Notes under the pieces: generated by a model
Seen by the model: the letters and a program-made list of their open reading frames with translations, nothing else
Database searches by the model: none
Told to the model about the DNA's origin: nothing
Program-made: the position numbers and the translations under genes
Assembly: GCF_006542275.1 (NCBI RefSeq)
Contig: NZ_CP041217.1
Coordinates: 3,846,501 to 3,910,500 of the forward strand
Direction of reading: 5' to 3'
Source: Saccharibacillus brassicae
Lineage (GTDB): Bacteria; Bacillota; Bacilli; Paenibacillales; Paenibacillaceae
DNA: 64,000 bases
In this document: positions 1 through 64,000 of the stretch, one piece after another
How positions within the stretch are numbered: position 1 is the first letter of the stretch
How the letters are laid out: every line of letters begins with the position of its first letter

Positions 1-27
1 AGGCTGTCGAAAGGTTATCGACAGCCT
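1..27 (-). terminator. Inverted repeat downstream of the methyltransferase gene
   Basis: AGGCTGTCGA and TCGACAGCCT form a perfect 10-bp stem around a 7-nt loop. It lies 30 bp past the stop of the leftward-transcribed methyltransferase, so it probably ends that transcript. Any T-run would lie outside the window. Confidence 0.5.
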
Positions 28-56
28 GAGAAGAGGATATTATCTTTCTTTAAACA

Positions 57-1160
57 TTAAATGAGAGTAAGTTCTTTTTGCATAATCATTCTATCTGTAT
101 TCCATTTTGCGTCAATATAATCATATTCAATTCCTGCAAATGTTTTTAATATAGCTTCTATGATTATTTTAGCTCCTTCTGGAGGTACCGCCATCCCAAT
201 CTGTTGTCTTACTTTTTCTTTACCACCTAAGAATTCATAATCATCAGGGAAAGTTTGTAAACGTGCTCTTTCACGGTTAGTTAAAGCGCGAGGTTCTTCC
301 CAATGATACATATGAGTTCCGCCTCCCCCGCTTCCTGTTACCGTATAGGAAGGGGTGTTCTCAGACAGCCTACGATAAATCTGGCTCATTTTAGCTCCTT
401 TAACATTTAACCTCAGATGTTCAGGTATACCTTCATACCAAGCATTTTGGCCTGCTGGTATGTTATTTAAAAACTCTATGACTTTTGCAGTATGGCGTGT
501 ACGTTCGTGGTTAGGAGCATCTAATGCGATTGGAGGTTCCATCAAGGCTTCTTTTGCAGTTTTAAATGGTAATTTTCCAGGACCATGAGTTGGTGCTGGG
601 ACTTTAAATTGCAAATTCAAATCGTTTCTTATACCTACAATAATAATTCTATGTCTTGTTTGTGGGACTCCATATTCTTGGAACTTATACAGATGAGGAA
701 TAATTTTATAACCTGCTTCTATAAGATCTCCTAAAATTAAATTGAAGGCCTGTCCATCATTAGCACTTGTTAAACCAGATACATTTTCAGCTATAAACCA
801 TTTAGGTTGGAATTTTTTCAAAACTTGTACTCCATAAGTGTAAAGTGGTCCGTATTCTCCATGTAATCCTTTTTTCTCACCAACAAGACTATAATCATTA
901 CAAGGGAATCCGAAAGTAAATGCGTCTATATCTGTTAAAGAATTGATATCTAACTTTCTTACATCTTCCTGAATTACTGTTTCAGATTTTGTCGGGCAAA
1001 TATTGTGTATAAAAGTTCTGCAAGCAGCTTCATCATAATCATTAGCCCATTCGTGTTGGACCGAATATACTCTGCCTTCTTTGTCTACAACTTTGGACAT
1101 TTTAGCACCCATTGCTATTCCACCAGGGCCGTTAAAGAATTCACCTTTTTTAAAAAGCAT
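57..1160 (-). CDS. DNA (cytosine-5-)-methyltransferase, Dcm/HhaI-type
   Basis: This 367-residue protein transfers a methyl group from S-adenosylmethionine to C5 of cytosine in a specific DNA site. C5-methyltransferase motifs occur in order: motif I as FNGPGGIAMG near residues 9-18, motif IV as GFPCNDYSLVG with catalytic Cys near residue 86, motif VI as ENVSGL, motif VIII as QTRHRIIIVGIR, and motifs IX-X as TNRERARLQTFPDDYEF and QQIGMAVPPEGAK. PCN replaces the commoner PCQ. The gene is AT-rich, unlike the flanking chromosome, which suggests recent transfer. A mismatch-glycosylase-like gene lies 257 bp upstream on the same strand. No restriction endonuclease is visible here; one could lie beyond position 1. 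The target sequence cannot be read from the protein. Confidence 0.93.
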   Translation of the reverse strand: MLFKKGEFFNGPGGIAMGAKMSKVVDKEGRVYSVQHEWANDYDEAACRTFIHNICPTKSETVIQEDVRKLDINSLTDIDAFTFGFPCNDYSLVGEKKGLHGEYGPLYTYGVQVLKKFQPKWFIAENVSGLTSANDGQAFNLILGDLIEAGYKIIPHLYKFQEYGVPQTRHRIIIVGIRNDLNLQFKVPAPTHGPGKLPFKTAKEALMEPPIALDAPNHERTRHTAKVIEFLNNIPAGQNAWYEGIPEHLRLNVKGAKMSQIYRRLSENTPSYTVTGSGGGGTHMYHWEEPRALTNRERARLQTFPDDYEFLGGKEKVRQQIGMAVPPEGAKIIIEAILKTFAGIEYDYIDAKWNTDRMIMQKELTLI

Positions 1161-1240
1161 TAGTCCACCTCCATATAAAGCAATAACTTAATTATAGTAC
1201 AAATTGTTAAGAAAAGCAGCCTTAAAATATTAAAAAATAA

Positions 1241-1287
1241 GAACAAACGTTCTTTATTGTGCCACATTTATAAAAGAATGTACGTTT
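1241..1287. promoter_or_regulatory. Candidate LexA/DinR-type SOS operator(s)
   Basis: GAACAAACGTTC at 1241-1252 fits the core GAAC-RNRY-GTTC of the Bacillus-type LexA box. Its outer flanks are A and T instead of the consensus C and G. A weaker relative, GAATGTACGTTT, lies at 1276-1287. Both sit upstream of the methyltransferase start (1160). SOS control is inferred; the site could also be a controller-protein operator of a restriction-modification system. Confidence 0.35.
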
Positions 1288-1417
1288 TATTCGATTCAAG
1301 TACTACTTGCAAAATAAATAAGAAAAATGATTATTGAAATTAATTCTAATAAGATAGATGAGAATAATAAAGTTAATTAGACAATTGAGAGATAATTCAG
1401 CAAAGTAACAAAAAAAT

Positions 1418-2044
1418 TTACTCTTTGTGAATTAGAATTTTTTTATTATAGTATGAGCAGTGTTCATTAAGCGGACATTGAGGCTTAATCATTGTACAAA
1501 CTAATCCGGCAAAGTCTAGAACTGCCCAGTTGGCGATTCTATAATCAAAATCAAAAGTATAACGGTCTCTAATTTGCTCAGCCAAAACTTCATCAGTTCT
1601 AGGCCGAGGTTTTTCGGAAGACAAATTGAAATATCTCATAAATAACCTAATTACGTTTGTATCAATAGGAACTCTATTCTGATAATAACCGTAACACAGA
1701 ACTGCATTGGCAATGTAATTTCCAACGCCTGGTAATTTTATTAAGTCTTCAAATGTATCTGGTATTTTTCCACCATAGTTTAAAAATACTTGATTAGCGG
1801 TTGATTTCATCCTCTTAGCACGATAGATTAAGCCAATAGGGCTAATTAAATCAATTAGCTTTGATTCTGAAGCCTCTGCTAATTCTTTTGCAGTTGGAAA
1901 GTCGCTTAGTAAAGAAAGGTAGGCTTCTTCTACTTTTCGAACATGAGTCTGCTGGAGTAAGAATTCGGCTATAAGTATCTCATAGGGATCTTTAGTATGG
2001 CACCACGGGTAATCTCTGTGATTTCTCTCAAACCACAGTTTCAA
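1418..2044 (-). CDS. HhH-GPD DNA glycosylase, Mig-type thymine/G mismatch glycosylase candidate
   Basis: The protein has 208 residues of the EndoIII/MutY superfamily. It opens with NHRDYPW...DPYEILIAEFLLQQT. The helix-hairpin-helix is LPGVG at 104-108, Tyr is at 110 and Asp at 128 (PIDTN). EndoIII has Lys at the Tyr position and MutY has Ser. The Methanothermobacter thymine-DNA mismatch glycosylase MIG uses Tyr126 and Asp144, the same 18-residue spacing. Such enzymes repair T opposite G after deamination of 5-methylcytosine, which suits the neighbouring methyltransferase. The C-terminal cluster has three Cys (182, 189, 195) rather than the usual C-X6-C-X2-C-X5-C. The only start in frame is TTG, four codons after a TAG, with no clear ribosome binding site, so the N-terminus may be clipped. 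Confidence 0.82.
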   Translation of the reverse strand: MKLWFERNHRDYPWCHTKDPYEILIAEFLLQQTHVRKVEEAYLSLLSDFPTAKELAEASESKLIDLISPIGLIYRAKRMKSTANQVFLNYGGKIPDTFEDLIKLPGVGNYIANAVLCYGYYQNRVPIDTNVIRLFMRYFNLSSEKPRPRTDEVLAEQIRDRYTFDFDYRIANWAVLDFAGLVCTMIKPQCPLNEHCSYYNKKILIHKE

Positions 2045-2198
2045 GGAATTCTAAAATAATGTAGTTTTTAAAGTAATACTATCTATATGAGTACCTCAGT
2101 TTTAAGTTATTTGGTAATGAAAATTAAAATCATGTTGATAAATATAATCAGAAGCCTTCTATAGTGTTCAATTAAAATTCAAGTTGAATAAAGAAGGT

Positions 2199-2333
2199 AT
2201 GAATAATCATGAAAGAGAAGTTGTAAACTTTAAAGTTTGGAGTTTCATCATTTCTCCTCAAGATGTAGGTTACAATTTTGAGGCAACCATAGCAGACGTT
2301 TTAAGTTGGCTCTACGCGCCTTCAGAAAAGTAA
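2199..2333 (+). CDS. Possible 44-residue ORF of unknown function
   Basis: A short AT-rich ORF opens with ATG just after AAGAAGG and encodes a 44-residue peptide with an aromatic, beta-like composition, starting MNNHEREVVNFKVW. The purine run is very close to the ATG. I do not recognise it. It lies between the glycosylase and the MazG-like gene and may be the remnant of an accessory gene. Confidence 0.25.
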   Translation: MNNHEREVVNFKVWSFIISPQDVGYNFEATIADVLSWLYAPSEK

Positions 2334-2498
2334 GCTCAAGTCTTTGCATCAGTTATATGAAAGAGCGCTTAATGAAGGCATCGTGATATCAATAAAATTC
2401 AAATGAGTTTGTGTCTTGATGTTAATGGAGACGCAGACTTTTTTGATGTTTGATCAGTTGTTATACTAAAATCAACATGCATGAGAAAGGAATGTATC

Positions 2499-2825
2499 GT
2501 GAAAACCCACAACAAACTAATCCGAAACCTCATCCCTAATATCATCACTTCCACCGGCAAATCATCCACCACCCGCATCCTGGACGAAGCCGAATACGTC
2601 ACCGAACTCCGCGCCAAACTTCGTGAGGAAGCCGACGAATACTTCGCCGCTTCCTCCGATGCAGAAGCGCTGGAAGAACTCGCCGATATGCTCGAAGTGA
2701 TCCGCGCCCTCGCGGTCACGCACGGAGAAGATTCCGAGAAGTTGGAGCAGATACGCGCCGACAAAGCCGCCCAGCGCGGCGGGTTCGACGAGCGGATCTA
2801 CCTGATCGATGTCCACGAATCTTAA
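2499..2825 (+). CDS. MazG-like nucleoside triphosphate pyrophosphohydrolase
   Basis: A 108-residue all-alpha NTP pyrophosphohydrolase-like protein. The metal-binding signature is split in the usual way: KLREEADEY in the first half and EELADMLEVIRA in the second, supplying the acidic residues that bind Mg2+ in MazG and phosphoribosyl-ATP pyrophosphatases. I start it at GTG 2499, preceded by AGAAAGGA seven bases upstream; an ATG at 2481 is in frame but poorly placed. Its 3' end overlaps the next gene by 17 bp, so the two are probably translated together. Small MazG-like proteins of this type can hydrolyse non-canonical or alarmone nucleotides. The pairing with a nuclease-helicase suggests a joint role in nucleic-acid quality control or defence, which is inference. 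Confidence 0.8.
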   Translation: MKTHNKLIRNLIPNIITSTGKSSTTRILDEAEYVTELRAKLREEADEYFAASSDAEALEELADMLEVIRALAVTHGEDSEKLEQIRADKAAQRGGFDERIYLIDVHES

Positions 2826-5247
2826 CGTCAAGCTCATCACCCGCAACCTGGGGGATGAGCTAATTGCGGGGATGCAGCATGCGACGGGGATCTATATCAT
2901 GACGTCTTTTCTTATGCAGTCCGGGGTCAATCTGCTGGCGCCGCATCTGAAAAAGGCGCTGGATCGAGGGGCCGAGGTGAAGCTGCTGGCGGGGGATTAT
3001 CTGTATATCACTCAGCCGGAAGGGCTGCAGAAGCTGCTGAGTATCGACGATCGGCTGGAAGCGCGGCTGTGGCGGAGCATGGGAACGTCGTTTCACCCCA
3101 AAGCGTATCTGTTCGACTACGAAAACGGGGAAGGGCTGCTGATCGTCGGCTCTTCCAATTTTTCGTTTTCGGCATTGAAGACAGGGTATGAATGGAATCT
3201 GGCGATGAACGCGCAGGCGGAGCCGTATACGTTCCGCAGTGCGATGGACCAGTTTATGGAGAATCTGTATCACGATACGACGCTGCCGCTGACGGAAGAC
3301 ACGATCTCGCTGTACGAAGAGGAGTATCTGCTCAATCACCGTAAAAATCCCGAACTGCAGCGGCAGATTATCGAGACGGAGGAAGCCGAAGCGGACATCG
3401 GGGACTGGCAGACTGAGGAGACGCCGGCAGAGGAGCCGCAGACAGATACGAAGATCCGGCCGCGGCCGGCTCAGGAGATGGCGCTGGAGGCGCTGACGGC
3501 GACGATCGAGGAAGAGTACGACCGCGCGATGGTGATTATGGCGACGGGACTCGGGAAAACGTATCTGGCCGCTTTTTTGGCGCAAAGGTATAAACGGGTT
3601 CTGTTCATCGCGCACCGGGAAGAGATTCTCAAGCAGGCGGTCCGCTCGTTCCAGCACGTCCTTCCGGAGCGCAGCCACGGCCTCTATAACGGGGAGAGCA
3701 AGGACAGCGATGCGGACTGCGTGTTTGCTTCGATCTATACACTGGGGATGAAAAAGCACCGGGAGACATTTGCGCCGGATGCTTTTGACCTGATCGTCAT
3801 CGACGAGTTCCATCATGCGGCGGCGAGGTCTTACCAGTCGGTCATCGACTATTTCCAGCCGCAGTTCATGCTGGGTATCACGGCGACACCGGATCGGATG
3901 GACGGGCAGGACGTGTATGCGCTGTGCGGCGGGAACGTGGCTTACCGGATTCATTTTATCGAGGCGATTCGGCGGGAATGGCTGGCGCCTTTCCAATATT
4001 ACGGCGTGCACGACGAGACGGACTATTCGGGCATTCGCTGGCTGGGCAGCCATTACGACGAAGAACAGCTGCTTGCAGCGCAGCTGCGGGAAGAATATGC
4101 GGAGCGCGTGTACGAAGCTTGGTTTAAAAGACGTCAGACGCGCACGATCGCGTTCTGTTCGTCGATCCAGCAGGCGGATTATTTGTCGGACTACTTCCGC
4201 ACGCGCGGCAGCCGGACGCTCAGCCTGCATTCGCGCACCCGTGAGATGAGCCGGGACGAAGCGATCCGCAGACTGGACGCCGGAGAGCTGGAAGTGCTGT
4301 TCACCGTCGATCTGTTCAACGAAGGCACGGACATCCCGAGCGTCGATACGCTGCTGTTCGTCCGCCCGACCGAGTCGCTGACCGTGTTCACCCAGCAGGT
4401 GGGCCGCGGTCTGCGTCTGGCGGAAGGCAAATCGCACTGCGTTATTATCGATCTCATCGGCAACTACCGGAACGCGGACGTGAAGCTGGGTTTGTTTGCG
4501 GAGTATGACGAAGATTCGGATGGAAAAAACGGTCGTCTTACCACGGTTCCCACCGTACCGGACAGCTGCTCGATCCAACTGGAGACGGCGGTCGTCAACC
4601 TGCTGGAAGAACTGAGCCGCAAACGCGCGCCGCATCGGGAGAAGCTGCACCGCGACTTCCTTGATCTCAAAGGCGAGCTGGGCCGCATCCCGACTTATCT
4701 GGAGCTGCATTTGCAGGGGCGGTCCGTAAGCAAAGGGTATCGGGATGAGTTTGGGTCTTATGCAGGGTTCCTGAGCTGGGCGGGGATGCTGGATGATCGC
4801 GAGCAGCAGGTGTACGAGCGGTATGAAGCCTGGCTGCGCGACGTGGAAAAGACGGTCATGACGAAAAGCTACAAGATGGTCGTGCTGCTGTACATGCTGG
4901 AGCGCGGCGCGGATCGTTGGAACGAGCCGGTGACGGCCGAGGAAGCGGCAGCGTTTTTCCACGGGTATCTGACGGAGAAAGAATACCGCAAAGTGATCGA
5001 CTTCAGCGACAAGGAATCCAAGCGGCTGTGGGACTGGAACGAGCAGACGCAAACGAAAGTGACAAAGCTGATCGCGGACATGCCGATGAGCAAATGGGCG
5101 GGTGCGAAAGGCAGTCAGACGGAGCTTGCGGATGGGGCGTTTGGGTTGGCTTTTGAAGTGGCGGAAGAGGATAAGGCGCTGCTGCACCGGTGGACGCGGG
5201 AGGTATGCGAGTATCGGCTGCATGTGCATTTTGAGCGGCGGACATGA
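2809..5247 (+). CDS. HKD (PLD-like) nuclease fused to SF2 DEAH-type helicase
   Basis: This 812-residue protein has an N-terminal phospholipase-D-like nuclease domain (about 1-165) with His96 and Lys98 in SFHPKAYLF and GSSNFS at 114-119. One HKD half-site suggests the enzyme works as a dimer. An acidic linker follows, then a superfamily 2 helicase: ATGLGKT (245-251), IDEFHH (331-336), TATPDR (358-363), DLFNEGTDIPSVD (about 501-513) and QQVGRGLR (529-536). About 250 C-terminal residues are not assigned. The layout matches HKD-nuclease plus SSL2/RAD25-like helicases found near restriction and defence genes. It overlaps the MazG-like gene by 17 bp and ends at a strong terminator. Biochemical activity is predicted from motifs; a defence role is inferred. 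Confidence 0.9.
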   Translation: MSTNLNVKLITRNLGDELIAGMQHATGIYIMTSFLMQSGVNLLAPHLKKALDRGAEVKLLAGDYLYITQPEGLQKLLSIDDRLEARLWRSMGTSFHPKAYLFDYENGEGLLIVGSSNFSFSALKTGYEWNLAMNAQAEPYTFRSAMDQFMENLYHDTTLPLTEDTISLYEEEYLLNHRKNPELQRQIIETEEAEADIGDWQTEETPAEEPQTDTKIRPRPAQEMALEALTATIEEEYDRAMVIMATGLGKTYLAAFLAQRYKRVLFIAHREEILKQAVRSFQHVLPERSHGLYNGESKDSDADCVFASIYTLGMKKHRETFAPDAFDLIVIDEFHHAAARSYQSVIDYFQPQFMLGITATPDRMDGQDVYALCGGNVAYRIHFIEAIRREWLAPFQYYGVHDETDYSGIRWLGSHYDEEQLLAAQLREEYAERVYEAWFKRRQTRTIAFCSSIQQADYLSDYFRTRGSRTLSLHSRTREMSRDEAIRRLDAGELEVLFTVDLFNEGTDIPSVDTLLFVRPTESLTVFTQQVGRGLRLAEGKSHCVIIDLIGNYRNADVKLGLFAEYDEDSDGKNGRLTTVPTVPDSCSIQLETAVVNLLEELSRKRAPHREKLHRDFLDLKGELGRIPTYLELHLQGRSVSKGYRDEFGSYAGFLSWAGMLDDREQQVYERYEAWLRDVEKTVMTKSYKMVVLLYMLERGADRWNEPVTAEEAAAFFHGYLTEKEYRKVIDFSDKESKRLWDWNEQTQTKVTKLIADMPMSKWAGAKGSQTELADGAFGLAFEVAEEDKALLHRWTREVCEYRLHVHFERRT

Positions 5248-5285
5248 ATGCGTACATGAATTTTGTGAAATCGAATAAGATATAA

Positions 5286-5322
5286 AAAAGCTTGCCCCTT
5301 TGTATAAGGAAGGCAAGCTTTT
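5286..5322 (+). terminator. Rho-independent terminator after the helicase gene
   Basis: AAAAGCTTGCC at 5286-5296 pairs with GGCAAGCTTTT at 5312-5322, with an inner CCTT/AAGG pairing. U-rich on both strands, it could also stop leftward transcription. Confidence 0.85.
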
Positions 5323-5338
5323 CGTTTTTAAGTAAAAG

Positions 5339-5811
5339 TTACATCGACCAGGCTGCTTTGAGAATACGGTATTCAAAATAAGCGCGTTTGTTTTTATGCA
5401 TGTATACGTAAGGCAGGTTATCGGGAGCGGAGACAAGTTTATACACGACAAGATCTGCATGAGTTTCATGACCTAAAGGTTCTAAGTCGCTGCTTGAAAA
5501 ATCCCCAGTGTCGGCGTAAGCTAAAGTTTTGCTACTCCATTCAACTTTGGGAGCATCGGCCAGGGTACGTCGAACAATATTGATCGTATCGACATGGCCT
5601 GTGACCAAAACTGCAAATTCAATTACGCTATAAATGAGTAGGATCAAAAAATGAAATGAGAGCTTTTCTTGATCGACGCATAATCTTTCTGCTCTTTGGG
5701 GAACAGTAAATCGTGCGTTTCCAAATTTGTGGAGCGCAGCCGCGCTTCTACCAAGTGATTAAGATACCGAACCGCCTTGTCGATGGAAATCGCGTTTGGT
5801 ATACTGACCGC
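5339..5811 (-). pseudogene. Frameshifted remnant of a membrane-protein gene
   Basis: Two leftward reading frames join at a T6 run (near 5646-5651). The upstream frame (about 5649-5811, after a TAA) reads as a plausible amphipathic protein ending DYASIKKSSHFIF and then a stop. The downstream frame (to 5339) continues with LILLIYSVIEFAVLVTGH, completing a hydrophobic segment, then about 80 more residues. One base change in the homopolymer would give a single protein of about 150 residues with one membrane helix. Alone, the 102-residue downstream ORF needs a TTG start with no ribosome binding site. I do not recognise the family. Confidence 0.4.
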
Positions 5812-6060
5812 TTAGTACCCAAAGTCGGCTATTCAAACGGCGAATATAGATCGAGGCAAAGAGTTTAGCCTATCACCTAGAGCTGTAACGGCTGCATGGC
5901 GTAGACGTCTATTTCACTGCCCCCTTATTCCTCCTAACAGCGTGGCTCAAAAAAGAAAGCAAAAGGTCTATTTCGGGAGTTTTCGTCAAAGGTCACGATA
6001 GTTTTATATTTACTAATATGTACTTAATTAAAAATATTAGATTCAAATTTATTAAATGCC
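5812..6060. other. Gene-free, AT-rich island spacer
   Basis: No ORF with a start and ribosome binding site was found on either strand. Composition becomes strongly AT-rich towards 6060. It separates two decayed or poorly conserved island genes. Confidence 0.4.
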
Positions 6061-6099
6061 AAAAGCCGTAACGCTGAGCAAAACGCAGTTACGGCTTTT
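6061..6099. terminator. Bidirectional terminator
   Basis: AAAAGCCGTAAC at 6061-6072 and GTTACGGCTTTT at 6088-6099 form a 12-bp stem with T-runs in both directions. It lies just past the stop of the leftward gene at 6134. Confidence 0.8.
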
Positions 6100-6133
6100 G
6101 GCTACATATTGAACTAAACCATGTTGAGATTCT

Positions 6134-6646
6134 TCAGTCGCTTTTTACTTCTTCACTAGGCAATTTGGCGTATTCGATATAGTTTTTACTTAGATCTTGA
6201 CGTATCTGTTCAATCTGAGAAAAAGATATTTCCTCTAAACTTGAGCTGAGATTTTGAAGGACTAATTCAAGCTGGTTATTTAAAAACTCTTGATCTTCAT
6301 TCAATAGATCAGGATTTTCTATCATCAATCTTGAAATTTCAAGTTCTAACTCAGAAGAAAGGGAAGTTAAACGATCAAACACTTCTTCATTAGAATAATA
6401 AAGACCTGAATTTGCAAACCCTCGTGCCCTAGCTATATCTCCATAGATTTGAAAAGAAGGCACTCCTCCTTGATCCAAGGAGGTTTGTGCCAGTTCAATA
6501 TTCCCTCTCCAGTCTTCATAGATTTTCACGCTGTTATTTGTCGTTTCTTTGTTCCAACTCGAGTAAAGCCATAGGGTGAAGGTCAAGAGCATCAAAAGCG
6601 CTACAATTGTAGCTATGCTTAAAATCTTCATTTTTTTATTATCCAT
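6134..6646 (-). CDS. Membrane-anchored protein of unknown function
   Basis: A 170-residue protein with a charged N-terminus (MDNKKMK), one hydrophobic helix at about 8-29 (SIATIVALLMLLTFTLWLY), and a mostly alpha-helical, acidic extracytoplasmic part rich in Leu, Glu and Ser. This suggests a coiled-coil-like domain displayed outside the membrane. The gene is AT-rich and followed by a terminator. It starts with ATG 20 bp beyond the end of the truncated gene upstream, so the two may once have formed an operon. I do not recognise the family. Confidence 0.6.
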   Translation of the reverse strand: MDNKKMKILSIATIVALLMLLTFTLWLYSSWNKETTNNSVKIYEDWRGNIELAQTSLDQGGVPSFQIYGDIARARGFANSGLYYSNEEVFDRLTSLSSELELEISRLMIENPDLLNEDQEFLNNQLELVLQNLSSSLEEISFSQIEQIRQDLSKNYIEYAKLPSEEVKSD

Positions 6647-6666
6647 TCTATCTCCTTAAATTATTT

Positions 6667-7041
6667 TTATACAGAGCCAGTCGTAAATGAAATAGAGTTC
6701 CACTCTGTATTATAAACTTTATTTTGCAGCTGGTTGTACGATGAATATTTAAATGTGACGGTATTGGTCGCATTTGTCCTTGCCCCTTGGCTCGTATCAT
6801 ACCCTATATTCCATATACCTGAATAACACTGACCAGTTCTATTCAAATAAGTATCTCCGTCTTTTATAAATTCTGAAACAGTTTTAGCATTTACACCAAG
6901 AAAAGTCAAACTTATATTTAAATCAGTTACAGTTGGAGGATTAAATTCTAATTCTGCGCTTACAACTGAATAACTTGCGGATAAACTGACCTTAACTTTT
7001 ACGCTTCCAGATTTGCTCAATACAAGGATGCTTTTCTCCAA
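6667..7041 (-). CDS. Unknown protein, probably 5'-truncated
   Basis: The ORF encodes up to 124 residues with a beta-rich, Ser/Thr/Asn-rich composition typical of a secreted domain, ending EWNSISFTTGSV. The only starts are TTG codons close to a TAA, with no ribosome binding site and no signal peptide, although the composition suggests export. The missing 5' end and AT-rich sequence point to a gene cut by rearrangement near 7050, where a GC-richer antitoxin gene begins. Family not recognised. Confidence 0.4.
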   Translation of the reverse strand: MEKSILVLSKSGSVKVKVSLSASYSVVSAELEFNPPTVTDLNISLTFLGVNAKTVSEFIKDGDTYLNRTGQCYSGIWNIGYDTSQGARTNATNTVTFKYSSYNQLQNKVYNTEWNSISFTTGSV

Positions 7042-7071
7042 AACGCTATCTTATTCAATCAAGATCAACTC

Positions 7072-7317
7072 GTGAATACAGCTACGATCTCAAGACAGTT
7101 CAACAGCGTATACCTTTTGGCCAAAACAAAACCGTTATTCATTACGAATAACGGCAAGGTGGATTCGGTTCTATTGAATTATGAAGCTTACGCCGAACTT
7201 GTGGATAGAATCCAGCAGTTGGAGTCGGAAGTGTTGGATAACCGTTCTGATGAGGCTCGGAACAATCCTGAACAATTCGTAGACTTTAGCGAAGTTCGCC
7301 GAAGTTTCAAAGCTTGA
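7072..7317 (+). CDS. Phd/YefM-type antitoxin, orphan
   Basis: An 81-residue protein with the layout of type II antitoxins of the Phd/YefM group. The N-terminal DNA-binding part ends in PLFITNNGKVDSVLLNYEAY, the typical 'prevent-host-death' core in which a conserved pattern of hydrophobic residues precedes a Tyr. A charged C-terminal tail would bind a toxin. The start is GTG 7072 with a weak ribosome binding site. No RelE, Doc or PIN toxin follows: the next gene is convergent and begins its 3' end 59 bp later. It is therefore an orphan antitoxin or solo regulator, which fits the decayed island around it. Confidence 0.7.
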   Translation: MNTATISRQFNSVYLLAKTKPLFITNNGKVDSVLLNYEAYAELVDRIQQLESEVLDNRSDEARNNPEQFVDFSEVRRSFKA

Positions 7318-7376
7318 CATGACGCGGCACTTTAAAGCGAAATCTTATTTTTTGGCATGAAACTGAATCTATTCCC

Positions 7377-8606
7377 TTACACCTGCTGCACCAACCGAAT
7401 CTCCGGCAAATCCTGCTGCTTCTTGGCGATCGGATTGAAGCGGGAAGCGACTTTGCGGACGGGGCCGAGGCTGGCGATCCGGATCAGGGTGTGGATGGTG
7501 CCGACGCCGGCTCTGGTTTTGGGATAAAACATTTTGGGCGCGCCGGGCGGCAGGTGTTGGGCTTTGTCGATCAGCGGGCGCATCCACTGTTCATACTGGT
7601 CCAGATAAGGCTGCAAATCGTTGGCGGATCGATCGGCGGAATCGGTCGGCGGCGGCGCTTGCGAGAGGAACGCGGCCAGCACGTATCCGCCGATCAGCGC
7701 AAGGGACGAGCCGCCGCCTCCGATCGGAGTGACGCACCAGGCGGCGTCGCCCATGACGCAGGTCCGGCCTTTTGACCAACGGGTCATCATAATCTGCGTC
7801 AAATAGTCGAAGTAGACGTCATGCGAAGTCTCGAAGCCGTCGACGACGCGCTGGGTCTGCCAGCCGGCACCTTCGAAGACGCGGCTCAGTTCGGCACGGG
7901 CCTGGTCGGGCGGCAGGGCGGCGAAGTTGCGGTCCTTGCTCGTAAAAGCAAGCATCGCGCGGATCGTGCCTTGATTGTCCGGGCGCAGCGACACCTGGCG
8001 CCGGTCTGGGGCGGTGTACCAGCGCCACCAGCGGTCGTCTTCGGCGGTGCGCGGGATCGTGCCGTAGGCGATGTTCAGCTCCAGTTCGCGCCGGGAGACG
8101 TCGCCCGCGAACACGTTGTCCCGCGTCTTCGACCGTACGCCTTCGGCGATGACGAGCAGGTCGTACGTTTCTTTTTTGCCGGACAGCAGTTCGACTTCGA
8201 CGTTCTCTTCGCGGTTGTGCACGTGCTCGATCCGGTCGCCGTAGCGCACCGACACTTCGGGCGGGAGCGCCTCCAGAATGAGGCGGGCCAGATCTCCGCG
8301 CAGAATCTCCAACTCCGCGGTCAGGCCGTCGGTGCCGCGTACCGGAAAAGCGCCGACGGTGCGCCCTTTGTCGTCGACGAACGCGGTGCCTTCTTCGGTC
8401 GTCGTCTGAGCGCGGACCTGGTCTTCGAGGCCCATTTTGGCCAATACTTCGCGTCCCGAGCCGCGTACGTCGATGTTTTGCCCGCCGTCACGGAAAGCGT
8501 CGGCGCGTTCGAGCACGGTAACGGCCCAGCCGGCCCGGCTTAGCCAGAATGCCGCGCTGAGGCCGGCGATGCTTGCTCCGGATATGAGTGCTGTGCGTGT
8601 GTGCAT
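7377..8606 (-). CDS. FAD-dependent monooxygenase, PHBH/aromatic hydroxylase family
   Basis: A 409-residue flavoprotein of the class A monooxygenases (p-hydroxybenzoate hydroxylase fold), which use NAD(P)H and O2 to hydroxylate small organic molecules. The N-terminal Rossmann dinucleotide fold reads ISGASIAGLSAAFWLSRAG followed by the ribose-binding Glu of VLERAD. A DG-like motif appears as LVIAEGVRSKTRD. The GD motif RTCVMGDAAWCVTPIGGGG binds the FAD pyrophosphate. I start at ATG 8606 because GAGAGGAGAA sits eight bases upstream; an in-frame extension of 27 residues has no ribosome binding site. Substrate unknown; it marks the return to chromosome-like GC-rich sequence. Confidence 0.88.
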   Translation of the reverse strand: MHTRTALISGASIAGLSAAFWLSRAGWAVTVLERADAFRDGGQNIDVRGSGREVLAKMGLEDQVRAQTTTEEGTAFVDDKGRTVGAFPVRGTDGLTAELEILRGDLARLILEALPPEVSVRYGDRIEHVHNREENVEVELLSGKKETYDLLVIAEGVRSKTRDNVFAGDVSRRELELNIAYGTIPRTAEDDRWWRWYTAPDRRQVSLRPDNQGTIRAMLAFTSKDRNFAALPPDQARAELSRVFEGAGWQTQRVVDGFETSHDVYFDYLTQIMMTRWSKGRTCVMGDAAWCVTPIGGGGSSLALIGGYVLAAFLSQAPPPTDSADRSANDLQPYLDQYEQWMRPLIDKAQHLPPGAPKMFYPKTRAGVGTIHTLIRIASLGPVRKVASRFNPIAKKQQDLPEIRLVQQV

Positions 8607-8756
8607 GAAAGTTCTCCTCTCAAAGTTGGGCGTACGGATAGAATCAGAAGGATACGGCAGAATAGACAGAGAAGCAGATGTAGACACTTACCCGGCAGTG
8701 GGCGATTGAAACGGAGGGGCAGAGAGGGAGCGAAGGACTGCACTTCCCCTACGCAA

Positions 8757-8788
8757 AAAGCGTCCGCGCCGACCGATCGGGCAAACGC
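8757..8788 (-). terminator. Probable terminator after the 108-residue gene
   Basis: Read leftwards, AGCGT and ACGCT flank a GC-rich stem and are followed by TTTT. It lies 50 bp past the stop of the gene at 8840. Confidence 0.5.
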
Positions 8789-8839
8789 TGTGGGATCTGT
8801 TTTATAGGAAAAGATATCCGAGTGCAGCTTCTGTAACGC

Positions 8840-9166
8840 CTACTCCGCGTCTTCTTCGTCCTGCGCATAATCCGTGAACAGTTCGAGCGTCTCCAGCAGC
8901 ATCGTCACGTCTCCGGATATGTTCATCAGCACGATCTGGTCGCCTTGCACGCCGGCACGTTCGTACTGCACGTCGGTCAGCAGATCGCTGTCAACGAGCT
9001 TCATCGAGAGGTGATCGGCGAGTTCTTCGGGAGTAAGGTTGGACACTTCGTCCAAGCCGACAGGAACAACGGCAGAGATGCGGTTATCCTGCTTGAAAGC
9101 CTGAATCTGTTCGAGAGTAAGAGGGAGGGTAATGACTTCCTGCATGGAACCGGGTGTAGTGGACAT
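8840..9166 (-). CDS. Conserved-looking acidic protein of unknown function
   Basis: A 108-residue, cytoplasmic, very acidic protein with alternating predicted strands and helices: ITLPLTLEQIQAFKQDN at the N-terminus and QIVLMNISGDVTMLLETLEL in the middle, ending QDEEDAE. No signal peptide or membrane helix is present. The start ATG 9166 is preceded by AGGAGCG at good spacing and a terminator-like hairpin follows, so it is probably a real monocistronic gene. I do not recognise the family. Confidence 0.7.
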   Translation of the reverse strand: MSTTPGSMQEVITLPLTLEQIQAFKQDNRISAVVPVGLDEVSNLTPEELADHLSMKLVDSDLLTDVQYERAGVQGDQIVLMNISGDVTMLLETLELFTDYAQDEEDAE

Positions 9167-9475
9167 AAACGAGCGCTCCTTCTGGATAGGGGGTAGAAAG
9201 CGGATTGCGGGTAAAGCAGGCGTACAAACGGGAAAAGTGGAAAAGCTTGAGTCGATATGTAAGAAGTGTAAGAGAAGATAAACTCATTTTAGGTCTAGAT
9301 ACCTAATTATGACAGTACGTAATATGATATCTGCAAAAAAATATAATCGAAACACGGTAGATAGACCTGTTTGTGTCAAGGCGAATTCGGGATTATTCCC
9401 GGCGGGAGAGAAAGTGATAGAATGGGCAGAGTTCGAAACTTTTATTTTGGCAAGCGGTGAAAGGAATGGAATCTC
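9167..9475. promoter_or_regulatory. Divergent intergenic region with palindrome
   Basis: This 309-bp gap carries the promoters of two divergent genes. TTAGGT (9289-9294) and ACCTAA (9301-9306) form an inverted repeat with a 6-bp spacer, a plausible regulator site. TATAAT-like hexamers occur near 9340 and a TAGAAT near 9417. No gene is seen. Confidence 0.35.
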
Positions 9476-10681
9476 ATGAAAAAAATGATCGTCGTCGGCT
9501 CCGGCATTCTTGGCGCTTCGGCGGCTTATCACCTCTCGCGCTCGGCTGCGGACGTGCACGTGACGCTGATCGACGCGAAGCATCCAGGCCGGGCGACCGA
9601 CGCGGCCGCCGGCATCATCTGTCCGTGGCTGTCGCAGCGGCGCAACCAGGCGTGGTACCGGCTCGCCAAGAGGGGCGCGCGCTATTACGCACAGCTGACG
9701 GAGGAGCTGCACCGTCTGGGCGAACACGACACGGGTTACGCCCGCGTCGGCGCGCTCAGCCTGCATACGGACCCGGCCAAGATCGAGCAGATGCGCAAAA
9801 GAGCCGAGCAGCGGCGCGAAGACGCCCCGGAGATCGGGGAGATCGAAGTGTTGGATAACGCGCGGGTGCGGGAGCTGTTTCCGCTACTCGGCGAAGGCTA
9901 TCACGCCGTGCGCGTCAGCGGCGCGGCGCGGGTGGACGGACGCGCGCTGCGCGACGCGCTGATCTCGGCCGCGCGCCGGAACGGGGCGGAGGTCGTGGAA
10001 GGGGCTGCGGTGTTGGAGGTGGAGCGAGCGGAGCGCGGGGAGCATGCACAGCTTGATAAGCAGGAACGAGGTGGAGAATTCGCCGCAACGGATGCGGGAG
10101 GACGCGTCACCGGGGTTATCGTCGATGGCAGGCGGCTGCCCGCGGACGAGGTGATTGTGTGCGCGGGAGCTTGGGCGGGCGAACTGCTGCGTCCGCTCGG
10201 CGTGCATTTTCGCGTCACGTACCAGAAAGGGCAGATCCTGCATATGCAGATGCCGAACGAGCGGTCGAGCGGCCGGTGGCCGGTCGTCATTCCGCCGACG
10301 GATCAATATTTGCTGTCTTTTGAAGACGGCAAAATGGTCGTCGGCGCCACGCACGAGAACGGGGTGGAATTGTCCGATACCCGCGTGACGGCGGGCGGCG
10401 TGCACGAAGTGCTGAGCAAAGGGCTGGCGCTTGCGCCGGGCCTCGCGGACGGCGAGCCGGGCGAAGTGCGGGTCGGGTTTCGGCCGTTTACGCCGGGCTT
10501 TCTGCCCGTAATTGGGCGCGTTCCCGGCTGGGCGGGATTGATTACGGCGAACGGCCTCGGCGCTTCGGGGCTGACGATGGGGCCGTTTCTCGGCCGCCAG
10601 CTGGCGAAGCTTGCGCTTGGACTGGAGCCGGACCTGCCGCTGGACGATTACGCGGTGGAGAAGGCGCTGGGGGAAGGGTAG
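9476..10681 (+). CDS. FAD-dependent oxidoreductase, D-amino-acid/glycine oxidase (DAO) family
   Basis: A 401-residue flavoprotein of the DAO superfamily (DadA, glycine oxidase, sarcosine oxidase), which oxidises amines or amino acids to imines. The N-terminal FAD-binding fold is VVGSGILGASAAYHLSRSA followed by VTLIDAKHPGRATDAAAG, the family's conserved flavin loop. The C-terminal second FAD contact is RVGFRPFTPGFLPVIG and ANGLGASGLTMGPFLG. The start is ATG 9476 behind AAGGAATGG. Residues about 187-212 form a charged linker of low conservation. No partner genes flank it; substrate cannot be assigned. Confidence 0.87.
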   Translation: MKKMIVVGSGILGASAAYHLSRSAADVHVTLIDAKHPGRATDAAAGIICPWLSQRRNQAWYRLAKRGARYYAQLTEELHRLGEHDTGYARVGALSLHTDPAKIEQMRKRAEQRREDAPEIGEIEVLDNARVRELFPLLGEGYHAVRVSGAARVDGRALRDALISAARRNGAEVVEGAAVLEVERAERGEHAQLDKQERGGEFAATDAGGRVTGVIVDGRRLPADEVIVCAGAWAGELLRPLGVHFRVTYQKGQILHMQMPNERSSGRWPVVIPPTDQYLLSFEDGKMVVGATHENGVELSDTRVTAGGVHEVLSKGLALAPGLADGEPGEVRVGFRPFTPGFLPVIGRVPGWAGLITANGLGASGLTMGPFLGRQLAKLALGLEPDLPLDDYAVEKALGEG

Positions 10682-10752
10682 GCGAGCAAGGCCGGGGGTT
10701 GAGCAGGTCGAAGCAGGTAGTACAGGCCGGAAATAAGGCGCGGGCAAGCCGG

Positions 10753-10843
10753 GTGCGAGCCATACGCGGGCAGAGAGTAGGCCGGGCCATAAGTCCGGTG
10801 CAAGTGCAGTGCGAGCCATACGCGGGCGGAGAATGGGCCGGGT
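10753..10843 (+). repeat. Direct repeat of about 34 bp in GC-rich spacer
   Basis: GTGCGAGCCATACGCGGGC starts at 10753 and again at 10809, and the similarity runs on through a diverged GAGAGTAGGCCGGG / GAGAATGGGCCGGG. The period is 56 bp. The surrounding 10682-10930 holds no convincing gene and is rich in GGCCGGG words. Confidence 0.6.
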
Positions 10844-10930
10844 GAGTGTCGGGCGTTCGGGCTGAGGCCCGGATGCGGCAGCGAGGCTGTCGGCTGGACG
10901 GCAGAGAGCCGAACAAACCGTAACGAAACA

Positions 10931-10974
10931 GCCCTCCGAAGCGTTTATGGGAAAAAGACCCGTATAAGGAGGGC
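10931..10974 (+). promoter_or_regulatory. Leader hairpin masking a ribosome binding site
   Basis: GCCCTCC at 10931-10937 is perfectly complementary to GGAGGGC at 10968-10974. The latter contains the Shine-Dalgarno sequence of the gene starting at 10980. Folding would hide the ribosome binding site, so translation may be conditional. No known riboswitch motif was recognised. Confidence 0.45.
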
Positions 10975-10979
10975 TTGCG

Positions 10980-11219
10980 ATGAACCGACTATCTACCCAA
11001 AAACAGGCCAAACGCAATCTGATCATGACGGTCGTCATGACGCTTTTGATGTTCGTCGGGATCGGGTATCTGATCGTCGTCGAACGCTACGTCAGCCTGC
11101 TGATTTTTGTTCCGCTGCTTGGGATGAGTTTCTGGATGCTGCGCCGTCTTCGTGCGGAGCTGCGGGAAGATAGAGCGGAGAACGCGGAAGCGATAAAGCG
11201 GCAAGCGGGCGAACGGTGA
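10980..11219 (+). CDS. Small two-helix membrane protein
   Basis: A 79-residue protein with a short basic N-terminus, two membrane helices (about 14-34 LIMTVVMTLLMFVGIGYLIV and 38-53 VSLLIFVPLLGMSFWM) and a strongly charged C-terminal tail (RRLRAELREDRAENAEAIKR). This suggests an inner-membrane hairpin with the tail in the cytoplasm. The start ATG 10980 has a strong AAGGAGG six bases upstream, itself part of a possible hairpin. Function unknown. Confidence 0.75.
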   Translation: MNRLSTQKQAKRNLIMTVVMTLLMFVGIGYLIVVERYVSLLIFVPLLGMSFWMLRRLRAELREDRAENAEAIKRQAGER

Positions 11220-11547
11220 CAGCGGGGCGGCCGGGAGTTTGAGCGGAAAGTGGAAAGAAAAGGTGCAGAGTCCGAGGACGATGAAGGCGGGACATTGAGG
11301 GCTTCGGCGAAAGCGAAAAAAATGTACGGAGTCTGGCGAAAGGTACAGGCGAGGCGGCCAGGGGCATGGGCGAAATATGGGAAAGAGAGGCCGAAAGTTC
11401 GGGCGGACCTGCCGCAAGACGCTGCGATGGCGGTGGAGCCGGAGTGAGCGATTGATCGACAACGGCTGATCGAGGCAGCTGGGTGTACGTCATGATTTGC
11501 CCCTCCGCCGACGCTGCCAGATAGGCAAAATCGCGACATACTGGACG

Positions 11548-11732
11548 ATTAACTGCCTGAAGACACTTATTTTTGCGGAAAAGCCGTCTGAATCGAAAAT
11601 AACTGCGCAGATCCACTTATTTGGTCTGAAAAGAGGCTCCAAGTGCTTAGATGTGCAAAATAAGTGTTCTCTCGCAATTATTTGGTTGAAACGGACCTAT
11701 GGAGGGAAATAAGTGCTCCCAGGCAGTTATTC
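11548..11732. repeat. Four-footed palindromic array A1 (AATAACTGC family)
   Basis: Four 25-bp imperfect palindromes of consensus AATAACTGC-N7-CACTTATTT lie at 11548-11572, 11598-11622, 11659-11683 and 11708-11732. Equivalent positions are spaced 50, 61 and 49 bp. The first two read TAACTGC...CACTTATTT and the last two the reverse orientation. The spacers are gene-free. The same geometry recurs at 23411, 36116, 41915, 50996 and 51471. Confidence 0.8.
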
Positions 11733-11747
11733 GGGCGAGAATGGGCA

Positions 11748-11891
11748 GTGGAAGAGTGGAAGAGTGGAAGAGTGGAAGAGTGGAAGAGTGGAAGAGTGGA
11801 AGAGTGGAAGAGTACGAGAGTGCTAAAGTGAAAAAGTGCCAGAACGCGAGAATAGGCGAACAGGCGAACAGGCGAACAGGTGAACAGGTGA
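11748..11891 (+). repeat. Octamer microsatellite, 18 units in register
   Basis: Eight perfect GTGGAAGA octamers (11748-11811) are followed by ten degenerate octamers in strict 8-bp register: GTACGAGA, GTGCTAAA, GTGAAAAA, GTGCCAGA, ACGCGAGA, ATAGGCGA, then ACAGGCGA twice and ACAGGTGA twice. The tract begins 15 bp after array A1. Open frames across it are artefacts of the repeat. Confidence 0.9.
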
Positions 11892-11976
11892 ATGGATGTA
11901 TGCGAGAATGGGCGAAAAGATGTCCTTAGCTCAGCGTGTAGAAAATGCTTTAGCCTGAACAGTACAGTAGAAAAAC

Positions 11977-12020
11977 AAAAGACCGCAGTCCGGCTTCTTG
12001 CGAAGGGGCTGCGGTCTTTT
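11977..12020. terminator. Orphan terminator-like hairpin
   Basis: AAAAGACCGCAG (11977-11988) pairs with CTGCGGTCTTTT (12009-12020). No gene ends here; the nearest gene upstream on the + strand ends at 11219. It may end a small RNA transcribed across 11220-11976 or remain from a lost gene. Confidence 0.65.
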
Positions 12021-12149
12021 TGTCGTTCAGCTGAAGCCGTTGAGATTGAATGGTCCGGTCGAAGCTGCATCTGTCCCCACAAAGCTCGCAGCAACGTAAC
12101 ATGCGATACAAAAGTATTAAGCATATTTTACTGTTTCAGGAAGTCGCGT

Positions 12150-12503
12150 TAATCCGGCAGAGAATCGGCAGAAAGAACGTTTGGGAAAAAGACGGCCTTT
12201 TCGCATCTTAATTAAACAGGTGTCAATTAAAAAATCTCTCAGAAAATTCCAAACGTTTCGATTGCGCTCTATATATGAAGAGATTTTTTTGCAAATTGTA
12301 TCTCTTTGAGTCACTAAACTTTACATAAAGAAACTTATATCGAAAAATATATTGCGAATCGACCGCTGTTCATGTAAGTTAAATTCACTCGACGCGAAGC
12401 CGATGCTGGAAAAACGACTCCCTATACATAATAATTGTAAAATGGTGGGCTTGGCGGGCTGCGTGAACGGGCATAATGCGATCTTGAGGGGAGCTTACGG
12501 TTG
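12150..12503 (+). promoter_or_regulatory. AT-rich leader of the ABC transporter operon
   Basis: Composition shifts to AT-rich between about 12200 and 12440, upstream of the binding-protein gene, with several TATA-like hexamers and TTGTAAAAT near 12436. No known riboswitch was recognised and no gene is visible. Confidence 0.35.
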
Positions 12504-14177
12504 ATGAGAAAAAGAATGGGTTGGCTGTTTACTCTAATGTTGTCGCTGGCATTGATTTTGGCCGCTTGCGGAGGAGGCGGAAGCGGGACTTCCGAACCTG
12601 CGGCTTCTACGGAACCGGGCGAAGCGGCTTCGACCGAACCGGCTGCGGACCCTGCGGCCGGAGGCAGCGGCGGTACGCTGATCGTGGGCCGCGGCGGCGA
12701 TTCGGCCGCTTTGGACCCCGCGATCGTGACCGACGGCGAATCGCTGAAGATCGCGCAGCAGGTGTTCGATCCGCTGCTCGCTTACAAAGCGGGCACGACG
12801 GAAGTCGAACCGGCGCTCGCGGAGAGCTGGGAAATTTCCGACGACGGCCTGAAGTACACGTTCAAGCTGCGCGAAGGCGTCAAATTCCATGACGGCACCG
12901 ACTTCAATGCCGACGCGGTCGTGTTCAACTTTACCCGTTGGAACGATCCGGAGAGCAAGTTCAAGTTCGAAGGCGACTCGTTCGACTACTACGATTCGAT
13001 GTTCGGTCCGGCCGAAGCGCGCGTCATCAAGAGCGTAACGGCTTCTGACGCTTCGACGGTCGTGTTCGAACTGAACCAGCCGCAGGCGCCGTTCCTCCAG
13101 AACCTGGCAATGCCTCCGTTCTCGATCGCAAGTCCGGCCGCTGTCGAGAAATCGGGCGCCGATTTCAAAGCGAACCCGGTCGGAACCGGCCCGTTCGTGT
13201 TCAAGGAATGGAAGAGAAGCGATTCCATCACGCTTGAGAAGAACCCGGACTACTGGCAGGAAGGTCTGCCGAAGGTCGATTCGGTCATCGTGCGTTCGAT
13301 TCCGGACAACACGGCCCGCTTCAACGCTTTGCAGAACGACGAGATCGACATGATGGAAGATCTCAGCCCGGACGACCTGGCGACGCTCGAAAGCAATCCG
13401 AACCTGCAAAAGTTCAACCGTCCTCCGTTCAACGTGGCGTACCTCGGCTTCAACGTCACGAAGAAGCCGTTCGACGATCCGAAAGTCCGGATCGCGCTCA
13501 GCCACGCGGTCGACAAGCAGGGCATCGTCGACGCCTTCTTCGCGGGACAGGCCGAACCGGCCAAGAACCCGATTCCGCCGTCCCTGTGGGGCTATAACGA
13601 CAGCATCGAAGATTATCCTTACGACCTCGAACAAGCCAAGAAGCTGCTGGCTGACGCTGGCTACGCGAACGGCATCGAACAGCCGCTGACGTTCTACGCG
13701 ATGCCGGTATCCCGTCCGTACATGCCGGACGGCCGCAAAGTCGCCGAAGTCATTCAGGCGAGCTTCGCGCAGATCGGCGTGACGGTCAATATCGAATCGC
13801 CGGAATGGGCCACGTACCTGGACGATCTGAGCAAAGGCGAGAAAGACGACCTGTTCATCATCGGCTGGACGGGCGACAACGGCGACCCGGACAACTTCTT
13901 CTACCCGCTGCTCGACAAAGACTCTATCGGCGGCAACAACTACAGCCAATACGCAAGCGAACCGCTGCACGAACTGCTCGTCAAAGCGCAGCAGGAGACG
14001 GATCAGGCGGAGCGCACGAAGCTGTACGAAGAAGCCCAGGTCGTCATTCACGACGACGCGCCGTGGGTGCCGCTCGTGCACTCTACGCCGCTGCTGGCCG
14101 CTTCCACAAAAGTGCAGGGTTACGTGCCGTCGCCGACGGGTTCGGAACCGTACGCGGAAATCTCGATCCAACAATAA
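12504..14177 (+). CDS. ABC transporter substrate-binding lipoprotein, family 5 (peptide/nickel type)
   Basis: A 557-residue extracytoplasmic solute receptor. The signal peptide ends in the lipobox LILAAC, so the Cys would be lipidated and anchored to the membrane. A Ser/Thr/Glu/Ala-rich linker precedes the mature fold. Family 5 features include LRGDSAALDPA-like sequence after the linker, LKYTFKLREGVKFHDGTDFNADAVVF, and PYDLEQAKKLLADAGY. It should deliver oligopeptides or similar solutes to the permeases encoded next. ATG 12504 and TTG 12501 both fit the ribosome binding site GAGGGGAG; I prefer ATG. A stable hairpin follows before the permease genes, a common way to keep receptor in excess. 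Confidence 0.9.
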   Translation: MRKRMGWLFTLMLSLALILAACGGGGSGTSEPAASTEPGEAASTEPAADPAAGGSGGTLIVGRGGDSAALDPAIVTDGESLKIAQQVFDPLLAYKAGTTEVEPALAESWEISDDGLKYTFKLREGVKFHDGTDFNADAVVFNFTRWNDPESKFKFEGDSFDYYDSMFGPAEARVIKSVTASDASTVVFELNQPQAPFLQNLAMPPFSIASPAAVEKSGADFKANPVGTGPFVFKEWKRSDSITLEKNPDYWQEGLPKVDSVIVRSIPDNTARFNALQNDEIDMMEDLSPDDLATLESNPNLQKFNRPPFNVAYLGFNVTKKPFDDPKVRIALSHAVDKQGIVDAFFAGQAEPAKNPIPPSLWGYNDSIEDYPYDLEQAKKLLADAGYANGIEQPLTFYAMPVSRPYMPDGRKVAEVIQASFAQIGVTVNIESPEWATYLDDLSKGEKDDLFIIGWTGDNGDPDNFFYPLLDKDSIGGNNYSQYASEPLHELLVKAQQETDQAERTKLYEEAQVVIHDDAPWVPLVHSTPLLAASTKVQGYVPSPTGSEPYAEISIQQ

Positions 14178-14250
14178 GCTTCAATAAAAGCCAAGCTTCA
14201 ACCAAGCCTCAATAGAAGCCTGGCCAAACCCAAGCTTCACCGAACCAAGC

Positions 14251-14280
14251 GAAGACCGGGGCTGATCGTGCCCGGTCTTC
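14251..14280 (+). terminator. Intra-operon hairpin after the binding-protein gene
   Basis: GAAGACCGGG (14251-14260) pairs with CCCGGTCTTC (14271-14280) across a 10-nt loop, followed by GTTTC only. The weak T-tract suits partial termination or mRNA stabilisation rather than full termination. Confidence 0.6.
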
Positions 14281-14340
14281 GTTTCTGCCGGGGCTTCCCC
14301 TACGATCGACCCATACCAAACCGACGGCGGGTGATGGACA

Positions 14341-15345
14341 GTGAATTCTTATATTTTGAAACGGCTTCTTGTACTGATTCCGGTCCTGCTGGGCATGACG
14401 CTTATCGTCTTCTCGATCATTCATGCCATTCCGGGCGATCCGGCGGACACCATTCTCGGGGAAAAAGCGACCGAGCAGTCCAAGCAGGCGCTGCGCGACC
14501 AACTGGGGCTCGACAAGCCGTGGCTGCAGCAGTATTTCAGCTATCTGGGCGATCTGCTGAGCGGCGATCTGGGCAACTCGATCCGCACGCGGGCGCCGAT
14601 CTCCGAAGAGATCGTGCCGTATCTTGCGGCGACGTTCGAACTGACGATGGCCAGCATGCTGTTCGCGGTGCTGTTCGGCGTCAATGCCGGCATCATCAGC
14701 GCCTGGAAACACAATTCGTGGTTCGATTACGTCTGCATGCTTATCGCGCTGCTCGGCGTGTCGATGCCGGTGTTCTGGCTCGGCCTGATGGAGCAGTGGA
14801 TCTTCGCCAACGAGCTGCATTGGCTGCCGTCCAGCGGACGGATGAACGCGCGCGACCCGATGGAAGCCGTCACCGGCTTCTACGTGCTCGACGCGATTAT
14901 CCAGGGGCAGTTCGCCCAGCTGTGGACGGTGTTCAAGCATCTGGTGCTGCCGGCGATCGCGCTCGGCACGATCCCGATGGCCGTAATCGCGCGCATGACC
15001 CGCTCCAGCATGCTGGAAGTGATGCAGCTCGATTACGTGCGTACCGCGCGTGCCAAAGGGCTGTCGCAGTTCGCGGTCGTCTACCGGCACGCGCTCAAAA
15101 ACTCGTTTATCCCCGTGCTGACGGTGATCGGCATCCAGACGGGCGCGCTGCTCGGCGGCGCCGTGCTGACAGAGACCATCTTCGCCTGGCCGGGCGTGGG
15201 ACGCTACATTTTCGAAGCGATCAGCAACCGGGATTACCCGGTTATCCAGTCCGGCATCCTGATCGTCGCTATCATCTTCGTCTTGATCAATCTGCTGGTG
15301 GATCTGCTGTACGTCGTGTTCGATCCGCGCATCCAGTACAAATAG
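14341..15345 (+). CDS. ABC transporter permease, DppB/OppB type
   Basis: A 334-residue inner-membrane permease with about six membrane helices. The first is YILKRLLVLIPVLLGMTLIVF, followed by the family's periplasmic IPGDPAD. The cytoplasmic EAA-like loop that docks the ATPase is DYVRTARAKGLSQFAVVYRH. The start is GTG 14341 (NSYILKRLL follows), behind GGCGGGTGA; a nearby ATG at 14334 is out of frame. It lies 11 bp before the second permease. With that protein it should form the pore for the solute bound by the receptor encoded at 12504. Confidence 0.9.
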   Translation: MNSYILKRLLVLIPVLLGMTLIVFSIIHAIPGDPADTILGEKATEQSKQALRDQLGLDKPWLQQYFSYLGDLLSGDLGNSIRTRAPISEEIVPYLAATFELTMASMLFAVLFGVNAGIISAWKHNSWFDYVCMLIALLGVSMPVFWLGLMEQWIFANELHWLPSSGRMNARDPMEAVTGFYVLDAIIQGQFAQLWTVFKHLVLPAIALGTIPMAVIARMTRSSMLEVMQLDYVRTARAKGLSQFAVVYRHALKNSFIPVLTVIGIQTGALLGGAVLTETIFAWPGVGRYIFEAISNRDYPVIQSGILIVAIIFVLINLLVDLLYVVFDPRIQYK

Positions 15346-15355
15346 GGGGCTTACC

Positions 15356-16264
15356 ATGAGCGACGCATTCCTCAAGGCCGATTATCGGCCGTCCGCCGAT
15401 ACGTTGGACAAGAAAGCGCAGCCGGGCCCCTGGCGGGACGCGGCCCGGTCTTTTACACGCAATAAAACGGCCGTCGTCGGCCTCTGCCTCGTCTTGTTCT
15501 TCGTCCTGCTGGCGCTGATCGCTCCGCTGATCATGCCTTACGACTACAAGGCGCAGGTACTGACGGATCGGCTGAAGCCGCCGTCCGGCGATCACTGGTT
15601 CGGCACCGACGATCTCGGCCGGGACATCTTCAGCCGCGTCATCTACGGCGCGCGCATCTCGCTGCTGGTCGGACTGCTGTCCGTCGTCGGCTCGATCGTG
15701 GTCGGTACGCTGCTCGGCATTATCGCGGGCTTTTACGGCAAATGGGTGGACATGCTTATCTCGCGCGTGTTCGATATTCTGCTCGCGTTCCCGGGTATCC
15801 TGCTCGCGATCGCGATCGTGGCCATTCTCGGACCTTCGCTGCAAAACGCGCTGTATGCGATCGCGATCGTCAACGTCCCGACGTACGGGCGGCTCGTCCG
15901 CTCCCGGGTGCTGTCGCTGCGGCAGGAAGAGTTCATCACGGCGGCCCGGGCGCTCGGCGCGAACGACGGGCGCATCCTGTTCAGGCATATCCTGCCGAAC
16001 AGCTTGACGCCGATCATCGTGCAGGGCACGCTCGGCGTCGCTACCGCGATCATCGAAGCGGCCGGACTCGGCTTCCTCGGGCTCGGCGCCCAGCCGCCGG
16101 ACCCGGAATGGGGCAAGATGCTGTCCGACTCGCGGCAGTTTATCCAGACCGCGCCGTGGACCGTCATTTTCCCCGGCCTTTGCATCCTGCTCACCTCGCT
16201 CGGCTTCAACCTGATGGGCGACGGGCTGCGCGATACGTTCGATCCGAAGATGAAAGGGCGCTAA
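15356..16264 (+). CDS. ABC transporter permease, DppC/OppC type
   Basis: A 302-residue permease with the N-terminal OppC segment (FTRNKTAVVGLCLVLFFVLL), the typical HWFGTDDLGRDIFSRVIYG after the first helix, and the ATPase-docking loop EFITAARALGANDGRILFRH. Start ATG 15356 follows AGGGGG. It ends the operon at a strong terminator. No OppD or OppF ATPase gene follows, so the transporter must borrow ATPases encoded elsewhere. Confidence 0.9.
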   Translation: MSDAFLKADYRPSADTLDKKAQPGPWRDAARSFTRNKTAVVGLCLVLFFVLLALIAPLIMPYDYKAQVLTDRLKPPSGDHWFGTDDLGRDIFSRVIYGARISLLVGLLSVVGSIVVGTLLGIIAGFYGKWVDMLISRVFDILLAFPGILLAIAIVAILGPSLQNALYAIAIVNVPTYGRLVRSRVLSLRQEEFITAARALGANDGRILFRHILPNSLTPIIVQGTLGVATAIIEAAGLGFLGLGAQPPDPEWGKMLSDSRQFIQTAPWTVIFPGLCILLTSLGFNLMGDGLRDTFDPKMKGR

Positions 16265-16320
16265 GCCAAATCCGGCGTCATGGCGCAGCAGGCCGAACCG
16301 TTCAACCGTATGAAGCAGGC

Positions 16321-16367
16321 AAAAAAGACCGTTCGGAGCGAGGCACAAAGCTCCGGACGGTTTTTTT
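16321..16367 (+). terminator. Rho-independent terminator of the ABC operon
   Basis: AAAAAAGACCGTTCGGAG (16321-16338) pairs with CTCCGGACGGTTTTTTT (16351-16367). Confidence 0.9.
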
Positions 16368-16484
16368 GTCGATTTCGGGAGACCAAAGCTTAGGCGGCAA
16401 AAGCGCCAAAGCGTACGATCCGCGTAACAAAGCCGGGAGAACCGGGGGAAGGCAAGCAAAGCCGGACAGGCCAGAAAACCCTTC

Positions 16485-16516
16485 CGCTTTTGCCGCATGG
16501 GGATAACGTCTATAAT
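16485..16516 (+). promoter_or_regulatory. Candidate sigma-A promoter of the McrB-like gene
   Basis: TATAAT at 16511-16516 has a weak upstream TTTGCC about 16 bp before it. It lies about 75 bp upstream of the gene start. Confidence 0.4.
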
Positions 16517-16589
16517 GGAGGAGAGGGGAACGGAAGAACCGATACGGACGTTCCGATTATCAATCCCATGACCGGAGGAATGCCGCACC

Positions 16590-18599
16590 ATGATCAAACA
16601 AAACGGAAGCTGGTGGACCGACGACCGCATCCCCGGCCTGATCGCGCGCAAGCAGGTCGACGGATTCCTGTTCGGGCACGGCTTCGAGATTCCGCCCGAT
16701 TTCCATACGGACTTCGCCGAAGCGAGCGGCGGCGCCCTGCCGAACGTCGGCGAGAGCAGGCCGATCCGTCTGCTGCACGAGAACGGCGGCGAATACGCCA
16801 CCTACGAGGCGCGCCTGGAGCACTGGCGCCTCGCCGTGCCGGGCGGCACGTCTTCGCTTGAAGTTCGCTATGACTCCAACAAAGAGTTGAAGCAGTTCCT
16901 GCTGTCCGCCTTCTCCTCCACGTATCTGGAAGTGGAGGAGTGGGCGACCCGGCTGTCCAGCCGGCCGGGCAGCCCGGACGATCTGCGCGTGCACGGCCGC
17001 GAATACGGCCCCGCCGGCGTCTATGCCGCCGCCGCGGAGGCGCGCGGGGCCGGCCCCGCCAGAGAGGCGGCTTCCGGCAGCCGCCGCATTCCGCCGCGCG
17101 GCGAAGCGGCGGCGAAGGGCGCCGTGCGCAGCCCGTTCGATACGCCGGATGCGTATCTGCCGCGCGAAGACCGCGCGGAATACCTGTACCTGTACCGCAC
17201 GGACACGCCGTTCACGTATCGGCTGGAGCTGCGCCCGCTCGGAGGCCGGGAGACCCGGCCCGCGCACTTCTTCGTCGCGGAGACCGGCGGCGAGTATTTG
17301 CTTGCCCCGCCGGCTGCCGGCGATCCGGGTTCCGGCGAAGACGCCGGTTCGGCCGGTCCCGCGCCGCCGACGATCCCGGATCACGAAGTACGCGCCGCGA
17401 TCGCGGGCGCGGCCGATTATATCCGGCAGCGCGGCTTCTCGTTCCCGGACGGGCTCGTGCAGCATTATTATCTGTCGCTCAAGACGCGGCCGTTCGTTAT
17501 TCTCGCCGGCATCTCCGGCACGGGCAAGACGCAGCTGGCGCGGCTGTTCGCGGAAGCGCTCGGCGCAACAGCCGAGAACGGGCAGTTCACGCTTATTCCG
17601 GTGCGCCCGGACTGGAACGATCCCGCAGACCTGATCGGCTACAAAGACCTGTCCGGCGTCTTCAAGCCCGGCCCGCTGACGCTTGCGCTCAAGGAAGCGT
17701 CGCGTCCGCGAAGTGCGGACAAGCCGTACTTCATCGTGCTGGACGAGATGAATCTGGCGCGGGTCGAACATTACTTCAGCGACGTGCTGAGCCTGATGGA
17801 GACGCGGCGCCGGACGCTTTTGCCCGATACGCACGCAGATGCCTCCTCGCCCCCCGCCGGCGAGATCGTCACGCAGCCGCTGCTGCCGGAGTCGATGTTC
17901 GAACGGGAAGCCGACCGAGCGGCGTACGGCAATCTGCGTATTCCCGGCAACGTCTACGTGATCGGCACGGTCAATATGGACGAGACGACGTATCCGTTCA
18001 GCAAAAAAGTGCTCGACCGCGCCGGCACGATCGAGTTCAACCAGATCGACCTCATGCAGCTGCCGCAGCTGCGCGCCGAAGCGCAGGAAGAAGCGCGGCC
18101 GCTGCTCGCGGACCGGCATCTGCTCGGCGGCGACTATCTCCAGCTGGTAGACGCGATGGAAGAGTATGGGCAGCTGATTCGGCGCACGGCGGAAGAACTG
18201 GCGCAGATCAACGGCATGCTGGAAGAGATTCAGGCGCATGTCGGGTTCCGGGTGCGGGATTCGGTCTGCTTTTACCTCATCTATAACGAGCGTTTCGGTC
18301 TGATGACCCGCGCGGAAGCGTTCGACGGCCAGCTGATGCAGAAGATCCTGCCGCGCATCCAGGGAAGCCGACATTCCGTCCAAAAAGTGCTGCTCGATCT
18401 GCTGCGGCATGCGCTCGGCAGCGAAGCGTCCAAAGCGTTCGACTGGCGCGAGCTGGAAGATTCCGCGGAAGACGTGTACGCCGGCCGGCGCAGCCGCGAA
18501 AGCCTCGCCGCCGCCCGCTATCCGCAGAGCGCGCGCAAACTTTCGTATATGCTGCGGCGGATGGACGAAGACGGCTTCACGTCGTATTGGCTGAGCTGA
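16590..18599 (+). CDS. McrB-like AAA+ NTPase of a modification-dependent restriction system
   Basis: A 669-residue protein. Residues 1-130 form an unassigned N-terminal domain, the place where McrB-type proteins carry their DNA- or modified-base-reading module. A low-complexity, Ala/Gly/Arg-rich stretch lies at about 145-178. The AAA+ core has Walker A GISGTGKT (307-314), the McrB-typical PDWNDPADLIGYKDL, Walker B LDEMN (384-388), and VNMDETTYPFSKKVLDRAG (about 461-479), the McrB form of sensor I with an arginine-finger region. McrB motors drive a McrC nuclease to cut methylated DNA. The adjacent gene is not McrC; the best partner is the DUF2357 nuclease at 27367. Start ATG 16590 follows GGAGGAA. 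Confidence 0.88.
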   Translation: MIKQNGSWWTDDRIPGLIARKQVDGFLFGHGFEIPPDFHTDFAEASGGALPNVGESRPIRLLHENGGEYATYEARLEHWRLAVPGGTSSLEVRYDSNKELKQFLLSAFSSTYLEVEEWATRLSSRPGSPDDLRVHGREYGPAGVYAAAAEARGAGPAREAASGSRRIPPRGEAAAKGAVRSPFDTPDAYLPREDRAEYLYLYRTDTPFTYRLELRPLGGRETRPAHFFVAETGGEYLLAPPAAGDPGSGEDAGSAGPAPPTIPDHEVRAAIAGAADYIRQRGFSFPDGLVQHYYLSLKTRPFVILAGISGTGKTQLARLFAEALGATAENGQFTLIPVRPDWNDPADLIGYKDLSGVFKPGPLTLALKEASRPRSADKPYFIVLDEMNLARVEHYFSDVLSLMETRRRTLLPDTHADASSPPAGEIVTQPLLPESMFEREADRAAYGNLRIPGNVYVIGTVNMDETTYPFSKKVLDRAGTIEFNQIDLMQLPQLRAEAQEEARPLLADRHLLGGDYLQLVDAMEEYGQLIRRTAEELAQINGMLEEIQAHVGFRVRDSVCFYLIYNERFGLMTRAEAFDGQLMQKILPRIQGSRHSVQKVLLDLLRHALGSEASKAFDWRELEDSAEDVYAGRRSRESLAAARYPQSARKLSYMLRRMDEDGFTSYWLS

Positions 18600-18740
18600 G
18601 CGGGGCAGGAAGCGGTCGCGGTGCAGGCGGCGTCGCGACCGAACGCGGGAACGGGAAAGATCGGGAGATTGTGGGAGAAATCGGGAAGGATCGGGAGGGA
18701 TAGGCGCGGCTCCGCTTCGCCGAAGCCGCGAATAGATCGT

Positions 18741-18780
18741 AAAAACGTCCCTGCCGGGTAGGTATCCGGCAGGGACGTTT
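18741..18780. terminator. Bidirectional terminator between convergent genes
   Basis: AAACGTCCCTGCCGG (18742-18756) pairs with CCGGCAGGGACGTTT (18766-18780), serving the McrB-like gene and the leftward oxidoreductase gene. Confidence 0.85.
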
Positions 18781-18797
18781 AAGTAGCAAGAGAAAGA

Positions 18798-19943
18798 TCA
18801 TTGCAGCGTGCCGAGCGACGCCGGATCGAACGCGGCCAATTCGGCTGCGCGGCCTTCGCGGATTTTGCGCGGCCACAGCGGATCGGCGAGCAGCGCGCGG
18901 CCTACGGCGACGAGGTCGAATTCGTCTTCGCCAAGGCGCCGCAGCAGTTCGTCGAGACCGACGCTGTCGGCGCCTTGTCCCTGATACGCGTTCAGGAACT
19001 CGTTGCTCAGGCCGACGGAGCCGACCGTGATGACCGGCTTGCCGCCGAGCCGTTTGGCCCAGCCGGCCAGATTCAGCGGGGAGCCTTCGAATTCCGGTTC
19101 ATGGAAGCGGCGGGTCGAGCAGTGGAACAGGTCGGCGCCGGCGTCCGCCAGCAGGCGCAGCGTCTCGCCGAACTCTTCCGGCGTCTGCCACGGCCGGGCC
19201 GCGTAATCACCCTGCTTCCATTGGGAGAGGCGAACGGCGATCGGAAAGTCCGGTCCCGTCTCGGCGCGGATCGCGGCGATGATCTCGACCGCGAACGCGG
19301 CTCTGCGCGCGACGCTGCCGCCGTAGCGGTCTTCGCGCCGGTTCGTCCGGTCCCAGAGGAACTGGTCGATCAAATAGCCGTGCGCGGCCTGCACTTCCAC
19401 GCCGTCGAAGCCGGCGCGCCGGGCGTCCGCGGCGGCCCGGGCGAAAGATCGCACGACGTCGTCGATCTGCGGCTGCGTCATCGGTTCGCCGGCGGGGCTG
19501 CCGGCGAGATCGAGCCCGGACGGACCGAGGGAGGGCGCGTCCGGACTTGGGCCGGAGCCGGCAGGGCGCGCCATGCCCATATGCCACAGCTGCGGGAAGA
19601 TGACTCCGCCGGCTTCGTGCACCTGCCGCGTCACTTCGGCCCAGCCGTGCAGCGCTTCTGCGCCGTGCAGCGCCGGCACGACTGTCTCGCTGACGGCCGC
19701 CGGATGGTCGATGACGGCGCCTTCCGTAATGATGAGGCCGACGCCGTTCTCGGCGCGGCGGCGGTAATAGGCGGCGACGTCGGGACCCGGCACGCCGCCG
19801 GGCGAGAAGCCGCGCGACATGGCCGGCATAACGAGGCGGGATTGCAGGCGAAGGCGGTCGGTCAAAGCGTAAGGCTGAAACAGCGGCTCCGCGGAGCGGC
19901 CGGAATCGGGCGTAGGGTAGGCTGGATGATGGGTATGGGTCAT
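18798..19943 (-). CDS. NADH:flavin oxidoreductase, old yellow enzyme family
   Basis: A 381-residue FMN-dependent TIM-barrel reductase of activated alkenes. Recognisable are SRLVMPAMSRGFSPGG near the N-terminus, the catalytic His/substrate region VQAAHGYLIDQFLWDRTNRR, followed by DRYGGS, and the C-terminal phosphate-binding VAVGRALLADPLW. Ser occupies the site where YqjM-type enzymes carry a redox-sensing Cys, so it differs in subclass from the homologue at 21590. Start ATG 19943 has GGAGGTG upstream. It is divergent from a TetR gene, which probably represses it in response to an electrophile or quinone. Confidence 0.9.
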   Translation of the reverse strand: MTHTHHPAYPTPDSGRSAEPLFQPYALTDRLRLQSRLVMPAMSRGFSPGGVPGPDVAAYYRRRAENGVGLIITEGAVIDHPAAVSETVVPALHGAEALHGWAEVTRQVHEAGGVIFPQLWHMGMARPAGSGPSPDAPSLGPSGLDLAGSPAGEPMTQPQIDDVVRSFARAAADARRAGFDGVEVQAAHGYLIDQFLWDRTNRREDRYGGSVARRAAFAVEIIAAIRAETGPDFPIAVRLSQWKQGDYAARPWQTPEEFGETLRLLADAGADLFHCSTRRFHEPEFEGSPLNLAGWAKRLGGKPVITVGSVGLSNEFLNAYQGQGADSVGLDELLRRLGEDEFDLVAVGRALLADPLWPRKIREGRAAELAAFDPASLGTLQ

Positions 19944-20032
19944 GGAACAAACACCTCCGAAAAGTTGAGGCTGCCGCCGCTGTTCGCGATCGACTGCGAA
20001 CGCGGAGCGCCTATGCCCCCAAGCTTACCGGC

Positions 20033-20206
20033 CGTCAAGTCTTCCGCTCAACCGACAAAAGAAGCGATCTGTCGCTTAAACGCTGTTTGAGAGGGATTGT
20101 CGGGGAGATACGTGGAAAATGCGGGAGCGATCTGGAGAGTTTGCCGGAAGTCCGGCTGTCGGCGGATGCGCCGCGTCTTGTGAGTCGGGCCGCATTTGCC
20201 TATAAT
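20033..20206. promoter_or_regulatory. Divergent promoter region with perfect palindrome
   Basis: A rightward promoter TTGTGA (20179-20184) and TATAAT (20201-20206), 16 bp apart, serves the TetR gene. Leftwards, TTGACG (complement of 20033-20038) is a -35 candidate for the reductase gene. AAGCGA-TCTG-TCGCTT at 20062-20077 is a perfect 6-4-6 palindrome just upstream of that -35 and is the best candidate TetR operator. Confidence 0.5.
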
Positions 20207-20234
20207 TTGGAGTACCGGGAAGGAGAGTGGCCTC

Positions 20235-20843
20235 ATGTCCGGCGTATTCATGCCGAATCCGAACGATCCGCGGGTGATCCGCACGCGCCGATTGTTGATC
20301 GACGCGTTCGGCAAGCTGCTGCACCATAAAGATTTCAATCAGATCACCGTGCTCGACGTGGCGCGGGAAGCGACCGTTAACCGGGCGACTTTTTACGCGC
20401 ATTTTCAGGATAAATACGCACTGCTGCAAAGCTATCTCCAATTCGCGTTCGACGCCTATGTGCCCGAGCGGATCGATCCGCGAGGCGGATTGACCGAAGA
20501 CGCGGTGCGCCGGATGATCGTGTCGCTGTGCGACTATCACCGGGACTGCGCCCGATGCGTCAAGCGATACGACTCGATCGCGCTGCTGATGGAAGAAGAC
20601 ATTCGCGCCCAACTGGAAAAGTTCGTCCTGCGCATGCTGCTGCCGGGCGAAGGAGAACCGTCCGCGCTTGACGCGGCCGACGAATCGCTCCGCACGGAAG
20701 CGACGATGATCGGCTGGTCGATCTACGGCCTGACGTATCGCTGGCACCGCGAAGGCCAGCGCGAACGTCCGGAAGAACTCGCCGCCCGCGCGTCGGGGTT
20801 CGTCCCGAGCCGGGCGCCCCGCGCTGGCGCGGCCTCGGATTAG
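20235..20843 (+). CDS. TetR-family transcriptional regulator
   Basis: A 202-residue repressor-type protein. The N-terminal helix-turn-helix (about 12-60) is typical: RTRRLLIDAFGKLLHHKDF, then ITVLDVAREATVNRATFYAHF with the NRATFYAHF recognition helix. The C-terminal helical domain would bind a ligand and dimerise. Start ATG 20235 is behind GGAGAG; an earlier in-frame start has no ribosome binding site. Divergent orientation to the old yellow enzyme at 18798 and the palindrome between them suggest it controls that gene and itself. Confidence 0.88.
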   Translation: MSGVFMPNPNDPRVIRTRRLLIDAFGKLLHHKDFNQITVLDVAREATVNRATFYAHFQDKYALLQSYLQFAFDAYVPERIDPRGGLTEDAVRRMIVSLCDYHRDCARCVKRYDSIALLMEEDIRAQLEKFVLRMLLPGEGEPSALDAADESLRTEATMIGWSIYGLTYRWHREGQRERPEELAARASGFVPSRAPRAGAASD

Positions 20844-20895
20844 GCGGTATAATACAAAAACATCTTTTCTATTCCAAGCAGACGAAACAGGTGAA

Positions 20896-21372
20896 ATGAT
20901 GCAATCGAATGTATCGAACGGAATTTTGAATAATTGGCTGGAACTCGCGAATATCGGCGCCGCGATCAACCATCGGCTGGAAGAAGCGCTCAAGGAAGAA
21001 CCGGGGCTGTCGCTGAACGAATTTTACGTGCTGCATTTTCTGTCGTTGAACGACGAGAAAAAGCTTCGCCTGCAGCAGCTTCAGGAGCGCGTCGGCTTGA
21101 GCCAGAGCGCCCTGTCGCGCCTGGTCGTGCGGATGGAAGCGCCGAGATGCGGCGCGCTGCGCCGCAACGTCTGCGAAGACGACCGGCGGGGCGTATACAC
21201 GGAAATGACGGAACTCGGCGCGGACAAGCTTGAGCGGGGCCGCCGGATCGTCGAGCAGGTGCTGGAGGCGGCGGTTCGTTCGGGCGAACTGCCGGCGGAG
21301 CTGCAAAGCTTCATGAGCCGGGGCGCTGTAGGGAATGCCGGAAGCGAAGGAAATGCCGGAAATGCCGAATAA
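20896..21372 (+). CDS. MarR-family transcriptional regulator
   Basis: A 158-residue winged-helix regulator. The DNA-binding region is LRLQQLQERVGLSQSALSRL followed by the charged wing (RNVCEDDRRGVYTEMTELG). Cys residues at about 89 and 97 could sense oxidants or electrophiles. Residues about 147-158 are a short repetitive tail (GNAGSEGNAGNAE). A TATAAT lies at about 20849-20854. The next gene is a YqjM-type reductase with an inverted repeat in its promoter, the likely target. Confidence 0.85.
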   Translation: MMQSNVSNGILNNWLELANIGAAINHRLEEALKEEPGLSLNEFYVLHFLSLNDEKKLRLQQLQERVGLSQSALSRLVVRMEAPRCGALRRNVCEDDRRGVYTEMTELGADKLERGRRIVEQVLEAAVRSGELPAELQSFMSRGAVGNAGSEGNAGNAE

Positions 21373-21416
21373 GCGGTGCCGGAGAGGCAGCTGTAGATAA
21401 GCGGCTTCAGGAAAAG

Positions 21417-21441
21417 GCCGGAGCCGGGGCTTCGGCTTTTT
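21417..21441 (+). terminator. Terminator after the MarR gene
   Basis: GCCGGAGCC pairs with GGCTTCGGC (one G-U pair), followed by a T-run ending near 21443. Confidence 0.7.
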
Positions 21442-21490
21442 TTGGCGGCGCAAGCGGGAAGGGCAGGATGCAGTAGAGGGTGGGCGAAGA

Positions 21491-21538
21491 TTGACAGCGG
21501 AAAAAGAATGCGCTAAATTATATGTATGCGCATGTATC
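21491..21538 (+). promoter_or_regulatory. Promoter and operator of the YqjM-type reductase
   Basis: TTGACA (21491-21496) and TAAATT (21514-21519) are 17 bp apart, a good sigma-A promoter. The imperfect palindrome ATGTATGCGCATGTAT overlaps and follows the -10 and is a candidate operator for the MarR protein encoded upstream. Confidence 0.6.
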
Positions 21539-21589
21539 TATAAAGAAGGTTTATAAAGAACCTCTACAAAGAAATCGAGGCGATTCTTC

Positions 21590-22612
21590 ATGAAAAACTT
21601 GTTCAGTCCGTTTACGTTGAAAAACCTGGAATTGAAAAACCGCGTCGTCATGCCGCCGATGTGCCAATATTCCGTGGAGCAAAAAGACGGCGTCGCGACC
21701 GATTGGCATTATGTGCATTACGTCAGCCGCGCGGTCGGAGGAACGGGCCTGATCATCGTCGAGATGACCGACGTGGAACCGGACGGCCGCATTACCGACC
21801 ACGATCTCGGCCTGTGGTCGGACGAGCAGATTCCCGCTCTTCGGCGCATCGTCGATGCCGCGCACGCCCACGGCTCGAAGATCGGCATCCAGATCGCGCA
21901 CGCCGGACGCAAAGCGGAAGACGCTGCCGTACCGGTCGCGCCGTCCGCGATCGCGTTCGACGAAGGCTGGAAAACGCCGCGCGCCCTGACGACGGACGAA
22001 GTCCGCGGCATGGTCGGCAAGTTCCGCGACGCGGTGGAGCGCGCGGTTCGCGCCGGCTTCGATACGATCGAACTGCACGGCGCGCACGGCTACCTGATCC
22101 ATCAGTTCCATTCGCCGCTGACGAACCGGCGCGACGACGAATACGGCCAGGACCGGACGCGCTTCGGCTGCGAGATCATTCGCGCCGCGCGCGAAGTCAT
22201 GCCGGCGGACATGCCGCTGATCATGCGCATCTCCGCCAAAGAATACGTGGACGGCGGCTACGGCATCGAAGAGAGCCGGGTGTTTGCCGCAGCGTATCTG
22301 GAAGCGGGCGTCGATCTGTTTGACATTTCTTCCGGCGGGGAAGGCCCGATCGGTGCCGGCGGCAGACCCGGCACGCATGCCGGCTACCAGGTGCCGCTCG
22401 CTCGGGCGATCCGCGAACATCTGAACGTTCCGGTCGCGGCCGTAGGCCGTCTGGACGACGCGATTCTGGCGAACGCCGTCATCGGCAACGAAGACGCGGA
22501 CCTGGTCGCGGTCGGCCGCGGCATGCTGCGCAATCCGTATTGGGCGCTGGAAGCGGAAGCGACGCTGAAGCTGCCGTCCACCGCGCCGAAGCAGTACGGC
22601 GGCGGATTCTGA
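21590..22612 (+). CDS. namA: NADPH dehydrogenase / ene-reductase, YqjM (NamA) type
   Basis: A 340-residue FMN-dependent old yellow enzyme that reduces the C=C bond of enals, enones and quinones with NADPH. It has the YqjM hallmarks: MPPMCQYS with redox-tuning Cys25 and Tyr27, IQIAHAGRKA, the substrate-binding His pair in LHGAHGYLIHQF, and SPLTNRRDDEYG. The length matches B. subtilis YqjM (about 338). The start ATG 21590 has AGGCGA upstream, which is weak. It has its own promoter and terminator. The neighbouring MarR gene suggests induction by electrophiles. Confidence 0.93.
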   Translation: MKNLFSPFTLKNLELKNRVVMPPMCQYSVEQKDGVATDWHYVHYVSRAVGGTGLIIVEMTDVEPDGRITDHDLGLWSDEQIPALRRIVDAAHAHGSKIGIQIAHAGRKAEDAAVPVAPSAIAFDEGWKTPRALTTDEVRGMVGKFRDAVERAVRAGFDTIELHGAHGYLIHQFHSPLTNRRDDEYGQDRTRFGCEIIRAAREVMPADMPLIMRISAKEYVDGGYGIEESRVFAAAYLEAGVDLFDISSGGEGPIGAGGRPGTHAGYQVPLARAIREHLNVPVAAVGRLDDAILANAVIGNEDADLVAVGRGMLRNPYWALEAEATLKLPSTAPKQYGGGF

Positions 22613-22642
22613 CGCAGCTGCATCACGCAATCGATAACCGGC

Positions 22643-22674
22643 AAAAAGGAGGTCCCCGAAGGGACCTCCTTTTT
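22643..22674. terminator. Strong terminator after namA
   Basis: AAAAAGGAGGTCCC (22643-22656), loop CGAA, then GGGACCTCCTTTTT (22661-22674). The symmetry lets it also end the leftward gene at 22715. Confidence 0.92.
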
Positions 22675-22714
22675 CTGTGCGGCGTTCGTTCTTTTTGCCG
22701 CGCCGGGTTCGGGC

Positions 22715-23227
22715 TTAATCGTCCAGGTTGACCGTCGAAAGGCCCGGCATGCCGGACTTGGACGGGGTGAACCAGAGATCGCCGTCGTCGATCGAAGCGC
22801 CTTTCCAGTTCACGAACAATTCGGCAAACGAAGTGTCGGCGAGGTTCTCGCGCACGTCATCCGTGAAGATCCGGTTGTAGTTGTTCAGGAATTGGGCTTT
22901 ATTTTTGATGACCATTTTCTTGTTGGACGCGTCGTCGTCGTGGTTGTAGACGGTCAGCGGGTAATGCACGCGCGCGGCTACGCCGGCTTTGTCGCCTTTG
23001 GCGACGGCACGTTTCAGGTTGGCATAGAAAGCCTTGAAGTTGGACGCGCTTTTGAATCCGGCGACGTCAACCAGCTTGTTCTCCACGCCCGCCGCTGCGG
23101 TCGAGGCGGAAGCCGATATCGACGTTACGGGTCCGGCAGCCGGAGCGGCCGAGACCGGCACGGCAATCGCTGCGGCCAGCAGGGTCGTTGTCGCCAGGGC
23201 GGTTGTTTTTCTCCATCTGTTCTTCAT
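22715..23227 (-). CDS. Secreted protein of unknown function
   Basis: A 170-residue exported protein. The signal peptide MKNRWRKTTALATTTLLAAA ends at about AVPVSAAPA with an AxA-type cleavage site. The mature part has FKAFYANLKRAVAKGDKAGVAARVHYPLTV and a following KAQFLNNYNRIFTDDVRENL, a pattern like small NTF2-like or DUF4440-type secreted domains. The start ATG 23227 is preceded by GGAGGTAG. Terminator shared with namA. Function unknown. Confidence 0.75.
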   Translation of the reverse strand: MKNRWRKTTALATTTLLAAAIAVPVSAAPAAGPVTSISASASTAAAGVENKLVDVAGFKSASNFKAFYANLKRAVAKGDKAGVAARVHYPLTVYNHDDDASNKKMVIKNKAQFLNNYNRIFTDDVRENLADTSFAELFVNWKGASIDDGDLWFTPSKSGMPGLSTVNLDD

Positions 23228-23410
23228 GGGGTCTACCTCCGTTGTCAGACTGCTGCTTTTTTTTTCGCAACTGGAAAGCTGTCGAAAAATAAGCAGGTGT
23301 GTCAGATTGGCTGTACCCTATGCTTTTGGACGAAACGGAGCCAACTGAATCATCCGCTATCCCGAGTGCGAGAGAGCGGTGAACAGTCACCAATCAACCG
23401 GATCGGGCAA

Positions 23411-23596
23411 AATAAATGCGAGAGAACACTTATTTTCCGCAAATCAGCCGTTTTCGCTCAAATAGCTGCGAGAGAACCGTTATTTGTCGCGCAGGGAGGG
23501 AAGTCGGCTGAGAACGGGCAAAATAAGCGTCGCTGCGCACTTATTTTTTTCTGGCATGACGAGGCGCACCGAATAACTGTCGTGAGGCAGTTATTT
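23411..23596. repeat. Four-footed palindromic array A2 (AATAACTGC family)
   Basis: Units of 25 bp lie at 23411-23435, 23461-23485, 23522-23546 and 23572-23596, with spacing 50, 61 and 50 bp. They match array A1: AATAAATGCGAGAGAACACTTATTT style feet with TTTT/GG edges. It lies between the promoter of the secreted-protein gene and the cupin gene. Confidence 0.8.
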
Positions 23597-23630
23597 GGTT
23601 ATTTGGTTATTTGGTTATTTGGTAGTTCGG
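23591..23630 (+). repeat. Octamer microsatellite (TTATTTGG)n
   Basis: Four TTATTTGG copies and one TAGTTCGG in strict 8-bp register. The first copy is the end of the fourth foot of array A2. Confidence 0.9.
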
Positions 23631-23650
23631 TGCACCGCCGACGGGTCGAT

Positions 23651-23698
23651 CCGCTTACCAATCCGCTTACCGATCTGCTTACCAATCCGCTCACCGAT
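23651..23698 (+). repeat. 12-bp tandem repeat, four copies
   Basis: CCGCTTACCAAT, CCGCTTACCGAT, CTGCTTACCAAT and CCGCTCACCGAT follow without gaps, just before the stop of the leftward cupin gene. Confidence 0.85.
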
Positions 23699-23713
23699 CC
23701 GGCCGTCCCCGCT

Positions 23714-24118
23714 TTACTCGCCCAACCTGCCGTAAGCTTCGTCGTCTACCGGCTCCAGCCACTGCGTCTCGCCGGGCGTCAGCGCCAGATGGACGAACCA
23801 GCTGTCTTTGTTCGCTCCGTGCCAATGTTTGACATGCGGCGGGATATTGACGATATCGCCGGCTTTGAGAGGCTGCGCCGGTTGGTTCTCTGCCTGGTAC
23901 CAGCCTTCGCCGCCGGTCACGATCAGCACCTGGCCGACTTGGTGGGTATGCCAGTTGTTGCGGGAACCGGGCGCGAACGTGACGCTGCCGATCGCAGCAT
24001 TAAGCGGGGAGCTGTCGGTGAACACCAGGTTGAGATAGGTCTCGCCGGTAAAATAATCGTTGTCGATTTGGCTGCCGAGCGGGAATAACCCGCCGCCGTT
24101 CAGTTCTTCGTAAGCCAT
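23714..24118 (-). CDS. Single-domain cupin protein
   Basis: A 134-residue small beta-barrel protein. Metal ligands of the first cupin motif are in NNWHTHQVGQVLIVTGGEGWY and of the second in PPHVKHWHGANKDS. Homologues of this size and pattern are often annotated as cupin domain or carboxymuconolactone-decarboxylase-associated proteins; the reaction is unknown. I start at ATG 24118 because AGGAGCG precedes it; the longer frame to 24265 overlaps the divergent gene's start and has no ribosome binding site. Confidence 0.85.
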   Translation of the reverse strand: MAYEELNGGGLFPLGSQIDNDYFTGETYLNLVFTDSSPLNAAIGSVTFAPGSRNNWHTHQVGQVLIVTGGEGWYQAENQPAQPLKAGDIVNIPPHVKHWHGANKDSWFVHLALTPGETQWLEPVDDEAYGRLGE

Positions 24119-24240
24119 AGTGTATCGCTCCTTTTTCAAAAATGTTGTATTTGCACGTAAATAGACTTCCTCGACGAGTTTGGCTATACTGGAAAAAAGT
24201 TTGGAATCCGCCGCGAATCGCGCGCTGCCCGAGAGGATGA

Positions 24241-24780
24241 ATGATATTGAACCCATTGAACCCATTTAACACATTGGACACGAAAACGGTAACCGTCACG
24301 ACGCACGAAGGTTTGGAGCAGGCTTTTGCGATTCGCAGAGACGTATTCGTCGCGCAGCAGGGCGTTCCGCTGGAAGACGAATTCGACGAATTCGATACGC
24401 TTGACGGCCGCTGCCGCCATCTGCTGATCCTCAGCGGAGAAACGGCGGTCGGCACGGGCCGGATTCGGGCCGTCGACGGCGCGGGCAAGCTGGAACGGAT
24501 CTGCATCTCGGCGCCGTACCGCAAGCATGGCATCGGCCGCATAATCCTGAACGGATTGGAGCGGCTTGCCGCCGGGCAGGGTCTGCGCCGGGTCAAGCTG
24601 CACGGCCAGACGCAGGCGAGAGGCTTCTACGAGAAGCTCGGCTACCTCGCCGCGTCGGACGAATTTATGGAAGACGGCATTCCGCATCTGCTGATGGTCA
24701 AAGAGCTGCCGGACCCCGCGGCTTCCGCGGACCCGAAGGAACGCGCGGATTCGGCACAATCCGATCCGTTTCCATTATAG
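24241..24780 (+). CDS. GNAT-family N-acetyltransferase, ElaA/YjcF-like
   Basis: A 179-residue acetyl-CoA-dependent acetyltransferase. The N-terminal motif is FAIRRDVFVAQQGVPLEDEFD, typical of the YjcF/ElaA branch. The acetyl-CoA loop is ISAPYRKHGIGRIILNGLE (Q/RxxGxG/A form). GFYEKLGYLAASDEFMEDGIPH closes the domain. Start ATG 24241 follows GAGAGGATGA. The tail after about residue 160 is low complexity. Acceptor substrate unknown. Confidence 0.87.
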   Translation: MILNPLNPFNTLDTKTVTVTTHEGLEQAFAIRRDVFVAQQGVPLEDEFDEFDTLDGRCRHLLILSGETAVGTGRIRAVDGAGKLERICISAPYRKHGIGRIILNGLERLAAGQGLRRVKLHGQTQARGFYEKLGYLAASDEFMEDGIPHLLMVKELPDPAASADPKERADSAQSDPFPL

Positions 24781-25012
24781 AACCGAAGTCCCGTCGGCGT
24801 CACGGCCCGCGGCAGCATTAGGCAAAGGATCGGGACGATCGGGCTTATGAACGGCCGGGTTTCTTTTTCCCGCAGCGTTCTACCGTTCGTCTTCGATCGC
24901 TCTCCCGCGCGTTCCCGCCGCCCCGATCGTCGTTCGAGTTCCGTTTGGGGCCGCGCTCGGGTAATATAGGGGGACTACGTATTTACTCAACGCCGGAAAG
25001 GGGCACGCCCGA

Positions 25013-26356
25013 TTGAAACTGTTCATTCACCGCAAAGACCTGCGCACCGAAGATCTGGCAGCTTTCGACTATGTGCGGGAGGCCGGGGTTCCGGTGATGC
25101 ACCTGCTGATTCTCGATCCTTTTCTGCTGCAAAAAGACCGGGACAAGGAGCACAGCGGCGTCAATTTCCTGCGTCACGTCGCGCGTCTGCGCAAGCTGTA
25201 CGACAAAGCGGATCGCACGCTGCACGTCGTCCACGGCGATCCGGCGGAAGTGCTGGACTGGCTGCTGCGCGAGCTGCAGGGCAGCGAAAGCGAGATCGAC
25301 GAAGTGGTGGCGCACCGCGACTTCACGCCTTACGCGCGCGAGCGCGACCGCAAAATGAAGCAGGCGGCAGACAAGCATGATATTCCGTTCACGCTGCTCG
25401 TCGACTCGCTGATGATCGACACGGAGCGGTTCGCCGAGTTCACCGGCAAAGACGGCCATTACAAAATCTTCGCCGCGTTCCACAAAAAGTGGCTGGAGTA
25501 TCTGTCCCACGCGCCGAATGAACCGTCTTCGGTCAAGCTTGACGATCTGGAAGAAGGGAAGGCGAAGCCGGACTGGCCGAAAAAGTTCGATGTGCCGCAG
25601 AGCCTGGCCGAACACGAGCCGGCGGACGAATGGGAAGAGAAGCTGACTCCTTTTCTGGAAAACGATATAGCGGAGTACGGCGACAAGCGCGACTATTACC
25701 CGGAACTGCCGGCAAGCGGCGTCAATCCGCACGTGAACGCCGGCGCCGTCTCGCTGCGCGAGCTGTACGCCCGGGCGATCCGCCGCCAAGGCAATGACGA
25801 ATGGGTGCGCCAGCTCGCGTTCCGCGATTTCTACTATTATCTGGCGATCTACGACAAAGACTATTTTGCCTATGAGAAAAAATACGATCTGTCTGCTTTG
25901 ACCGACGAACATTTCGAGCGCTGGGCCAAAGGCGACACGGGCATTCCGGTCATCGACGCGGCGATGCGGGGGCTGAACGAGACAGGGCTCATGCCGAACC
26001 GGCTGCGTATTCTGTGCGCGATGTTCCTCACCAAAAACCTTCAGTGTCCGTTCACGCTCGGGGAAAATTATTTCCGCCGCAAGCTGCTTGATTACGACAA
26101 CGTGCAGAACCGCGGCAACTGGCTGTGGTGCGCGTCGCTGGGCGCCAATTCGGCTCCGTATTTCCGCGTCGTGAACCCGGTGACCCAGTCCGAGAAATAC
26201 GATCCGAACGGCGAGCAGATTCGCGAATGGCTGCCGGAGCTTGCGGACGAAGACGTCAAGACGGTGCACAAGCCGAGAAAAGACGCGATCGTCGATCTCA
26301 AAACTTCCCGCGCGGAGGCGATCGAGACGTACAAAGCGATCGTGAACGGAGGCTGA
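25013..26356 (+). CDS. phr: Deoxyribodipyrimidine photolyase (cryptochrome/photolyase family)
   Basis: A 447-residue flavoprotein that uses blue light to split UV-induced cyclobutane pyrimidine dimers. The N-terminal antenna-binding domain begins KLFIHRKDLRTEDLAAFDY. The FAD-binding domain contains NDEWVRQLAFRDFYYYL, WAKGDTGIPVIDAAMRGLNE, MPNRLRILCAMFLTKNL and DYDNVQNRGNWLWCASLGAN. The start is TTG 25013 behind AAAGGGG. Its stop lies 5 bp before the next gene, so it is the first gene of a tight cluster with a dipeptidase and a DUF2357 nuclease. Confidence 0.92.
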   Translation: MKLFIHRKDLRTEDLAAFDYVREAGVPVMHLLILDPFLLQKDRDKEHSGVNFLRHVARLRKLYDKADRTLHVVHGDPAEVLDWLLRELQGSESEIDEVVAHRDFTPYARERDRKMKQAADKHDIPFTLLVDSLMIDTERFAEFTGKDGHYKIFAAFHKKWLEYLSHAPNEPSSVKLDDLEEGKAKPDWPKKFDVPQSLAEHEPADEWEEKLTPFLENDIAEYGDKRDYYPELPASGVNPHVNAGAVSLRELYARAIRRQGNDEWVRQLAFRDFYYYLAIYDKDYFAYEKKYDLSALTDEHFERWAKGDTGIPVIDAAMRGLNETGLMPNRLRILCAMFLTKNLQCPFTLGENYFRRKLLDYDNVQNRGNWLWCASLGANSAPYFRVVNPVTQSEKYDPNGEQIREWLPELADEDVKTVHKPRKDAIVDLKTSRAEAIETYKAIVNGG

Positions 26357-26361
26357 ACGAG

Positions 26362-27360
26362 ATGCGGATCATCGACTTGCACGGCGACGCATTGGCCAAA
26401 ATCGAAGCTTCGCGCGGCGGTTTGTCGTTTGCGGACGCGCCCGAGCTTGCGACGAACCGGCAGCGGCTGAAGGAAGGCGAGATTGCCGTTCAGGGCTTCG
26501 CCGTATTCGTCGATCCGGCGCTGCCGGGTTCGATGCGGTTCCAGTCGTGCCTGGACCAGATCCATTATTTTTACGCCGAGATTCTGGACAAGCATGACGA
26601 CATGACGCTCATCACGGACTGGCCGCAGATCGCGCAGCTTGCGGATGGACAGACCGGGGCACTGCTCACACTCGAAGGCGTGGACCCGATCGAAAACGAT
26701 CTCAAACGGCTGCATCTGCTGTACCGGCTGGGCGTGCGTTCGGTCGGGCTGACGTGGAATTACGCCAATCAGGCGGCCGACGGGGTGCTGGAACCGCGGG
26801 GCGGCGGGCTTACGACGCTCGGCCGGGACATCGTGGCGCTGAACAACCGCTACCGCATGCTGACCGACGTCAGCCATCTGAACGAACGGGGATTCTGGGA
26901 AGTGCTGGAGCTGGCCGACTATCCGGTTGCGAGCCATTCCAACGCCCGCGCGCTGTGCGACCATCCGAGGAATCTGACCGACGAACAGGCGCAGGCAATG
27001 TTCGGGCGCGGCGCGCCGGTGCATGTCGTGTATTATCCGGAATTCGTGCGGCTGCAAAAGCGTTCGGCTGCGGAAAAAATATCGGCCGGACCAGGCGCTT
27101 CCGTCCTCGCGGCGCCGGGACCGGTCACGATCGCGGACGTAATCCGGCATATCGACCATCTGTGCGCGCTCGGCGGCGAACGGCATATCGGCTTCGGTTC
27201 GGACTTCGACGGCATCGACGCGACGCCCGAACGGCTGGAGCACGCGGGACAGACGCAGAATCTCATTAACGAACTGCTGAAGCATTACGGCGAGGAGCAG
27301 GTGCGGGGCTTTGCCTACGGCAATTTTGCGCGTTATGTGTCGAAGATCGGAAAGGACTGA
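26362..27360 (+). CDS. Membrane dipeptidase (peptidase family M19, renal dipeptidase-like)
   Basis: A 332-residue zinc amidohydrolase-fold dipeptidase. Metal-site motifs: DLHGDAL at the N-terminus, TLEGVDPI (bridging Glu), LTDVSHLNERGFWEVLEL and PVASHSNARAL (His ligands), and GFGSDFDGID near the C-terminus. It is expected to cleave dipeptides, including D-containing ones. Start ATG 26362 has GGAGG upstream, 5 bp after the photolyase stop; a longer frame from 26125 inside the photolyase gene is an artefact. It ends 6 bp before the nuclease gene. Confidence 0.9.
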   Translation: MRIIDLHGDALAKIEASRGGLSFADAPELATNRQRLKEGEIAVQGFAVFVDPALPGSMRFQSCLDQIHYFYAEILDKHDDMTLITDWPQIAQLADGQTGALLTLEGVDPIENDLKRLHLLYRLGVRSVGLTWNYANQAADGVLEPRGGGLTTLGRDIVALNNRYRMLTDVSHLNERGFWEVLELADYPVASHSNARALCDHPRNLTDEQAQAMFGRGAPVHVVYYPEFVRLQKRSAAEKISAGPGASVLAAPGPVTIADVIRHIDHLCALGGERHIGFGSDFDGIDATPERLEHAGQTQNLINELLKHYGEEQVRGFAYGNFARYVSKIGKD

Positions 27361-27366
27361 AATATC

Positions 27367-29244
27367 ATGACCTCTTATCGGTCGGCTGCTCCCGATTCGG
27401 GCACCGAGCTGCTGCGGATCGAGAGCGACCTGTTCGAACTGTATATCGCCGGGGAGCCGCTGCACGAGACGGTCGAACGGCTGGCGCTGCATCGGGGCGC
27501 CGACCAAGGGGAGCGTCTGACCGCGACGTTCGACGTCGCTGCGAGCTCGCCGCGCCTGACGGGCTGCACGGTGGCGCTGTTCTCGCCGGAGAGCGGCAAG
27601 CTTGAGCAATGGGAAGCCGGCAGACCGGCTTATCCGTGCTTCTACGAGACCAAATCGTACGAACTGACGCTGGTCAAAGCCGATCCGTCGCTTGAGCTGA
27701 CTTTTCATCATGAAAATGCCAATCTGCGGCGGCGGATCAAGCCGAGAGGGCGCAACGTGCTGTCCGGGGCGCTCGATTTCGGCAGCGAGATCGGCGAGAG
27801 CCGGCTGGAGATCCGGTTGAACGGCAGGCCGCTGCTGGTCGTCACGATCGAAGTGTTCCCGGCCAAGCTCGATTACCGGCGCGATTATGCGCGTCTGGTC
27901 GAAGAAGTCGGCGAAGAAGCCTATGACCTGGCGTTCGATTTCCTGCGCCGGACGTATCGCCCGGCGCAGGAGCGGGAGACGCCGCGGCAGAGCCTGGCGG
28001 AATTCCACGCGATTTTGCGCCGCATCTTCGAGCGGATCGAGAGTGCCATGGCGCGGATCGCCAGCCATCCGCATCACCGGCTGGAACGCGAGCACCGGCT
28101 GGTCGAGAGCGGGCGGGTGCGCCGGGCGGATCGCTCGGGGCTGGAAGATCTGCGGCGCCATCCGCACCGGCTGCGCCCCGACGAGCGCGGCTGGCTCACG
28201 CTTGATGTGCGGCAGCCGCAGGCGGGGCGCGGCGTCGGCCCGTCCGGCGAAGAAGCGCAGCCGGTCCGCTACGCGCCGACCCATCTGCGCGAGACCCGGC
28301 GCATCCTCTCGGCCGATACGGACGAGAACCGGTTCCTGCGCTGGATGCTGGAGCGGACCGAGCGCCGGGTCGAGGCGCTGCGCCGCGAACTCAAGCGCAG
28401 CCGGTCCGGCCGCGATCCGCTGCTGGACCGCGAGCTTGCGCGGATCAAGCGCCGGATCGGCGTCATGCTGGACGCCGATTTTCTGCGCGGCGCCGCTCCG
28501 CTGCGGCGCGTGAACGTCAGCCTCGTGCTGCAAATGGCACCGGGCTACCGCGAGATGTACAAGCTGCATCTGCTGCTGCTCAAAGGACTGTCCATGCGGG
28601 AAGGACTGACGCGGCTGTCCGTCAAAGACACCGCACAGCTCTACGAATACTGGTGCTTCCTGAAGCTGCACCGGCTGCTGGCGAGCCGCTGCAGGGTCGT
28701 GCGCCGCCAGAGTCCGGAGATCGACCGAAGCGGCCTGTTCCCGTCGCTGATCCGCGGCGGCCGCTCGCGGATCGAATACGAACATCGCGCAAGCGGCGCG
28801 CGGCTCTCGCTGCTGTACAATCCGTCGATGCTGGGCCGCAGCCGCCCGACGACGGAGCAGAAGCCGGACCTGCTGCTGACGCTGGGCCGCCCGGACAGGG
28901 CGGAAGAGACCAGCTTCGTGCTCGATGCCAAATACCGGATCGACCCGGCCGTCCCCGGCAGTTCCTACGCTTCGCTGTATCATGCGCCGGGTCCGCTGGA
29001 AGAAGACATCAACGTCATGCACCGCTACCGCGACGCCATCGTGCGGCGCAGCGGGGAGAGCGGGCAGTACGAACGCAGCGTGGCGTCCGCCTGCGTGCTG
29101 TTCCCGTACGCGGACGAAACGGAGTTCGCCGGCCATCACTTCTACCGCAGCCTGGACAAAGTGGGCGTCGGCGCCCTGCCGTTCCTGCCCGGCTCGACGC
29201 GGCTTGCGGAACGGTGGCTGGACGAACTGCTGGATACGAACTGA
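27367..29244 (+). CDS. DUF2357 / McrC-like PD-(D/E)xK nuclease
   Basis: A 625-residue protein. Residues 1-165 form a beta-rich N-terminal domain; about 170-420 are helical and Arg-rich, as in DUF2357 proteins (HLRETRRILSADTDENRFLR). LYEYWCFLKL (425-434) is the McrC/DUF2357 signature. The nuclease core has Pro500-Asp501 (EQKPDLLL) and Asp520-Ala-Lys522 (FVLDAKYR), a PD-DxK active site. Such proteins are the cutting partner of McrB-like AAA+ motors, so I pair it with the gene at 16590, although 8.8 kb lies between. Start ATG 27367 is 6 bp after the dipeptidase stop. A terminator follows directly. Confidence 0.85.
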   Translation: MTSYRSAAPDSGTELLRIESDLFELYIAGEPLHETVERLALHRGADQGERLTATFDVAASSPRLTGCTVALFSPESGKLEQWEAGRPAYPCFYETKSYELTLVKADPSLELTFHHENANLRRRIKPRGRNVLSGALDFGSEIGESRLEIRLNGRPLLVVTIEVFPAKLDYRRDYARLVEEVGEEAYDLAFDFLRRTYRPAQERETPRQSLAEFHAILRRIFERIESAMARIASHPHHRLEREHRLVESGRVRRADRSGLEDLRRHPHRLRPDERGWLTLDVRQPQAGRGVGPSGEEAQPVRYAPTHLRETRRILSADTDENRFLRWMLERTERRVEALRRELKRSRSGRDPLLDRELARIKRRIGVMLDADFLRGAAPLRRVNVSLVLQMAPGYREMYKLHLLLLKGLSMREGLTRLSVKDTAQLYEYWCFLKLHRLLASRCRVVRRQSPEIDRSGLFPSLIRGGRSRIEYEHRASGARLSLLYNPSMLGRSRPTTEQKPDLLLTLGRPDRAEETSFVLDAKYRIDPAVPGSSYASLYHAPGPLEEDINVMHRYRDAIVRRSGESGQYERSVASACVLFPYADETEFAGHHFYRSLDKVGVGALPFLPGSTRLAERWLDELLDTN

Positions 29245-29294
29245 CAAAAAGCCCACGGCTTTCGCGGCAAGCGCGAAAAGTCGTGGGCTTTTTG
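29245..29294 (+). terminator. Terminator of the photolyase-dipeptidase-nuclease cluster
   Basis: CAAAAAGCCCACG (29245-29257) pairs with CGTGGGCTTTTTG (29282-29294), extended by inner CTTTTCGCG-type pairing. No terminator separates the three genes upstream. Confidence 0.88.
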
Positions 29295-29421
29295 GGAACG
29301 GTCGATGAATGGAACAGACGATGACCGGAGGATGAGATCAATGCTGCTGCCGGCGTTCGTCCGAACTTACGCCGGAGCGATGTCCCGCCGCTCCTTCAAC
29401 TCGCCGGCCGACTTGGCCGCC

Positions 29422-31833
29422 TTACTTCGCCAGCGCCGCGATCTCCGCGGCGCTCAGCGCCCGGTCGTACAGCTTCACTTCGTCCAGGCTGCCGCCGAAA
29501 AAGGCGTCCGAAGCGAAGCGGCTTTTGCCGAGCCAGGCTTCGCTTGCGCGCACGTCGCGCGGGTCGTAGGTCATCTCCGCATTGGTGCCGGCGGCTTGGC
29601 CGTCCACGTAGAGCGTACCGGTGCTGCCGGCGATCGTGACGGCGACATGCACCCATTTGCCGGTCGGCAGCGGAGCCGCGCTCACGATACTTTGGTCTTT
29701 GCCGTCGCGGTGGATCGTGAACTGGGCGCCTTTGCCCTGCGAAGGGGTCAGGAACATATGGCGGTCCAAGCCGCTGCCGAAATCGAGCACGCGCTGCCAG
29801 TCGGCGCCGCCGTTCCATTTGACCCAGCCGGCGAACGTGAAGTCCTGCGCGTCGGCGACGGCGCCCGGCAGGTTCACGTAGCCGTCTTTGCCGTTCAGCA
29901 CGGCGGCTTTGCCGCTTTTGCCGCCTTTGACGTACGACGCGCCGTTCTCGAGCGTGCCGTTATAGCCGTTCGGGGAACCGTCTTTGAGCCGGTTTTTCGA
30001 AGCGTCTTCGAAGCCGTACGCGGCGATCAGCGGGCTCTGCGCCCGGGCCGGTACGGTCAATTTAAAAGACTTGTTTTTCCGCGCCTCGCCGTTCGTGATC
30101 GCCGCCGTCAGCGTGACTTTGGCGTCCTGTTTTCCGGCGGCCGGACGGGTAACGACGCCGGCGTTCGAAATGACGGACGGGTCCGACGACGTCCACGCGA
30201 TCTGCGTGCCTTCGGTGCCGGCAGCCGGCAGCGTCAGATCGTAATACGTATCGCCGGCAGCGTTCAACTCAAGCGCTTTGTCGACGGCGGATACGGCGAC
30301 TTTGGCCGAGGCTTTGCCGGTCTTGGTGCCCCATACGCTTGTGCCCGCCGCGGACAGGGCGCTCAGCGTCAACGTGCGCTCGCCCGATACCGGATGGGTC
30401 CCGCGGAGAAACAGTCCCTTGTACACGACCCCGTTCGTCGTGATCGTGACCCGGTTTTCGCCTTCGAGCTTCCACGTACCGGAGGCCGCCCCGGCAAGCG
30501 TGCCGTCGGCTTTGAGCGTCACGGACACGTCGGAGACGATGTCGGCGCTGATGGCTTTGCCCTGCGCGATCCAGCGGTAGTCGCCCGGAATCTCCGCGGC
30601 CTGCACTTTGGCCGACGCGTCGGTCTCGCCCGCATAGCGGTACGGCGCGACAACCGGCCAACCGTCCGCGTTCATGAACATTTCGTGCACCCGGATCTCG
30701 TGCTGCTCGCCGCGTCCCGGGAAGCGGGAGTGGAAAATGAGGAACTGCTTGCCCGTCTTCGCGTCGTAATAGGCGGAGTTGTGTCCCGGAGAGACGGCGC
30801 CGAAGCCGACGCCGGTACCCGGATCGCCGAGCTTGCGTTCGAACAGGTAGTTGCCGATCAGCTTCACGCCGTACGGTTCGATCGAATCGTCGTCGAACAG
30901 CGGCTTCGACGGGTCGGACTTCACGTTGGTCATATCGTTGCCCTGCGCGTCGAGGAACGGACCGTCCGGCGTCTTCGAGCGCATGACGCGCACGTTGTAG
31001 CCGCCAACCGCGTCCAGTCCGCCGAACGACAGGTACATGTAGTAATAATCGGTCTTCGGGTTATACAGCATGTACGGACCTTCGATCCGGCTGTGATTGC
31101 CTCCGATCAGCTTCTTGCCGTAGCCTTGGCCGGGCAGCTGCTTGCCGGTCTTCGGGTCCATTTCGAGAATGAAGATCCCGCCGGAATACGAACCGTAGAC
31201 CATCCACAGTTTGCCGTTTTTATCGAAAAAGACGTCCGGGTCGACCGCGTTCGGATGTTTGGTCGCATCGTAGATCGTGCCGTCTTCGCTTTTCTGGTCC
31301 CACATGCCCGATTTCAAAATGATGCCCGTATCCTTGTACGGACCTTCGACTTTGTCCGAGACGGCGATTCCGAGCGCGGAACGCGGGGAGTCGCCTTTGC
31401 ACGCATTGTAATACATGTAGAACTTGCCGTCCGCAAGCTGGATAACGTCGGCCGCCCACAGCGTATCGGTCTGCGCCCAATCCAACGCTTCCTTGAGCTC
31501 CGTCTTGACGTTGGGAATGATCGGGTTGGTATTCGTCACGCCGGATGCGATCAGGTCCCAGTTCATCAAGTCTTTCGACTTGGCGGCCGCGAGATGCGAG
31601 CCGAATACATAGAAGGTGTCGCCGACTTTGATGACGGACGGATCATGCACGGACGCTTCGCGGAAAGTCGGGGCTTTGGCGTTGAACGTCGGAAACTGTA
31701 CCGCTTGGCTCAGCGCTGCGGCGGGAGAAGCGGCAGCCGCGGCGGGCGGCGACAGGACATCGGCGGACAGGGGAAGCAGCAGAGCGGCGGTCAGGGCGGT
31801 GACGCCGGTTTTTACCCAAATTTTTCGGTTCAT
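29422..31833 (-). CDS. Secreted GH43 arabinanase-like enzyme with Ig-like and LamG domains
   Basis: An 803-residue exported glycoside hydrolase, probably an endo-arabinanase. The signal peptide (1 to about 36) ends in AAAAA. The five-bladed propeller (about 50-380) has the catalytic base in SVHDPSVIKV, the pKa-modulating Asp in NAVDPDVFFD and the acid Glu in HSRIEGPYMLY. Residues about 390-490 resemble the C-terminal beta-barrel of Bacillus arabinanases (DGTLAGAASGTWKLEGENRV). A bacterial Ig-like domain (about 500-590) and a concanavalin/LamG carbohydrate-binding domain (about 600-800) follow. Start ATG 31833 has GGAG upstream. No transport genes adjoin it. Confidence 0.9.
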   Translation of the reverse strand: MNRKIWVKTGVTALTAALLLPLSADVLSPPAAAAASPAAALSQAVQFPTFNAKAPTFREASVHDPSVIKVGDTFYVFGSHLAAAKSKDLMNWDLIASGVTNTNPIIPNVKTELKEALDWAQTDTLWAADVIQLADGKFYMYYNACKGDSPRSALGIAVSDKVEGPYKDTGIILKSGMWDQKSEDGTIYDATKHPNAVDPDVFFDKNGKLWMVYGSYSGGIFILEMDPKTGKQLPGQGYGKKLIGGNHSRIEGPYMLYNPKTDYYYMYLSFGGLDAVGGYNVRVMRSKTPDGPFLDAQGNDMTNVKSDPSKPLFDDDSIEPYGVKLIGNYLFERKLGDPGTGVGFGAVSPGHNSAYYDAKTGKQFLIFHSRFPGRGEQHEIRVHEMFMNADGWPVVAPYRYAGETDASAKVQAAEIPGDYRWIAQGKAISADIVSDVSVTLKADGTLAGAASGTWKLEGENRVTITTNGVVYKGLFLRGTHPVSGERTLTLSALSAAGTSVWGTKTGKASAKVAVSAVDKALELNAAGDTYYDLTLPAAGTEGTQIAWTSSDPSVISNAGVVTRPAAGKQDAKVTLTAAITNGEARKNKSFKLTVPARAQSPLIAAYGFEDASKNRLKDGSPNGYNGTLENGASYVKGGKSGKAAVLNGKDGYVNLPGAVADAQDFTFAGWVKWNGGADWQRVLDFGSGLDRHMFLTPSQGKGAQFTIHRDGKDQSIVSAAPLPTGKWVHVAVTIAGSTGTLYVDGQAAGTNAEMTYDPRDVRASEAWLGKSRFASDAFFGGSLDEVKLYDRALSAAEIAALAK

Positions 31834-32104
31834 ACATAGTCTCCTTCAGAACATTTAGTAAATTAATTTGTTAATCAAGATAGAACAATGAAGGACATGG
31901 TTTATGGAAAAAATAACTTTGATACCGCTTACACCGAATAATAAACCGAAAACGACTCTCTTTTCAAGTCTTAATTTACGGTCTGCTAAAATTTGTCGAT
32001 TATAAAATAAACATTATGGTTAATCTATAAGAAGGGTGAACCGTTTTTTGTTTGGCAAAGAAAGCCTGAAGGTTTTGGATCTTATGTCTATAACCACACA
32101 TGCC
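31834..32104. promoter_or_regulatory. AT-rich upstream region of the GH43 gene
   Basis: The region is AT-rich from about 31855 to 32050 and gene-free. It should hold the GH43 promoter and regulator sites. TTAATTTGTTAATCAAG near 31863 is a palindromic-looking element. Confidence 0.35.
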
Positions 32105-32137
32105 AAAAAGCCCCGAATCCCGGCTGCCCGGGGTTCG
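32105..32137 (-). terminator. Terminator of the 101-residue gene
   Basis: Read leftwards, CCCCG and CGGGG close a GC-rich hairpin followed by CTTTTT. Confidence 0.65.
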
Positions 32138-32193
32138 AAGCTTCATGCAGCGGTAGCAAAGCGGTAAATGCGCTCCGTGCTTAGTCCGCGGCG

Positions 32194-32499
32194 TCAGCCG
32201 ACGGCGGGAAACGGATTATGCTTCAGGCAGACGAGCGTCACGTACCCGTCATGCACGGACACGACAGCCCGCGTCGTACGAACGCCGTATAAAATATAGG
32301 AGCAGCCGTTGTCGCGCCGTCCTTCGTATTTGTCGATGCGCCGCGGCGTGCGGAGGAACTCACTCAGCATCTCGTCGTCGAAATGGGCGCGTTCCATGTC
32401 CCGTTCCGCACGTTCGGTCAGCAGCAGCCGATTTTGCTCCAGCGCCTCCTTCAAATGTGCCGCAATCACTTCCGAGTCCACTCCACCAGATTTGATCAT
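32194..32499 (-). CDS. DUF4258-like small protein
   Basis: A 101-residue cytoplasmic protein. The central part, ERAERDMERAHFDDEMLSEF followed by DNGCSYILYGVRTTRAVVSV, resembles DUF4258 proteins, which have a RelE-like fold. That match is by pattern only. Start ATG 32499 has AAAGGAGGC upstream, so expression is credible. No antitoxin gene adjoins it, and toxin function should not be assumed. Confidence 0.6.
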   Translation of the reverse strand: MIKSGGVDSEVIAAHLKEALEQNRLLLTERAERDMERAHFDDEMLSEFLRTPRRIDKYEGRRDNGCSYILYGVRTTRAVVSVHDGYVTLVCLKHNPFPAVG

Positions 32500-32784
32500 C
32501 CGTAAGCCTCCTTTTGCTTTTGTGCGTGTTCGCTTTTTCGCTGTCTCGCTTTAATGAGTGAATGGTTTTGCTTAGACTCTATTTTGCACAAAAAAGATTG
32601 TTTCGTAAAGAAGTTTAATAAACCACCAGTCAAAAAGTACGGAATACCGCCGTTCGTCGCCCGCTTGGTTGACGCTGCGTCCTTTTTTGTTTAAGCTGGA
32701 ATTCGTTGTGTCCGGGCTGCGTGCCGCGGACCGAGGAGCGGGTCGATATCGCAACATTAACAATATTTTCACTTCTTCAAAAGG

Positions 32785-32821
32785 CACTTGTGCTATCCTC
32801 GTGTGCAAGGAGGTGTTCGAG
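32785..32821 (+). promoter_or_regulatory. Extended -10 promoter and strong ribosome binding site
   Basis: TGTGCTATCCT near 32790 resembles an extended -10. AAGGAGG at 32807-32813 is a perfect Shine-Dalgarno. The nearest in-frame codon at normal spacing is CTG 32822. Upstream, 32500-32784 holds no gene. Confidence 0.45.
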
Positions 32822-33100
32822 CTGAGCGGCATCGTGTTTGTGGCAGCATCGACGTTTATCATCCTGATGAGCGCTTCATACTTGATCTACAAAAAGTTTC
32901 CTTATCAGCAGCAGCTGGCGTATATTCCTTCGGGAGCGTCTCTGCTGGCGAGCTTCATGATGATTTTTACGAGTTTTGACTTGAACCGGCTCGACGGGTT
33001 GACCGCAAGCGCCCTGGGTATCGCGCTCGGAACGGCGAGTCTGGCGGCTTTTATGTGCTCGCCGTTGATCGATCACTATTTGCGCTACCGGCAGCATTGA
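32822..33100 (+). CDS. Three-helix membrane protein, apparent CTG start
   Basis: About 92 residues with three hydrophobic segments: IVFVAASTFIILMSASYLIY, YIPSGASLLASFMMIFTSF and ASALGIALGTASLAAFMCSP, ending HYLRYRQH. The first helix follows the initiator almost directly. No ATG, GTG or TTG lies at proper distance from the strong AAGGAGG; CTG 32822 does (9 bases). GTG 32833 is the alternative but 20 bases away. It precedes the thiamine riboswitch but is not under its control. Function unknown. Confidence 0.65.
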   Translation: MSGIVFVAASTFIILMSASYLIYKKFPYQQQLAYIPSGASLLASFMMIFTSFDLNRLDGLTASALGIALGTASLAAFMCSPLIDHYLRYRQH

Positions 33101-33175
33101 CAAGAAGGCGCGGCGGAGATAGAGTAGACACGTAACCTGACCCGCCGCCTTCGGGCGTCAATCGAATAGCATGAT

Positions 33176-33263
33176 CCACTGGGGGAGCCGCTGCGCGGCT
33201 GAGACAAGAACAGCTCTTGGACCCTTTGAACCTGATCCGGCTCGTACCGGCGTAGGGAAGTGG
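33176..33263 (+). promoter_or_regulatory. TPP riboswitch (THI box)
   Basis: P1 is CCACT (33176-33180) with AGTGG (33259-33263). The conserved core is present: CGGCTGAGA in the pyrimidine-sensor arm, and ACCCTTTGAACCTGATC with GTAGGGAAG in the junction and pyrophosphate arm. It precedes a terminator and tenA-thiM-thiD. Binding of thiamine pyrophosphate should favour the terminator and shut off the operon. Confidence 0.96.
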
Positions 33264-33318
33264 AGCCGGACCCCTGTTTCGGACAACGACAAGTTTGTAC
33301 TTTTGATGCATAAACGGG

Positions 33319-33347
33319 AGCCGCTCCATTTCGGAGCGGCTTTTTTT
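33319..33347 (+). terminator. Riboswitch-controlled terminator
   Basis: GCCGCTCC (33319-33326) pairs with GGAGCGGC (33333-33340), followed by seven T. It lies between the TPP aptamer and tenA. Confidence 0.9.
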
Positions 33348-33423
33348 GCGCTTTCATTCGGGGGAACTCCGCGGTGGACCTTGCTTTTCGCGCGGGAATC
33401 CCCTTATTGGAGGTCGATGATTC

Positions 33424-34089
33424 ATGTCTTTTACCGAACAGCTTCGCCGCGGGGCGGACCCGATCTATGAAGCGATTTTCAAGCATCCGTTCGTCCGCGG
33501 CATCGCGGAAGGCACGCTCCAAAGCGAACAGTTGATTCATTACGTCAAGCAGGATTTCGAATATCTGAACGCGTACATGCGCATCTACGGCATCGCGATC
33601 TCCCGCTGCGAACAGCGCGAGCATATTCAGATGTTCAACGAACAGATCGCTTTTATCCTCAACAGCGAAATCCATCCGCACCAAAACTTCTGCGAGCGCG
33701 CCGGCGTGACGTACGAAGAGATGCAGGGCTATCCGCTTGCCCCGTCGGCGCACCATTACACCCGCCACATGCTGAACGCGGCCCATGAAGGCACGCTGGA
33801 AGACATTCTGGCGGCGCTGCTGCCGTGTCCGTGGACGTACGCGGAGATCGGGCAGCGCCTGCTGGACGAAGTGAAGCCGGGTCCGGAGCATCCGTTCTAC
33901 GACTGGATGCATTTCTACGGCAGCCGCGAAGCGGGCGTGACGGACAAGATGCGGGAGCTGCTCGATCAATGGGCGGAGCCGCTGAGCGAAGCGCGCAAAC
34001 GCAAACTCAAAGAGCAGTTCGACGCCAGCTGCCGGCTGGAGTACATGTTCTGGGACATGGCGTATCGCCTGGAGGAATGGCCGGTCTAG
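33424..34089 (+). CDS. tenA: Aminopyrimidine aminohydrolase / thiaminase II
   Basis: A 221-residue all-helical TenA. It deaminates aminomethyl-aminopyrimidine from degraded thiamine to HMP, salvaging the pyrimidine moiety. Active-site residues match Bacillus TenA: Asp44 (KQDFEYLN), catalytic Cys135 (LLPCPWTY) and Glu206 (CRLEYMFW). Start ATG 33424 is behind GGAGG. It is the first gene of the TPP-regulated operon; thiM and thiD supply the thiazole and pyrimidine kinases, so the operon is for salvage and not de novo synthesis. Confidence 0.95.
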
Positions 34090-34147
34090 GTCTGGCCGGG
34101 CGTACACGCGAAGCGGATGTCATCACGAAATCGGGAGGCTGACGAGG

Positions 34148-34990
34148 ATGGAACAGGAAATGGGGCAGCTGCTGCGGCGGCTGCGCAGCGAACGGCCGCT
34201 GGTACATAACATCACGAATACGGTGGTCACGAACTTTACGGCCAACGGCCTGCTGGCGCTCGGTGCGTCGCCGGTCATGGCTTATGCGCGCGAGGAAGTC
34301 GCGGACATGGCGCGCGTCTCGGGCGCGCTGGTGCTCAATCTCGGCACGCTGACGGCCGAACTGGTCGAAGCGTGCGCGATCGCGGGCCAGGCCGCCAACG
34401 AAGCCGGCGTGCCGGTGCTGCTCGACCCGGTCGGGGCGGGCGCGACGCCGTACCGCACGGAGTCCGCGCTTCGGCTGCTGCGCGAAGTGCGGATCGACCT
34501 CGTGCGCGGCAACGCCGCGGAGATCGCGCATCTCGTCGGCGAGATCCGCGAGATCAAAGGCGTCGACGCGGGCGGGCAAGCCGGCGGCGCGGCCGTGGAC
34601 CTGGCCATGCGGGCCGCCGCGAAGCTCGGCACGGTCGTGGCCGTTACCGGCCGCGAAGACGTCATCACGGACGGGACGGCCGGTTACGTCGTCACCGGAG
34701 GCGACGCGCTGCTCGAACGGGTCACGGGAGCGGGCTGCCTGCTCACTTCGGTCATGGGCGCGTTCCGCGCCGTCGAACGCGACCGGCTGCGGGCGGGCGC
34801 TGCGGCGCTTGCGCTGTACGGCGTCGCCGCCGAAGCGGCAGCCGCAGCCGCGGGCGGGCGCGGCCCGGGCAGCTTCCAGATCGCGTTCCTCGATGCGCTG
34901 GCCGCGCTGGACGAGGCTTCCGCGGCAGCGGCTGCGAACGCGGTACGGCGGATAGCGATTGCGCCCGCAAGCGCCGGAGGTGCGAGATGA
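34148..34990 (+). CDS. thiM: Hydroxyethylthiazole kinase
   Basis: A 280-residue kinase of the ribokinase-like fold that phosphorylates the thiazole moiety for thiamine salvage. It shows [20 protein letters not shown] at the N-terminus, [14 protein letters not shown] in the substrate site and [13 protein letters not shown] with the catalytic Cys and anion hole. Length is usual. The start ATG 34148 is close behind a GACGAGG sequence. Its stop overlaps the thiD start by 4 bp (ATGA), a sign of translational coupling. Confidence 0.95.
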
Positions 34991-35922
34991 CGGTATTCAG
35001 GGCGCTGACGATCGCCGGCTCGGACAGCGGGGGCGGGGCCGGCATTCAGGCCGACCTGAAGACGTTCCAGGAACTGGGCGTCTTCGGCATGTCGGCGATT
35101 ACCGCCGTCACCGTGCAGAATACGCGGGGCGTGCGCGGCGTCTATCCGATGACGCCAAGCGCGGTAGGCGAGCAGATCGACGCCGTCGGCGAAGATCTCG
35201 GCGTCGACGCGCTGAAGACGGGCATGCTGTTCGACGCGGCAATCATCCGCGAGACGGCCGAGCGAATCGCGGCGTTCGGCTGGAGCCGGGTCGTCGTCGA
35301 CCCGGTCATGATCGCCAAAGGCGGCGCGGAGCTGCTGCGCGCCGACGCGATCGAAGCCATGAAGCGGCATCTGCTGCCGCTGGCGTACGTCGTCACGCCG
35401 AACATCCCCGAAGCGGAGGCGCTGTCGGGCATGACGATCGCCTCGATGGCGGATCGGCGCGAAGCCGCGCGGCGCATCGCCGCTTACGGCGCGAAGATCG
35501 TCGTGATCAAAGGCGGCCATGCCGGGGAAGATTCGGAGGCGGGATTGGGCGCCGGCGGAGCACGGCGAGGAGAGCCGGGGGAGAGAGCAGGCGCCGGCGG
35601 GGCGCGGCGGGAGGAGCCGGAGGCGGGAGCGGGCGCCGGGCGCGCTTCACGCGTCGTCGATCTGCTCTACGACGGGCGCGACTTCGAAGAGCTGAGCGGC
35701 CCGCGGATCGCGACGCGGCACACGCACGGCACGGGCTGCACGTTCTCCGCCGCGATCACGGCGCAGCTCGCCCTAGGCGAAGACGTTCGCGACGCGGTAC
35801 GAACCGCCCGCGATTTTATCCAGGCGGCGATCGAAGGCGCGCCGGCTCTCAATCTGGGCGGCGGACACGGCCCGACGGACCATTGGGCTTACGCCCGGCT
35901 GCGGGCGGGATCGACCCGGTAG
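34987..35922 (+). CDS. thiD: Hydroxymethylpyrimidine / phosphomethylpyrimidine kinase with low-complexity insert
   Basis: A 311-residue ribokinase-fold enzyme that makes HMP phosphate and diphosphate for thiamine assembly. Motifs: [57 protein letters not shown] and [13 protein letters not shown]. ThiD proteins are usually about 265-270 residues. Here residues 181-221 are an extra Gly/Ala/Arg/Glu-rich segment with two imperfect copies of a GAGGARR-E-P unit, encoded by a GC-rich tandem repeat (35527-35649) placed in a surface loop between IKGGH and DLLYDG. Start ATG 34987 overlaps the thiM stop. Confidence 0.94.
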
Positions 35923-35961
35923 CGGCATGCGGAGCCTCGCGTCCGGCCGCTCATTGCACAC

Positions 35962-36001
35962 AGAAACCCGGTTCTCCGTGTCGGAGAATCGGGTTTCTTT
36001 T
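35962..36001 (+). terminator. Terminator of the thiamine salvage operon
   Basis: AGAAACCCGGTTCTCCG (35962-35978) pairs with CGGAGAATCGGGTTTCT (35982-35998) with one mismatch, followed by TT. Confidence 0.85.
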
Positions 36002-36115
36002 GGCGTGCTCGGTTTCTTTTCCAGTGTAAAGAAAAGGGTATGTGCGACATTCCGCCCTTGCGCGTTTTGCGCCCTGCGGAATCTTTTTGCGGACCTGCGC
36101 GCCTTTTTGAACACG

Positions 36116-36297
36116 TAACGAATCCTAGCAGCGCTATTTGCCGATTTTTCGTGTTTTTAGCAAACTAACGAATCCTCCTATCCTTATTGGGCGTGAAAAC
36201 GCCGTTTTAGGCCGATTTTGAGGCAATAGCGTGATGACGATTCGTTAGTTTGGATAAAAGCGCGTAAATAGGCAAATAGCGTGATCAGGGTTCGTTA
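36116..36297. repeat. Four-footed inverted array B1 (TAACGAATCC family)
   Basis: Feet of 25 bp with consensus TAACGAATCCT-N4-ACGCTATTTG lie forward at 36116-36140 and 36166-36190, and reversed at 36223-36247 and 36273-36297. Spacings are 50, 57 and 50 bp. The 26-bp spacer between feet 1 and 2 matches the reverse complement of the 3-4 spacer at 17 of 26 positions, so the whole 182 bp is a large imperfect inverted repeat with a roughly 32-bp loop. Confidence 0.85.
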
Positions 36298-36715
36298 GGC
36301 GCTTGCGACAGGCGGGTTTGTCGACAATGGGAGCGGATGAGCGGCTTGTCCGCTCTTTTTGCTGCACCGACAACGCATAGGGACAGACGGACAAAACGAA
36401 ATCCCGGCTTCCGGCTGCATAAGCGGCCGGCGCCGGGATAACGAAGGTAAGCATACAAGCAAGCGACCTGCCTACCTGTAAGTAAAGCATGCGCCCTGCA
36501 TGCGGAGCGAGCCGTTCGAGCCGTTCGAGCGAATTGGCGCCGCCGAGCCGAAGCCGGTGACGCCCTATGTAGGCGATAGATAGAAATAAGCGGCGTATAG
36601 ACTCGCGTCGGATAAAGCCAAAAAGGCCGATCTGAACGGTCGATCCTTTCGATCCTTTCGATCCTTTCGATGCAGCCGATCTTTTCCATGCAGTCGATCC
36701 AGAGCATGCGGTCGC
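36298..36715. other. Gene-free spacer with a 9-bp tandem repeat
   Basis: No gene is visible. Three CGATCCTTT copies lie at 36641-36667, next to a degenerate GAGCCGTTC duplication near 36510. The leftward ORF across 36285-36893 lacks a start signal and protein-like composition. Confidence 0.5.
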
Positions 36716-36862
36716 TCAGTCGAGAAGCGTCGGCATGGACGAATGCGACGGGGTACTGTTGACGGCGAGCGACGCGGCTTCGCGGCTCCAGCTCCAGGCG
36801 CTGAGCAGCAGCAGGCCGGCGGCCAGCACGACCATCCACTTGTTTTTGTTGCGGTTCGGCAT
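36716..36862 (-). CDS. Short single-pass membrane peptide
   Basis: A 48-residue ORF with a basic N-terminus (MPNRNKNKW) and one hydrophobic helix (MVVLAAGLLLLSAWSW), then a polar tail. The start ATG 36862 has AAGGAGG at good spacing, which is better evidence than its length. It could be a regulatory membrane peptide or a short exported peptide; no homologue recognised. Confidence 0.55.
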   Translation of the reverse strand: MPNRNKNKWMVVLAAGLLLLSAWSWSREAASLAVNSTPSHSSMPTLLD

Positions 36863-36999
36863 AAGATCCTCCTTGTGATGGAATAACACGCAAACCGCTT
36901 GAAGCGATTTACAGGCTCATGGGTTCCGGTCGAGTTCCATTCTAAAGCACGTTCGCGCTGAAAGCTATGAAATCCTTCTCCATGCCGCCGCGCCGCCGG

Positions 37000-39507
37000 T
37001 CAAGACTCCGGCAGCCAGACGGTAAATCTGCCGCTCTCCGCGTCCGGAGTCAGGACGATCGAAGCGTCTTCAGCCGACGCTTCCGCGCCTTCGACGGATT
37101 CGATCGCCGAGATGCCGCGCAGCACAAGCTTCCACGTCGTGGACTTGTCGCCGCTCGGCGCGCTGCCTGCGCCAAGCCCGTCCGGGCTCGGCGCCCGTGT
37201 CCCTTCCGCGGCCCTCTCCGCGATTCTCCCCGCGTTCCCTTCCGCAGCCCACGCGGCGCCTTCCGCAGCCCTTGCCGCGTTTCCTTCCGCGGCCTTCCCC
37301 GCGGCCCTCTCCGAGCACACCGTCAACACCCGCCCTGCGCGGCGCACGACGACCGTCAGTTCCGGCCGGCGGACCGCGGCGCCTTCCGTTTCCGCCGCAT
37401 AGATCGCGGCGCGGGCTTCGTGCCCGTCTTCGAGCGCGAACAGGTGCAGCTCCGCGCCGTCGACATAGTCGTAATCCGGCCGGGCTTCGTTCGCGCCGAG
37501 CGCAAGCAGCGTGTTCGGCCGCACAAGCAGCGGCAGGCCAAAGTAGTCGTAGCGCTCGCGCCGCCAGCGGCCGCCCTGTACGTCTTCGCCGGTGAGCAGA
37601 TGCGTCCAGCGTCCTTCCGGCAAATAATACAGCGCTTCGCCGCGCTCGTTGAAGATCGGCGCCACGAGCAGCGATCCGCCGAGCATGTACTGGCGGTCCA
37701 GCTCTTCGCAGGCGGGATCGCCGCCGAATTCGAGCAGCATGGCGCGCAGCATCGGCAGCCCGTCGTTCGCCGCTTCGACGGAGGCGGCGAACAGATAGGG
37801 CATCAGCCGCATTTTGAGCTGCGTAAAATGCCGCAAGACCTCGCTCGCCTCGTCGTCGAACAGCCACGGTACGCGGTACGATTGGCTGCCGTGCAGCCGG
37901 CTGTGCGACGACAGCAGGCCAAATGCGCTCCAGCGCTTGTAAATGTCCGGCGAAGCGGTATTCTCGAAGCCGCCGATATCGTGGCTCCAGAAGCCGAAGC
38001 CGCACAGACCGAGCGACAGACCGCCGCGCAGACTCTCGGCCATCGAGACGTAAGACGCGGTGCAGTCGCCGCCCCAGTGCACGGGAAACTGCTGGCCGCC
38101 GGTCGTCGCCGAGCGGGCGAACACGAGCGCCCGGTCCCGTCCTTGGACTTCTTCCAGCACTTCGAACACGGCCCGGTTGTACAGCAGCGTATAGTAATTG
38201 TGCATCTTGACCGGATCGGAGCCGTCATGATAGACGACGCCTTCGCTCGGGATGCGTTCGCCGAAATCGGTCTTGAAGCTGTCCACGCCCATCTCGATCA
38301 GCGGACGCAGCTTGGACTTGAACCAGTCGACCGCCTGCGGATTCGTGAAGTCCACGAGTCCCATGCCGCCCTGCCAACGGTCCCACTGCCAGACGTCGCC
38401 TGCGGCGGTTTTGACCAGATAACCGTGCTCGGCGCCTTCCCGGAACAGGTAAGACTTTTGTCCGATATACGAGTTGATCCAGACGCAAATCCGCAGTCCT
38501 TTGGCTTTGAGCCGGTCCAGCATGCCCTGCGGGTCGGGAAACTGCTGCGTGTCCCAGCGGAAATCGCACCACTGAAACTCCTTCATCCAGAAGCAGTCGA
38601 AGTGGAACACATGCACCGGAATGCCGCGTTCGAACATGCCGTCCACGAAATGATTGACCGTGTCTTCGTCGTACGAAGTCGTGAACGAAGTGCTCAGCCA
38701 GAGCCCGTACGACCACGCCGGAGGAAGAGCGGGACGTCCGGTAAGCGCGGTATAATGGCGAAGCACGTCTTTGAGCGTCGCGCCGCCGACGACGTAATAG
38801 CGCAGCCGTTCGCCGGGCACGCTGAACTGGACCTTTTCCACCTGCTCCGAACCGACTTCGTACGACACCTTTTCCGGATGATCGACGAATACGCCGTAGC
38901 CGAAGCTCGACAGGTAGAACGGCACGTTTTTGTAAGCCTGCTCGCTGCATGTGCCGCCGTCTTCGTTCCACAGGTCGACGACCTGGCCGTTTTTGACAAA
39001 CGGGGTAAACCGCTCGCCGAGCCCGTAAATGCGTTCGCCGACGCCCAGATCGAGCTGCTCGCGCATGTACGCGTCGTCCGCCGAGCGGATATGGGCCGGG
39101 CCTTTGCGTTCGCTGCCCGTCAGCCGGCGGTCTGCGTAATAGAATTGGGCGTTCCAGTCTCCGCTTTTGTGAATCCGCACGCTCAGACTGCCGCTCGTCA
39201 GCATCGCCGTCTCCGGGTCTTCGGTCACACAAACGTCGACGGAAGGGTCGGTGGACTTGGGAAAATGGGGCCCGCGCAGCCGCGTGCCTTCGTGATGCAC
39301 CGATTCCACGCAGATCACGTCGGGCATGGGAGAGGAATACCGGAACGTGAGGATCGCCGTGTTGAGCGTATCGCCTCGGGCGACGATTTTTTTGCAGGCG
39401 GCGAACGCTTCGATCTCCCGCTCGCCGAGCGTAAGGTCGCGGACTTCCTGGGCCGCGTTAAGCGTCAAGCCGGAACGGACATGCCAATAGCCGTCGGTAA
39501 ATTTCAT
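37000..39507 (-). CDS. yicI: Alpha-xylosidase, GH31 (YicI type)
   Basis: An 835-residue cytoplasmic glycoside hydrolase that releases alpha-xylosyl units from xyloglucan oligosaccharides such as isoprimeverose. No signal peptide. The nucleophile Asp414 is in FKTDFGERIP and the acid/base Asp481 in HWGGDCTASYVSMAESLRGG; both match E. coli YicI (Asp416, Asp482), as do GLGERFTPF and RVPWLFDDE. YicI has 772 residues; the excess is mostly a repetitive Ala/Glu/Gly-rich segment at about 732-789 (AAEGNAxRxAEGAA units; DNA about 37141-37314) inside the C-terminal beta domain. Start ATG 39507 is behind GGGAGG. The upstream LacI-type gene is the likely regulator. Confidence 0.93.
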   Translation of the reverse strand: MKFTDGYWHVRSGLTLNAAQEVRDLTLGEREIEAFAACKKIVARGDTLNTAILTFRYSSPMPDVICVESVHHEGTRLRGPHFPKSTDPSVDVCVTEDPETAMLTSGSLSVRIHKSGDWNAQFYYADRRLTGSERKGPAHIRSADDAYMREQLDLGVGERIYGLGERFTPFVKNGQVVDLWNEDGGTCSEQAYKNVPFYLSSFGYGVFVDHPEKVSYEVGSEQVEKVQFSVPGERLRYYVVGGATLKDVLRHYTALTGRPALPPAWSYGLWLSTSFTTSYDEDTVNHFVDGMFERGIPVHVFHFDCFWMKEFQWCDFRWDTQQFPDPQGMLDRLKAKGLRICVWINSYIGQKSYLFREGAEHGYLVKTAAGDVWQWDRWQGGMGLVDFTNPQAVDWFKSKLRPLIEMGVDSFKTDFGERIPSEGVVYHDGSDPVKMHNYYTLLYNRAVFEVLEEVQGRDRALVFARSATTGGQQFPVHWGGDCTASYVSMAESLRGGLSLGLCGFGFWSHDIGGFENTASPDIYKRWSAFGLLSSHSRLHGSQSYRVPWLFDDEASEVLRHFTQLKMRLMPYLFAASVEAANDGLPMLRAMLLEFGGDPACEELDRQYMLGGSLLVAPIFNERGEALYYLPEGRWTHLLTGEDVQGGRWRRERYDYFGLPLLVRPNTLLALGANEARPDYDYVDGAELHLFALEDGHEARAAIYAAETEGAAVRRPELTVVVRRAGRVLTVCSERAAGKAAEGNAARAAEGAAWAAEGNAGRIAERAAEGTRAPSPDGLGAGSAPSGDKSTTWKLVLRGISAIESVEGAEASAEDASIVLTPDAESGRFTVWLPES

Positions 39508-39727
39508 GCAAAAGCCTCCCGGGATGCGCTGGGCAGAACGACCTGCGGCAGCGTCCTTTATAATAGTAGAAAAGAGAGAGCGACCATTGGGACTTTTGAA
39601 GGAAGTGCCTCAATGCTCGAATCTCGATCATCGAATGAGGGACGTTTTTCATTTTAGGGAAAAAGAAAGGATGTCCGCGCAAGGTGGACCTTCCCGCCAA
39701 GCAGACGGACGGACTCGGAGCTCTGTT
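39508..39727 (-). promoter_or_regulatory. Promoter region of the alpha-xylosidase gene
   Basis: Read leftwards, a TATTATAAAGG -10-like element lies about 50 bp before the gene start. Upstream, CCTCATTCGATGATCG... and its partial complement form a hairpin that may end the LacI transcript. Confidence 0.4.
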
Positions 39728-40762
39728 TTAGACGTAATACTGCGCATTTTCCCGGGTCACGAGCTCCAGCTTGATTCTTTTCTCGCGCGGGTCGGGCTGT
39801 TTTCTCGACGCCAGGTATTCGAACAGCATTTTGACGATGCGGTAGCCTTGATTGAACGGGTCCTGACAGATGGTGGCCGTGACGACGTCGCGCTGCAGCG
39901 CTTCATGGATCTCGTCGTTCATGTCGTGTCCGATCAGCGCCAGACGCCCGGCCAGTCCGGCCGCTTCCAGATGTTCGGCGATCAGATGCAGCTTGGCGCT
40001 TGCTACGTAGACGCCGTCCAGCCCGTCGAAATAGTCGGCGAACGTCTCGAACGACGTGTATTCTTCCTGATCGACCTTCAGCGGGGCTTTGAGCCCGACG
40101 CCGGGATAAGTGCCGATCACCTCGCGGAATCCGGTCACTTTCTGCTGCATTTGAAGATTGGTGTACGACATGATGAGGCCGACTCGGCCGCGTCGGCCGA
40201 TCAGCCGGCACAGCGTATCCGCGGCGAGGCGCCCGGCGACCCGGTAATCGCAGCCGACGTAGAACAGGCGCGAGCTGAGCGGAGAATCGCTGTTGAACGT
40301 GCCCACGGTCAGATTGCGGCTGACCGCATGGTCGATCACGTCGGTCATCTCCTGCGGATCGTTCGGGGAGATCGCGATCGCGTCGTACTCGCCGGAGTCG
40401 ACCAGCTCCAGCATCTTCGTTTTCTGGTCGGTGAGATCGTAATCTTTGGAGCGGATCGTACGGACCTGCAGGCCGCAATCGCGAAAATCCCGAATGGCCG
40501 CGTCGATGCCGGTCTCGACCTGTTTCCAGAAATATTCCGGCAGCTCGGGGAACGCGACGGCCAACGAGACGCTGCGGCTGTTCGACGAAAAGCCGGCCGG
40601 GAGATCGGGCGCAGGCTCCATCTCGCGCACTTTGTCCATGACGAGCCTGACGGTCTCCGGCTTGACGCGGCCCCGATTGTTCAGCACGCGATCCACGGTA
40701 GCGACCGACAGGCCGACCTCGCGGGCGATCTCCTTGACGGTGGGGCGTTTTTTCGCATTCAT
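39728..40762 (-). CDS. LacI-family transcriptional regulator
   Basis: A 344-residue regulator. The N-terminal helix-turn-helix and hinge are PTVKEIAREVGLSVATVDRV and LNNRGRVKPET. The ligand domain is of the sugar-binding periplasmic-protein type (SVSLAVAFPELPEYFWKQVE, AIAISPNDPQEM, GRLALIGHDMND). Start ATG 40762. It lies directly upstream of and in line with the alpha-xylosidase gene, so a xylose or xyloglucan-derived inducer is plausible. Confidence 0.9.
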   Translation of the reverse strand: MNAKKRPTVKEIAREVGLSVATVDRVLNNRGRVKPETVRLVMDKVREMEPAPDLPAGFSSNSRSVSLAVAFPELPEYFWKQVETGIDAAIRDFRDCGLQVRTIRSKDYDLTDQKTKMLELVDSGEYDAIAISPNDPQEMTDVIDHAVSRNLTVGTFNSDSPLSSRLFYVGCDYRVAGRLAADTLCRLIGRRGRVGLIMSYTNLQMQQKVTGFREVIGTYPGVGLKAPLKVDQEEYTSFETFADYFDGLDGVYVASAKLHLIAEHLEAAGLAGRLALIGHDMNDEIHEALQRDVVTATICQDPFNQGYRIVKMLFEYLASRKQPDPREKRIKLELVTRENAQYYV

Positions 40763-40785
40763 GGCATCGAGTCCTTTGCGTGATT

Positions 40786-40803
40786 TTGGTAGCGCTTACT
40801 TCA
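40786..40803. promoter_or_regulatory. LacI/CcpA-type operator candidate
   Basis: TTGGTAGCGCTTACTTCA contains the central GCGC-type palindrome of LacI-family sites (AGTAAGCGCTACCA on the other strand). It lies 24-41 bp upstream of the lacI-like start, fitting autoregulation or catabolite control. Confidence 0.5.
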
Positions 40804-41004
40804 TTTGTCCAAAATGATAGCCCTTACGAAAAAAGATGTCAATCCGAAACGAGGGAAAAGCAGCGCGCGCCGCCCGGGAGACGCAGGGAGCGGGGATCGC
40901 GGCCGAAATGGTACAATGGAAACAGCAATGCCGGAAAAGAAAGAGCCGAAACGGAGCCGCGTGCCGCGCAGGGTGCAGACCAACAGAAGAAGGGGCGCAT
41001 ATCC

Positions 41005-41715
41005 ATGAAGGAAGGACGCAAGCTGTTCGTTACCGATATCCACGGCGAATACCGCGGGCTGATCGAACTGCTGCGGGAGATGGACTACGACGGATTCACG
41101 GACCGGCTGACGGTCGGCGGCGACCTGATCGACCGGGGACCGGACAGCGCGCTGGTCGTCCGCTATTTGCGTATGCTGCAGCGCATACATCCGGAGCGGG
41201 TCACGGTGCTGACCGGCAATCACGAAGAGATGCTGCGCTGGTATTTGGAAAAGCGTTCGAATATGTGGCTTATTCACGGCGGCGCGGAAGCGCTGGCTAG
41301 CTTCGATCGCACGTTCGAAGACGAAACGGAGAGCCGGGCAAGCTTCGAGTGGCTGCTGGGCCTGCCGATGGTGGCGCAGGACGACGAATATGTGTACACG
41401 CATGCCGGATTTATGCCGGACCAGCCGCTGGACGCGCAGAGCCGGGACGTTCTGTGGATGACGGAACGCGAATTTTACGCGTATCCGGCGGAGTCGATCC
41501 TGCGGGCGACAGGCGGGAAAACGGTCGTGCACGGACATACGCCGTGCGAGTTCATTTGCTGTGACGGCGCGCGGCTGAACTGCGACCTCGGCTCGCATAC
41601 GTATGCGATCGAGGAATCGCGCGGCCTGGCGCTGGTCGACCTGACGAACGGGGAATATGCCGTATATCGCGGCGGGACCGGCGACGTGTCGCGCCGCGTA
41701 TGGCGGAAAGGGTGA
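41005..41715 (+). CDS. Metallophosphoesterase, PP1-like serine/threonine phosphatase fold
   Basis: A 236-residue dinuclear metal phosphoesterase. The signature motifs appear in order: TDIHGEYRGL, GGDLIDRGPDS, TGNHEEML, then YTHAGF and VHGHTPCEF. This is the bacterial PrpA/PrpE-like branch, acting on phosphoproteins or diadenosine tetraphosphate-like nucleotides. Substrate unknown. I start at ATG 41005 behind AAGGGG; the upstream in-frame extension crosses the divergent promoter and lacks a ribosome binding site. Confidence 0.9.
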   Translation: MKEGRKLFVTDIHGEYRGLIELLREMDYDGFTDRLTVGGDLIDRGPDSALVVRYLRMLQRIHPERVTVLTGNHEEMLRWYLEKRSNMWLIHGGAEALASFDRTFEDETESRASFEWLLGLPMVAQDDEYVYTHAGFMPDQPLDAQSRDVLWMTEREFYAYPAESILRATGGKTVVHGHTPCEFICCDGARLNCDLGSHTYAIEESRGLALVDLTNGEYAVYRGGTGDVSRRVWRKG

Positions 41716-41914
41716 CAAGATTGGCGGGAGGTGGAGGGTCAGGCGGATTGCTAGGGGGCTTGGAGTGCTATAGCCACACTACTCACGCTATAGTGGCTGC
41801 AGCAGCTACAACACCTATAGCGCCTACAACATACTATCTACACGACCTACAGCCACAGCATCCGACTCGCGAAAATCGCCTGCGGGCCGGTGTTGATACG
41901 GACTCGGCCGATGC
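41716..41914. other. Gene-free low-complexity spacer
   Basis: Contains CTATAG/GCTATAG words and CTACA-type repeats between about 41768 and 41860. No ORF with a start signal is seen. Confidence 0.5.
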
Positions 41915-42096
41915 TAACGAATCGTCGTCACGCTATTTGCGCTCAGAATGGCTTTTATGGATTTTAACGAATCCTCAGCACGCTATTTGCTCCAAAACGT
42001 CGCAAATCGACCCTATTGCGGCCGATAGCGTTACGAGGATTCGTTAGATTCTCCAAACGGCCGAATATCCGCGAATAGCGTTATCAGGATTCGCTG
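41915..42096. repeat. Four-footed inverted array B2 (TAACGAATCC family)
   Basis: Feet lie forward at 41915-41939 and 41965-41989, and reversed at 42022-42046 and 42072-42096. Spacings are 50, 57 and 50 bp, identical to B1. Foot 1 reads TAACGAATCGTCGTCACGC and continues TATTTG. It lies between two convergent genes. Confidence 0.85.
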
Positions 42097-42176
42097 CGCG
42101 TCTAAAGCGGCAGGGCCGACAGCGCGCAAAGTTCGATCCGAACCTTGCGCAGCGCAGCCGCGCTCCGGGCAACAAA

Positions 42177-42206
42177 AAAGGCTGACGGAAAGTTCCGTCA
42201 GCCTTT
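42177..42206 (-). terminator. Terminator of the leftward lipoprotein gene
   Basis: AAAGGCTGACGGA pairs with TCCGTCAGCCTTT across a 4-nt loop. The T-run on the leftward strand is TTTTTTGTTG. Confidence 0.85.
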
Positions 42207-42210
42207 TGCG

Positions 42211-42948
42211 TTACGCGGCGGGAGGAGGCAGGTGCTGCTTCCGGCGTTTGCGCCGCAGCAGCAAGAAGACGACGGCCGCGATCACGATCAGCAGCACGGC
42301 GGAAGCGGCGTAGAGGATGCGGTCGATCTTCGGCACGGTCACGCTCAGTTCGACCCGGTTCTCGCGGGTCGCGGAGAGATCCCAGGTCAGCGTGCGGCCG
42401 TTCGCGGAGACTTCGTCGGCGTTGTTCGCGCCCGGCTTGATCGGCAGCGTCAGCCTGAATTTGAAGTCGAATTCGCTCTCGACGAAACGGCCGAGCAGGC
42501 GGGAGCCGATAAAGCCGGTGAGCGACGAGCTTTCGCGCGGAATTAGCTCGGGCGGATCGGCGACGACGACCAGATTATGCGTCGTCGAGAACCAGCCTTC
42601 TTCCTTGCGGTCTTCGGCGGTGATGCCGGCCGGCATCTTCGGGATCGGGCCGCCTTTAAGTTCGACCGTGCGCGAAGCGCTGAGGCCCGCTTTGCCGTCC
42701 TGATTGATCGCCTGGGCGTCCAGGCCCTGTTCGCGCAGGCTGGCGGCGATCTGCTCGGGCAGGTCGCCTTGTCCGATCGTATTCAGCGCCGATTCGTCGA
42801 TCGTCGCGTCCATGCGGATATCGGCCGTTCCGTTGCGGTTGACGGTCACGTCGACCGTGCCCTGCGCGCAGGCGCTCAGCAGCAGGCCAAGCGCGATCGG
42901 CAGCGCGAGCGCCCAGCGGTGTCGGGGGATCATGCGGTATCGGTTCAT
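42211..42948 (-). CDS. Membrane lipoprotein, DUF3153/LppM-like
   Basis: A 245-residue exported protein. The signal peptide ends in lipobox LLLSAC; the mature part is beta-rich (VDVTVNRNGTADIRMDATID) and ends in one membrane helix (ILYAASAVLLIVIAAVVFLLL) and a basic tail. This lipid-plus-helix layout matches DUF3153/LppM-type cell-envelope proteins. Start ATG 42948 is chosen because the lipobox then sits at normal distance; AGGAAG lies about 12 bases upstream. Confidence 0.8.
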   Translation of the reverse strand: MNRYRMIPRHRWALALPIALGLLLSACAQGTVDVTVNRNGTADIRMDATIDESALNTIGQGDLPEQIAASLREQGLDAQAINQDGKAGLSASRTVELKGGPIPKMPAGITAEDRKEEGWFSTTHNLVVVADPPELIPRESSSLTGFIGSRLLGRFVESEFDFKFRLTLPIKPGANNADEVSANGRTLTWDLSATRENRVELSVTVPKIDRILYAASAVLLIVIAAVVFLLLRRKRRKQHLPPPAA

Positions 42949-43163
42949 CGGTAGAGGTTCTTCCTTTCTGACCTGTCCGTCTTGTCGACGAAGAGGCATA
43001 GGCATGCTTTTTACTATAACCGATTTTGCCTGCCGGGTACACGGGCCGTATCCGCGCGCGAACCGGACGGCCCGCGAACGGCCCGTCCGGCGCTTCCATC
43101 GTCCGTCTCATTCGGCGCTGCTGCGCCCCGATCCATCCGGTCCACGCTGCCCGCTTCTGCGTC

Positions 43164-44687
43164 TCAAGCGCCAATCCGCGCGATCGTCTCGCGCAGTTCG
43201 GACGTGGCGCCGCCGAGCTGGGCCGCGATCTGCGCGGTCTCGCCGCTGAACTGCAGCTGGTTGTCCGCATGACCTTTGACCTGCTCGCAGGCGTGCACGA
43301 ATTCGTCCGCGATCAGAAAAATGGTCTCGATCGAATTCGAAGCCTGGCCGGAGTTCTCCAGCGCAAGGCTGCCGGACGACAGCACCTGCCGCAGCTTGGC
43401 GTTCACTTCATTCGCATGGTCGCGGATGACGCGGAACGAATCTTCCGTCTCGTGCGCGGCGGCGAGGCCGTCGGACAGCTCGGCGGTCACGCGCTGCATC
43501 GACACGGCGGAATGCTGCGACTCCTCGTTTATGCGGCCGAGAAACGCGCCGATATTTTCCGCCGAAGCGTTCGACTGCTGGGCGAGCCGCTGAATTTCGG
43601 TCGCGACCACGCCGAATCCGCGCCCGGCGTCGCCGGCTCTCGAAGCTTCGATCGAAGCGTTCAGCGCCAGCATGTTGGTCTGCGAAGCGATGCTGCGGAT
43701 CAAGTCGGTCACTTCACCGATCTGCCGGGCATGCTCGTTCAGCAGGCGAATACGCTCGGCCGAATCGCTCACCGAAGACTCGAGCGTCGTCAGGCGGTGC
43801 ATGAGCTCGCCCATGCTGCGGTTGCCCGCTTCCGCGTGGAGGGCGCTCTGCCCGGACACTTCCGAGACCGCCGACGTGTCCGTGACGATTTGCCGAAGGT
43901 CGGCGCCGACTTTTTCGATCGCGGTCCGGGCGCTGCCCGCTTCGTTTTTCTGTTCCTGCGAACCTTCGTAGATGTCCGCGACGTGCTCGCGGATCAGGCT
44001 GCTCGCGCCCGCCGACGATTCGGCCTGCGCGCTCAATTCGCCGGTCCGACCGCATAACTGGCCCGAAGTGGCGGTCAGCCGTTCGACGATTTCGCCTACG
44101 GTCTGCGCGCGCTCCCGGTCTTTTTCCGCATTCAGCGCCTCACGGGCTTTTTTGTTCGAAGCGATCTGCAAGATGACGGCCAGCGAAGTCGCCACGAGGA
44201 AAAACGCGTGCGTGACCAGCATGGTCAGCGAATACGAAGAGACGCCGAACACCATTTCCGGGGAGAAGAAGAAGCCGATCAGATGCTGCACGGTAAAAAT
44301 GAGCGTGGCGCCGATCAGCAGCGGAATGCTCTCGTAGAAGCAGAGGATGGCGATGACCATGAAGATGGAAAAGTGGAATTCCGTCCCCCCGCCGCTGCCG
44401 GCGATCAGGGAAATGCTGGAGCTGACGAGGGCCAACGTGACCAGGGGAGGGATCAAGCGGTGGCTTCGATGCTGCGCGAACAGCGCGGCGGCTGCGGCGA
44501 GGAACAGGATCGGAGGAACCGCGATGACGTTCAGCCAGACCGGATGGGCCTCCGCGGCCAGCGAATGGTGCATCTGCACCATCATGTCGAACAGGTTCGT
44601 CCCCCGGCCGAGTACGTGAATCAAGACGGAGAACAGCGCGACGCCGAGCGTGAGCAGCAGCATCAGTTTATTTTTCCTCTCCAGCAT
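43164..44687 (-). CDS. Methyl-accepting chemotaxis protein without a large periplasmic sensor
   Basis: A 507-residue transducer. The N-terminal half has about six membrane helices (for example LMLLLTLGVALFSVLIHVLG and ILFLAAAAALFAQH) with short loops, so it senses in or near the membrane. No HAMP domain is visible. The cytoplasmic coiled coil contains the signalling tip SIASQTNMLALNASIEASRA followed by GDAGRGFGVVATEIQRLA. Start ATG 44687 is behind GGAGCTG; an earlier frame start has none. Confidence 0.9.
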   Translation of the reverse strand: MLERKNKLMLLLTLGVALFSVLIHVLGRGTNLFDMMVQMHHSLAAEAHPVWLNVIAVPPILFLAAAAALFAQHRSHRLIPPLVTLALVSSSISLIAGSGGGTEFHFSIFMVIAILCFYESIPLLIGATLIFTVQHLIGFFFSPEMVFGVSSYSLTMLVTHAFFLVATSLAVILQIASNKKAREALNAEKDRERAQTVGEIVERLTATSGQLCGRTGELSAQAESSAGASSLIREHVADIYEGSQEQKNEAGSARTAIEKVGADLRQIVTDTSAVSEVSGQSALHAEAGNRSMGELMHRLTTLESSVSDSAERIRLLNEHARQIGEVTDLIRSIASQTNMLALNASIEASRAGDAGRGFGVVATEIQRLAQQSNASAENIGAFLGRINEESQHSAVSMQRVTAELSDGLAAAHETEDSFRVIRDHANEVNAKLRQVLSSGSLALENSGQASNSIETIFLIADEFVHACEQVKGHADNQLQFSGETAQIAAQLGGATSELRETIARIGA

Positions 44688-44854
44688 GGGGCAGCTCCTT
44701 TTTCGAGTAAGATTTAGGTTATTTATTCCAATCATAATTCCAACCCTATCGGGTGTAAATGACTAATCGAAGAGAGGCGGCTAGTCAAAAAGAGCCATTT
44801 TGGGCAGGCGGCGAACCGTACGCGGCGAACGGAAACGAAGATTGCGGCGGCGCG

Positions 44855-44896
44855 AAAAAAAACCGCCGGACCGCCCGTAGGCGGCCGGCGGTCCGG
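44855..44896 (-). terminator. Terminator of the cyclophilin-YkgJ pair
   Basis: Read leftwards, CCGGACCGCC and GGGCGGTCCGG form a strong stem followed by eight T. Confidence 0.88.
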
Positions 44897-44938
44897 CGAG
44901 GCTGATGCTAAGTTAAGCGGATAGGGAAGGACTGTCGG

Positions 44939-45205
44939 TCAAGGCGTCGTCTCGCGCTCCAGCCATTCGAGGTAGGCGAACGCCTCCTCGGCGGAGCTTC
45001 CGCACATTTCCGGCGAAGGCGGCAGGCCGCCGCATACGGCCGGACGCTCGGGACGTCCGAACAGCTTGCAGCGTCTGCGTTCGTCGAGCTGCACGCACGG
45101 CACGCCGGCCGGCTTGCCGCCGGGCATGCCCGGAATGGCCGACGCGATCGAGACGGCCGTGCAGCAGGCGCCGCAGTCGGGGCGGCATTCGAATTCGGCG
45201 TTCAC
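44939..45205 (-). CDS. YkgJ-family cysteine-cluster protein
   Basis: An 88-residue protein with the metal or Fe-S site pattern of UPF0153/Ykg[10 protein letters not shown] near the N-terminus, then [19 protein letters not shown] and C. The start is GTG 45205, one base after the cyclophilin stop, so translation is coupled. Function of the family is unknown. Confidence 0.85.
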
Positions 45206-45206
45206 G

Positions 45207-45905
45207 TTACTGGATTTTCTCCGGTTCCGCGTATTCCTTGCCGAGCGTGTCGACCGTAACGGTCTTCATCGTGGCGCCTTCCGGGCTGCTCGGCTTGTCG
45301 CTGCCGTCGACCGGCAGCGCGGCGATTGCGTTGACGACGTCCATGCCTTCGATCACTTTGCCGAACGCGGCATACTGCTCGTCCAGGCTCGGCTGATCGG
45401 CCAGCATGATGAAGAACTGCGAGCCCGCGGAATCGGGGTCGCCCGTCCGCGCCATCGACAGGACGCCTTCGGTATGCAGCAGCGTGTTGTCGAAGCCGTT
45501 CGAGGTGAACTCGCCCTTGATCGAGTAGCCGGGACCGCCTCCGCCCGTGCCGTCCGGGTCGCCGCCTTGAATGACGAAGCCCGGCACGACGCGGTGGAAC
45601 GTCAGGCCGTCATAGAAGCCCGCTTTGACCAGCGCAATAAAATTGTTGACCGTATTCGGCGCGACGTCCGGATACAGCTCCAGCTTGACGATGCCTCCGT
45701 TGTCCATTTCGATCGTGACGATCGGGTTGCCGTCGCTGCTCGGGGTCGCTTCGCCGGATGCCTGCGTGCCGGCTTCGGCCGCCGGCTTGTCGGCCGGCGC
45801 GGCCTGCTTGGGCGCTTGGGTGCCGCAGGCGGCCAGCACGAGCAGCATCAGCGACAGGAGCGCGGCGAGCGTCCAGCGCTGCCCCGCTTGATTGATTTTG
45901 TACAT
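45207..45905 (-). CDS. Lipoprotein peptidyl-prolyl isomerase, cyclophilin type
   Basis: A 232-residue exported foldase. Lipobox LLVLAAC is followed by a 35-residue Ala/Pro/Ser-rich linker. The cyclophilin domain has [25 protein letters not shown] and [14 protein letters not shown], with the catalytic Arg in FHRV. Start ATG 45905 is behind AAGGAGG. It should act outside the membrane on secreted proteins. TATAAT (rightward complement of 45972-45977) with a TG extension upstream is its likely -10. Confidence 0.9.
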
Positions 45906-46052
45906 GGGTGATGCCTCCTTGAAGGAATGATGGCGGACATTCGGGCTCCGCCTTGCGTATCGCTGCATCTGATTATAGCACAGCCGGATACGAACTCCAT
46001 TGCGCCGCGCATAAAATCTCATTAAGATGAAGGAGAGAGGGGGCTAAAAGGA

Positions 46053-46736
46053 ATGGACTATCAAATTTTGTACCCGGGAGCCTTTCCGCTGCTTCAGGTT
46101 CAGCTTCAGAGCGGAGAAAGCATCAAAGCCGAATCGGGCGCGATGGTGTCGATGTCGCCGAATATCGAACTGAAGGGCACGGCGGACGGCGGCCTCATGC
46201 GCGGCCTCGGACGGATGCTGAGCGGCGAGTCGTTCTTCTTCCAGGAGCTGCTGTCGGTCGGCCGGCACGGCGAAGCGACGCTGGCGCCGTCCAGCCCGGG
46301 CGCGATCGAAGCGGTCGAACTGGACGGGTCGTACAAGCTGCTCGTGCAAAAAGACGGATTTCTGGCCGGCACGTCGGGCATCGAAGTCAATACGAAAATG
46401 CAAAATCTGGGCCGCGGGCTGATGTCCGGCGAAGGGTTCTTCATCGTGGAGATCAGCGGGCGCGGCACGGTGTTTCTGTCTTCCTACGGCGGCATCCATG
46501 CGATCAACCTCGAAGCGGGGCAGGAAGTCGTCGTCGATAACGGGCATCTCGTGGCCTGGCCGGATTATATGCGCTACGATATCGAGAAAGCGTCCAAAGG
46601 CTGGGTATCGAGCTTCACGAGCGGCGAAGGTCTCGTCTGCCGGTTCCGCGGCGAAGGCGTCGTGCTGATCCAGACCCGCAGCCCGAAATCGTTCGGCGAA
46701 TGGATTCGGCCGTATATTCCGGGCGGACGCAGTTAA
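46053..46736 (+). CDS. AIM24 / TIGR00266-like protein
   Basis: A 227-residue beta-rich protein with the AIM24 pattern: VQLQSGESIKAESGAMVSMS, RMLSGESFFFQELLSVG, LLVQKDGFLAGTSGI and GEGFFIVEISGRGTVFLSSYG. Start ATG 46053 is behind AAAAGGA and AGGAGAG. The family is widespread, and its biochemical function is not established. Divergent from the cyclophilin gene. Confidence 0.85.
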   Translation: MDYQILYPGAFPLLQVQLQSGESIKAESGAMVSMSPNIELKGTADGGLMRGLGRMLSGESFFFQELLSVGRHGEATLAPSSPGAIEAVELDGSYKLLVQKDGFLAGTSGIEVNTKMQNLGRGLMSGEGFFIVEISGRGTVFLSSYGGIHAINLEAGQEVVVDNGHLVAWPDYMRYDIEKASKGWVSSFTSGEGLVCRFRGEGVVLIQTRSPKSFGEWIRPYIPGGRS

Positions 46737-46790
46737 ACGGTCTTTTTTGTCGGATTAAAAAGAAGTTCTTTCGTTCAATGAAGGGGATTC

Positions 46791-46815
46791 AAGCTCGCCG
46801 GGAGGCGGGCTTTTT
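46791..46815 (+). terminator. Terminator after the AIM24-like gene
   Basis: AAGCTCGCC pairs with GGCGGGC and the following TT, with one G-U pair and a T5 run. Confidence 0.75.
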
Positions 46816-47231
46816 GCGTTTTTTTTCAAAAAGTTGCAGTTTGTCGAAACATTAAGTCTATAGACTCAGAAGCAAGCGGGCAGAAGCAACCAAAAGATGC
46901 AAGCCGGCGGCCTCGGACCTTTCAACATACTGACATGAATGCGACTTTTGTTTGCTTCATGTAAAGTTAGACCTGCAAAACGTAAAGCAAAACGCGTTAA
47001 AATTCGACAAAATGCGCTAAAAGAGAAAGTTGAATCACGTTAACGAAAAAATTTACAGGTGGTCAACTCTTTATGCCGATGCTAGCATAGGTGGCAAGCT
47101 TTTTGACAAGAGTACGAGGGGAGGCCGGTTTTTGGAGTCGTTCTTCGCTTACCTGTGAACATAGCTGACAGGGAGTGTGCCTCAGCTTGAACCATGGCAT
47201 CCATATTTTAAAAACGAGAGGGGAAGTTGCA
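46816..47231 (+). promoter_or_regulatory. Long AT-rich leader of the S8 protease gene
   Basis: This 416-bp gap has AT-rich stretches (about 46820-47060) with repeated GCGTTAAAATT/GCGCTAAAAG-like words near 46991-47025 and CACGTTAACG near 47037. No known riboswitch was recognised; no gene is seen. TTTTTGACAAG near 47099 is a possible -35. Confidence 0.35.
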
Positions 47232-50200
47232 TTGAAGAAAGAGCAGCATCTGTTCCGTAAATTGTCGGGCGTTTCACTGAGCCTGGCCTTGGCCCTGGGA
47301 GCGGCGCTTCCGGCCGCAGCCTCCGCACAGACGACAAAGTCGCCGAATGAGCTTGTCCCGCACAACCTGTCCAACAAGTCTTTGAACGGAGGAGCGGCCG
47401 AAGGCAGGATGAGCGCTTTTGCCGTCCAGACCCGCGATCCGGCTTCGATCATCTCGCCCAAGCTGGATACCCGGTCTCTACATAAAGTGCGCGCTATCGT
47501 GCAGCTCAGTCAGGAGCCTGTAGCCGCAGCCGAAGCTTCGTCCGCCGAAGCCGGATTGCGCAGCTTCTCGGCCTCGTCGGCGGAGCAGCAGGTCGACAGC
47601 GAACAGTCCGACTTCATTAGCCGGGCCGCCGCGCTCGGCGTCGACCTGCAGGTCAACTATCAATTCAATACGGTGCTGAACGGCCTCGAAGTGACGGTGT
47701 CGGCTCAGGACCTGACGAAGCTCGCGTCGATTCCGAACGTCCTCGCCATCGACGCGAACCAGACCTACTACGAAATTCCGGTCGACGAACAAGACGCGGC
47801 GGCAGGCGACAACTTCGAGATTCAACCGCTGAAGCAGATGGGCGTCGATCAAGCCTGGGCGGACGGATTTACCGGCAAAGGCATCAAAGTCGGCGTAATC
47901 GATACCGGCGTCGATTATCTGCATCCCGATCTCAAAGACGCCTACAAAGGCGGCTACGACTCGTTCGAGCAGGATAACGATCCGTACGAAGAACCTCCGA
48001 TCGTGATCGACGGCACGACTTACGCAGGCACGAGCCACGGTACGCACGTATCGGGCACGATCGTCGGCCAGGGCAAGAACCCGACGTCGGAACTGGTACA
48101 AAAAGGCGTCGCCTACGATGCCGACCTGTACGTGTACAAAGTGCTGGGCCGCAATCTGGAGACCGGACGCGCTTCGGGATCTTCGGCGCAGGTCATCGAC
48201 GGCATCGAGCATGCGGTCAAAGACGGCATGGACGTGATCAACCTGTCGCTCGGCTCGGACTCGAACAAAGATCCGAACTCGCCCGACGCGGTCGCGATCA
48301 ATAACGCGGTGCTCACAGGCGTGACTGCGGTCATCGCGAACGGCAACGCCGCGGACGAAGGCCCTTACTACTATTCGATGGGCTCTCCGGCTTCGTCGCA
48401 GCTGGCTATTTCGGTCGGCGCCGTGACAAGCGAAAGCAATCACTACGCGGCTACGTTCTCGGCGGCGGTCGGCGAAGAGACGCCGACGGAAGAGACGCCA
48501 GCAGAAGAGACGCCGGCAGCGGCAGCTCCGGCTTCGGCGGAACAAACGGCGGCGCCTGCGGGCGAAGCCGCATCCGAAGAAGCGGCCGCGCCGGCTCCGG
48601 CAGCGGCAGCTCCTGCCGCAGCTCCGGCTCCGGCGAACGCGGAAGCGGCGGCTCCTACCGTATCGCAAGCCGTGTACGGCGAATACGGTCCGTACCAGAC
48701 GGACATTCTGGCCTGGAAAACAGGTCAGGAAAACTTCGCTGCGATCCTCGGCACGGAGCCGAACGACGCTGTCTACGCCAACCTCGGCACCGACGCGGAT
48801 TATGACGCGCTGACCGCCGAAGGCATCGACGTGACCGGCAAAGTCGTCGTCGTCTCGCGCGGCAACCTGACGTTCGACGCCAAAGTGCGCGGCGCTGCGG
48901 CGCACGGCGCCAAAGCGATCGTCATCTTCAACGGCAACACGGTTCCGGGCAACGCCAATCAGGCGGACCTGTCGGAATCGCTGCCGGGACGCGACGCTCC
49001 GGTCGGTTCCGTCGCGTTCCTCGGCGACAGCTTCGACTACGTGCCGTACTTCGACATGAGCGGCGTAGAAGGCCGCAAACTGGCGAGAGAACTGGTAGCC
49101 CAAGGTTCGCCGGAATTCGAAATCTCGTTCGGCGACCAGTATCCGAAGACGGTCATCGAAGGCGACAAAATGGCTTCGTTCAGCTCGCGCGGCCCGAACA
49201 GCGACGAGAAGCTGAGCATCAAGCCGGACGTGGTGGCACCGGGCGTCAACTTGCTGTCGACGTATCCGGAATACGGCAACTTCGACGATAGCGTCAGCTA
49301 CGACGAAGCGTATGCCCGCTCCAGCGGCACCAGCATGGCGGCTCCGCATATCGCGGGACTGGCCGTACTGCTGAAGCAGAAATACCCGCAGTGGACGCCG
49401 TTCGACGTTCGCGCGGCACTGGCGAACACGGCGGACACGATCGCCGACGAAGAAGGCACGCCGTACGACGTGTATTCGCAGGGCGCCGGCCGCGCTTACG
49501 TGGCGGACGCGCTCGATACGCCTGCCCTGCTGCAGGCTGTCGAAGAAGTACGCATTCTCAATACCGACCTGGTCGAAGTGCCGGTGACGAACTACGCGTC
49601 GTCCACTTCGTTCGGCGTGATCGGCGCGGACAGCGACGCGGTCAGCCAGGAACTGCAGCTCAAAAGCGTATCGGGAGCTCCGGTCTCGTACACGGCAAGC
49701 GTCGTGTGGCACAAAAACGTGACGTCCGATCCGAACGGACCGATCGCGACGCCGGACACGAGCAAAATCTCGGCCGAGCTGACAGGCCTCGGCGCCGGCA
49801 GCACGGTTAGCGCTTCGGCCGGAACGCCGGCAGCCTTCCAGCTGGCCGTCGATCCGGCATCCGATGCCGCTCAAGGCGTATACGAAGGCGAAGTGCTGCT
49901 GCAATCCGCAGCCGGCCCCGACCTGCATCTGCCGTTCGCCGTGCATATCGGCGACGAACAGCCGGCAACCGGCTTCGGCATTCAGGACATCGAATTATCG
50001 AACCGCATCATTACGCCTGACGGCGACGGCAATCGCGATACGACCGACGTATCGTTCACGCTGTCGGCCGATAACGTGAACTATGTCCAGGTTGCGGCAT
50101 ACGGCATCGATGACGAATACATCGGCCTGCTCGCCCAAATCGTGGACGAAGACGCGCAGGGCAATCTGAGAATGCTCGAACCGGGCCGGTATACGTTCGA

Positions 50201-50663
50201 CGGACTGGACGACCGGTATCTGGACGAGAACACCGGCAAAGTCGGCAAGCTTGAGCCGGGCACGTACCAGCTCGAACTGCTGGCCGCCCAGCTGTCTCCG
50301 TCCGGCACGGTCGTGAAAGACCCGGCCGGCCAACCGATTCAGTACACGGCCTACTCCAGCTACCGCATCGCGGAACGCAGAGCGCTGCTGGTCGACGAAG
50401 CGATTGCGGCTTTCGACAAACAAGCCGCGATCGTTAACACGACCCGCATCGGCCCGAACGTGCTCGAACTGAAATCGACGAGCGAAGTCAAATTCCAGGT
50501 CACGGGCAGCGATCACCCGAACCTGATCAACAGCAAAGGCGCCCTGCGCGCCCTGCCGCAGCAACCGACGGTCGTCAATTTGGAAGTTACCGCTTCCTAC
50601 AAGAAGAACTCCAAGATCAACGAGACCTTTATCGTACCGGTCACGCTGCTTCCGAAAAAGTAA
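47232..50663 (+). CDS. Secreted S8 subtilisin-like serine peptidase with PA domain
   Basis: A 1143-residue exported protease. The signal peptide is about 1-32 (LSLALALGAALPAAASA). A propeptide of the I9 type follows. The catalytic triad: Asp in GVIDTGVDYLHPDL, His in GTSHGTHVSGTIVG, Ser in SGTSMAAPHIAGLAVL. A Glu/Pro/Ala-rich segment (about 427-495) and then a protease-associated domain (GKVVVVSRGNLTFDAKVRG) are inserted before the Ser. A C5a-peptidase-like C-terminal part includes the Ca2+-binding-like TPDGDGNRD. Start TTG 47232 has GAGAGGGGAA upstream; the longer frame lacks one. Confidence 0.9.
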   Translation: MKKEQHLFRKLSGVSLSLALALGAALPAAASAQTTKSPNELVPHNLSNKSLNGGAAEGRMSAFAVQTRDPASIISPKLDTRSLHKVRAIVQLSQEPVAAAEASSAEAGLRSFSASSAEQQVDSEQSDFISRAAALGVDLQVNYQFNTVLNGLEVTVSAQDLTKLASIPNVLAIDANQTYYEIPVDEQDAAAGDNFEIQPLKQMGVDQAWADGFTGKGIKVGVIDTGVDYLHPDLKDAYKGGYDSFEQDNDPYEEPPIVIDGTTYAGTSHGTHVSGTIVGQGKNPTSELVQKGVAYDADLYVYKVLGRNLETGRASGSSAQVIDGIEHAVKDGMDVINLSLGSDSNKDPNSPDAVAINNAVLTGVTAVIANGNAADEGPYYYSMGSPASSQLAISVGAVTSESNHYAATFSAAVGEETPTEETPAEETPAAAAPASAEQTAAPAGEAASEEAAAPAPAAAAPAAAPAPANAEAAAPTVSQAVYGEYGPYQTDILAWKTGQENFAAILGTEPNDAVYANLGTDADYDALTAEGIDVTGKVVVVSRGNLTFDAKVRGAAAHGAKAIVIFNGNTVPGNANQADLSESLPGRDAPVGSVAFLGDSFDYVPYFDMSGVEGRKLARELVAQGSPEFEISFGDQYPKTVIEGDKMASFSSRGPNSDEKLSIKPDVVAPGVNLLSTYPEYGNFDDSVSYDEAYARSSGTSMAAPHIAGLAVLLKQKYPQWTPFDVRAALANTADTIADEEGTPYDVYSQGAGRAYVADALDTPALLQAVEEVRILNTDLVEVPVTNYASSTSFGVIGADSDAVSQELQLKSVSGAPVSYTASVVWHKNVTSDPNGPIATPDTSKISAELTGLGAGSTVSASAGTPAAFQLAVDPASDAAQGVYEGEVLLQSAAGPDLHLPFAVHIGDEQPATGFGIQDIELSNRIITPDGDGNRDTTDVSFTLSADNVNYVQVAAYGIDDEYIGLLAQIVDEDAQGNLRMLEPGRYTFDGLDDRYLDENTGKVGKLEPGTYQLELLAAQLSPSGTVVKDPAGQPIQYTAYSSYRIAERRALLVDEAIAAFDKQAAIVNTTRIGPNVLELKSTSEVKFQVTGSDHPNLINSKGALRALPQQPTVVNLEVTASYKKNSKINETFIVPVTLLPKK

Positions 50664-50698
50664 GTTCGGCAGCTTCCCATCGTTGAATCGCCGCCTTT

Positions 50699-50728
50699 CC
50701 GCCCTTCGGGCCGGGAGGGCGGTTTTTT
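50699..50728 (+). terminator. Terminator after the S8 protease gene
   Basis: CCGCCC (50699-50704) pairs with GGGCGG (50717-50722) around a TTCGGG-type loop, followed by six T. Confidence 0.88.
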
Positions 50729-50995
50729 GTCGTCTCGCGGATGGACAGAGCGCGGGGCGGCGGGCTAGGGAAACGGTGGGTATGGCGCGCGTGGCGGAGG
50801 CGGAGTGGGCGGGGCGGTAAGCGGCGGCAGCCCTTACCCATAGAGAGGGACCAGTAGGGGGCGGGATGGGGATAGGGAAGGGCAGGTGGGTAAGCAGAAA
50901 AAGGCGAGAGGAGGAGGCGTTACGGTTACCGTTCGAGGAGAGGGAGAGGAAACGAAACGGAAAAAACGGGAGTGAACGAGGCCGCCAGGGAACGC

Positions 50996-51187
50996 TAACG
51001 GACCCGGGCGACGCTTAGCTGCCGATTCGGAACGTTTGAGCATTCTAACGGATTCAGGTGACGCTTAGAAGGGAACACGGCTTGTTTTTGGCGGAAAAAG
51101 AGGGCAAAAAAGCGGCTAACGGAACTACAATCCGTTAAAAGCTTGGAAAGGCTTGATTGAGCGTTCTAAAGGACATACAATCCGTTA
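50996..51187. repeat. Four-footed inverted array C (TAACGGATT family)
   Basis: Feet lie forward at 50996-51018 (TAACGGACCCGGGCG...) and 51046-51068 (TAACGGATTCAGGTG...ACGCTTAG), and reversed at 51115-51137 and 51165-51187 (...ACAATCCGTTA). Spacings are 50, 69 and 50 bp. It is unrelated in sequence to families A, B and D but has the same geometry. Confidence 0.8.
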
Positions 51188-51340
51188 GCCGAGCCGAGCC
51201 GAGCCGAGCCGAGCCGAGCCGAGCCGAGCCGAGCCGAGCCGAGCCGAGCCGAGCCGAGCCGAGCCGAGCCGAGCCGAGCCGAGCCGAGCCGAGCCGAGCC
51301 GAGCCGAGCCGAGCCGAGCCGAGCCGAGCCGAGCCGAGCC
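51187..51340 (+). repeat. (GAGCC)30 pentanucleotide microsatellite
   Basis: Thirty perfect GAGCC copies occupy 51191-51340, preceded by a partial AGCC. The tract starts at the end of foot 4 of array C. Confidence 0.97.
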
Positions 51341-51470
51341 AGGGGAGTAGGAATTGGCTCGGTTTGCCGGCGAACCGCTATTCTCGGCAGCAGTCTTTAC
51401 CTGCCGTTGGCTCTGCTTTTGACTTCGCCCGTAGTCTTACCTGGTGCGAAGCTTGCCGGCATCGCTAAAT

Positions 51471-51651
51471 GTGGACCAAAAGTCAGCATTTCGTCCGTAA
51501 AAAGTGCCCAGAGAGCGAAAAGCTGACCAAAAGTCAGCAATCTGCCGCATTTCGGCCGTCCCATAGCCGTTTTGGCCTAAATTGCTGACCGGAAGTCAGC
51601 ATTGTGCCAAAAAAAGCCGCATCCAAACAAAAAAGCTGACCTCAGGTCAGC
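51471..51651. repeat. Four-footed palindromic array D (GCTGACC family)
   Basis: Palindromes of about 17 bp lie at 51471-51487 (GTGGACCAAAAGTCAGC), 51522-51538, 51584-51600 and 51635-51651 (GCTGACCTCAGGTCAGC). Spacings are 51, 62 and 51 bp. The fourth is a perfect hairpin between A and T runs and can act as a bidirectional terminator, including for the leftward gene at 51834. Confidence 0.82.
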
Positions 51652-51833
51652 TTTTTCTTGGATTCGACTCCGCAGCCGCTAATTTCGGGCAGGACACCGC
51701 GCCGCGGCAATTTCCCCCCCGACTCGTTTTGCCCGACTCAGATCCTTCAACCGAATCTCTCACTCCAGCCCTTCAATCCAGTCTTTCACTCCAGTCTTTC
51801 AATCCAATCCCTCAATCCCGTCCGCCAACCCGC

Positions 51834-52781
51834 TCAAATCCGCGTCTGAATGACCACTTTGCCGCGAATCCGGCCGGACTCGGCCAGTTCGTAAGCCTGG
51901 CGCGTCTCACTCAAAGGGAACACGGCTTCGATCAGCGGCTTGAGCTGGCCTTCGTCGCACCATTGGCGCATCAGGCCAAGATCGGTATCGTTGGAATTGG
52001 CGAGGATGAAGCGGGCTTTGCGGCCTTTGGAGCCGGAGAGCACGCGTCCCAGCATAGCGGAAGGGCCGGGAACGGTCGTGACGTACGTACCTTGTTCCGT
52101 CAGCAGGGCGCGGCAGTCTTTGAAGCCGTATTTGCCGGCGGCGTCGAAGATGACGTCGAACGTCTGCCCGCTTTTGCGGAAATCTTCGCGGTCGTAGGCG
52201 ATCACTTCGTCGCAGCCGAGCGCTTTGGCGGTCGCTTCGCCGGAGGAGCGGCAGACTCCCGTCACGTGGGCGCCGAGGATCGCGGCCAGCTGCACGCCGT
52301 AGTGGCCGACCCCTCCGGTCGCGCCGGTCACGAGCACCCGCATGCCGGGCTGCAGACCGGCTATCCGGGTCAGCGCCTGGTAGGCGGTAGAAGCGGCCAG
52401 CGGAACGGCGGCGGCTTCTTCGAAATGCAGCGAAGAAGGTTTCTTCGAAGCGACCGAAGCTTTGCAGCAGAGCGTCTCCGCCAGCGCGCCGCCCTGCGAA
52501 GCGCCGTTGGTGAAGCCGTACACTTCGTCGCCGGGCGCGAACCCTTCGACGCCTTCTCCGCACTGCTCGACGATGCCCGCGAAGTCGGAGCTGAGCACTT
52601 TGGGGAAGCGCAGTCCCGACAGGAAGATCAGATAGCCTTTGCGTACTTTGTAGTCGATCGGATTGATGGACGTCGCCTGCATGCGGATCTTGAGTTCTCC
52701 GGCACGCGGACTCGGTTCGCGGATCTCTTCGATCCGGAACACGTCCGGTCCTCCGTATTTGCGTATTACTGCCGCTCTCAT
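51834..52781 (-). CDS. Zinc-less medium-chain alcohol dehydrogenase / quinone oxidoreductase
   Basis: A 315-residue MDR-family NAD(P)H oxidoreductase. GroES-like N-terminal domain (IRMQATSINPIDYKVRKG, DFAGIVEQCGEGVEGF, GDEVYGF); Rossmann nucleotide site VLVTGATGGVGHYGVQLAA. Catalytic-zinc ligands of classical ADHs are not conserved, and no structural-zinc Cys cluster is seen, as in quinone reductase-type enzymes. ATG 52781 is preferred over TTG 52787; the ribosome binding site is weak in both cases. Confidence 0.88.
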   Translation of the reverse strand: MRAAVIRKYGGPDVFRIEEIREPSPRAGELKIRMQATSINPIDYKVRKGYLIFLSGLRFPKVLSSDFAGIVEQCGEGVEGFAPGDEVYGFTNGASQGGALAETLCCKASVASKKPSSLHFEEAAAVPLAASTAYQALTRIAGLQPGMRVLVTGATGGVGHYGVQLAAILGAHVTGVCRSSGEATAKALGCDEVIAYDREDFRKSGQTFDVIFDAAGKYGFKDCRALLTEQGTYVTTVPGPSAMLGRVLSGSKGRKARFILANSNDTDLGLMRQWCDEGQLKPLIEAVFPLSETRQAYELAESGRIRGKVVIQTRI

Positions 52782-52866
52782 GTTCAATCGCCTGCTCTCT
52801 TTTCGCTTTGCTCACCCGTTCTATTACCCCAACGAGCACGACAAAGAAGCTTCGTCCGCGAAAGAG

Positions 52867-52900
52867 ACCGGGCTTCGGCCGTTCTCTCGCGGCCGAAGCC
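52867..52900 (-). terminator. Hairpin after nrdF
   Basis: GGGCTTCGGCCG and CGGCCGAAGCCC form a 12-bp stem 40 bp past the nrdF stop. The following T-tract is weak (GGTCTCTTT). Confidence 0.6.
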
Positions 52901-52939
52901 CCGGAATATTGCGAAGTATTCGCTGGGTGGACGGAAGAC

Positions 52940-53932
52940 TTAGAGGACGCTCGGTTCCGGCGTTTCGACCGTATCGAACAGGAAATCCTCGTCGCGCAGC
53001 GGTTCCACGTGAACCGTGCGTACGTAGCCGTTGCCTTTTTTGGAAAAGAAATCGTGCTGCTTGGTCTGCGTCTTCAGTCCGTTCATGACGATCGGGTTGA
53101 TGCTTTCTTCGTCTTCTTCGAACTGCGGCTCCAGACCGAGGTTCATCATCGCTTTGTTGGCGTTGTAGCGCACGAACTTGTCGACTTCGTCTTTCAGTCC
53201 GATCTTCGTGTACAGCTGCTCCGTGTACTGTTCTTCGTTCGCCTGCAGCGTGTGCAGCAGCTCGTACAGCTCTTTCGTCGCGGCTTCGGCTTCCGATGCC
53301 GGCAGTTCGCGCAGCACTTCCTGGGCCAGCACGCCGACGTACAGGCCGTGAATGCTCTCGTCGCGCAGGATGAGGTCGATGATCTCGCCGCTGCTCGTCA
53401 TTTTGCCTTGTCCGGCGAGGTAGAGCGGGTAGAAGAAGCCGCTGTAGAACAAGTAGCTCTCCAGCATGACCGAAGCGCCCATCGCCAGATACAGTTCTTT
53501 TGGCGTCTGGATGTTCTGATAATACTTGGAGATGATTTCCGCTTTTGTCTGAAGCAGCGGATTTTCTTCGACCCAGCGGAACACTTTGTCGATCTCTTCG
53601 GTGGAAGCGAGCGTCGTGAAGATGCTGCTGTACGATTTGGCGTGGATTTGCTCCATCATACCCATAAACGCGAGCACCGCTTTGCGCTGGAGGTCTTCGA
53701 CGTGTTCCATGATCTGCGGCATGCCGACTCCGCCCTGCACCGTATCGAGCAGCGTCAGGCCGCCGAGCACCTGCATGTACGCTTCCTGCTCGTCTTCGCT
53801 GAGCGTGATCCAGGACATTTTGTCGTCGGACAGCGGAATCTCTTCGTCGGTCCAGAACTGCATAATATTTTGATTCCAGAACATCAGGGTGAAGTCGTCT
53901 GCGGGACGGTTCCAGTTGACGGCTTTGATCAT
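52940..53932 (-). CDS. nrdF: Class Ib ribonucleotide reductase small subunit
   Basis: A 330-residue metal-radical protein that supplies the tyrosyl radical for deoxynucleotide synthesis. Carboxylate and His ligands of the di-metal site are in QIHAKSYSSIF and LRDESIHGLYVG, with an acidic residue in the WITLSEDEQEAY region. The length is typical of NrdF. Start ATG 53932 is preceded by AAGGGATGA. It lies 285 bp downstream of nrdE with a hairpin and promoter-like sequence between, so it may be transcribed both from the nrdI promoter and its own. Confidence 0.95.
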   Translation of the reverse strand: MIKAVNWNRPADDFTLMFWNQNIMQFWTDEEIPLSDDKMSWITLSEDEQEAYMQVLGGLTLLDTVQGGVGMPQIMEHVEDLQRKAVLAFMGMMEQIHAKSYSSIFTTLASTEEIDKVFRWVEENPLLQTKAEIISKYYQNIQTPKELYLAMGASVMLESYLFYSGFFYPLYLAGQGKMTSSGEIIDLILRDESIHGLYVGVLAQEVLRELPASEAEAATKELYELLHTLQANEEQYTEQLYTKIGLKDEVDKFVRYNANKAMMNLGLEPQFEEDEESINPIVMNGLKTQTKQHDFFSKKGNGYVRTVHVEPLRDEDFLFDTVETPEPSVL

Positions 53933-54135
53933 GTCTAGTCATCCCTTTCGGTGTGGGTTATATAAATTAAGTTAATTGTGGGCAATGTTGGATATTGCAG
54001 CGCGCAGATGAACCGGATTGCGGGCAATCCGGGCAGGCTGCACAGAATTCTTATTATCGTCGCAAACGAAGCAAAAGTAAAGCGGGGCGTTTTGCTCAAG
54101 ACCGGAATTCCGGATCGTGGAGAAGGCGCCCCGCC
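53933..54135 (-). promoter_or_regulatory. nrdE-nrdF intergenic hairpin and promoter-like region
   Basis: CGGGGCG (54083-54089) pairs with CGCCCCG (54127-54133) around an inner CCGGAATTCCGG palindrome and precedes CTTTACTTTT on the leftward strand, a terminator-like signal. Nearer nrdF, AATTTATATAACCC supplies a -10-like element. Confidence 0.5.
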
Positions 54136-54217
54136 GTGTCCCATTATCGTTCGAACTTTTTTTCAAAAAACGTATCCGTTACTCTATGGCCTTGGGCCAA
54201 AGTGCGGCTCAGAGAGC

Positions 54218-56302
54218 TTAGATCGCGCAGCTGATACATTCTTCTACGCTGAGGTGGTTGGTACGCGTGTAATACAGAGCTTTGAGTCCTTTGCGCGCCG
54301 CATACAGGTAATAACGGGCCAGGTCGCGCGTCGTCACGTTGCTGTTGACGTGCAGGATAGCCGAGATACCCTGATCGATATGCTCCTGGATCTCGGAGAT
54401 TAGGTCGATGACCTTGAACTGGTTCATCTGGTAAGCGGACTTGTAGTAGAAGAAGTTTTCCTGCGCCAGGTAAGGCATCGGGAAATACGTCGTCGAGTTG
54501 GCATACGTGCGCGTCTCGATCGCGTCGACGATCGGCATGACGCTCGACGTCGAGTTCTGGATGTACGAAATACTTTGCGTCGGCGCGATCGCCAGACGGT
54601 AAGCATGGTACAGGCCGTTGGCTTGAACCAGCGTGCGCAGATGGGTCCAATCCGCCGTCGTCGGGATGTGCATGTCGCCGAACAGCGTTTTGATCCGGTC
54701 GGTACGCGGGCTGTAGTCGGTCTGTACGTACTTGTCGAAGTATGTACCTTTTGCGTATTCGGATTTTTCGAAGCCTGCGAACGTTTCGCCGCGGTCGCGG
54801 GCGATTTCCATACTTTTCTCGATCGAGTAGTAGTTCATCATCATGAAGAACGTACGCGCAAAATCGATCGCTTCGTCGCTTTCGTACGCGATTTTGTTCT
54901 TGGCGAGATAGCCGTGCAGGTTCATCGCGCCGAGGCCGACGGAGTGCATCTCGCGGTTCGCTTTGGCTACGCCCGGAGCGTTCTGCACGTCGGTCATGTC
55001 GCTGACGGCGGTAAGACCGATCATCGCTTCGTGCACCGACTCGCGGATTTTGCCGAGGCCCATCACGTTCGCGATGTTCAGGGAAGCCAGGTTGCAGCTG
55101 ATGTCGCGGCGGATATCGTTCGCCTGGCCGTAATCGCCGATCGTCGACGTCTCCTGCAGCTGGTAGATTTCCGTGCACAGATTGGACATTTTGACCATGC
55201 CCAGATCTTTGAGCGCGTGGTTCTTGTTGGCGTTGCTCTTGTTCATGATATAAGGGTAGCCGGATTCCAGCTGGATCATGGCGATCTTCACGAGCATGTC
55301 GCGGGCGCTCATAATCGTCTTTTTCTTGACGTTGTCGTTCGCGAGCAGTTCGTCGTACATCTCGTCGATATCGAGGTCGTCCAGATGTTTGCCGTACTCT
55401 TTGTAGACGGAGTAAGGACCGAACACGACGAGCGGCTGATTGTCTTCCGCGAGCTTGTAGAAGCGGTTCGGGATGATCAGGCCGATCGACAGCGTCTTGA
55501 GGCGCGATTTCTCGTCGGCGTTAATTTTTTTGCTGTCCAGGAATTCAAGCACGTCCCAGCCGAAAATGTTGTAGTACGCGGCGCCGGAGCCTTTGCGCTG
55601 GCCCATTTGGTCGGCGTAGGAGAACGCGTCTTCCATCAGCTTCAGAACCGGCATAACGCCTTTGGCGGCGCCTTCGACGCCTTTGATCGGCTCGCCGCGT
55701 CCGCGCAGCTTCGACAGGTTGACGGCTACGCCGCCGCCGATCTTCGACAGCTGCATGCACGTCGAGAGCACGTAGTTGATCGAGTTGAGCGCGTCGTCCA
55801 TCTCGAGCAGGAAGCAGGAGACCAGTTCGCCGCGGCGGCTTTTGCCCGCGTTGAGGAACGTCGGGGTCGCCGGCTGTACGCGCTGTTCCATGATGGCCGT
55901 CACGAGCGACTTGGCGTTCTCGACATGGCCGGCACCGAGGTGCAGGGCCACGATCGCGGCGCGGTCGGCGTACGTCTCGAGGTAGGTCGATTTGTCGTTG
56001 CTTCTCATTGCGTAGTCCGTGTAGAACTTGGAAGCGGCCATATACGAAGCGAACTCGAACGGAACGTTATGCGACGTCTCGAACACCGACACGACTTCCT
56101 CACGGGTGTAGTTTTCGTACACGTTCTCGTAGTAGTCGTGTTCGATCATGTGATCGACCTGGGAACCGAAATCCGGGAAAGTCAGGCTCCGCTGAGCGAC
56201 TTCCTCCATGAATGCGGCAACCGCTTCTTTATCTTTCTCCAAGCGGAAAAATCCGTCGGCGTTTCTCAGCATCAGTTGGTTGTTCAGTTCAATATGCCGC
56301 AA
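54218..56302 (-). CDS. nrdE: Class Ib ribonucleotide reductase large subunit
   Basis: A 694-residue catalytic subunit that reduces ribonucleoside diphosphates. It has LVSCFLLEMDDALNSINYVL (catalytic Cys), NLSKLRGRGEPIKGVEGAAKG and PTQSISYIQNSTSSVMPIVD. It ends EECISCAI with the C-terminal redox Cys pair. The start ATG 56302 lies inside the nrdI coding end (14-bp overlap), showing translational coupling. Confidence 0.96.
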   Translation of the reverse strand: MRHIELNNQLMLRNADGFFRLEKDKEAVAAFMEEVAQRSLTFPDFGSQVDHMIEHDYYENVYENYTREEVVSVFETSHNVPFEFASYMAASKFYTDYAMRSNDKSTYLETYADRAAIVALHLGAGHVENAKSLVTAIMEQRVQPATPTFLNAGKSRRGELVSCFLLEMDDALNSINYVLSTCMQLSKIGGGVAVNLSKLRGRGEPIKGVEGAAKGVMPVLKLMEDAFSYADQMGQRKGSGAAYYNIFGWDVLEFLDSKKINADEKSRLKTLSIGLIIPNRFYKLAEDNQPLVVFGPYSVYKEYGKHLDDLDIDEMYDELLANDNVKKKTIMSARDMLVKIAMIQLESGYPYIMNKSNANKNHALKDLGMVKMSNLCTEIYQLQETSTIGDYGQANDIRRDISCNLASLNIANVMGLGKIRESVHEAMIGLTAVSDMTDVQNAPGVAKANREMHSVGLGAMNLHGYLAKNKIAYESDEAIDFARTFFMMMNYYSIEKSMEIARDRGETFAGFEKSEYAKGTYFDKYVQTDYSPRTDRIKTLFGDMHIPTTADWTHLRTLVQANGLYHAYRLAIAPTQSISYIQNSTSSVMPIVDAIETRTYANSTTYFPMPYLAQENFFYYKSAYQMNQFKVIDLISEIQEHIDQGISAILHVNSNVTTRDLARYYLYAARKGLKALYYTRTNHLSVEECISCAI

Positions 56303-56648
56303 GGCTGTTCAACTCCTCTTTGAAATGTAAAATGTCTTTTTTCGTGCCGGACAATTCGAACTTGCACAGGACGGGCACGCCGTAGGTCTGGGAAATGGTA
56401 TCCGCGCTTTTGGCGAAACATTGTCCCCAGTTGCGGTTGCCGCTGGCCGATACGCCGCGCAGCTGCTGTCCGTTGCGCTGCAGGAAAAGGTTGACTTTGT
56501 CCGGTACCTGACCGAAGCCCGTCGTATAGGTAACGAGAATGAAAGGCTCGTCAAGCTTCATCGTCTCGTCGATCTGAACCGAAGGAAGTTCCAATTTATC
56601 AATAAATCTCCGCACGTTTCCAGTCTTGGAATCGTAAGCGATCACCAT
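56289..56648 (-). CDS. nrdI: Flavodoxin-like ribonucleotide reductase activator
   Basis: A 119-residue FMN protein that delivers oxidant to load Mn in NrdF. The phosphate-binding loop is YDSKTGNVRRF, and TYTTGFGQVP and GVSASGNRNWGQCFAKSADT form the isoalloxazine site. Its end overlaps nrdE by 14 bp. Start ATG 56648. Confidence 0.94.
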   Translation of the reverse strand: MVIAYDSKTGNVRRFIDKLELPSVQIDETMKLDEPFILVTYTTGFGQVPDKVNLFLQRNGQQLRGVSASGNRNWGQCFAKSADTISQTYGVPVLCKFELSGTKKDILHFKEELNSLAAY

Positions 56649-56678
56649 GTGCCTTCACGCTCCTTGATTGCCCGTTTA

Positions 56679-56743
56679 AATCTATATCTAGTTTTATCCG
56701 GGTCAGTGTTACTCATTTTATAACCAGATATGGGGTTTGTCAA
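56679..56743 (-). promoter_or_regulatory. nrd promoter with two NrdR-like boxes
   Basis: Leftward sigma-A promoter: TTGACA (complement of 56738-56743), 17-bp spacer, TAAAAT (complement of 56715-56720). ACCCCATATCTGGTTA (56721-56736) fills the spacer and AAACTAGATATAGATT (56679-56694) lies downstream; both resemble the NrdR box ACACWATATATWGTGT. Their starts are exactly 42 bp apart, four DNA turns. Confidence 0.8.
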
Positions 56744-56749
56744 AGCAGA

Positions 56750-57270
56750 AATTCTATAAAATAAAACGGTCAAAATTGACTGCGGACGCGAAAAAGCGAG
56801 CAATCGAAGGGAAAAGGGCGGTTTTCCGGCACGGCGCTCCACATACGGGGATTGACGAACGCAAAAGCAGAAGCAGTTTTTGGACAATGGCGCAGCGGTG
56901 CGGAAAGCGGGTAGAGCACCGAATTAAAAGAAGCGAAGAAGTGCAAAAAAGTGCAAAAGAAATTAAAATGCACAAGTGAAAAAAAGTTAGATGTGCGGGA
57001 AAAGGATGTAGAAGACGCAGCCGGAAGAATCGTTTCGACGGCTGTGGACACTGTGGATACCGGGGATATCCGAACCGCGCAGGCTGTGGACGGCGGGGAT
57101 AATGGGGATAGCCGCATTCGCGCGCCGAACAGCCCGAACGCCTGCCGAAGCGGACGTTCGGGCCGGAACGCACGAACCCGGCGAACCAGGCGCGAAACGT
57201 GCGAATGACGCAAAAATGAAGTCGGCGCTTCCTGTGCGTGAAGCTGCGCTCGCGTCCGGCTTGACGCGGC
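56750..57270. other. Gene-free spacer
   Basis: No gene with start signal was found. CTGTGGAC...GGGGATA words recur at about 57040-57110 as a degenerate duplication. ORFs on both strands here have low-complexity composition. Confidence 0.5.
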
Positions 57271-57861
57271 TCAGGACCCCGCCCCGACCGGCTTGATCAT
57301 CCGGTCGTAAGCATGCCCGCTCAGTTCGACGGAGCCGTCTTCGCGGTAGCCCAGGCGCTCATAGAGCGCGCGGGCTTTGACGTTCGCGCGCTCGACGAGC
57401 AGCATCGCCTGCCGCTCGCCCAGCCCGGCCGCCCGGCGCTCGAACGCTTCGATCAGCGCGGTCCCGAGGCCGGACCCGCGGTAGGCCCCGTCCACCGCCA
57501 GCGAATCCAGGTAGTATTCGCCCGGACGGGCTTCCGGCAGAAGCCCGTCCACCGGCAGGCTTTGCTCCTGCAGGCGCCGCAGCAGCGGCGCGTCCAGCGC
57601 CTCCGCCTCGGCGCCGGGATAGCTCAGCGCGAAGCCGGCAATGCGGCCGCGTTCGTCTTCGCCGACGAGCGTGTGCCCGAAGCTCAGCCGGCAGTCCGGC
57701 AGCCGGAACAGCTCCGACAGCGTCTCAAGCGTCGACGGCAGGTCGGTCGTGCCCGAGATCGTATGCGCGATATCGCCGATCGCTTCGTACATCAGCCGCG
57801 AGACGGCTTCCGCGTCGCCCGGCTCGGCGGGCCGGATACGGAACTTGGCGGGATGGGTCAT
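57271..57861 (-). CDS. GNAT-family N-acetyltransferase
   Basis: A 196-residue acetyl-CoA-dependent acetyltransferase. IRPAEPGDAEAVSRLMYEAI opens the fold; LDSLAVDGAYRGSGLGTALI contains the acetyl-CoA loop (YRGSGLG), and ANVKARALYERLGYREDG closes the domain. Start ATG 57861 has AAAGGGGAA upstream. A longer frame through a tandem GGTTGGGTCTGTATAG repeat (57891-57946) is rejected. Acceptor unknown. Confidence 0.88.
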   Translation of the reverse strand: MTHPAKFRIRPAEPGDAEAVSRLMYEAIGDIAHTISGTTDLPSTLETLSELFRLPDCRLSFGHTLVGEDERGRIAGFALSYPGAEAEALDAPLLRRLQEQSLPVDGLLPEARPGEYYLDSLAVDGAYRGSGLGTALIEAFERRAAGLGERQAMLLVERANVKARALYERLGYREDGSVELSGHAYDRMIKPVGAGS

Positions 57862-57990
57862 ATGGGAATTCCCCTTTCGGAATCGGATAGGTTGGGTCTG
57901 TATAGGTATAGGTTGGGTCTGTATAGGTTCGGTCTGTCGCTCTGGATCGGACGGGATCGGTTCGGCGTTCGTCTCTGCCCTCAAGCAGGC

Positions 57991-58740
57991 TCAATCCGGG
58001 TCGTGGTTCGGATCGGCCGCCTGGCGCTTTTTCTTCTCGACGTGGTCGGGATGGCCGAGATAGAAACGGCGGATCGGCTTCACGTCGTCGTCGAGCTCGT
58101 AGACGAGCGGCACGCCGGTCGGAATGTTGAGATCGAGCAGTTCGTGCTCTTCGAGGTCTTCCATGAACTTGATCAGCGCCCGGATCGTATTGCCGTGGGC
58201 GGCGATCAGAATGCGTTCTTTTTGCCGGATCAGCGGGACGATGCGCTCGTCCCAATATTCGCCGACCCGGTCGACCGTATCCTGCAGACTTTCGCCGGCC
58301 GGCAGCGCCTTCGGATCGATCGCCGCGTAGCGGATATCCTGTTCGGGAAGCCGGTTGTCGCCCGGTTCGAGCATCGGCGGGCGGACCGACAGGCTGCGCC
58401 GCCACAGATGGACCTGCTCTTCGCCGTATTTCTCGGTCGTCTCCGGCTTGCTGAGTCCCTGCAGCGCGCCGTAATGGCGCTCGTTCAGCTTCCACGATTT
58501 TTCTTCCGGAATCCACAGCAGGCCCAGTTCGTCCAGCGCGTAATGCAGCGTCTTGATCGAGCGCTGAAGCACCGAAGCGAAAGCGGCGTCGAACGTATAC
58601 TCCGATTCGCGCAGGATGCGTCCCGCGTCTTTGGCTTCTTCGATGCCCTGCTCCGTCAGGTCGACGTCCGTCCAGCCGGTAAACAGATTCTTTTGGTTCC
58701 ATTCGCTTTGTCCGTGTCTGATCATGACGATCCGATACAT
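57991..58740 (-). CDS. gpmA: 2,3-bisphosphoglycerate-dependent phosphoglycerate mutase
   Basis: A 249-residue glycolytic enzyme that interconverts 3- and 2-phosphoglycerate through a phospho-His. RHGQSEWNQKNLFTGWTDVD holds the catalytic His and substrate Arg; LNERHYGALQGL is the GpmA signature, and AAHGNTIRALIKFMEDL carries the second His. Start ATG 58740 is behind AAAAGGAGA. Length is typical. Confidence 0.95.
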   Translation of the reverse strand: MYRIVMIRHGQSEWNQKNLFTGWTDVDLTEQGIEEAKDAGRILRESEYTFDAAFASVLQRSIKTLHYALDELGLLWIPEEKSWKLNERHYGALQGLSKPETTEKYGEEQVHLWRRSLSVRPPMLEPGDNRLPEQDIRYAAIDPKALPAGESLQDTVDRVGEYWDERIVPLIRQKERILIAAHGNTIRALIKFMEDLEEHELLDLNIPTGVPLVYELDDDVKPIRRFYLGHPDHVEKKKRQAADPNHDPD

Positions 58741-58783
58741 AGCTGCATCTCCTTTTGGCAAAATCTCTCATCTCGAAAACGTG

Positions 58784-58824
58784 AAAAAAGCCTCCCTGCC
58801 CCGCCGAAACGGGAGGGAAGGCTT
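58784..58824 (-). terminator. Terminator of the leftward lipoprotein gene
   Basis: Read leftwards, AAGCCTTCCCTCCCG pairs with the complementary GCAGGGAGGCTT, followed by TTTT. It lies between the lipoprotein stop and the gpmA start. Confidence 0.85.
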
Positions 58825-58832
58825 GGCGTTCG

Positions 58833-59501
58833 TTACTGGGCCGCTTGGATGTCGGTAATCGTCAGCACTTTCGTATCGGCGTCAAACGCTTTCTCCGTAT
58901 ACGTGAACGTGACTTTGGCATCCGCCGGAATCTTGCCGATCTGCGCCTGGGCTTCGTCGGACAGCTGGTAGGCTACCGCTTCGCCGTTCACTTCGATCTC
59001 GGCTGTGTGTCCGTCGGCCAGACCCACGTATTCGCCCTGCGCGCTCTGAGCGGCCGCGGCCGAATCGGCAGGTTGGGTCTTGGTGTCCGTGGACGGCGTC
59101 GCAGCCGCTCCGTCGGTCGACTTGTCGGCTGCAGGGCTGTCTTTCTCGTCGTCGCTAGGCACCGGAGTCGGCGTCTTGTCTTCGTGCGTCGTCGCGCCCT
59201 GATCGATCGTGATGCTCGAATCTTTGGCGTCCGGCAGCGCCTGGGAGTCTTTGCTCTCCGGCGTGTCGCCGCTGTCCGTCGTGCCTGCGGCCGGAGCGTC
59301 TTCCTCAAGGTCGATATCCGTCTCGTTCGTCGGATGGTTCGAGTTGTCTTCTTTGGTCTTGGTCTCTTCCGCAGGCAGCGTCGTCTCGTCCGATTGCGAA
59401 GCCGGTGCCGGCGAATTCGCTTCGTTGTCGCCGCACGCGGCCAGAACGCCCGTAAGCATCAGGGTCAGGGCCAGGCTCGATAAAGCTTTCATCTTGTTCA
59501 T
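58833..59501 (-). CDS. Lipoprotein with acidic linker and C-terminal domain
   Basis: A 222-residue exported protein. The signal peptide ends in lipobox TGVLAAC. Residues about 25-150 are a low-complexity linker rich in Asp, Glu, Ser, Thr, Pro and Ala. The last about 65 residues (GEYVGLADGHTAEIEVNGEA to TITDIQAAQ) look like a small folded beta domain that recurs in Paenibacillaceae lipoproteins; I base that on pattern only. Start ATG 59501 has GGAGGTG upstream. Function unknown. Confidence 0.8.
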   Translation of the reverse strand: MNKMKALSSLALTLMLTGVLAACGDNEANSPAPASQSDETTLPAEETKTKEDNSNHPTNETDIDLEEDAPAAGTTDSGDTPESKDSQALPDAKDSSITIDQGATTHEDKTPTPVPSDDEKDSPAADKSTDGAAATPSTDTKTQPADSAAAAQSAQGEYVGLADGHTAEIEVNGEAVAYQLSDEAQAQIGKIPADAKVTFTYTEKAFDADTKVLTITDIQAAQ

Positions 59502-60185
59502 TCAGTCAAACACCTCCAAATGGTTATACGCCTAAGCGTATCAAAAGTTACAAGGCCGGCGGCTGCCGCCCGAATATCAGGCGCAGCCGGTTAGGCCAAA
59601 GCTCGCGGGAACATCCCCTTGCTTCAAGCACTTACTACGTATTGTTACCCAAAAAGAGCCCCGGATGCAAACTTGTCTTGCGAAGCCGCGCGCAGCAGGG
59701 ACGATTTTTGGCTCGGTGTCTGGACGGTACGTAATGTTCTATCGTAATGTTCTATATAGAAGGAAAGCGAAAAGTATAAGAAAAAACCAGTAGTCTATAG
59801 CAAAAAAAACCAGTTATATTTTTTTGATCGAACCCGCTTTGGTCCAACGGAAAAAGCGGAGCCGGCGAAAGGATTATCCGCTTGTGCCTTCTATCATTCT
59901 TGCACGGGGACAACCGTTCGATTTTGTTTCCAAAAAAACGCCCTACAACGAGGCGAAGAAGACTCTTTTTCATAAAGCTCAAACTTTGGACCTTTGCGAA
60001 CGTTCACAGTACGCATGCCCGACGAGACGCAGGTGGGCGCAAGATTCAAAGCCGTTCTGTCGGAAACAACCTTCGCAATCCTCGTCCGATTGGGTACAAT
60101 AAACAAGAGCGTTGGATATACCCGAGGCCAGGCACCCCCGAACAGGAACGAAGTGCCGGGCGACAACCGAGAGGAGCGAATGAAC
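59502..60185. other. Intergenic region with a short direct repeat and promoter
   Basis: GTAATGTTCTAT occurs twice in tandem near 59732-59756. AAAAACCAG words recur at about 59781-59815. TACAAT near 60097, with TTCGCA 17 bp upstream, is a promoter candidate for the gene at 60186. No gene is seen. Confidence 0.45.
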
Positions 60186-60683
60186 ATGACAGAAGAGCAG
60201 GACCAACAACGACAGCAGCAGGTGCGCGAAGCCGCCGATCTGGCCGCGCATTTTGACGTAACGGTGGAACAGGCGAGAGAGATGCAGTTCGCGGAAGGGC
60301 AGACGCTGATCTGGACGGAAGCGTTCAAGCTGGACAGCTGGCTGATCCTGATGAAGCCGAGCGACGATCCGCAGCAGCCGGAGCCTTTTTTCGGCAATAT
60401 GGACGGGCACGGCTGGGCGTTTTTGTTTACCGATCCGATGCACGCGCAGGTATTCGGCCGCAACAACAATCTGGTCACGCCGGGCGGCAACGTGCTGATC
60501 GCCAAGATGAAGGTGGACGCCATGATCAGCTGGCTGGAAGAGATCGGCCGGTCGGGACTGTACGGCGCGCGCTTCAACGAAGGCGAGCAGGGTTGGTTTA
60601 TCCCGGTCGACGGCCTGCGCGCGATGCAGGATTACGTAGAGATCCAGGAGACGCGCCGGAAAGAGCTGGAAGCGGACGAATAA
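60186..60683 (+). CDS. Cytoplasmic protein of unknown function
   Basis: A 165-residue protein. The N-terminal about 35 residues are Gln/Glu-rich and probably disordered or helical. The rest is mixed alpha/beta with AEGQTLIWTEAFKLDSWLIL, GHGWAFLFTDPMHAQVFG and PGGNVLIAKMKVDAMISWLE. No signal peptide or membrane helix. ATG 60186 has GAGGAG at nine bases, whereas ATG 60180 is too close. Family not recognised. It shares a bidirectional terminator with the anti-sigma gene. Confidence 0.7.
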   Translation: MTEEQDQQRQQQVREAADLAAHFDVTVEQAREMQFAEGQTLIWTEAFKLDSWLILMKPSDDPQQPEPFFGNMDGHGWAFLFTDPMHAQVFGRNNNLVTPGGNVLIAKMKVDAMISWLEEIGRSGLYGARFNEGEQGWFIPVDGLRAMQDYVEIQETRRKELEADE

Positions 60684-60729
60684 ACGGACAGGCTATGCAA
60701 AGGCACGGGAACAAGCGGATTCAACGCAA

Positions 60730-60766
60730 AGATGCGATACGGCGCCGAGCCGTATCGCATCTTTTG
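60730..60766. terminator. Bidirectional terminator
   Basis: AGATGCGATACGGC and GCCGTATCGCATCT form a 14-bp perfect stem around a 5-nt loop, with TTTT on the + side and TTTGCG-rich on the other. Confidence 0.88.
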
Positions 60767-60787
60767 GGTATGGGGCCGAATCATCGC

Positions 60788-62458
60788 TTATTGCGAAGAT
60801 ACCGCCGGTACGCCCGTCTGCGGAAGCACGAACGACCAATCCGCGTCCCGGTACGTATGGTTGACCATCACGCGCCGGAGTGTCAAGGCGCGGGGCGCTT
60901 CGGCCAAGCCGCTTACGACGAATTCCCCGTCGAGCGGTTGGTCTTTGCCGATGCCAAGAGCGCCGGAATACTTCGCTTCGTAACGTTTGCCGGTCTCGTC
61001 TTCCGCGACCCAATCGTTCAGGCCGAAGAAGTTGTTGGACGTGCCGGTTACCCCGATCACCAAAGCCATTTCCGAAGGCTTCACTTCTTTTTTGTGCGCG
61101 ATGGGCAGAGTCGGATTGCGCATGATTCGCGCTCCCGTCAACACAAGCTTGTCGCCCGAATCTTCGAACTTGGCCGGCTGTTCGGGAGAGAGGGCGGACG
61201 GATCGAAAGTGACCGCAGCGTCGGATTTTTCCCGAATGACGTAGCTGTCCAGAACGAATTTGATCTTTTGCCGGTCGTAGTCGAGATTGTCCAGCACCTG
61301 GAACCAGCGGGCATGAAGGGTCCAGCGGTCGAGGTCGAACGGTTTGTCCGGCTCGTCTTTGGTATCGCTGCCCTGAATCATATCGCCGTTCTCGTCTTCC
61401 AGATGGTAGTCGAGCTTGTGATACGCGGCGGTACCGCCGGCCGCTTTGGCGGCGGCCTTGGCGTTCAGCGACGTTTCGTATTCCAGCGAGCCTCCGCTCG
61501 GCGTACGCGTCGCTCCGCGCATCTGAATGACTACGCCCTGAGGCGTCGTATAGCTTTCGGGAAGCGGGGTCTGGATCGTATGGGCGGTCGCGTCGCTCAA
61601 ATCGACGTCGATCGAAAAATTCCAGTTGCCGGAAGCTTGCCGCTTGGGCTTGTAATCGACCCATTTTTCCAGTTGGTCGATCTCGGCTTCGATCTGCATC
61701 TTGTCGGTCAGAACCGGACGCGTAAAATGCAAATTGTATTTGCTGGTGCTGCCTTCGATGATCTCGCCGCTCCACGTGGCGATCTCCGCGTAATTGCCGT
61801 CCGTAATCCGGAACCGGGGGTGGACGGCGCCGTTGAACGGATCGCCGTTCTTGTCGGTAATCGTGAGTCCGACGACGATCCGGTTGGCATCGGCGATCAG
61901 CTCGTTGACGGCGATCGTGAAGCCCTGATCTTCGACCCGGATCTGCGGGTCCAGCACTTTCCCCGCTGCCCGGACGGCTTTCATGCCCTGGTCGGGAGCC
62001 AGCAGCAGGTCCGTGGCGAACAACGAGCGGACCCGGTCCGCGATCGTCGGCTGCGCATAGAGCAGCGCTCCGCCGACCAGCAGAATCGCAAGCGCCGCCG
62101 CGATCCAGCTCCGCGTCCGCCGGCTTCGCGGCGCAGCGGCCGAAGACCTACGCTTGTCGCTGTGCGGGCCCGCATCTACGCTTGGCGGTTCCGGCGCTTC
62201 GATCTCGATCCCGCCGAGTTCCGCCATGAACCGGTCGGTAAAATCTTCCGGCAGCGTCTCTTCGGACAAACGCTCGGTCCAGCGGGCGTCTTCCGCCGTC
62301 TCGGTACGCCGCTTGGGCGTATGCGGCGGTGCGCCGCCGGGTCCGCGGTTCTCCCGACTCTGCTCGGCACGGCCGGGCTCACCGTGCCCGCCTTGCCCGA
62401 ACCTGTCTTTGGGGTTATAAGCGGTTTTTCCCGCTCCGGTACGCAGCCGAAAATTCAT
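60788..62458 (-). CDS. Anti-sigma factor-like membrane protein with DUF4179 domain
   Basis: A 556-residue protein. The N-terminal cytoplasmic part contains an acidic helical ERLSEETLPEDFTDRFMAEL, the probable sigma-binding region; basic residues precede one membrane helix (SWIAAALAILLVGGALLYA, about 117-135). The large extracytoplasmic part includes the DUF4179 beta domain (QGFTIAVNELIADANRIVVG). Its start overlaps the sigma gene end by 44 bp. It should hold the ECF sigma factor inactive until an envelope signal is sensed. Confidence 0.85.
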   Translation of the reverse strand: MNFRLRTGAGKTAYNPKDRFGQGGHGEPGRAEQSRENRGPGGAPPHTPKRRTETAEDARWTERLSEETLPEDFTDRFMAELGGIEIEAPEPPSVDAGPHSDKRRSSAAAPRSRRTRSWIAAALAILLVGGALLYAQPTIADRVRSLFATDLLLAPDQGMKAVRAAGKVLDPQIRVEDQGFTIAVNELIADANRIVVGLTITDKNGDPFNGAVHPRFRITDGNYAEIATWSGEIIEGSTSKYNLHFTRPVLTDKMQIEAEIDQLEKWVDYKPKRQASGNWNFSIDVDLSDATAHTIQTPLPESYTTPQGVVIQMRGATRTPSGGSLEYETSLNAKAAAKAAGGTAAYHKLDYHLEDENGDMIQGSDTKDEPDKPFDLDRWTLHARWFQVLDNLDYDRQKIKFVLDSYVIREKSDAAVTFDPSALSPEQPAKFEDSGDKLVLTGARIMRNPTLPIAHKKEVKPSEMALVIGVTGTSNNFFGLNDWVAEDETGKRYEAKYSGALGIGKDQPLDGEFVVSGLAEAPRALTLRRVMVNHTYRDADWSFVLPQTGVPAVSSQ

Positions 62459-63005
62459 ACGGATTCTCCTCCTTTGACGCCATTTTTTTGCGCAGACTCC
62501 GCTTCGCCCGGTGCAGCGCGTTGTTGACCTGCGGAGCCGTCATGCCGGTCAGGTCGGCAATCTCTTCGTGGCTGAGCTGGCCGACGTAACGCAGCACCAT
62601 CGCCAGCCGGTAATGTTCCGGCAGCGTATCGAGCAGCCGGTCGAGTTCGGTGCGCAGCTCGCGCCGCAGCGCCTGGCCTTCCGGCGTGCCGCTGTCCGCC
62701 GCGGCCTGCTGATCGGCTTCGGCCTGCGGTACCGGCACTTTGCGCCGGCCCCGATCGCGGTACAGATTGAGCGCGATCGCGTGCAGCCAGCCGGAGAAAC
62801 TTTGTTCCGGCCGGTGCGAAGCCAGTTTGCGGTACGCTTTGAACAGCGTTTCCTGCGTCAGATCCTGGGCGTCCGCTTCCGGCAGGCCCATTTTGCGAAA
62901 AAGTCCGTACAGTTTGTTTTTGTAGCGGTCGACGATGCCCGCGTAGGCTTGTTTGTCGCCCGCGAGCACTTCGCCGACCAGCGTCCGGTCGTCCGGCACT
63001 TCCAT
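62415..63005 (-). CDS. ECF-type RNA polymerase sigma factor
   Basis: A 196-residue sigma-70 factor of the ECF group. Region 2 (GIVDRYKNKLYGLFRKMGLP, DAQDLTQETLFKAYRKL, SGWLHAIALNLYRDRGRR) binds the -10, and region 4 (LPEHYRLAMVLRYVGQLSHE, DLTGMTAPQVNNALHRAKRS) binds the -35. Start ATG 63005 has AAAAGGAGG upstream. Gene order sigma then anti-sigma, with overlap, is typical. The signal is unknown. Confidence 0.92.
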   Translation of the reverse strand: MEVPDDRTLVGEVLAGDKQAYAGIVDRYKNKLYGLFRKMGLPEADAQDLTQETLFKAYRKLASHRPEQSFSGWLHAIALNLYRDRGRRKVPVPQAEADQQAAADSGTPEGQALRRELRTELDRLLDTLPEHYRLAMVLRYVGQLSHEEIADLTGMTAPQVNNALHRAKRSLRKKMASKEENPYEFSAAYRSGKNRL

Positions 63006-63166
63006 ATCCGCACCTCCTTTTTTTGATCGATATACCGATAAGACTCCGCTTCTCCCGAACTCCTCTCACCGGAGGCGGAATTTTTTTGGCGGCCGTTTTG
63101 GTATATAGTATAGAGGATTATTTGCCGGGCATCGCGAAGCGAGACCGACCTGAAGGAGTGAAGTAG
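63006..63166. promoter_or_regulatory. Divergent promoter region
   Basis: The 161-bp gap separates the sigma gene from a rightward gene. TATATAGTATAGAGG at about 63102-63116 gives -10-like sequence on both strands. CCAAAACGG on the leftward strand could be an ECF-type AAC -35 for autoregulation. Confidence 0.35.
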
Positions 63167-64000
63167 ATGCGAAGCGCCCTGGAACATATCCGTGCCCATA
63201 TGGCGGAGCAGGAAGAAGGAGCCGGACCCGCGGGTCCGGACGAAGGCGGCATGCCGGCCTGGCTGCAAATTTTGTCTTCGGCGGAAGAATATATCGTCAA
63301 TTACGAACGGATCGGCTCGATCCGCGAGATGGAGCGGCTGAACCCGGTACTGGCTTACGTGGAGCGGAGCCTGGACCTGCTGGGCGGCGAACGGCTGTCT
63401 TTTTGGATCAAGGAGCTGCTGGAAGAAGTGCTCGCCTGGAGCGAGACGGCCAAAGGCGGCACGCGGATCGACCGGATCGGCTGGCAGCGGCAGGGCATTA
63501 ACGTATTCGTACATAACGAAGGATCGGCGGACCTGTACCTGGCCAAATCTCCGGGAGGCATCGGCGACCGGGAGCGGCTGACCGCGCTGCTGATCCGCAC
63601 GCACGGACTGCTCGGGCAGTACCTGCGCGGCGAAGTGCCGTTCTCGGCGAACCTGCCGCTGCGCGGTCCGGTCGACGAAGGGCTGCTGAGCGAGACCGAA
63701 CTGGCCCGGCTGCTGATGGCGCTGAACCGCTGCGTGATTGGGGCCGTGTCCGAGGAGCTGTGGCAGAGCGTCGCGGACGATCTGGAAGAGTGCGTGCTGC
63801 ACGTCTCGCTCGGCACCGTGCCGGCCGGAGACGGACTTGCGCGGCGGCTGCGCCGATTGCGGGCGGACGCGATCCGGCGGGGCGAAGACTTCGACGGCGA
63901 ACTTGCGCGGATCGACGAAGAGCTGCGGGCGTCCGGCGCCGCGGGCGGCCTGGAAGAGAGCTTCGCGAGGCTCGGCGACAAAACGCTGTGGTACGTGGAA
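63167..64000 (+). CDS. Unidentified protein, truncated by the window end
   Basis: An open frame with no stop to position 64000 gives at least 278 residues. The start ATG 63167 has AAGGAG upstream. It is acidic and mostly alpha-helical, with no signal peptide or membrane helix: MPAWLQILSSAEEYIVNYER, LSFWIKELLEEVLAWSE, a beta-like GINVFVHNEGSADLYLAK, then Leu/Arg-rich helices. Divergent from the ECF sigma gene. I do not recognise the family; the missing C-terminus may carry the diagnostic part. Confidence 0.75.
   Translation, partial: MRSALEHIRAHMAEQEEGAGPAGPDEGGMPAWLQILSSAEEYIVNYERIGSIREMERLNPVLAYVERSLDLLGGERLSFWIKELLEEVLAWSETAKGGTRIDRIGWQRQGINVFVHNEGSADLYLAKSPGGIGDRERLTALLIRTHGLLGQYLRGEVPFSANLPLRGPVDEGLLSETELARLLMALNRCVIGAVSEELWQSVADDLEECVLHVSLGTVPAGDGLARRLRRLRADAIRRGEDFDGELARIDEELRASGAAGGLEESFARLGDKTLWYVE

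What the first reader, a model, noticed from the sequence alone, without database searches (positions are those of the whole stretch)
41915..42096. A recurring four-footed inverted array with fixed 50-57..69-50 geometry and interchangeable motif sequences
Seen directly: six intergenic loci (11548, 23411, 36116, 41915, 50996, 51471) each hold four copies of a 17-25 bp motif. Spacings are 50/61/49, 50/61/50, 50/57/50, 50/57/50, 50/69/50 and 51/62/51. Four different motif sequences are used, yet the geometry is held. In families B and C the order is forward, forward, reverse, reverse. The equal outer spacings are what a long hairpin with matched internal loops needs. Conserved spacing with unrelated motifs argues that architecture is selected or copied as a unit. 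Inference: it could be a hairpin RNA or DNA element, a MITE-like family with variable feet, or an array for an oligomeric DNA-binding protein. I know of no named element of this form.
Basis: partly seen in the sequence, partly recalled or inferred. Interest (0 to 1): 0.9.

Follow-up and report, generated by a model that had tools for sequence, protein, structure and literature searches.

The report
Four-site DNA-wrapping elements between genes
Scattered between the genes of this bacterium are many roughly 180-base DNA pieces that carry four protein-site-like motifs at exact distances on a 10-base AT/GC rhythm, as if built to be wrapped round a protein, and the same layout is kept with quite different motifs and in related genera.

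Summary
In 1.664 Mb (window plus 80 evenly taken stretches) 72 of 77 family-A feet sit in exact forward-forward-reverse-reverse quartets, and 51 elements of four motif families were found (roughly 160-170 per genome by extrapolation). Spacing inside a half is 50 or 51 bp with few exceptions. The new result is why: AT content oscillates across the whole element, spacers and loop included, with a dyad-symmetric period of about 10.0 bp (A, B) or 10.2 bp (D), so foot spacing equals five lattice periods. A motif-blind scan for that comb returns mostly these elements and showed D to be a third large family. The middle gap differs by one turn: 57/58 against 67/68. In 12 orthologous pairs feet are more conserved than spacers and both keep their length beside indel-rich flanks. 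In family A, arms of one element match no better than arms of different elements, which speaks against a selected long hairpin. I read these as double-stranded DNA elements wrapped on one face by an oligomeric protein, commonest between convergent genes. The protein is unknown; RemA is a testable candidate.

The parts
41915..42096 (.). Family A element, 182 bp, dyad about 42005/42006; feet 41915-41939 (+), 41965-41989 (+), 42022-42046 (-), 42072-42096 (-); centre spacing 50/57/50
   Evidence: the fourth foot has more than 2 mismatches and is read. Between convergent genes.
36116..36297 (.). Family A element, 182 bp; feet 36116-36140 (+), 36166-36190 (+), 36223-36247 (-), 36273-36297 (-); 50/57/50
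   Evidence: second foot read; AT-lattice amplitude at the 99.97th percentile of 2.25 Mb.
11544..11729 (.). Family B element (feet like AAATAACTGC-n6-GCAGTTATTT, imperfect palindromes); 50/61/49
23407..23593 (.). Family B element; 50/61/50. A weakly scoring ORF call (22892-24088 +) overlaps it and is probably spurious
50996..51187 (.). Family C element (TAACGGA...GCTTAG feet, A-like); forward feet begin at 50996 and 51046, reverse feet end at 51137 and 51187; 50/67/50, ten bp longer in the middle than family A
   Evidence: (its near copy in L071).
51468..51656 (.). Family D element (AAATGTTGAC-n6-nnCACATTT feet); 51/62/51. The fourth foot, 51630-51656, is a perfect stem ending in TTTTT and looks like a terminator

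Best explanation
Each element is a double-stranded DNA scaffold of about 180-190 bp that is wrapped or strongly bent over its whole length on the surface of an oligomeric DNA-binding protein. The four 25-26 bp feet are the sequence-specific contacts. They are held on one face of the helix because those in one half are exactly five lattice periods apart and the halves are related by a dyad. Between the feet the letters are fairly free, but the AT/GC phase is not: AT-rich steps every 10 bp make the minor groove easy to compress on the inner face and GC-rich steps alternate with them, as in nucleosome-positioning DNA (recalled). Different foot families (A, B, C, D) would be read by different but related proteins, or by one system with several specificities, on the same scaffold. 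They favour gaps between convergent genes and avoid divergent ones, so I propose, tentatively, that they act as architectural or topological spacers (supercoil sink or insulator) between transcription units rather than as promoters. Shown here: geometry, lattice, dyad symmetry, constraint on length, conservation, location. Inferred: the protein, the wrapping, its handedness (a 10.0 bp repeat is below the 10.5 bp of free DNA, which by the usual argument, recalled, favours a left-handed path), and the function. RemA (PF04025) is a concrete candidate: octameric or 16-meric rings and reported AT-rich protected 7-bp blocks with 3-bp gaps, that is, a 10-bp period.
For: Fixed geometry: window plus even stretches; 2.253 Mb, 30 of 111 stretches chosen around A hits: same-half spacing 50 in 95, 51 in 10, 49 in 1 of 106 intervals; centre gap 57 in 50, 58 in 3 of 53. 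Lattice: A power 21 at 10.0 bp vs 1.2 at 10.5 (35 elements: the 36 of 48 quartets with exactly 50/57/50, less one near-identical copy); B 48-50 vs 0.3-0.5 (21 elements); D peak 39 at 10.2 bp (11 elements). With feet masked, spacers plus loop alone still peak at 10.0 in A (22.8) and 9.9 in B (28.5), with a lesser component at 12 bp (8.9 and 5.8). Dyad symmetry r = 0.97, 0.90, 0.84. Foot spacing tracks lattice: 50 with 10.0, 51 with 10.2. Motif-blind scan: 79 loci at amplitude 26 or more in 2.253 Mb, 0 in base shuffles; a first-order Markov surrogate had 1 stretch, at 26.1; 61 of the 79 are A or B, and of the other 18 I read 9 as D, 1 as C and 8 as neither. Specific period: 79 loci at 10.0, 48 at 10.2, 24 at 9.75, 3 each at 9.5 and 10.5, 5-6 at 9-9.25, 0 at 10.75, 1 at 11. 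Middle gap changes by one turn: 57/58 in most genera looked at, 68 in 3 of 3 G085 elements, C 67 against A 57 in the window. AA/TT/TA and GC/CG steps in antiphase. Length constraint: 12 orthologous pairs, feet 82% and spacers 64% identical by aligned base, gap fractions feet 0.016, spacers 0.053, loop 0.058, flanks 0.215. Location: 44 convergent, 41 tandem, 5 divergent of 90 placed elements against 27/57/16% expected from room; on the even sample 17, 22 and 4 of 43. RemA-type genes: 2 in this genome; footprint period from passages of PMC8481266.
Against: No protein, footprint or expression evidence. A wedge model of static curvature (parameters recalled) does not make the elements unusually bent: median 33rd and 35th percentile, so only bendability, not built-in curvature, is left. 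In family B the two arms of a foot do covary (6.30 vs 5.70, p 0.0002) and foot2/foot3 complementarity is raised (p 0.012), which a hairpin view would also predict. With an even-length window, whose axis is half a base off, the symmetry of B and D falls to r 0.65 and 0.58. A phased lattice could reflect one-face binding by a filament without wrapping. In tandem gaps the elements do not clearly hug gene 3' ends (closer to the upstream gene's end in 24 of 41). RemA has known low sequence specificity and promoter-upstream sites, does not explain conserved 25-bp feet, and also occurs in genomes as distant as Synechococcus and Thermotoga. PF00808 histones are absent. An S. kuerlensis element has no counterpart here (547 vs 38 bp). 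60 kb of G001, a species of the same genus, gave no lattice locus.
Confidence: 0.6

Rival explanations
1. A long RNA or cruciform hairpin whose arms pair foot 1 with foot 4 and foot 2 with foot 3.
For: The two window A elements fold far better than shuffles as RNA (z -6.1 and -8.3); B feet are palindromes whose arms covary, and B foot2/foot3 complementarity is raised.
Against: No within-element excess of complementarity between arms in A (35 elements, permutation p 0.89-1.0), nor between B foot1/foot4 (p 0.61) or B spacers (p 0.97). No Rfam match for the elements of the window. A 10-bp AT comb and one-turn jumps of the middle gap are not predicted by RNA pairing. Good folding follows from the inverted arms alone.
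Confidence: 0.07
2. A MITE- or REP/BIME-like mobile repeat whose shape reflects its transposition.
For: 51 elements in 1.664 Mb, four motif families, an occupied-versus-empty orthologous pair (L107/L138), a B pair at 86.3% identity 9 kb apart, a copy on a Paenibacillus plasmid.
Against: No Y1 transposase (RAYT) hit in the genome. Apart from that B pair, a duplicated C+D block and tandem copies, the closest pairs are 78.6% (A), 68.6% (B) and 59.8% (D) identical, so no recent dispersal seen. Kept at the same place in other species beside diverged flanks. Few indels in spacers despite divergence argues for present function.
Confidence: 0.12
3. Ordinary multi-operator arrays for a transcription factor (four operators on one helix face, looping but no wrapping).
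For: Palindrome-like 25-26 bp feet at helix-phased distances; foot sequence conserved.
Against: The lattice continues through spacers and loop where there are no operators. Elements avoid divergent (promoter-rich) gaps: 5 of 90. Flanking genes show no common function: the commonest Pfam families occur in 4 of 131 (no control set run).
Confidence: 0.13
4. Preferred binding sites of DNA gyrase or another general topoisomerase, as BIME-2 elements are in E. coli (recalled).
For: Dyad-symmetric 10-bp AT comb over a wrap-sized length; preference for gaps between convergent genes.
Against: Four conserved, family-specific 25-bp feet are not needed by gyrase; its wrap is right-handed (recalled), which would favour a repeat above 10.5, not 10.0; gyrase is universal (recalled) while in 272 genomes of other orders of the class the A-type pair gave only two single hits at other spacings.
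Confidence: 0.08

Closest known systems
RemA (PF04025) target regions, B. subtilis eps/tap (PMC8481266; outline, passages and section 8 read)
   Same: DNA thought to wrap round an octameric or 16-meric ring; reported AT-rich protected 7-bp blocks with 3-bp gaps, a 10-bp period; low sequence conservation; this genome has two PF04025 genes.
   Different: Known RemA sites lie upstream of promoters, and the passages describe no four-foot 50/57/50 layout or 25-bp conserved feet; RemA-type genes also occur in distant genomes.
REP / BIME / REPIN elements with RAYT (listings and starts of abstracts; otherwise recalled)
   Same: Many copies of short imperfect palindromes, intergenic, in inverted arrangement.
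   Different: Here mostly four feet, in A two forward and two reverse, fixed at 50 bp; no RAYT in the genome; several motifs share one geometry; 10-bp AT comb.
Lrp/AsnC octamer wrapping sites (recalled; mentioned in PMC8481266 passages)
   Same: Four dimers could bind four palindromic sites and wrap DNA.
   Different: Lrp sites are about 31 bp apart (recalled), not 50; not a dispersed conserved element.
Genome-wide 10-11 bp periodicity of bacteria (PMC516772, PMC4132750, PMC7537859; starts of abstracts in listing)
   Same: Helix-period AT signal; in E. coli concentrated between genes.
   Different: That signal is genome-wide and near 11 bp; here it is local, dyad-symmetric, 10.0-10.2 bp and tied to four motifs.

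Membership tests
REP/BIME/REPIN | Cognate RAYT (Y1 transposase domain) in the genome | tested here: not met
   PF01797: 0 matches in own genome; control rings in 5 of 14 genomes.
REP/BIME/REPIN | Alternating REP orientation with variable numbers | tested here: not met
   Family A is ++-- in 16 of 20 clusters plus one ++--++--. For the palindromic B feet orientation is not meaningful.
MITE | Near-identical dispersed copies from recent transposition | tested here: not met
   Closest pairs 78.6% of 35 A, 86.3% then 68.6% of 21 B, 59.8% of 11 D. Near-identical copies had been dropped first: one A (presumably of the L073 tandem pair) and, in D, probably one of the copies in the duplicated C+D block.
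MITE | Target-site duplications | tested here: inconclusive
   Aligned flanks show only a C before and G after the outer A feet; empty-site junctions not resolved base by base.
Structured RNA (Rfam) | Match to a known family at its gathering score | tested here: not met
   Window searched: only a TPP riboswitch at 33171-33275.
Structured RNA (new) | Compensatory change between paired arms | tested here: not met
   A: none of three arm comparisons above permuted. B: foot1/foot4 and spacers not above, foot2/foot3 above (p 0.012), within-foot arms above (p 0.0002).
RemA target | RemA-type protein encoded | tested here: met
   Two PF04025 matches, 129.3 and 35.8 bits; the second lies between recF- and gyrB-like genes recognised by eye.
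RemA target | AT-rich contacts at 10-bp period | tested here: met
   Sequence lattice 10.0-10.2 bp against 7+3 bp footprints reported in PMC8481266.
RemA target | Location upstream of an activated promoter | tested here: not met
   5 of 90 in divergent gaps, 44 in convergent gaps; tandem gaps (41) leave it open for those.
RemA target | Physical binding | not testable with these tools
   Needs purified protein.
Histone-type nucleosome | Histone-fold protein | tested here: not met
   PF00808: 0 matches in own genome; control rings in 3 of 14. Other bacterial histone families not searched.

The most novel reading that the evidence does not exclude
A bacterial counterpart of sequence-positioned nucleosomes: a dispersed class of dyad-symmetric wrapping sites, present in several genera of one order, with a common scaffold of about 16 turns between outer foot centres on which the recognition feet are interchangeable, each family read by its own member of a DNA-wrapping protein family, punctuating the chromosome between transcription units.
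Probability: 0.4. Interest if true: 0.92.

Novelty: categorically new. Interest (0 to 1): 0.82.

Why it matters
If right, part of the bacterial chromosome carries explicit, maintained instructions for where DNA is to be wrapped, with recognition and architecture separated: the scaffold is fixed and the motif can be swapped. That would give a defined substrate for finding an unknown architectural protein system and would make questions about how bacteria insulate neighbouring and convergent genes, and place supercoils, directly testable. Even if wrapping is wrong, no listing that I saw in ten library searches named an intergenic element of this form; most subscription journals are outside that library.

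Tried and rejected
Hairpin covariation: rejected as the organising rule; the B results that point the other way are reported. The D foot slices were one base out of register, so the D foot values are not used; B slices ignore 1-bp spacing differences, which can raise within-element similarity. Static curvature by wedge model: not unusual, so intrinsic bending was dropped in favour of bendability. RAYT and histone-fold searches: negative. Functional theme of flanking genes (131 of the 132 proteins listed by the script were given): none visible, no control set run. Motif replacement at one locus: S. kuerlensis L108/L172 has an A element in the syntenic interval where the window has B at 11544, but other genes lie in that interval, so I claim no swap. 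Plasmid and phage searches with the 41905-42110 sequence: 1 plasmid record, 0 phage records. The first D model drifted to AT-rich sequence (678 feet, 53 in shuffle) and was rebuilt from quartets (75 feet, 4 in shuffle). G001 (60 kb) gave no lattice locus; too little sequence to call absence. Synteny counts: the relatives' loci were themselves picked for having an A pair, and 30 of 111 own stretches were chosen around A elements. 21 relative elements had both flanks syntenic; own had the same family in 16 and any family in 18. On window and even stretches only: same family 4 of 6, other 1, none 1. One search used 12 A pairs with four feet on both sides; pairs with 3 or 5 feet and the B case were left out. 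Its flank identity (63% by aligned base) is inflated by free gap placement and is not used as a neutral rate.

Full report
WHAT IS THERE. The window is 3846501-3910500 of a single-contig 5.62 Mb genome. Its relatives point to Saccharibacillus: a scan of named genomes for the paired A foot with a free gap (start-to-start 39-69 bp) gave 22 stretches with 24 matches, 23 at 50 bp and 1 at 51, from four Saccharibacillus species, three Paenibacillus species and Cohnella xylanilytica, and many of the Saccharibacillus loci are collinear with this genome, mostly at 75-92% identity. The six loci of the finding exist as described. A quartet search with motif and spacing left free found 17 quartets in 864 kb, 11 of them with outer spacings 49-51, and none in a shuffle; with looser settings 74 in 1.664 Mb, 29 with outer spacings 49-52, none in a shuffle.

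HOW FIXED IT IS. In the window plus 80 evenly taken stretches (1.664 Mb) 77 A feet form 20 clusters: 16 quartets (++--), one double quartet, one triple, two singles. In 2.253 Mb (30 of 111 stretches chosen around A hits) 216 feet form 57 clusters, 48 of them quartets; of 106 same-half distances 95 are 50, 10 are 51 and 1 is 49; of 53 middle distances 50 are 57 and 3 are 58 by centre. B: 22 quartets, all within 1 bp of 50/61/50. D: 51/62/51 (33 at 51, 3 at 52, 16 at 62, 1 at 60). The 1.664 Mb hold 51 elements with three or more feet, 22 B, 19 A, 8 D and 2 C, of which 6 are the window's own; this extrapolates to roughly 160-170 per genome.

THE LATTICE. Averaging AT content over 35 A elements shows peaks every 10 bp through feet, spacers and loop: power 21 at 10.0 bp against 1.2 at 10.5. 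B is cleaner still (48 against 0.5). D peaks at 10.2 bp, matching its 51-bp spacing: five periods in each case. With feet masked the peak stays (10.0 in A, 9.9 in B). The pattern is symmetric about the dyad (r 0.97, 0.90, 0.84; with the axis half a base off, B and D fall to 0.65 and 0.58). AA/TT/TA and GC/CG steps alternate in antiphase, the rule known from nucleosome-positioning DNA (recalled). Yet predicted static curvature is ordinary. A detector that knows no motif, only a 10-bp AT comb over 191 bp, returns 79 loci in 2.253 Mb and none in base shuffles; a Markov surrogate has one stretch, just at threshold. Sixty-one of the 79 are A or B; of the other 18 I read 9 as D, 1 as C and 8 as neither. 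That is how D came to light as a large family. By period the loci number 79 at 10.0, 48 at 10.2, 24 at 9.75, 3 at 9.5, 3 at 10.5, 0 at 10.75, 1 at 11 and 5-6 at 9-9.25, where coding periodicity of 3 may contribute. The six window elements lie above the 99.6th percentile.

ACROSS SPECIES. Among 272 genomes of other orders of the class only two have it, once each and at 59 and 42 bp (40-61 allowed). Reversed-pattern controls gave 0, 1 and 2 hits. The paired D foot was found in 3 of 294 other genomes of the family, all in this genus. In another family of the order (G036) four of six full quartets are 50/58/50, the other two 50/56/50 and 50/57/51, with the lattice at 10.0; in G085 3 of 3 are 50/68/50, a full turn longer. 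Family C in the window is 50/67/50 against A's 50/57/50 by the same edges. Single A elements in Cohnella, three Paenibacillus species and on a P. guangzhouensis plasmid keep 50-51/57-58/50-51.

SELECTION. Orthologous elements are still in place where the surrounding intergenic DNA hardly aligns. Over 12 pairs the feet are 82% identical by aligned base, spacers 64% and loop 62%, and gap columns make up 1.6, 5.3 and 5.8% against 21.5% in the flanks; spacers of non-orthologous arms agree at 11.4 of 25. So spacers do change letters, more than feet, but seldom length. In L101 (3 feet) and, by alignment, L099 one 50-bp unit is missing, and in this genome some arrays have grown by 50- or 51-bp units (2828511-2828768; L145; L033 with 12 B feet). 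One S. kuerlensis element has no counterpart here, nor has one B element of L112.

WHERE. Of 98 elements 90 could be placed: 44 between convergent genes, 41 tandem, 5 divergent; 7 lay at a stretch end and 1 overlapped a doubtful ORF. Available room would give 27, 57 and 16% (home-made gene caller). On the even sample alone the numbers are 17, 22 and 4 of 43, against 127, 436 and 155 of 718 gaps of 100 bp or more. In tandem gaps there is no clear lean to the upstream gene's end (24 of 41). Flanking genes have no common theme. The density is uneven: 29 of 51 elements fall in 3.0-4.0 Mb, 344 of 1664 kb sampled, the window with its 6 included. By GC skew and a recF-remB-gyrB order recognised by eye at 2.55 Mb the origin is near 2.55-2.65 Mb, so this dense region lies on one arm.

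MECHANISM. The hairpin reading fails its own test in family A; B gives one raised comparison and palindromic feet. Present in the data are four recognition-sized sites, equal phase, a dyad, and a bending comb through the connecting DNA with constrained length. That is what a wrapped nucleoprotein complex needs. The binder is unknown. RemA is suggested by its published footprint (7 protected plus 3 unprotected bp, AT-rich, repeated) and ring shape (PMC8481266: passages, outline, section 8) and by two RemA-type genes here; but it would not account for the conserved feet, so a specific partner or a paralogous system is likely. Histone-fold proteins (PF00808) and RAYT transposases were not found.

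NOVELTY. The window's elements match no Rfam family, and no listing seen in ten library searches named such an element. It shares features with REP/BIME elements and with RemA or Lrp wrapping sites, but fails tested defining features of the first and is untested for physical binding by the others. I therefore file it as a new class of element that probably works like a known kind of complex.

Noticed in passing
window 33171-33275: TPP riboswitch, 80.3 bits, the only Rfam match in the window.
   Followed up: no
window 50983-51679 and L071 17563-18241: The neighbouring C and D elements lie in a 698-bp block that recurs at 89% identity about 0.7 Mb away, a duplicated intergenic region carrying both element types.
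   Followed up: partly
window about 51189, 11748 and 23594 onward: Short tandem repeats (GCCGA, GTGGAAGA, GGTTATTT units) begin at or within about 20 bp of the edge of three of the six elements.
   Followed up: no
window 51630-51656: The outer foot of the D element is a perfect 12-bp stem with a 3-base loop that ends in TTTTT, so a foot may double as a transcription terminator.
   Followed up: no
genome 3.0-4.0 Mb: 29 of 51 elements lie in this fifth of the sample (23 of 45 without the window), on one replication arm.
   Followed up: partly
G000:C1:2828511-2828768: Six A feet in one orientation at 50 or 49 bp with nearly identical units: tandem growth of the 50-bp unit.
   Followed up: no
L041 9253 and 18269: Two B elements 9 kb apart at 86.3% identity, the closest B pair seen.
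   Followed up: no
L189 (P. guangzhouensis plasmid NZ_CP045294.1): A complete A element (50/58/50) between a family 10 glycosylhydrolase gene and a BadF-type ATPase gene on a plasmid.
   Followed up: no
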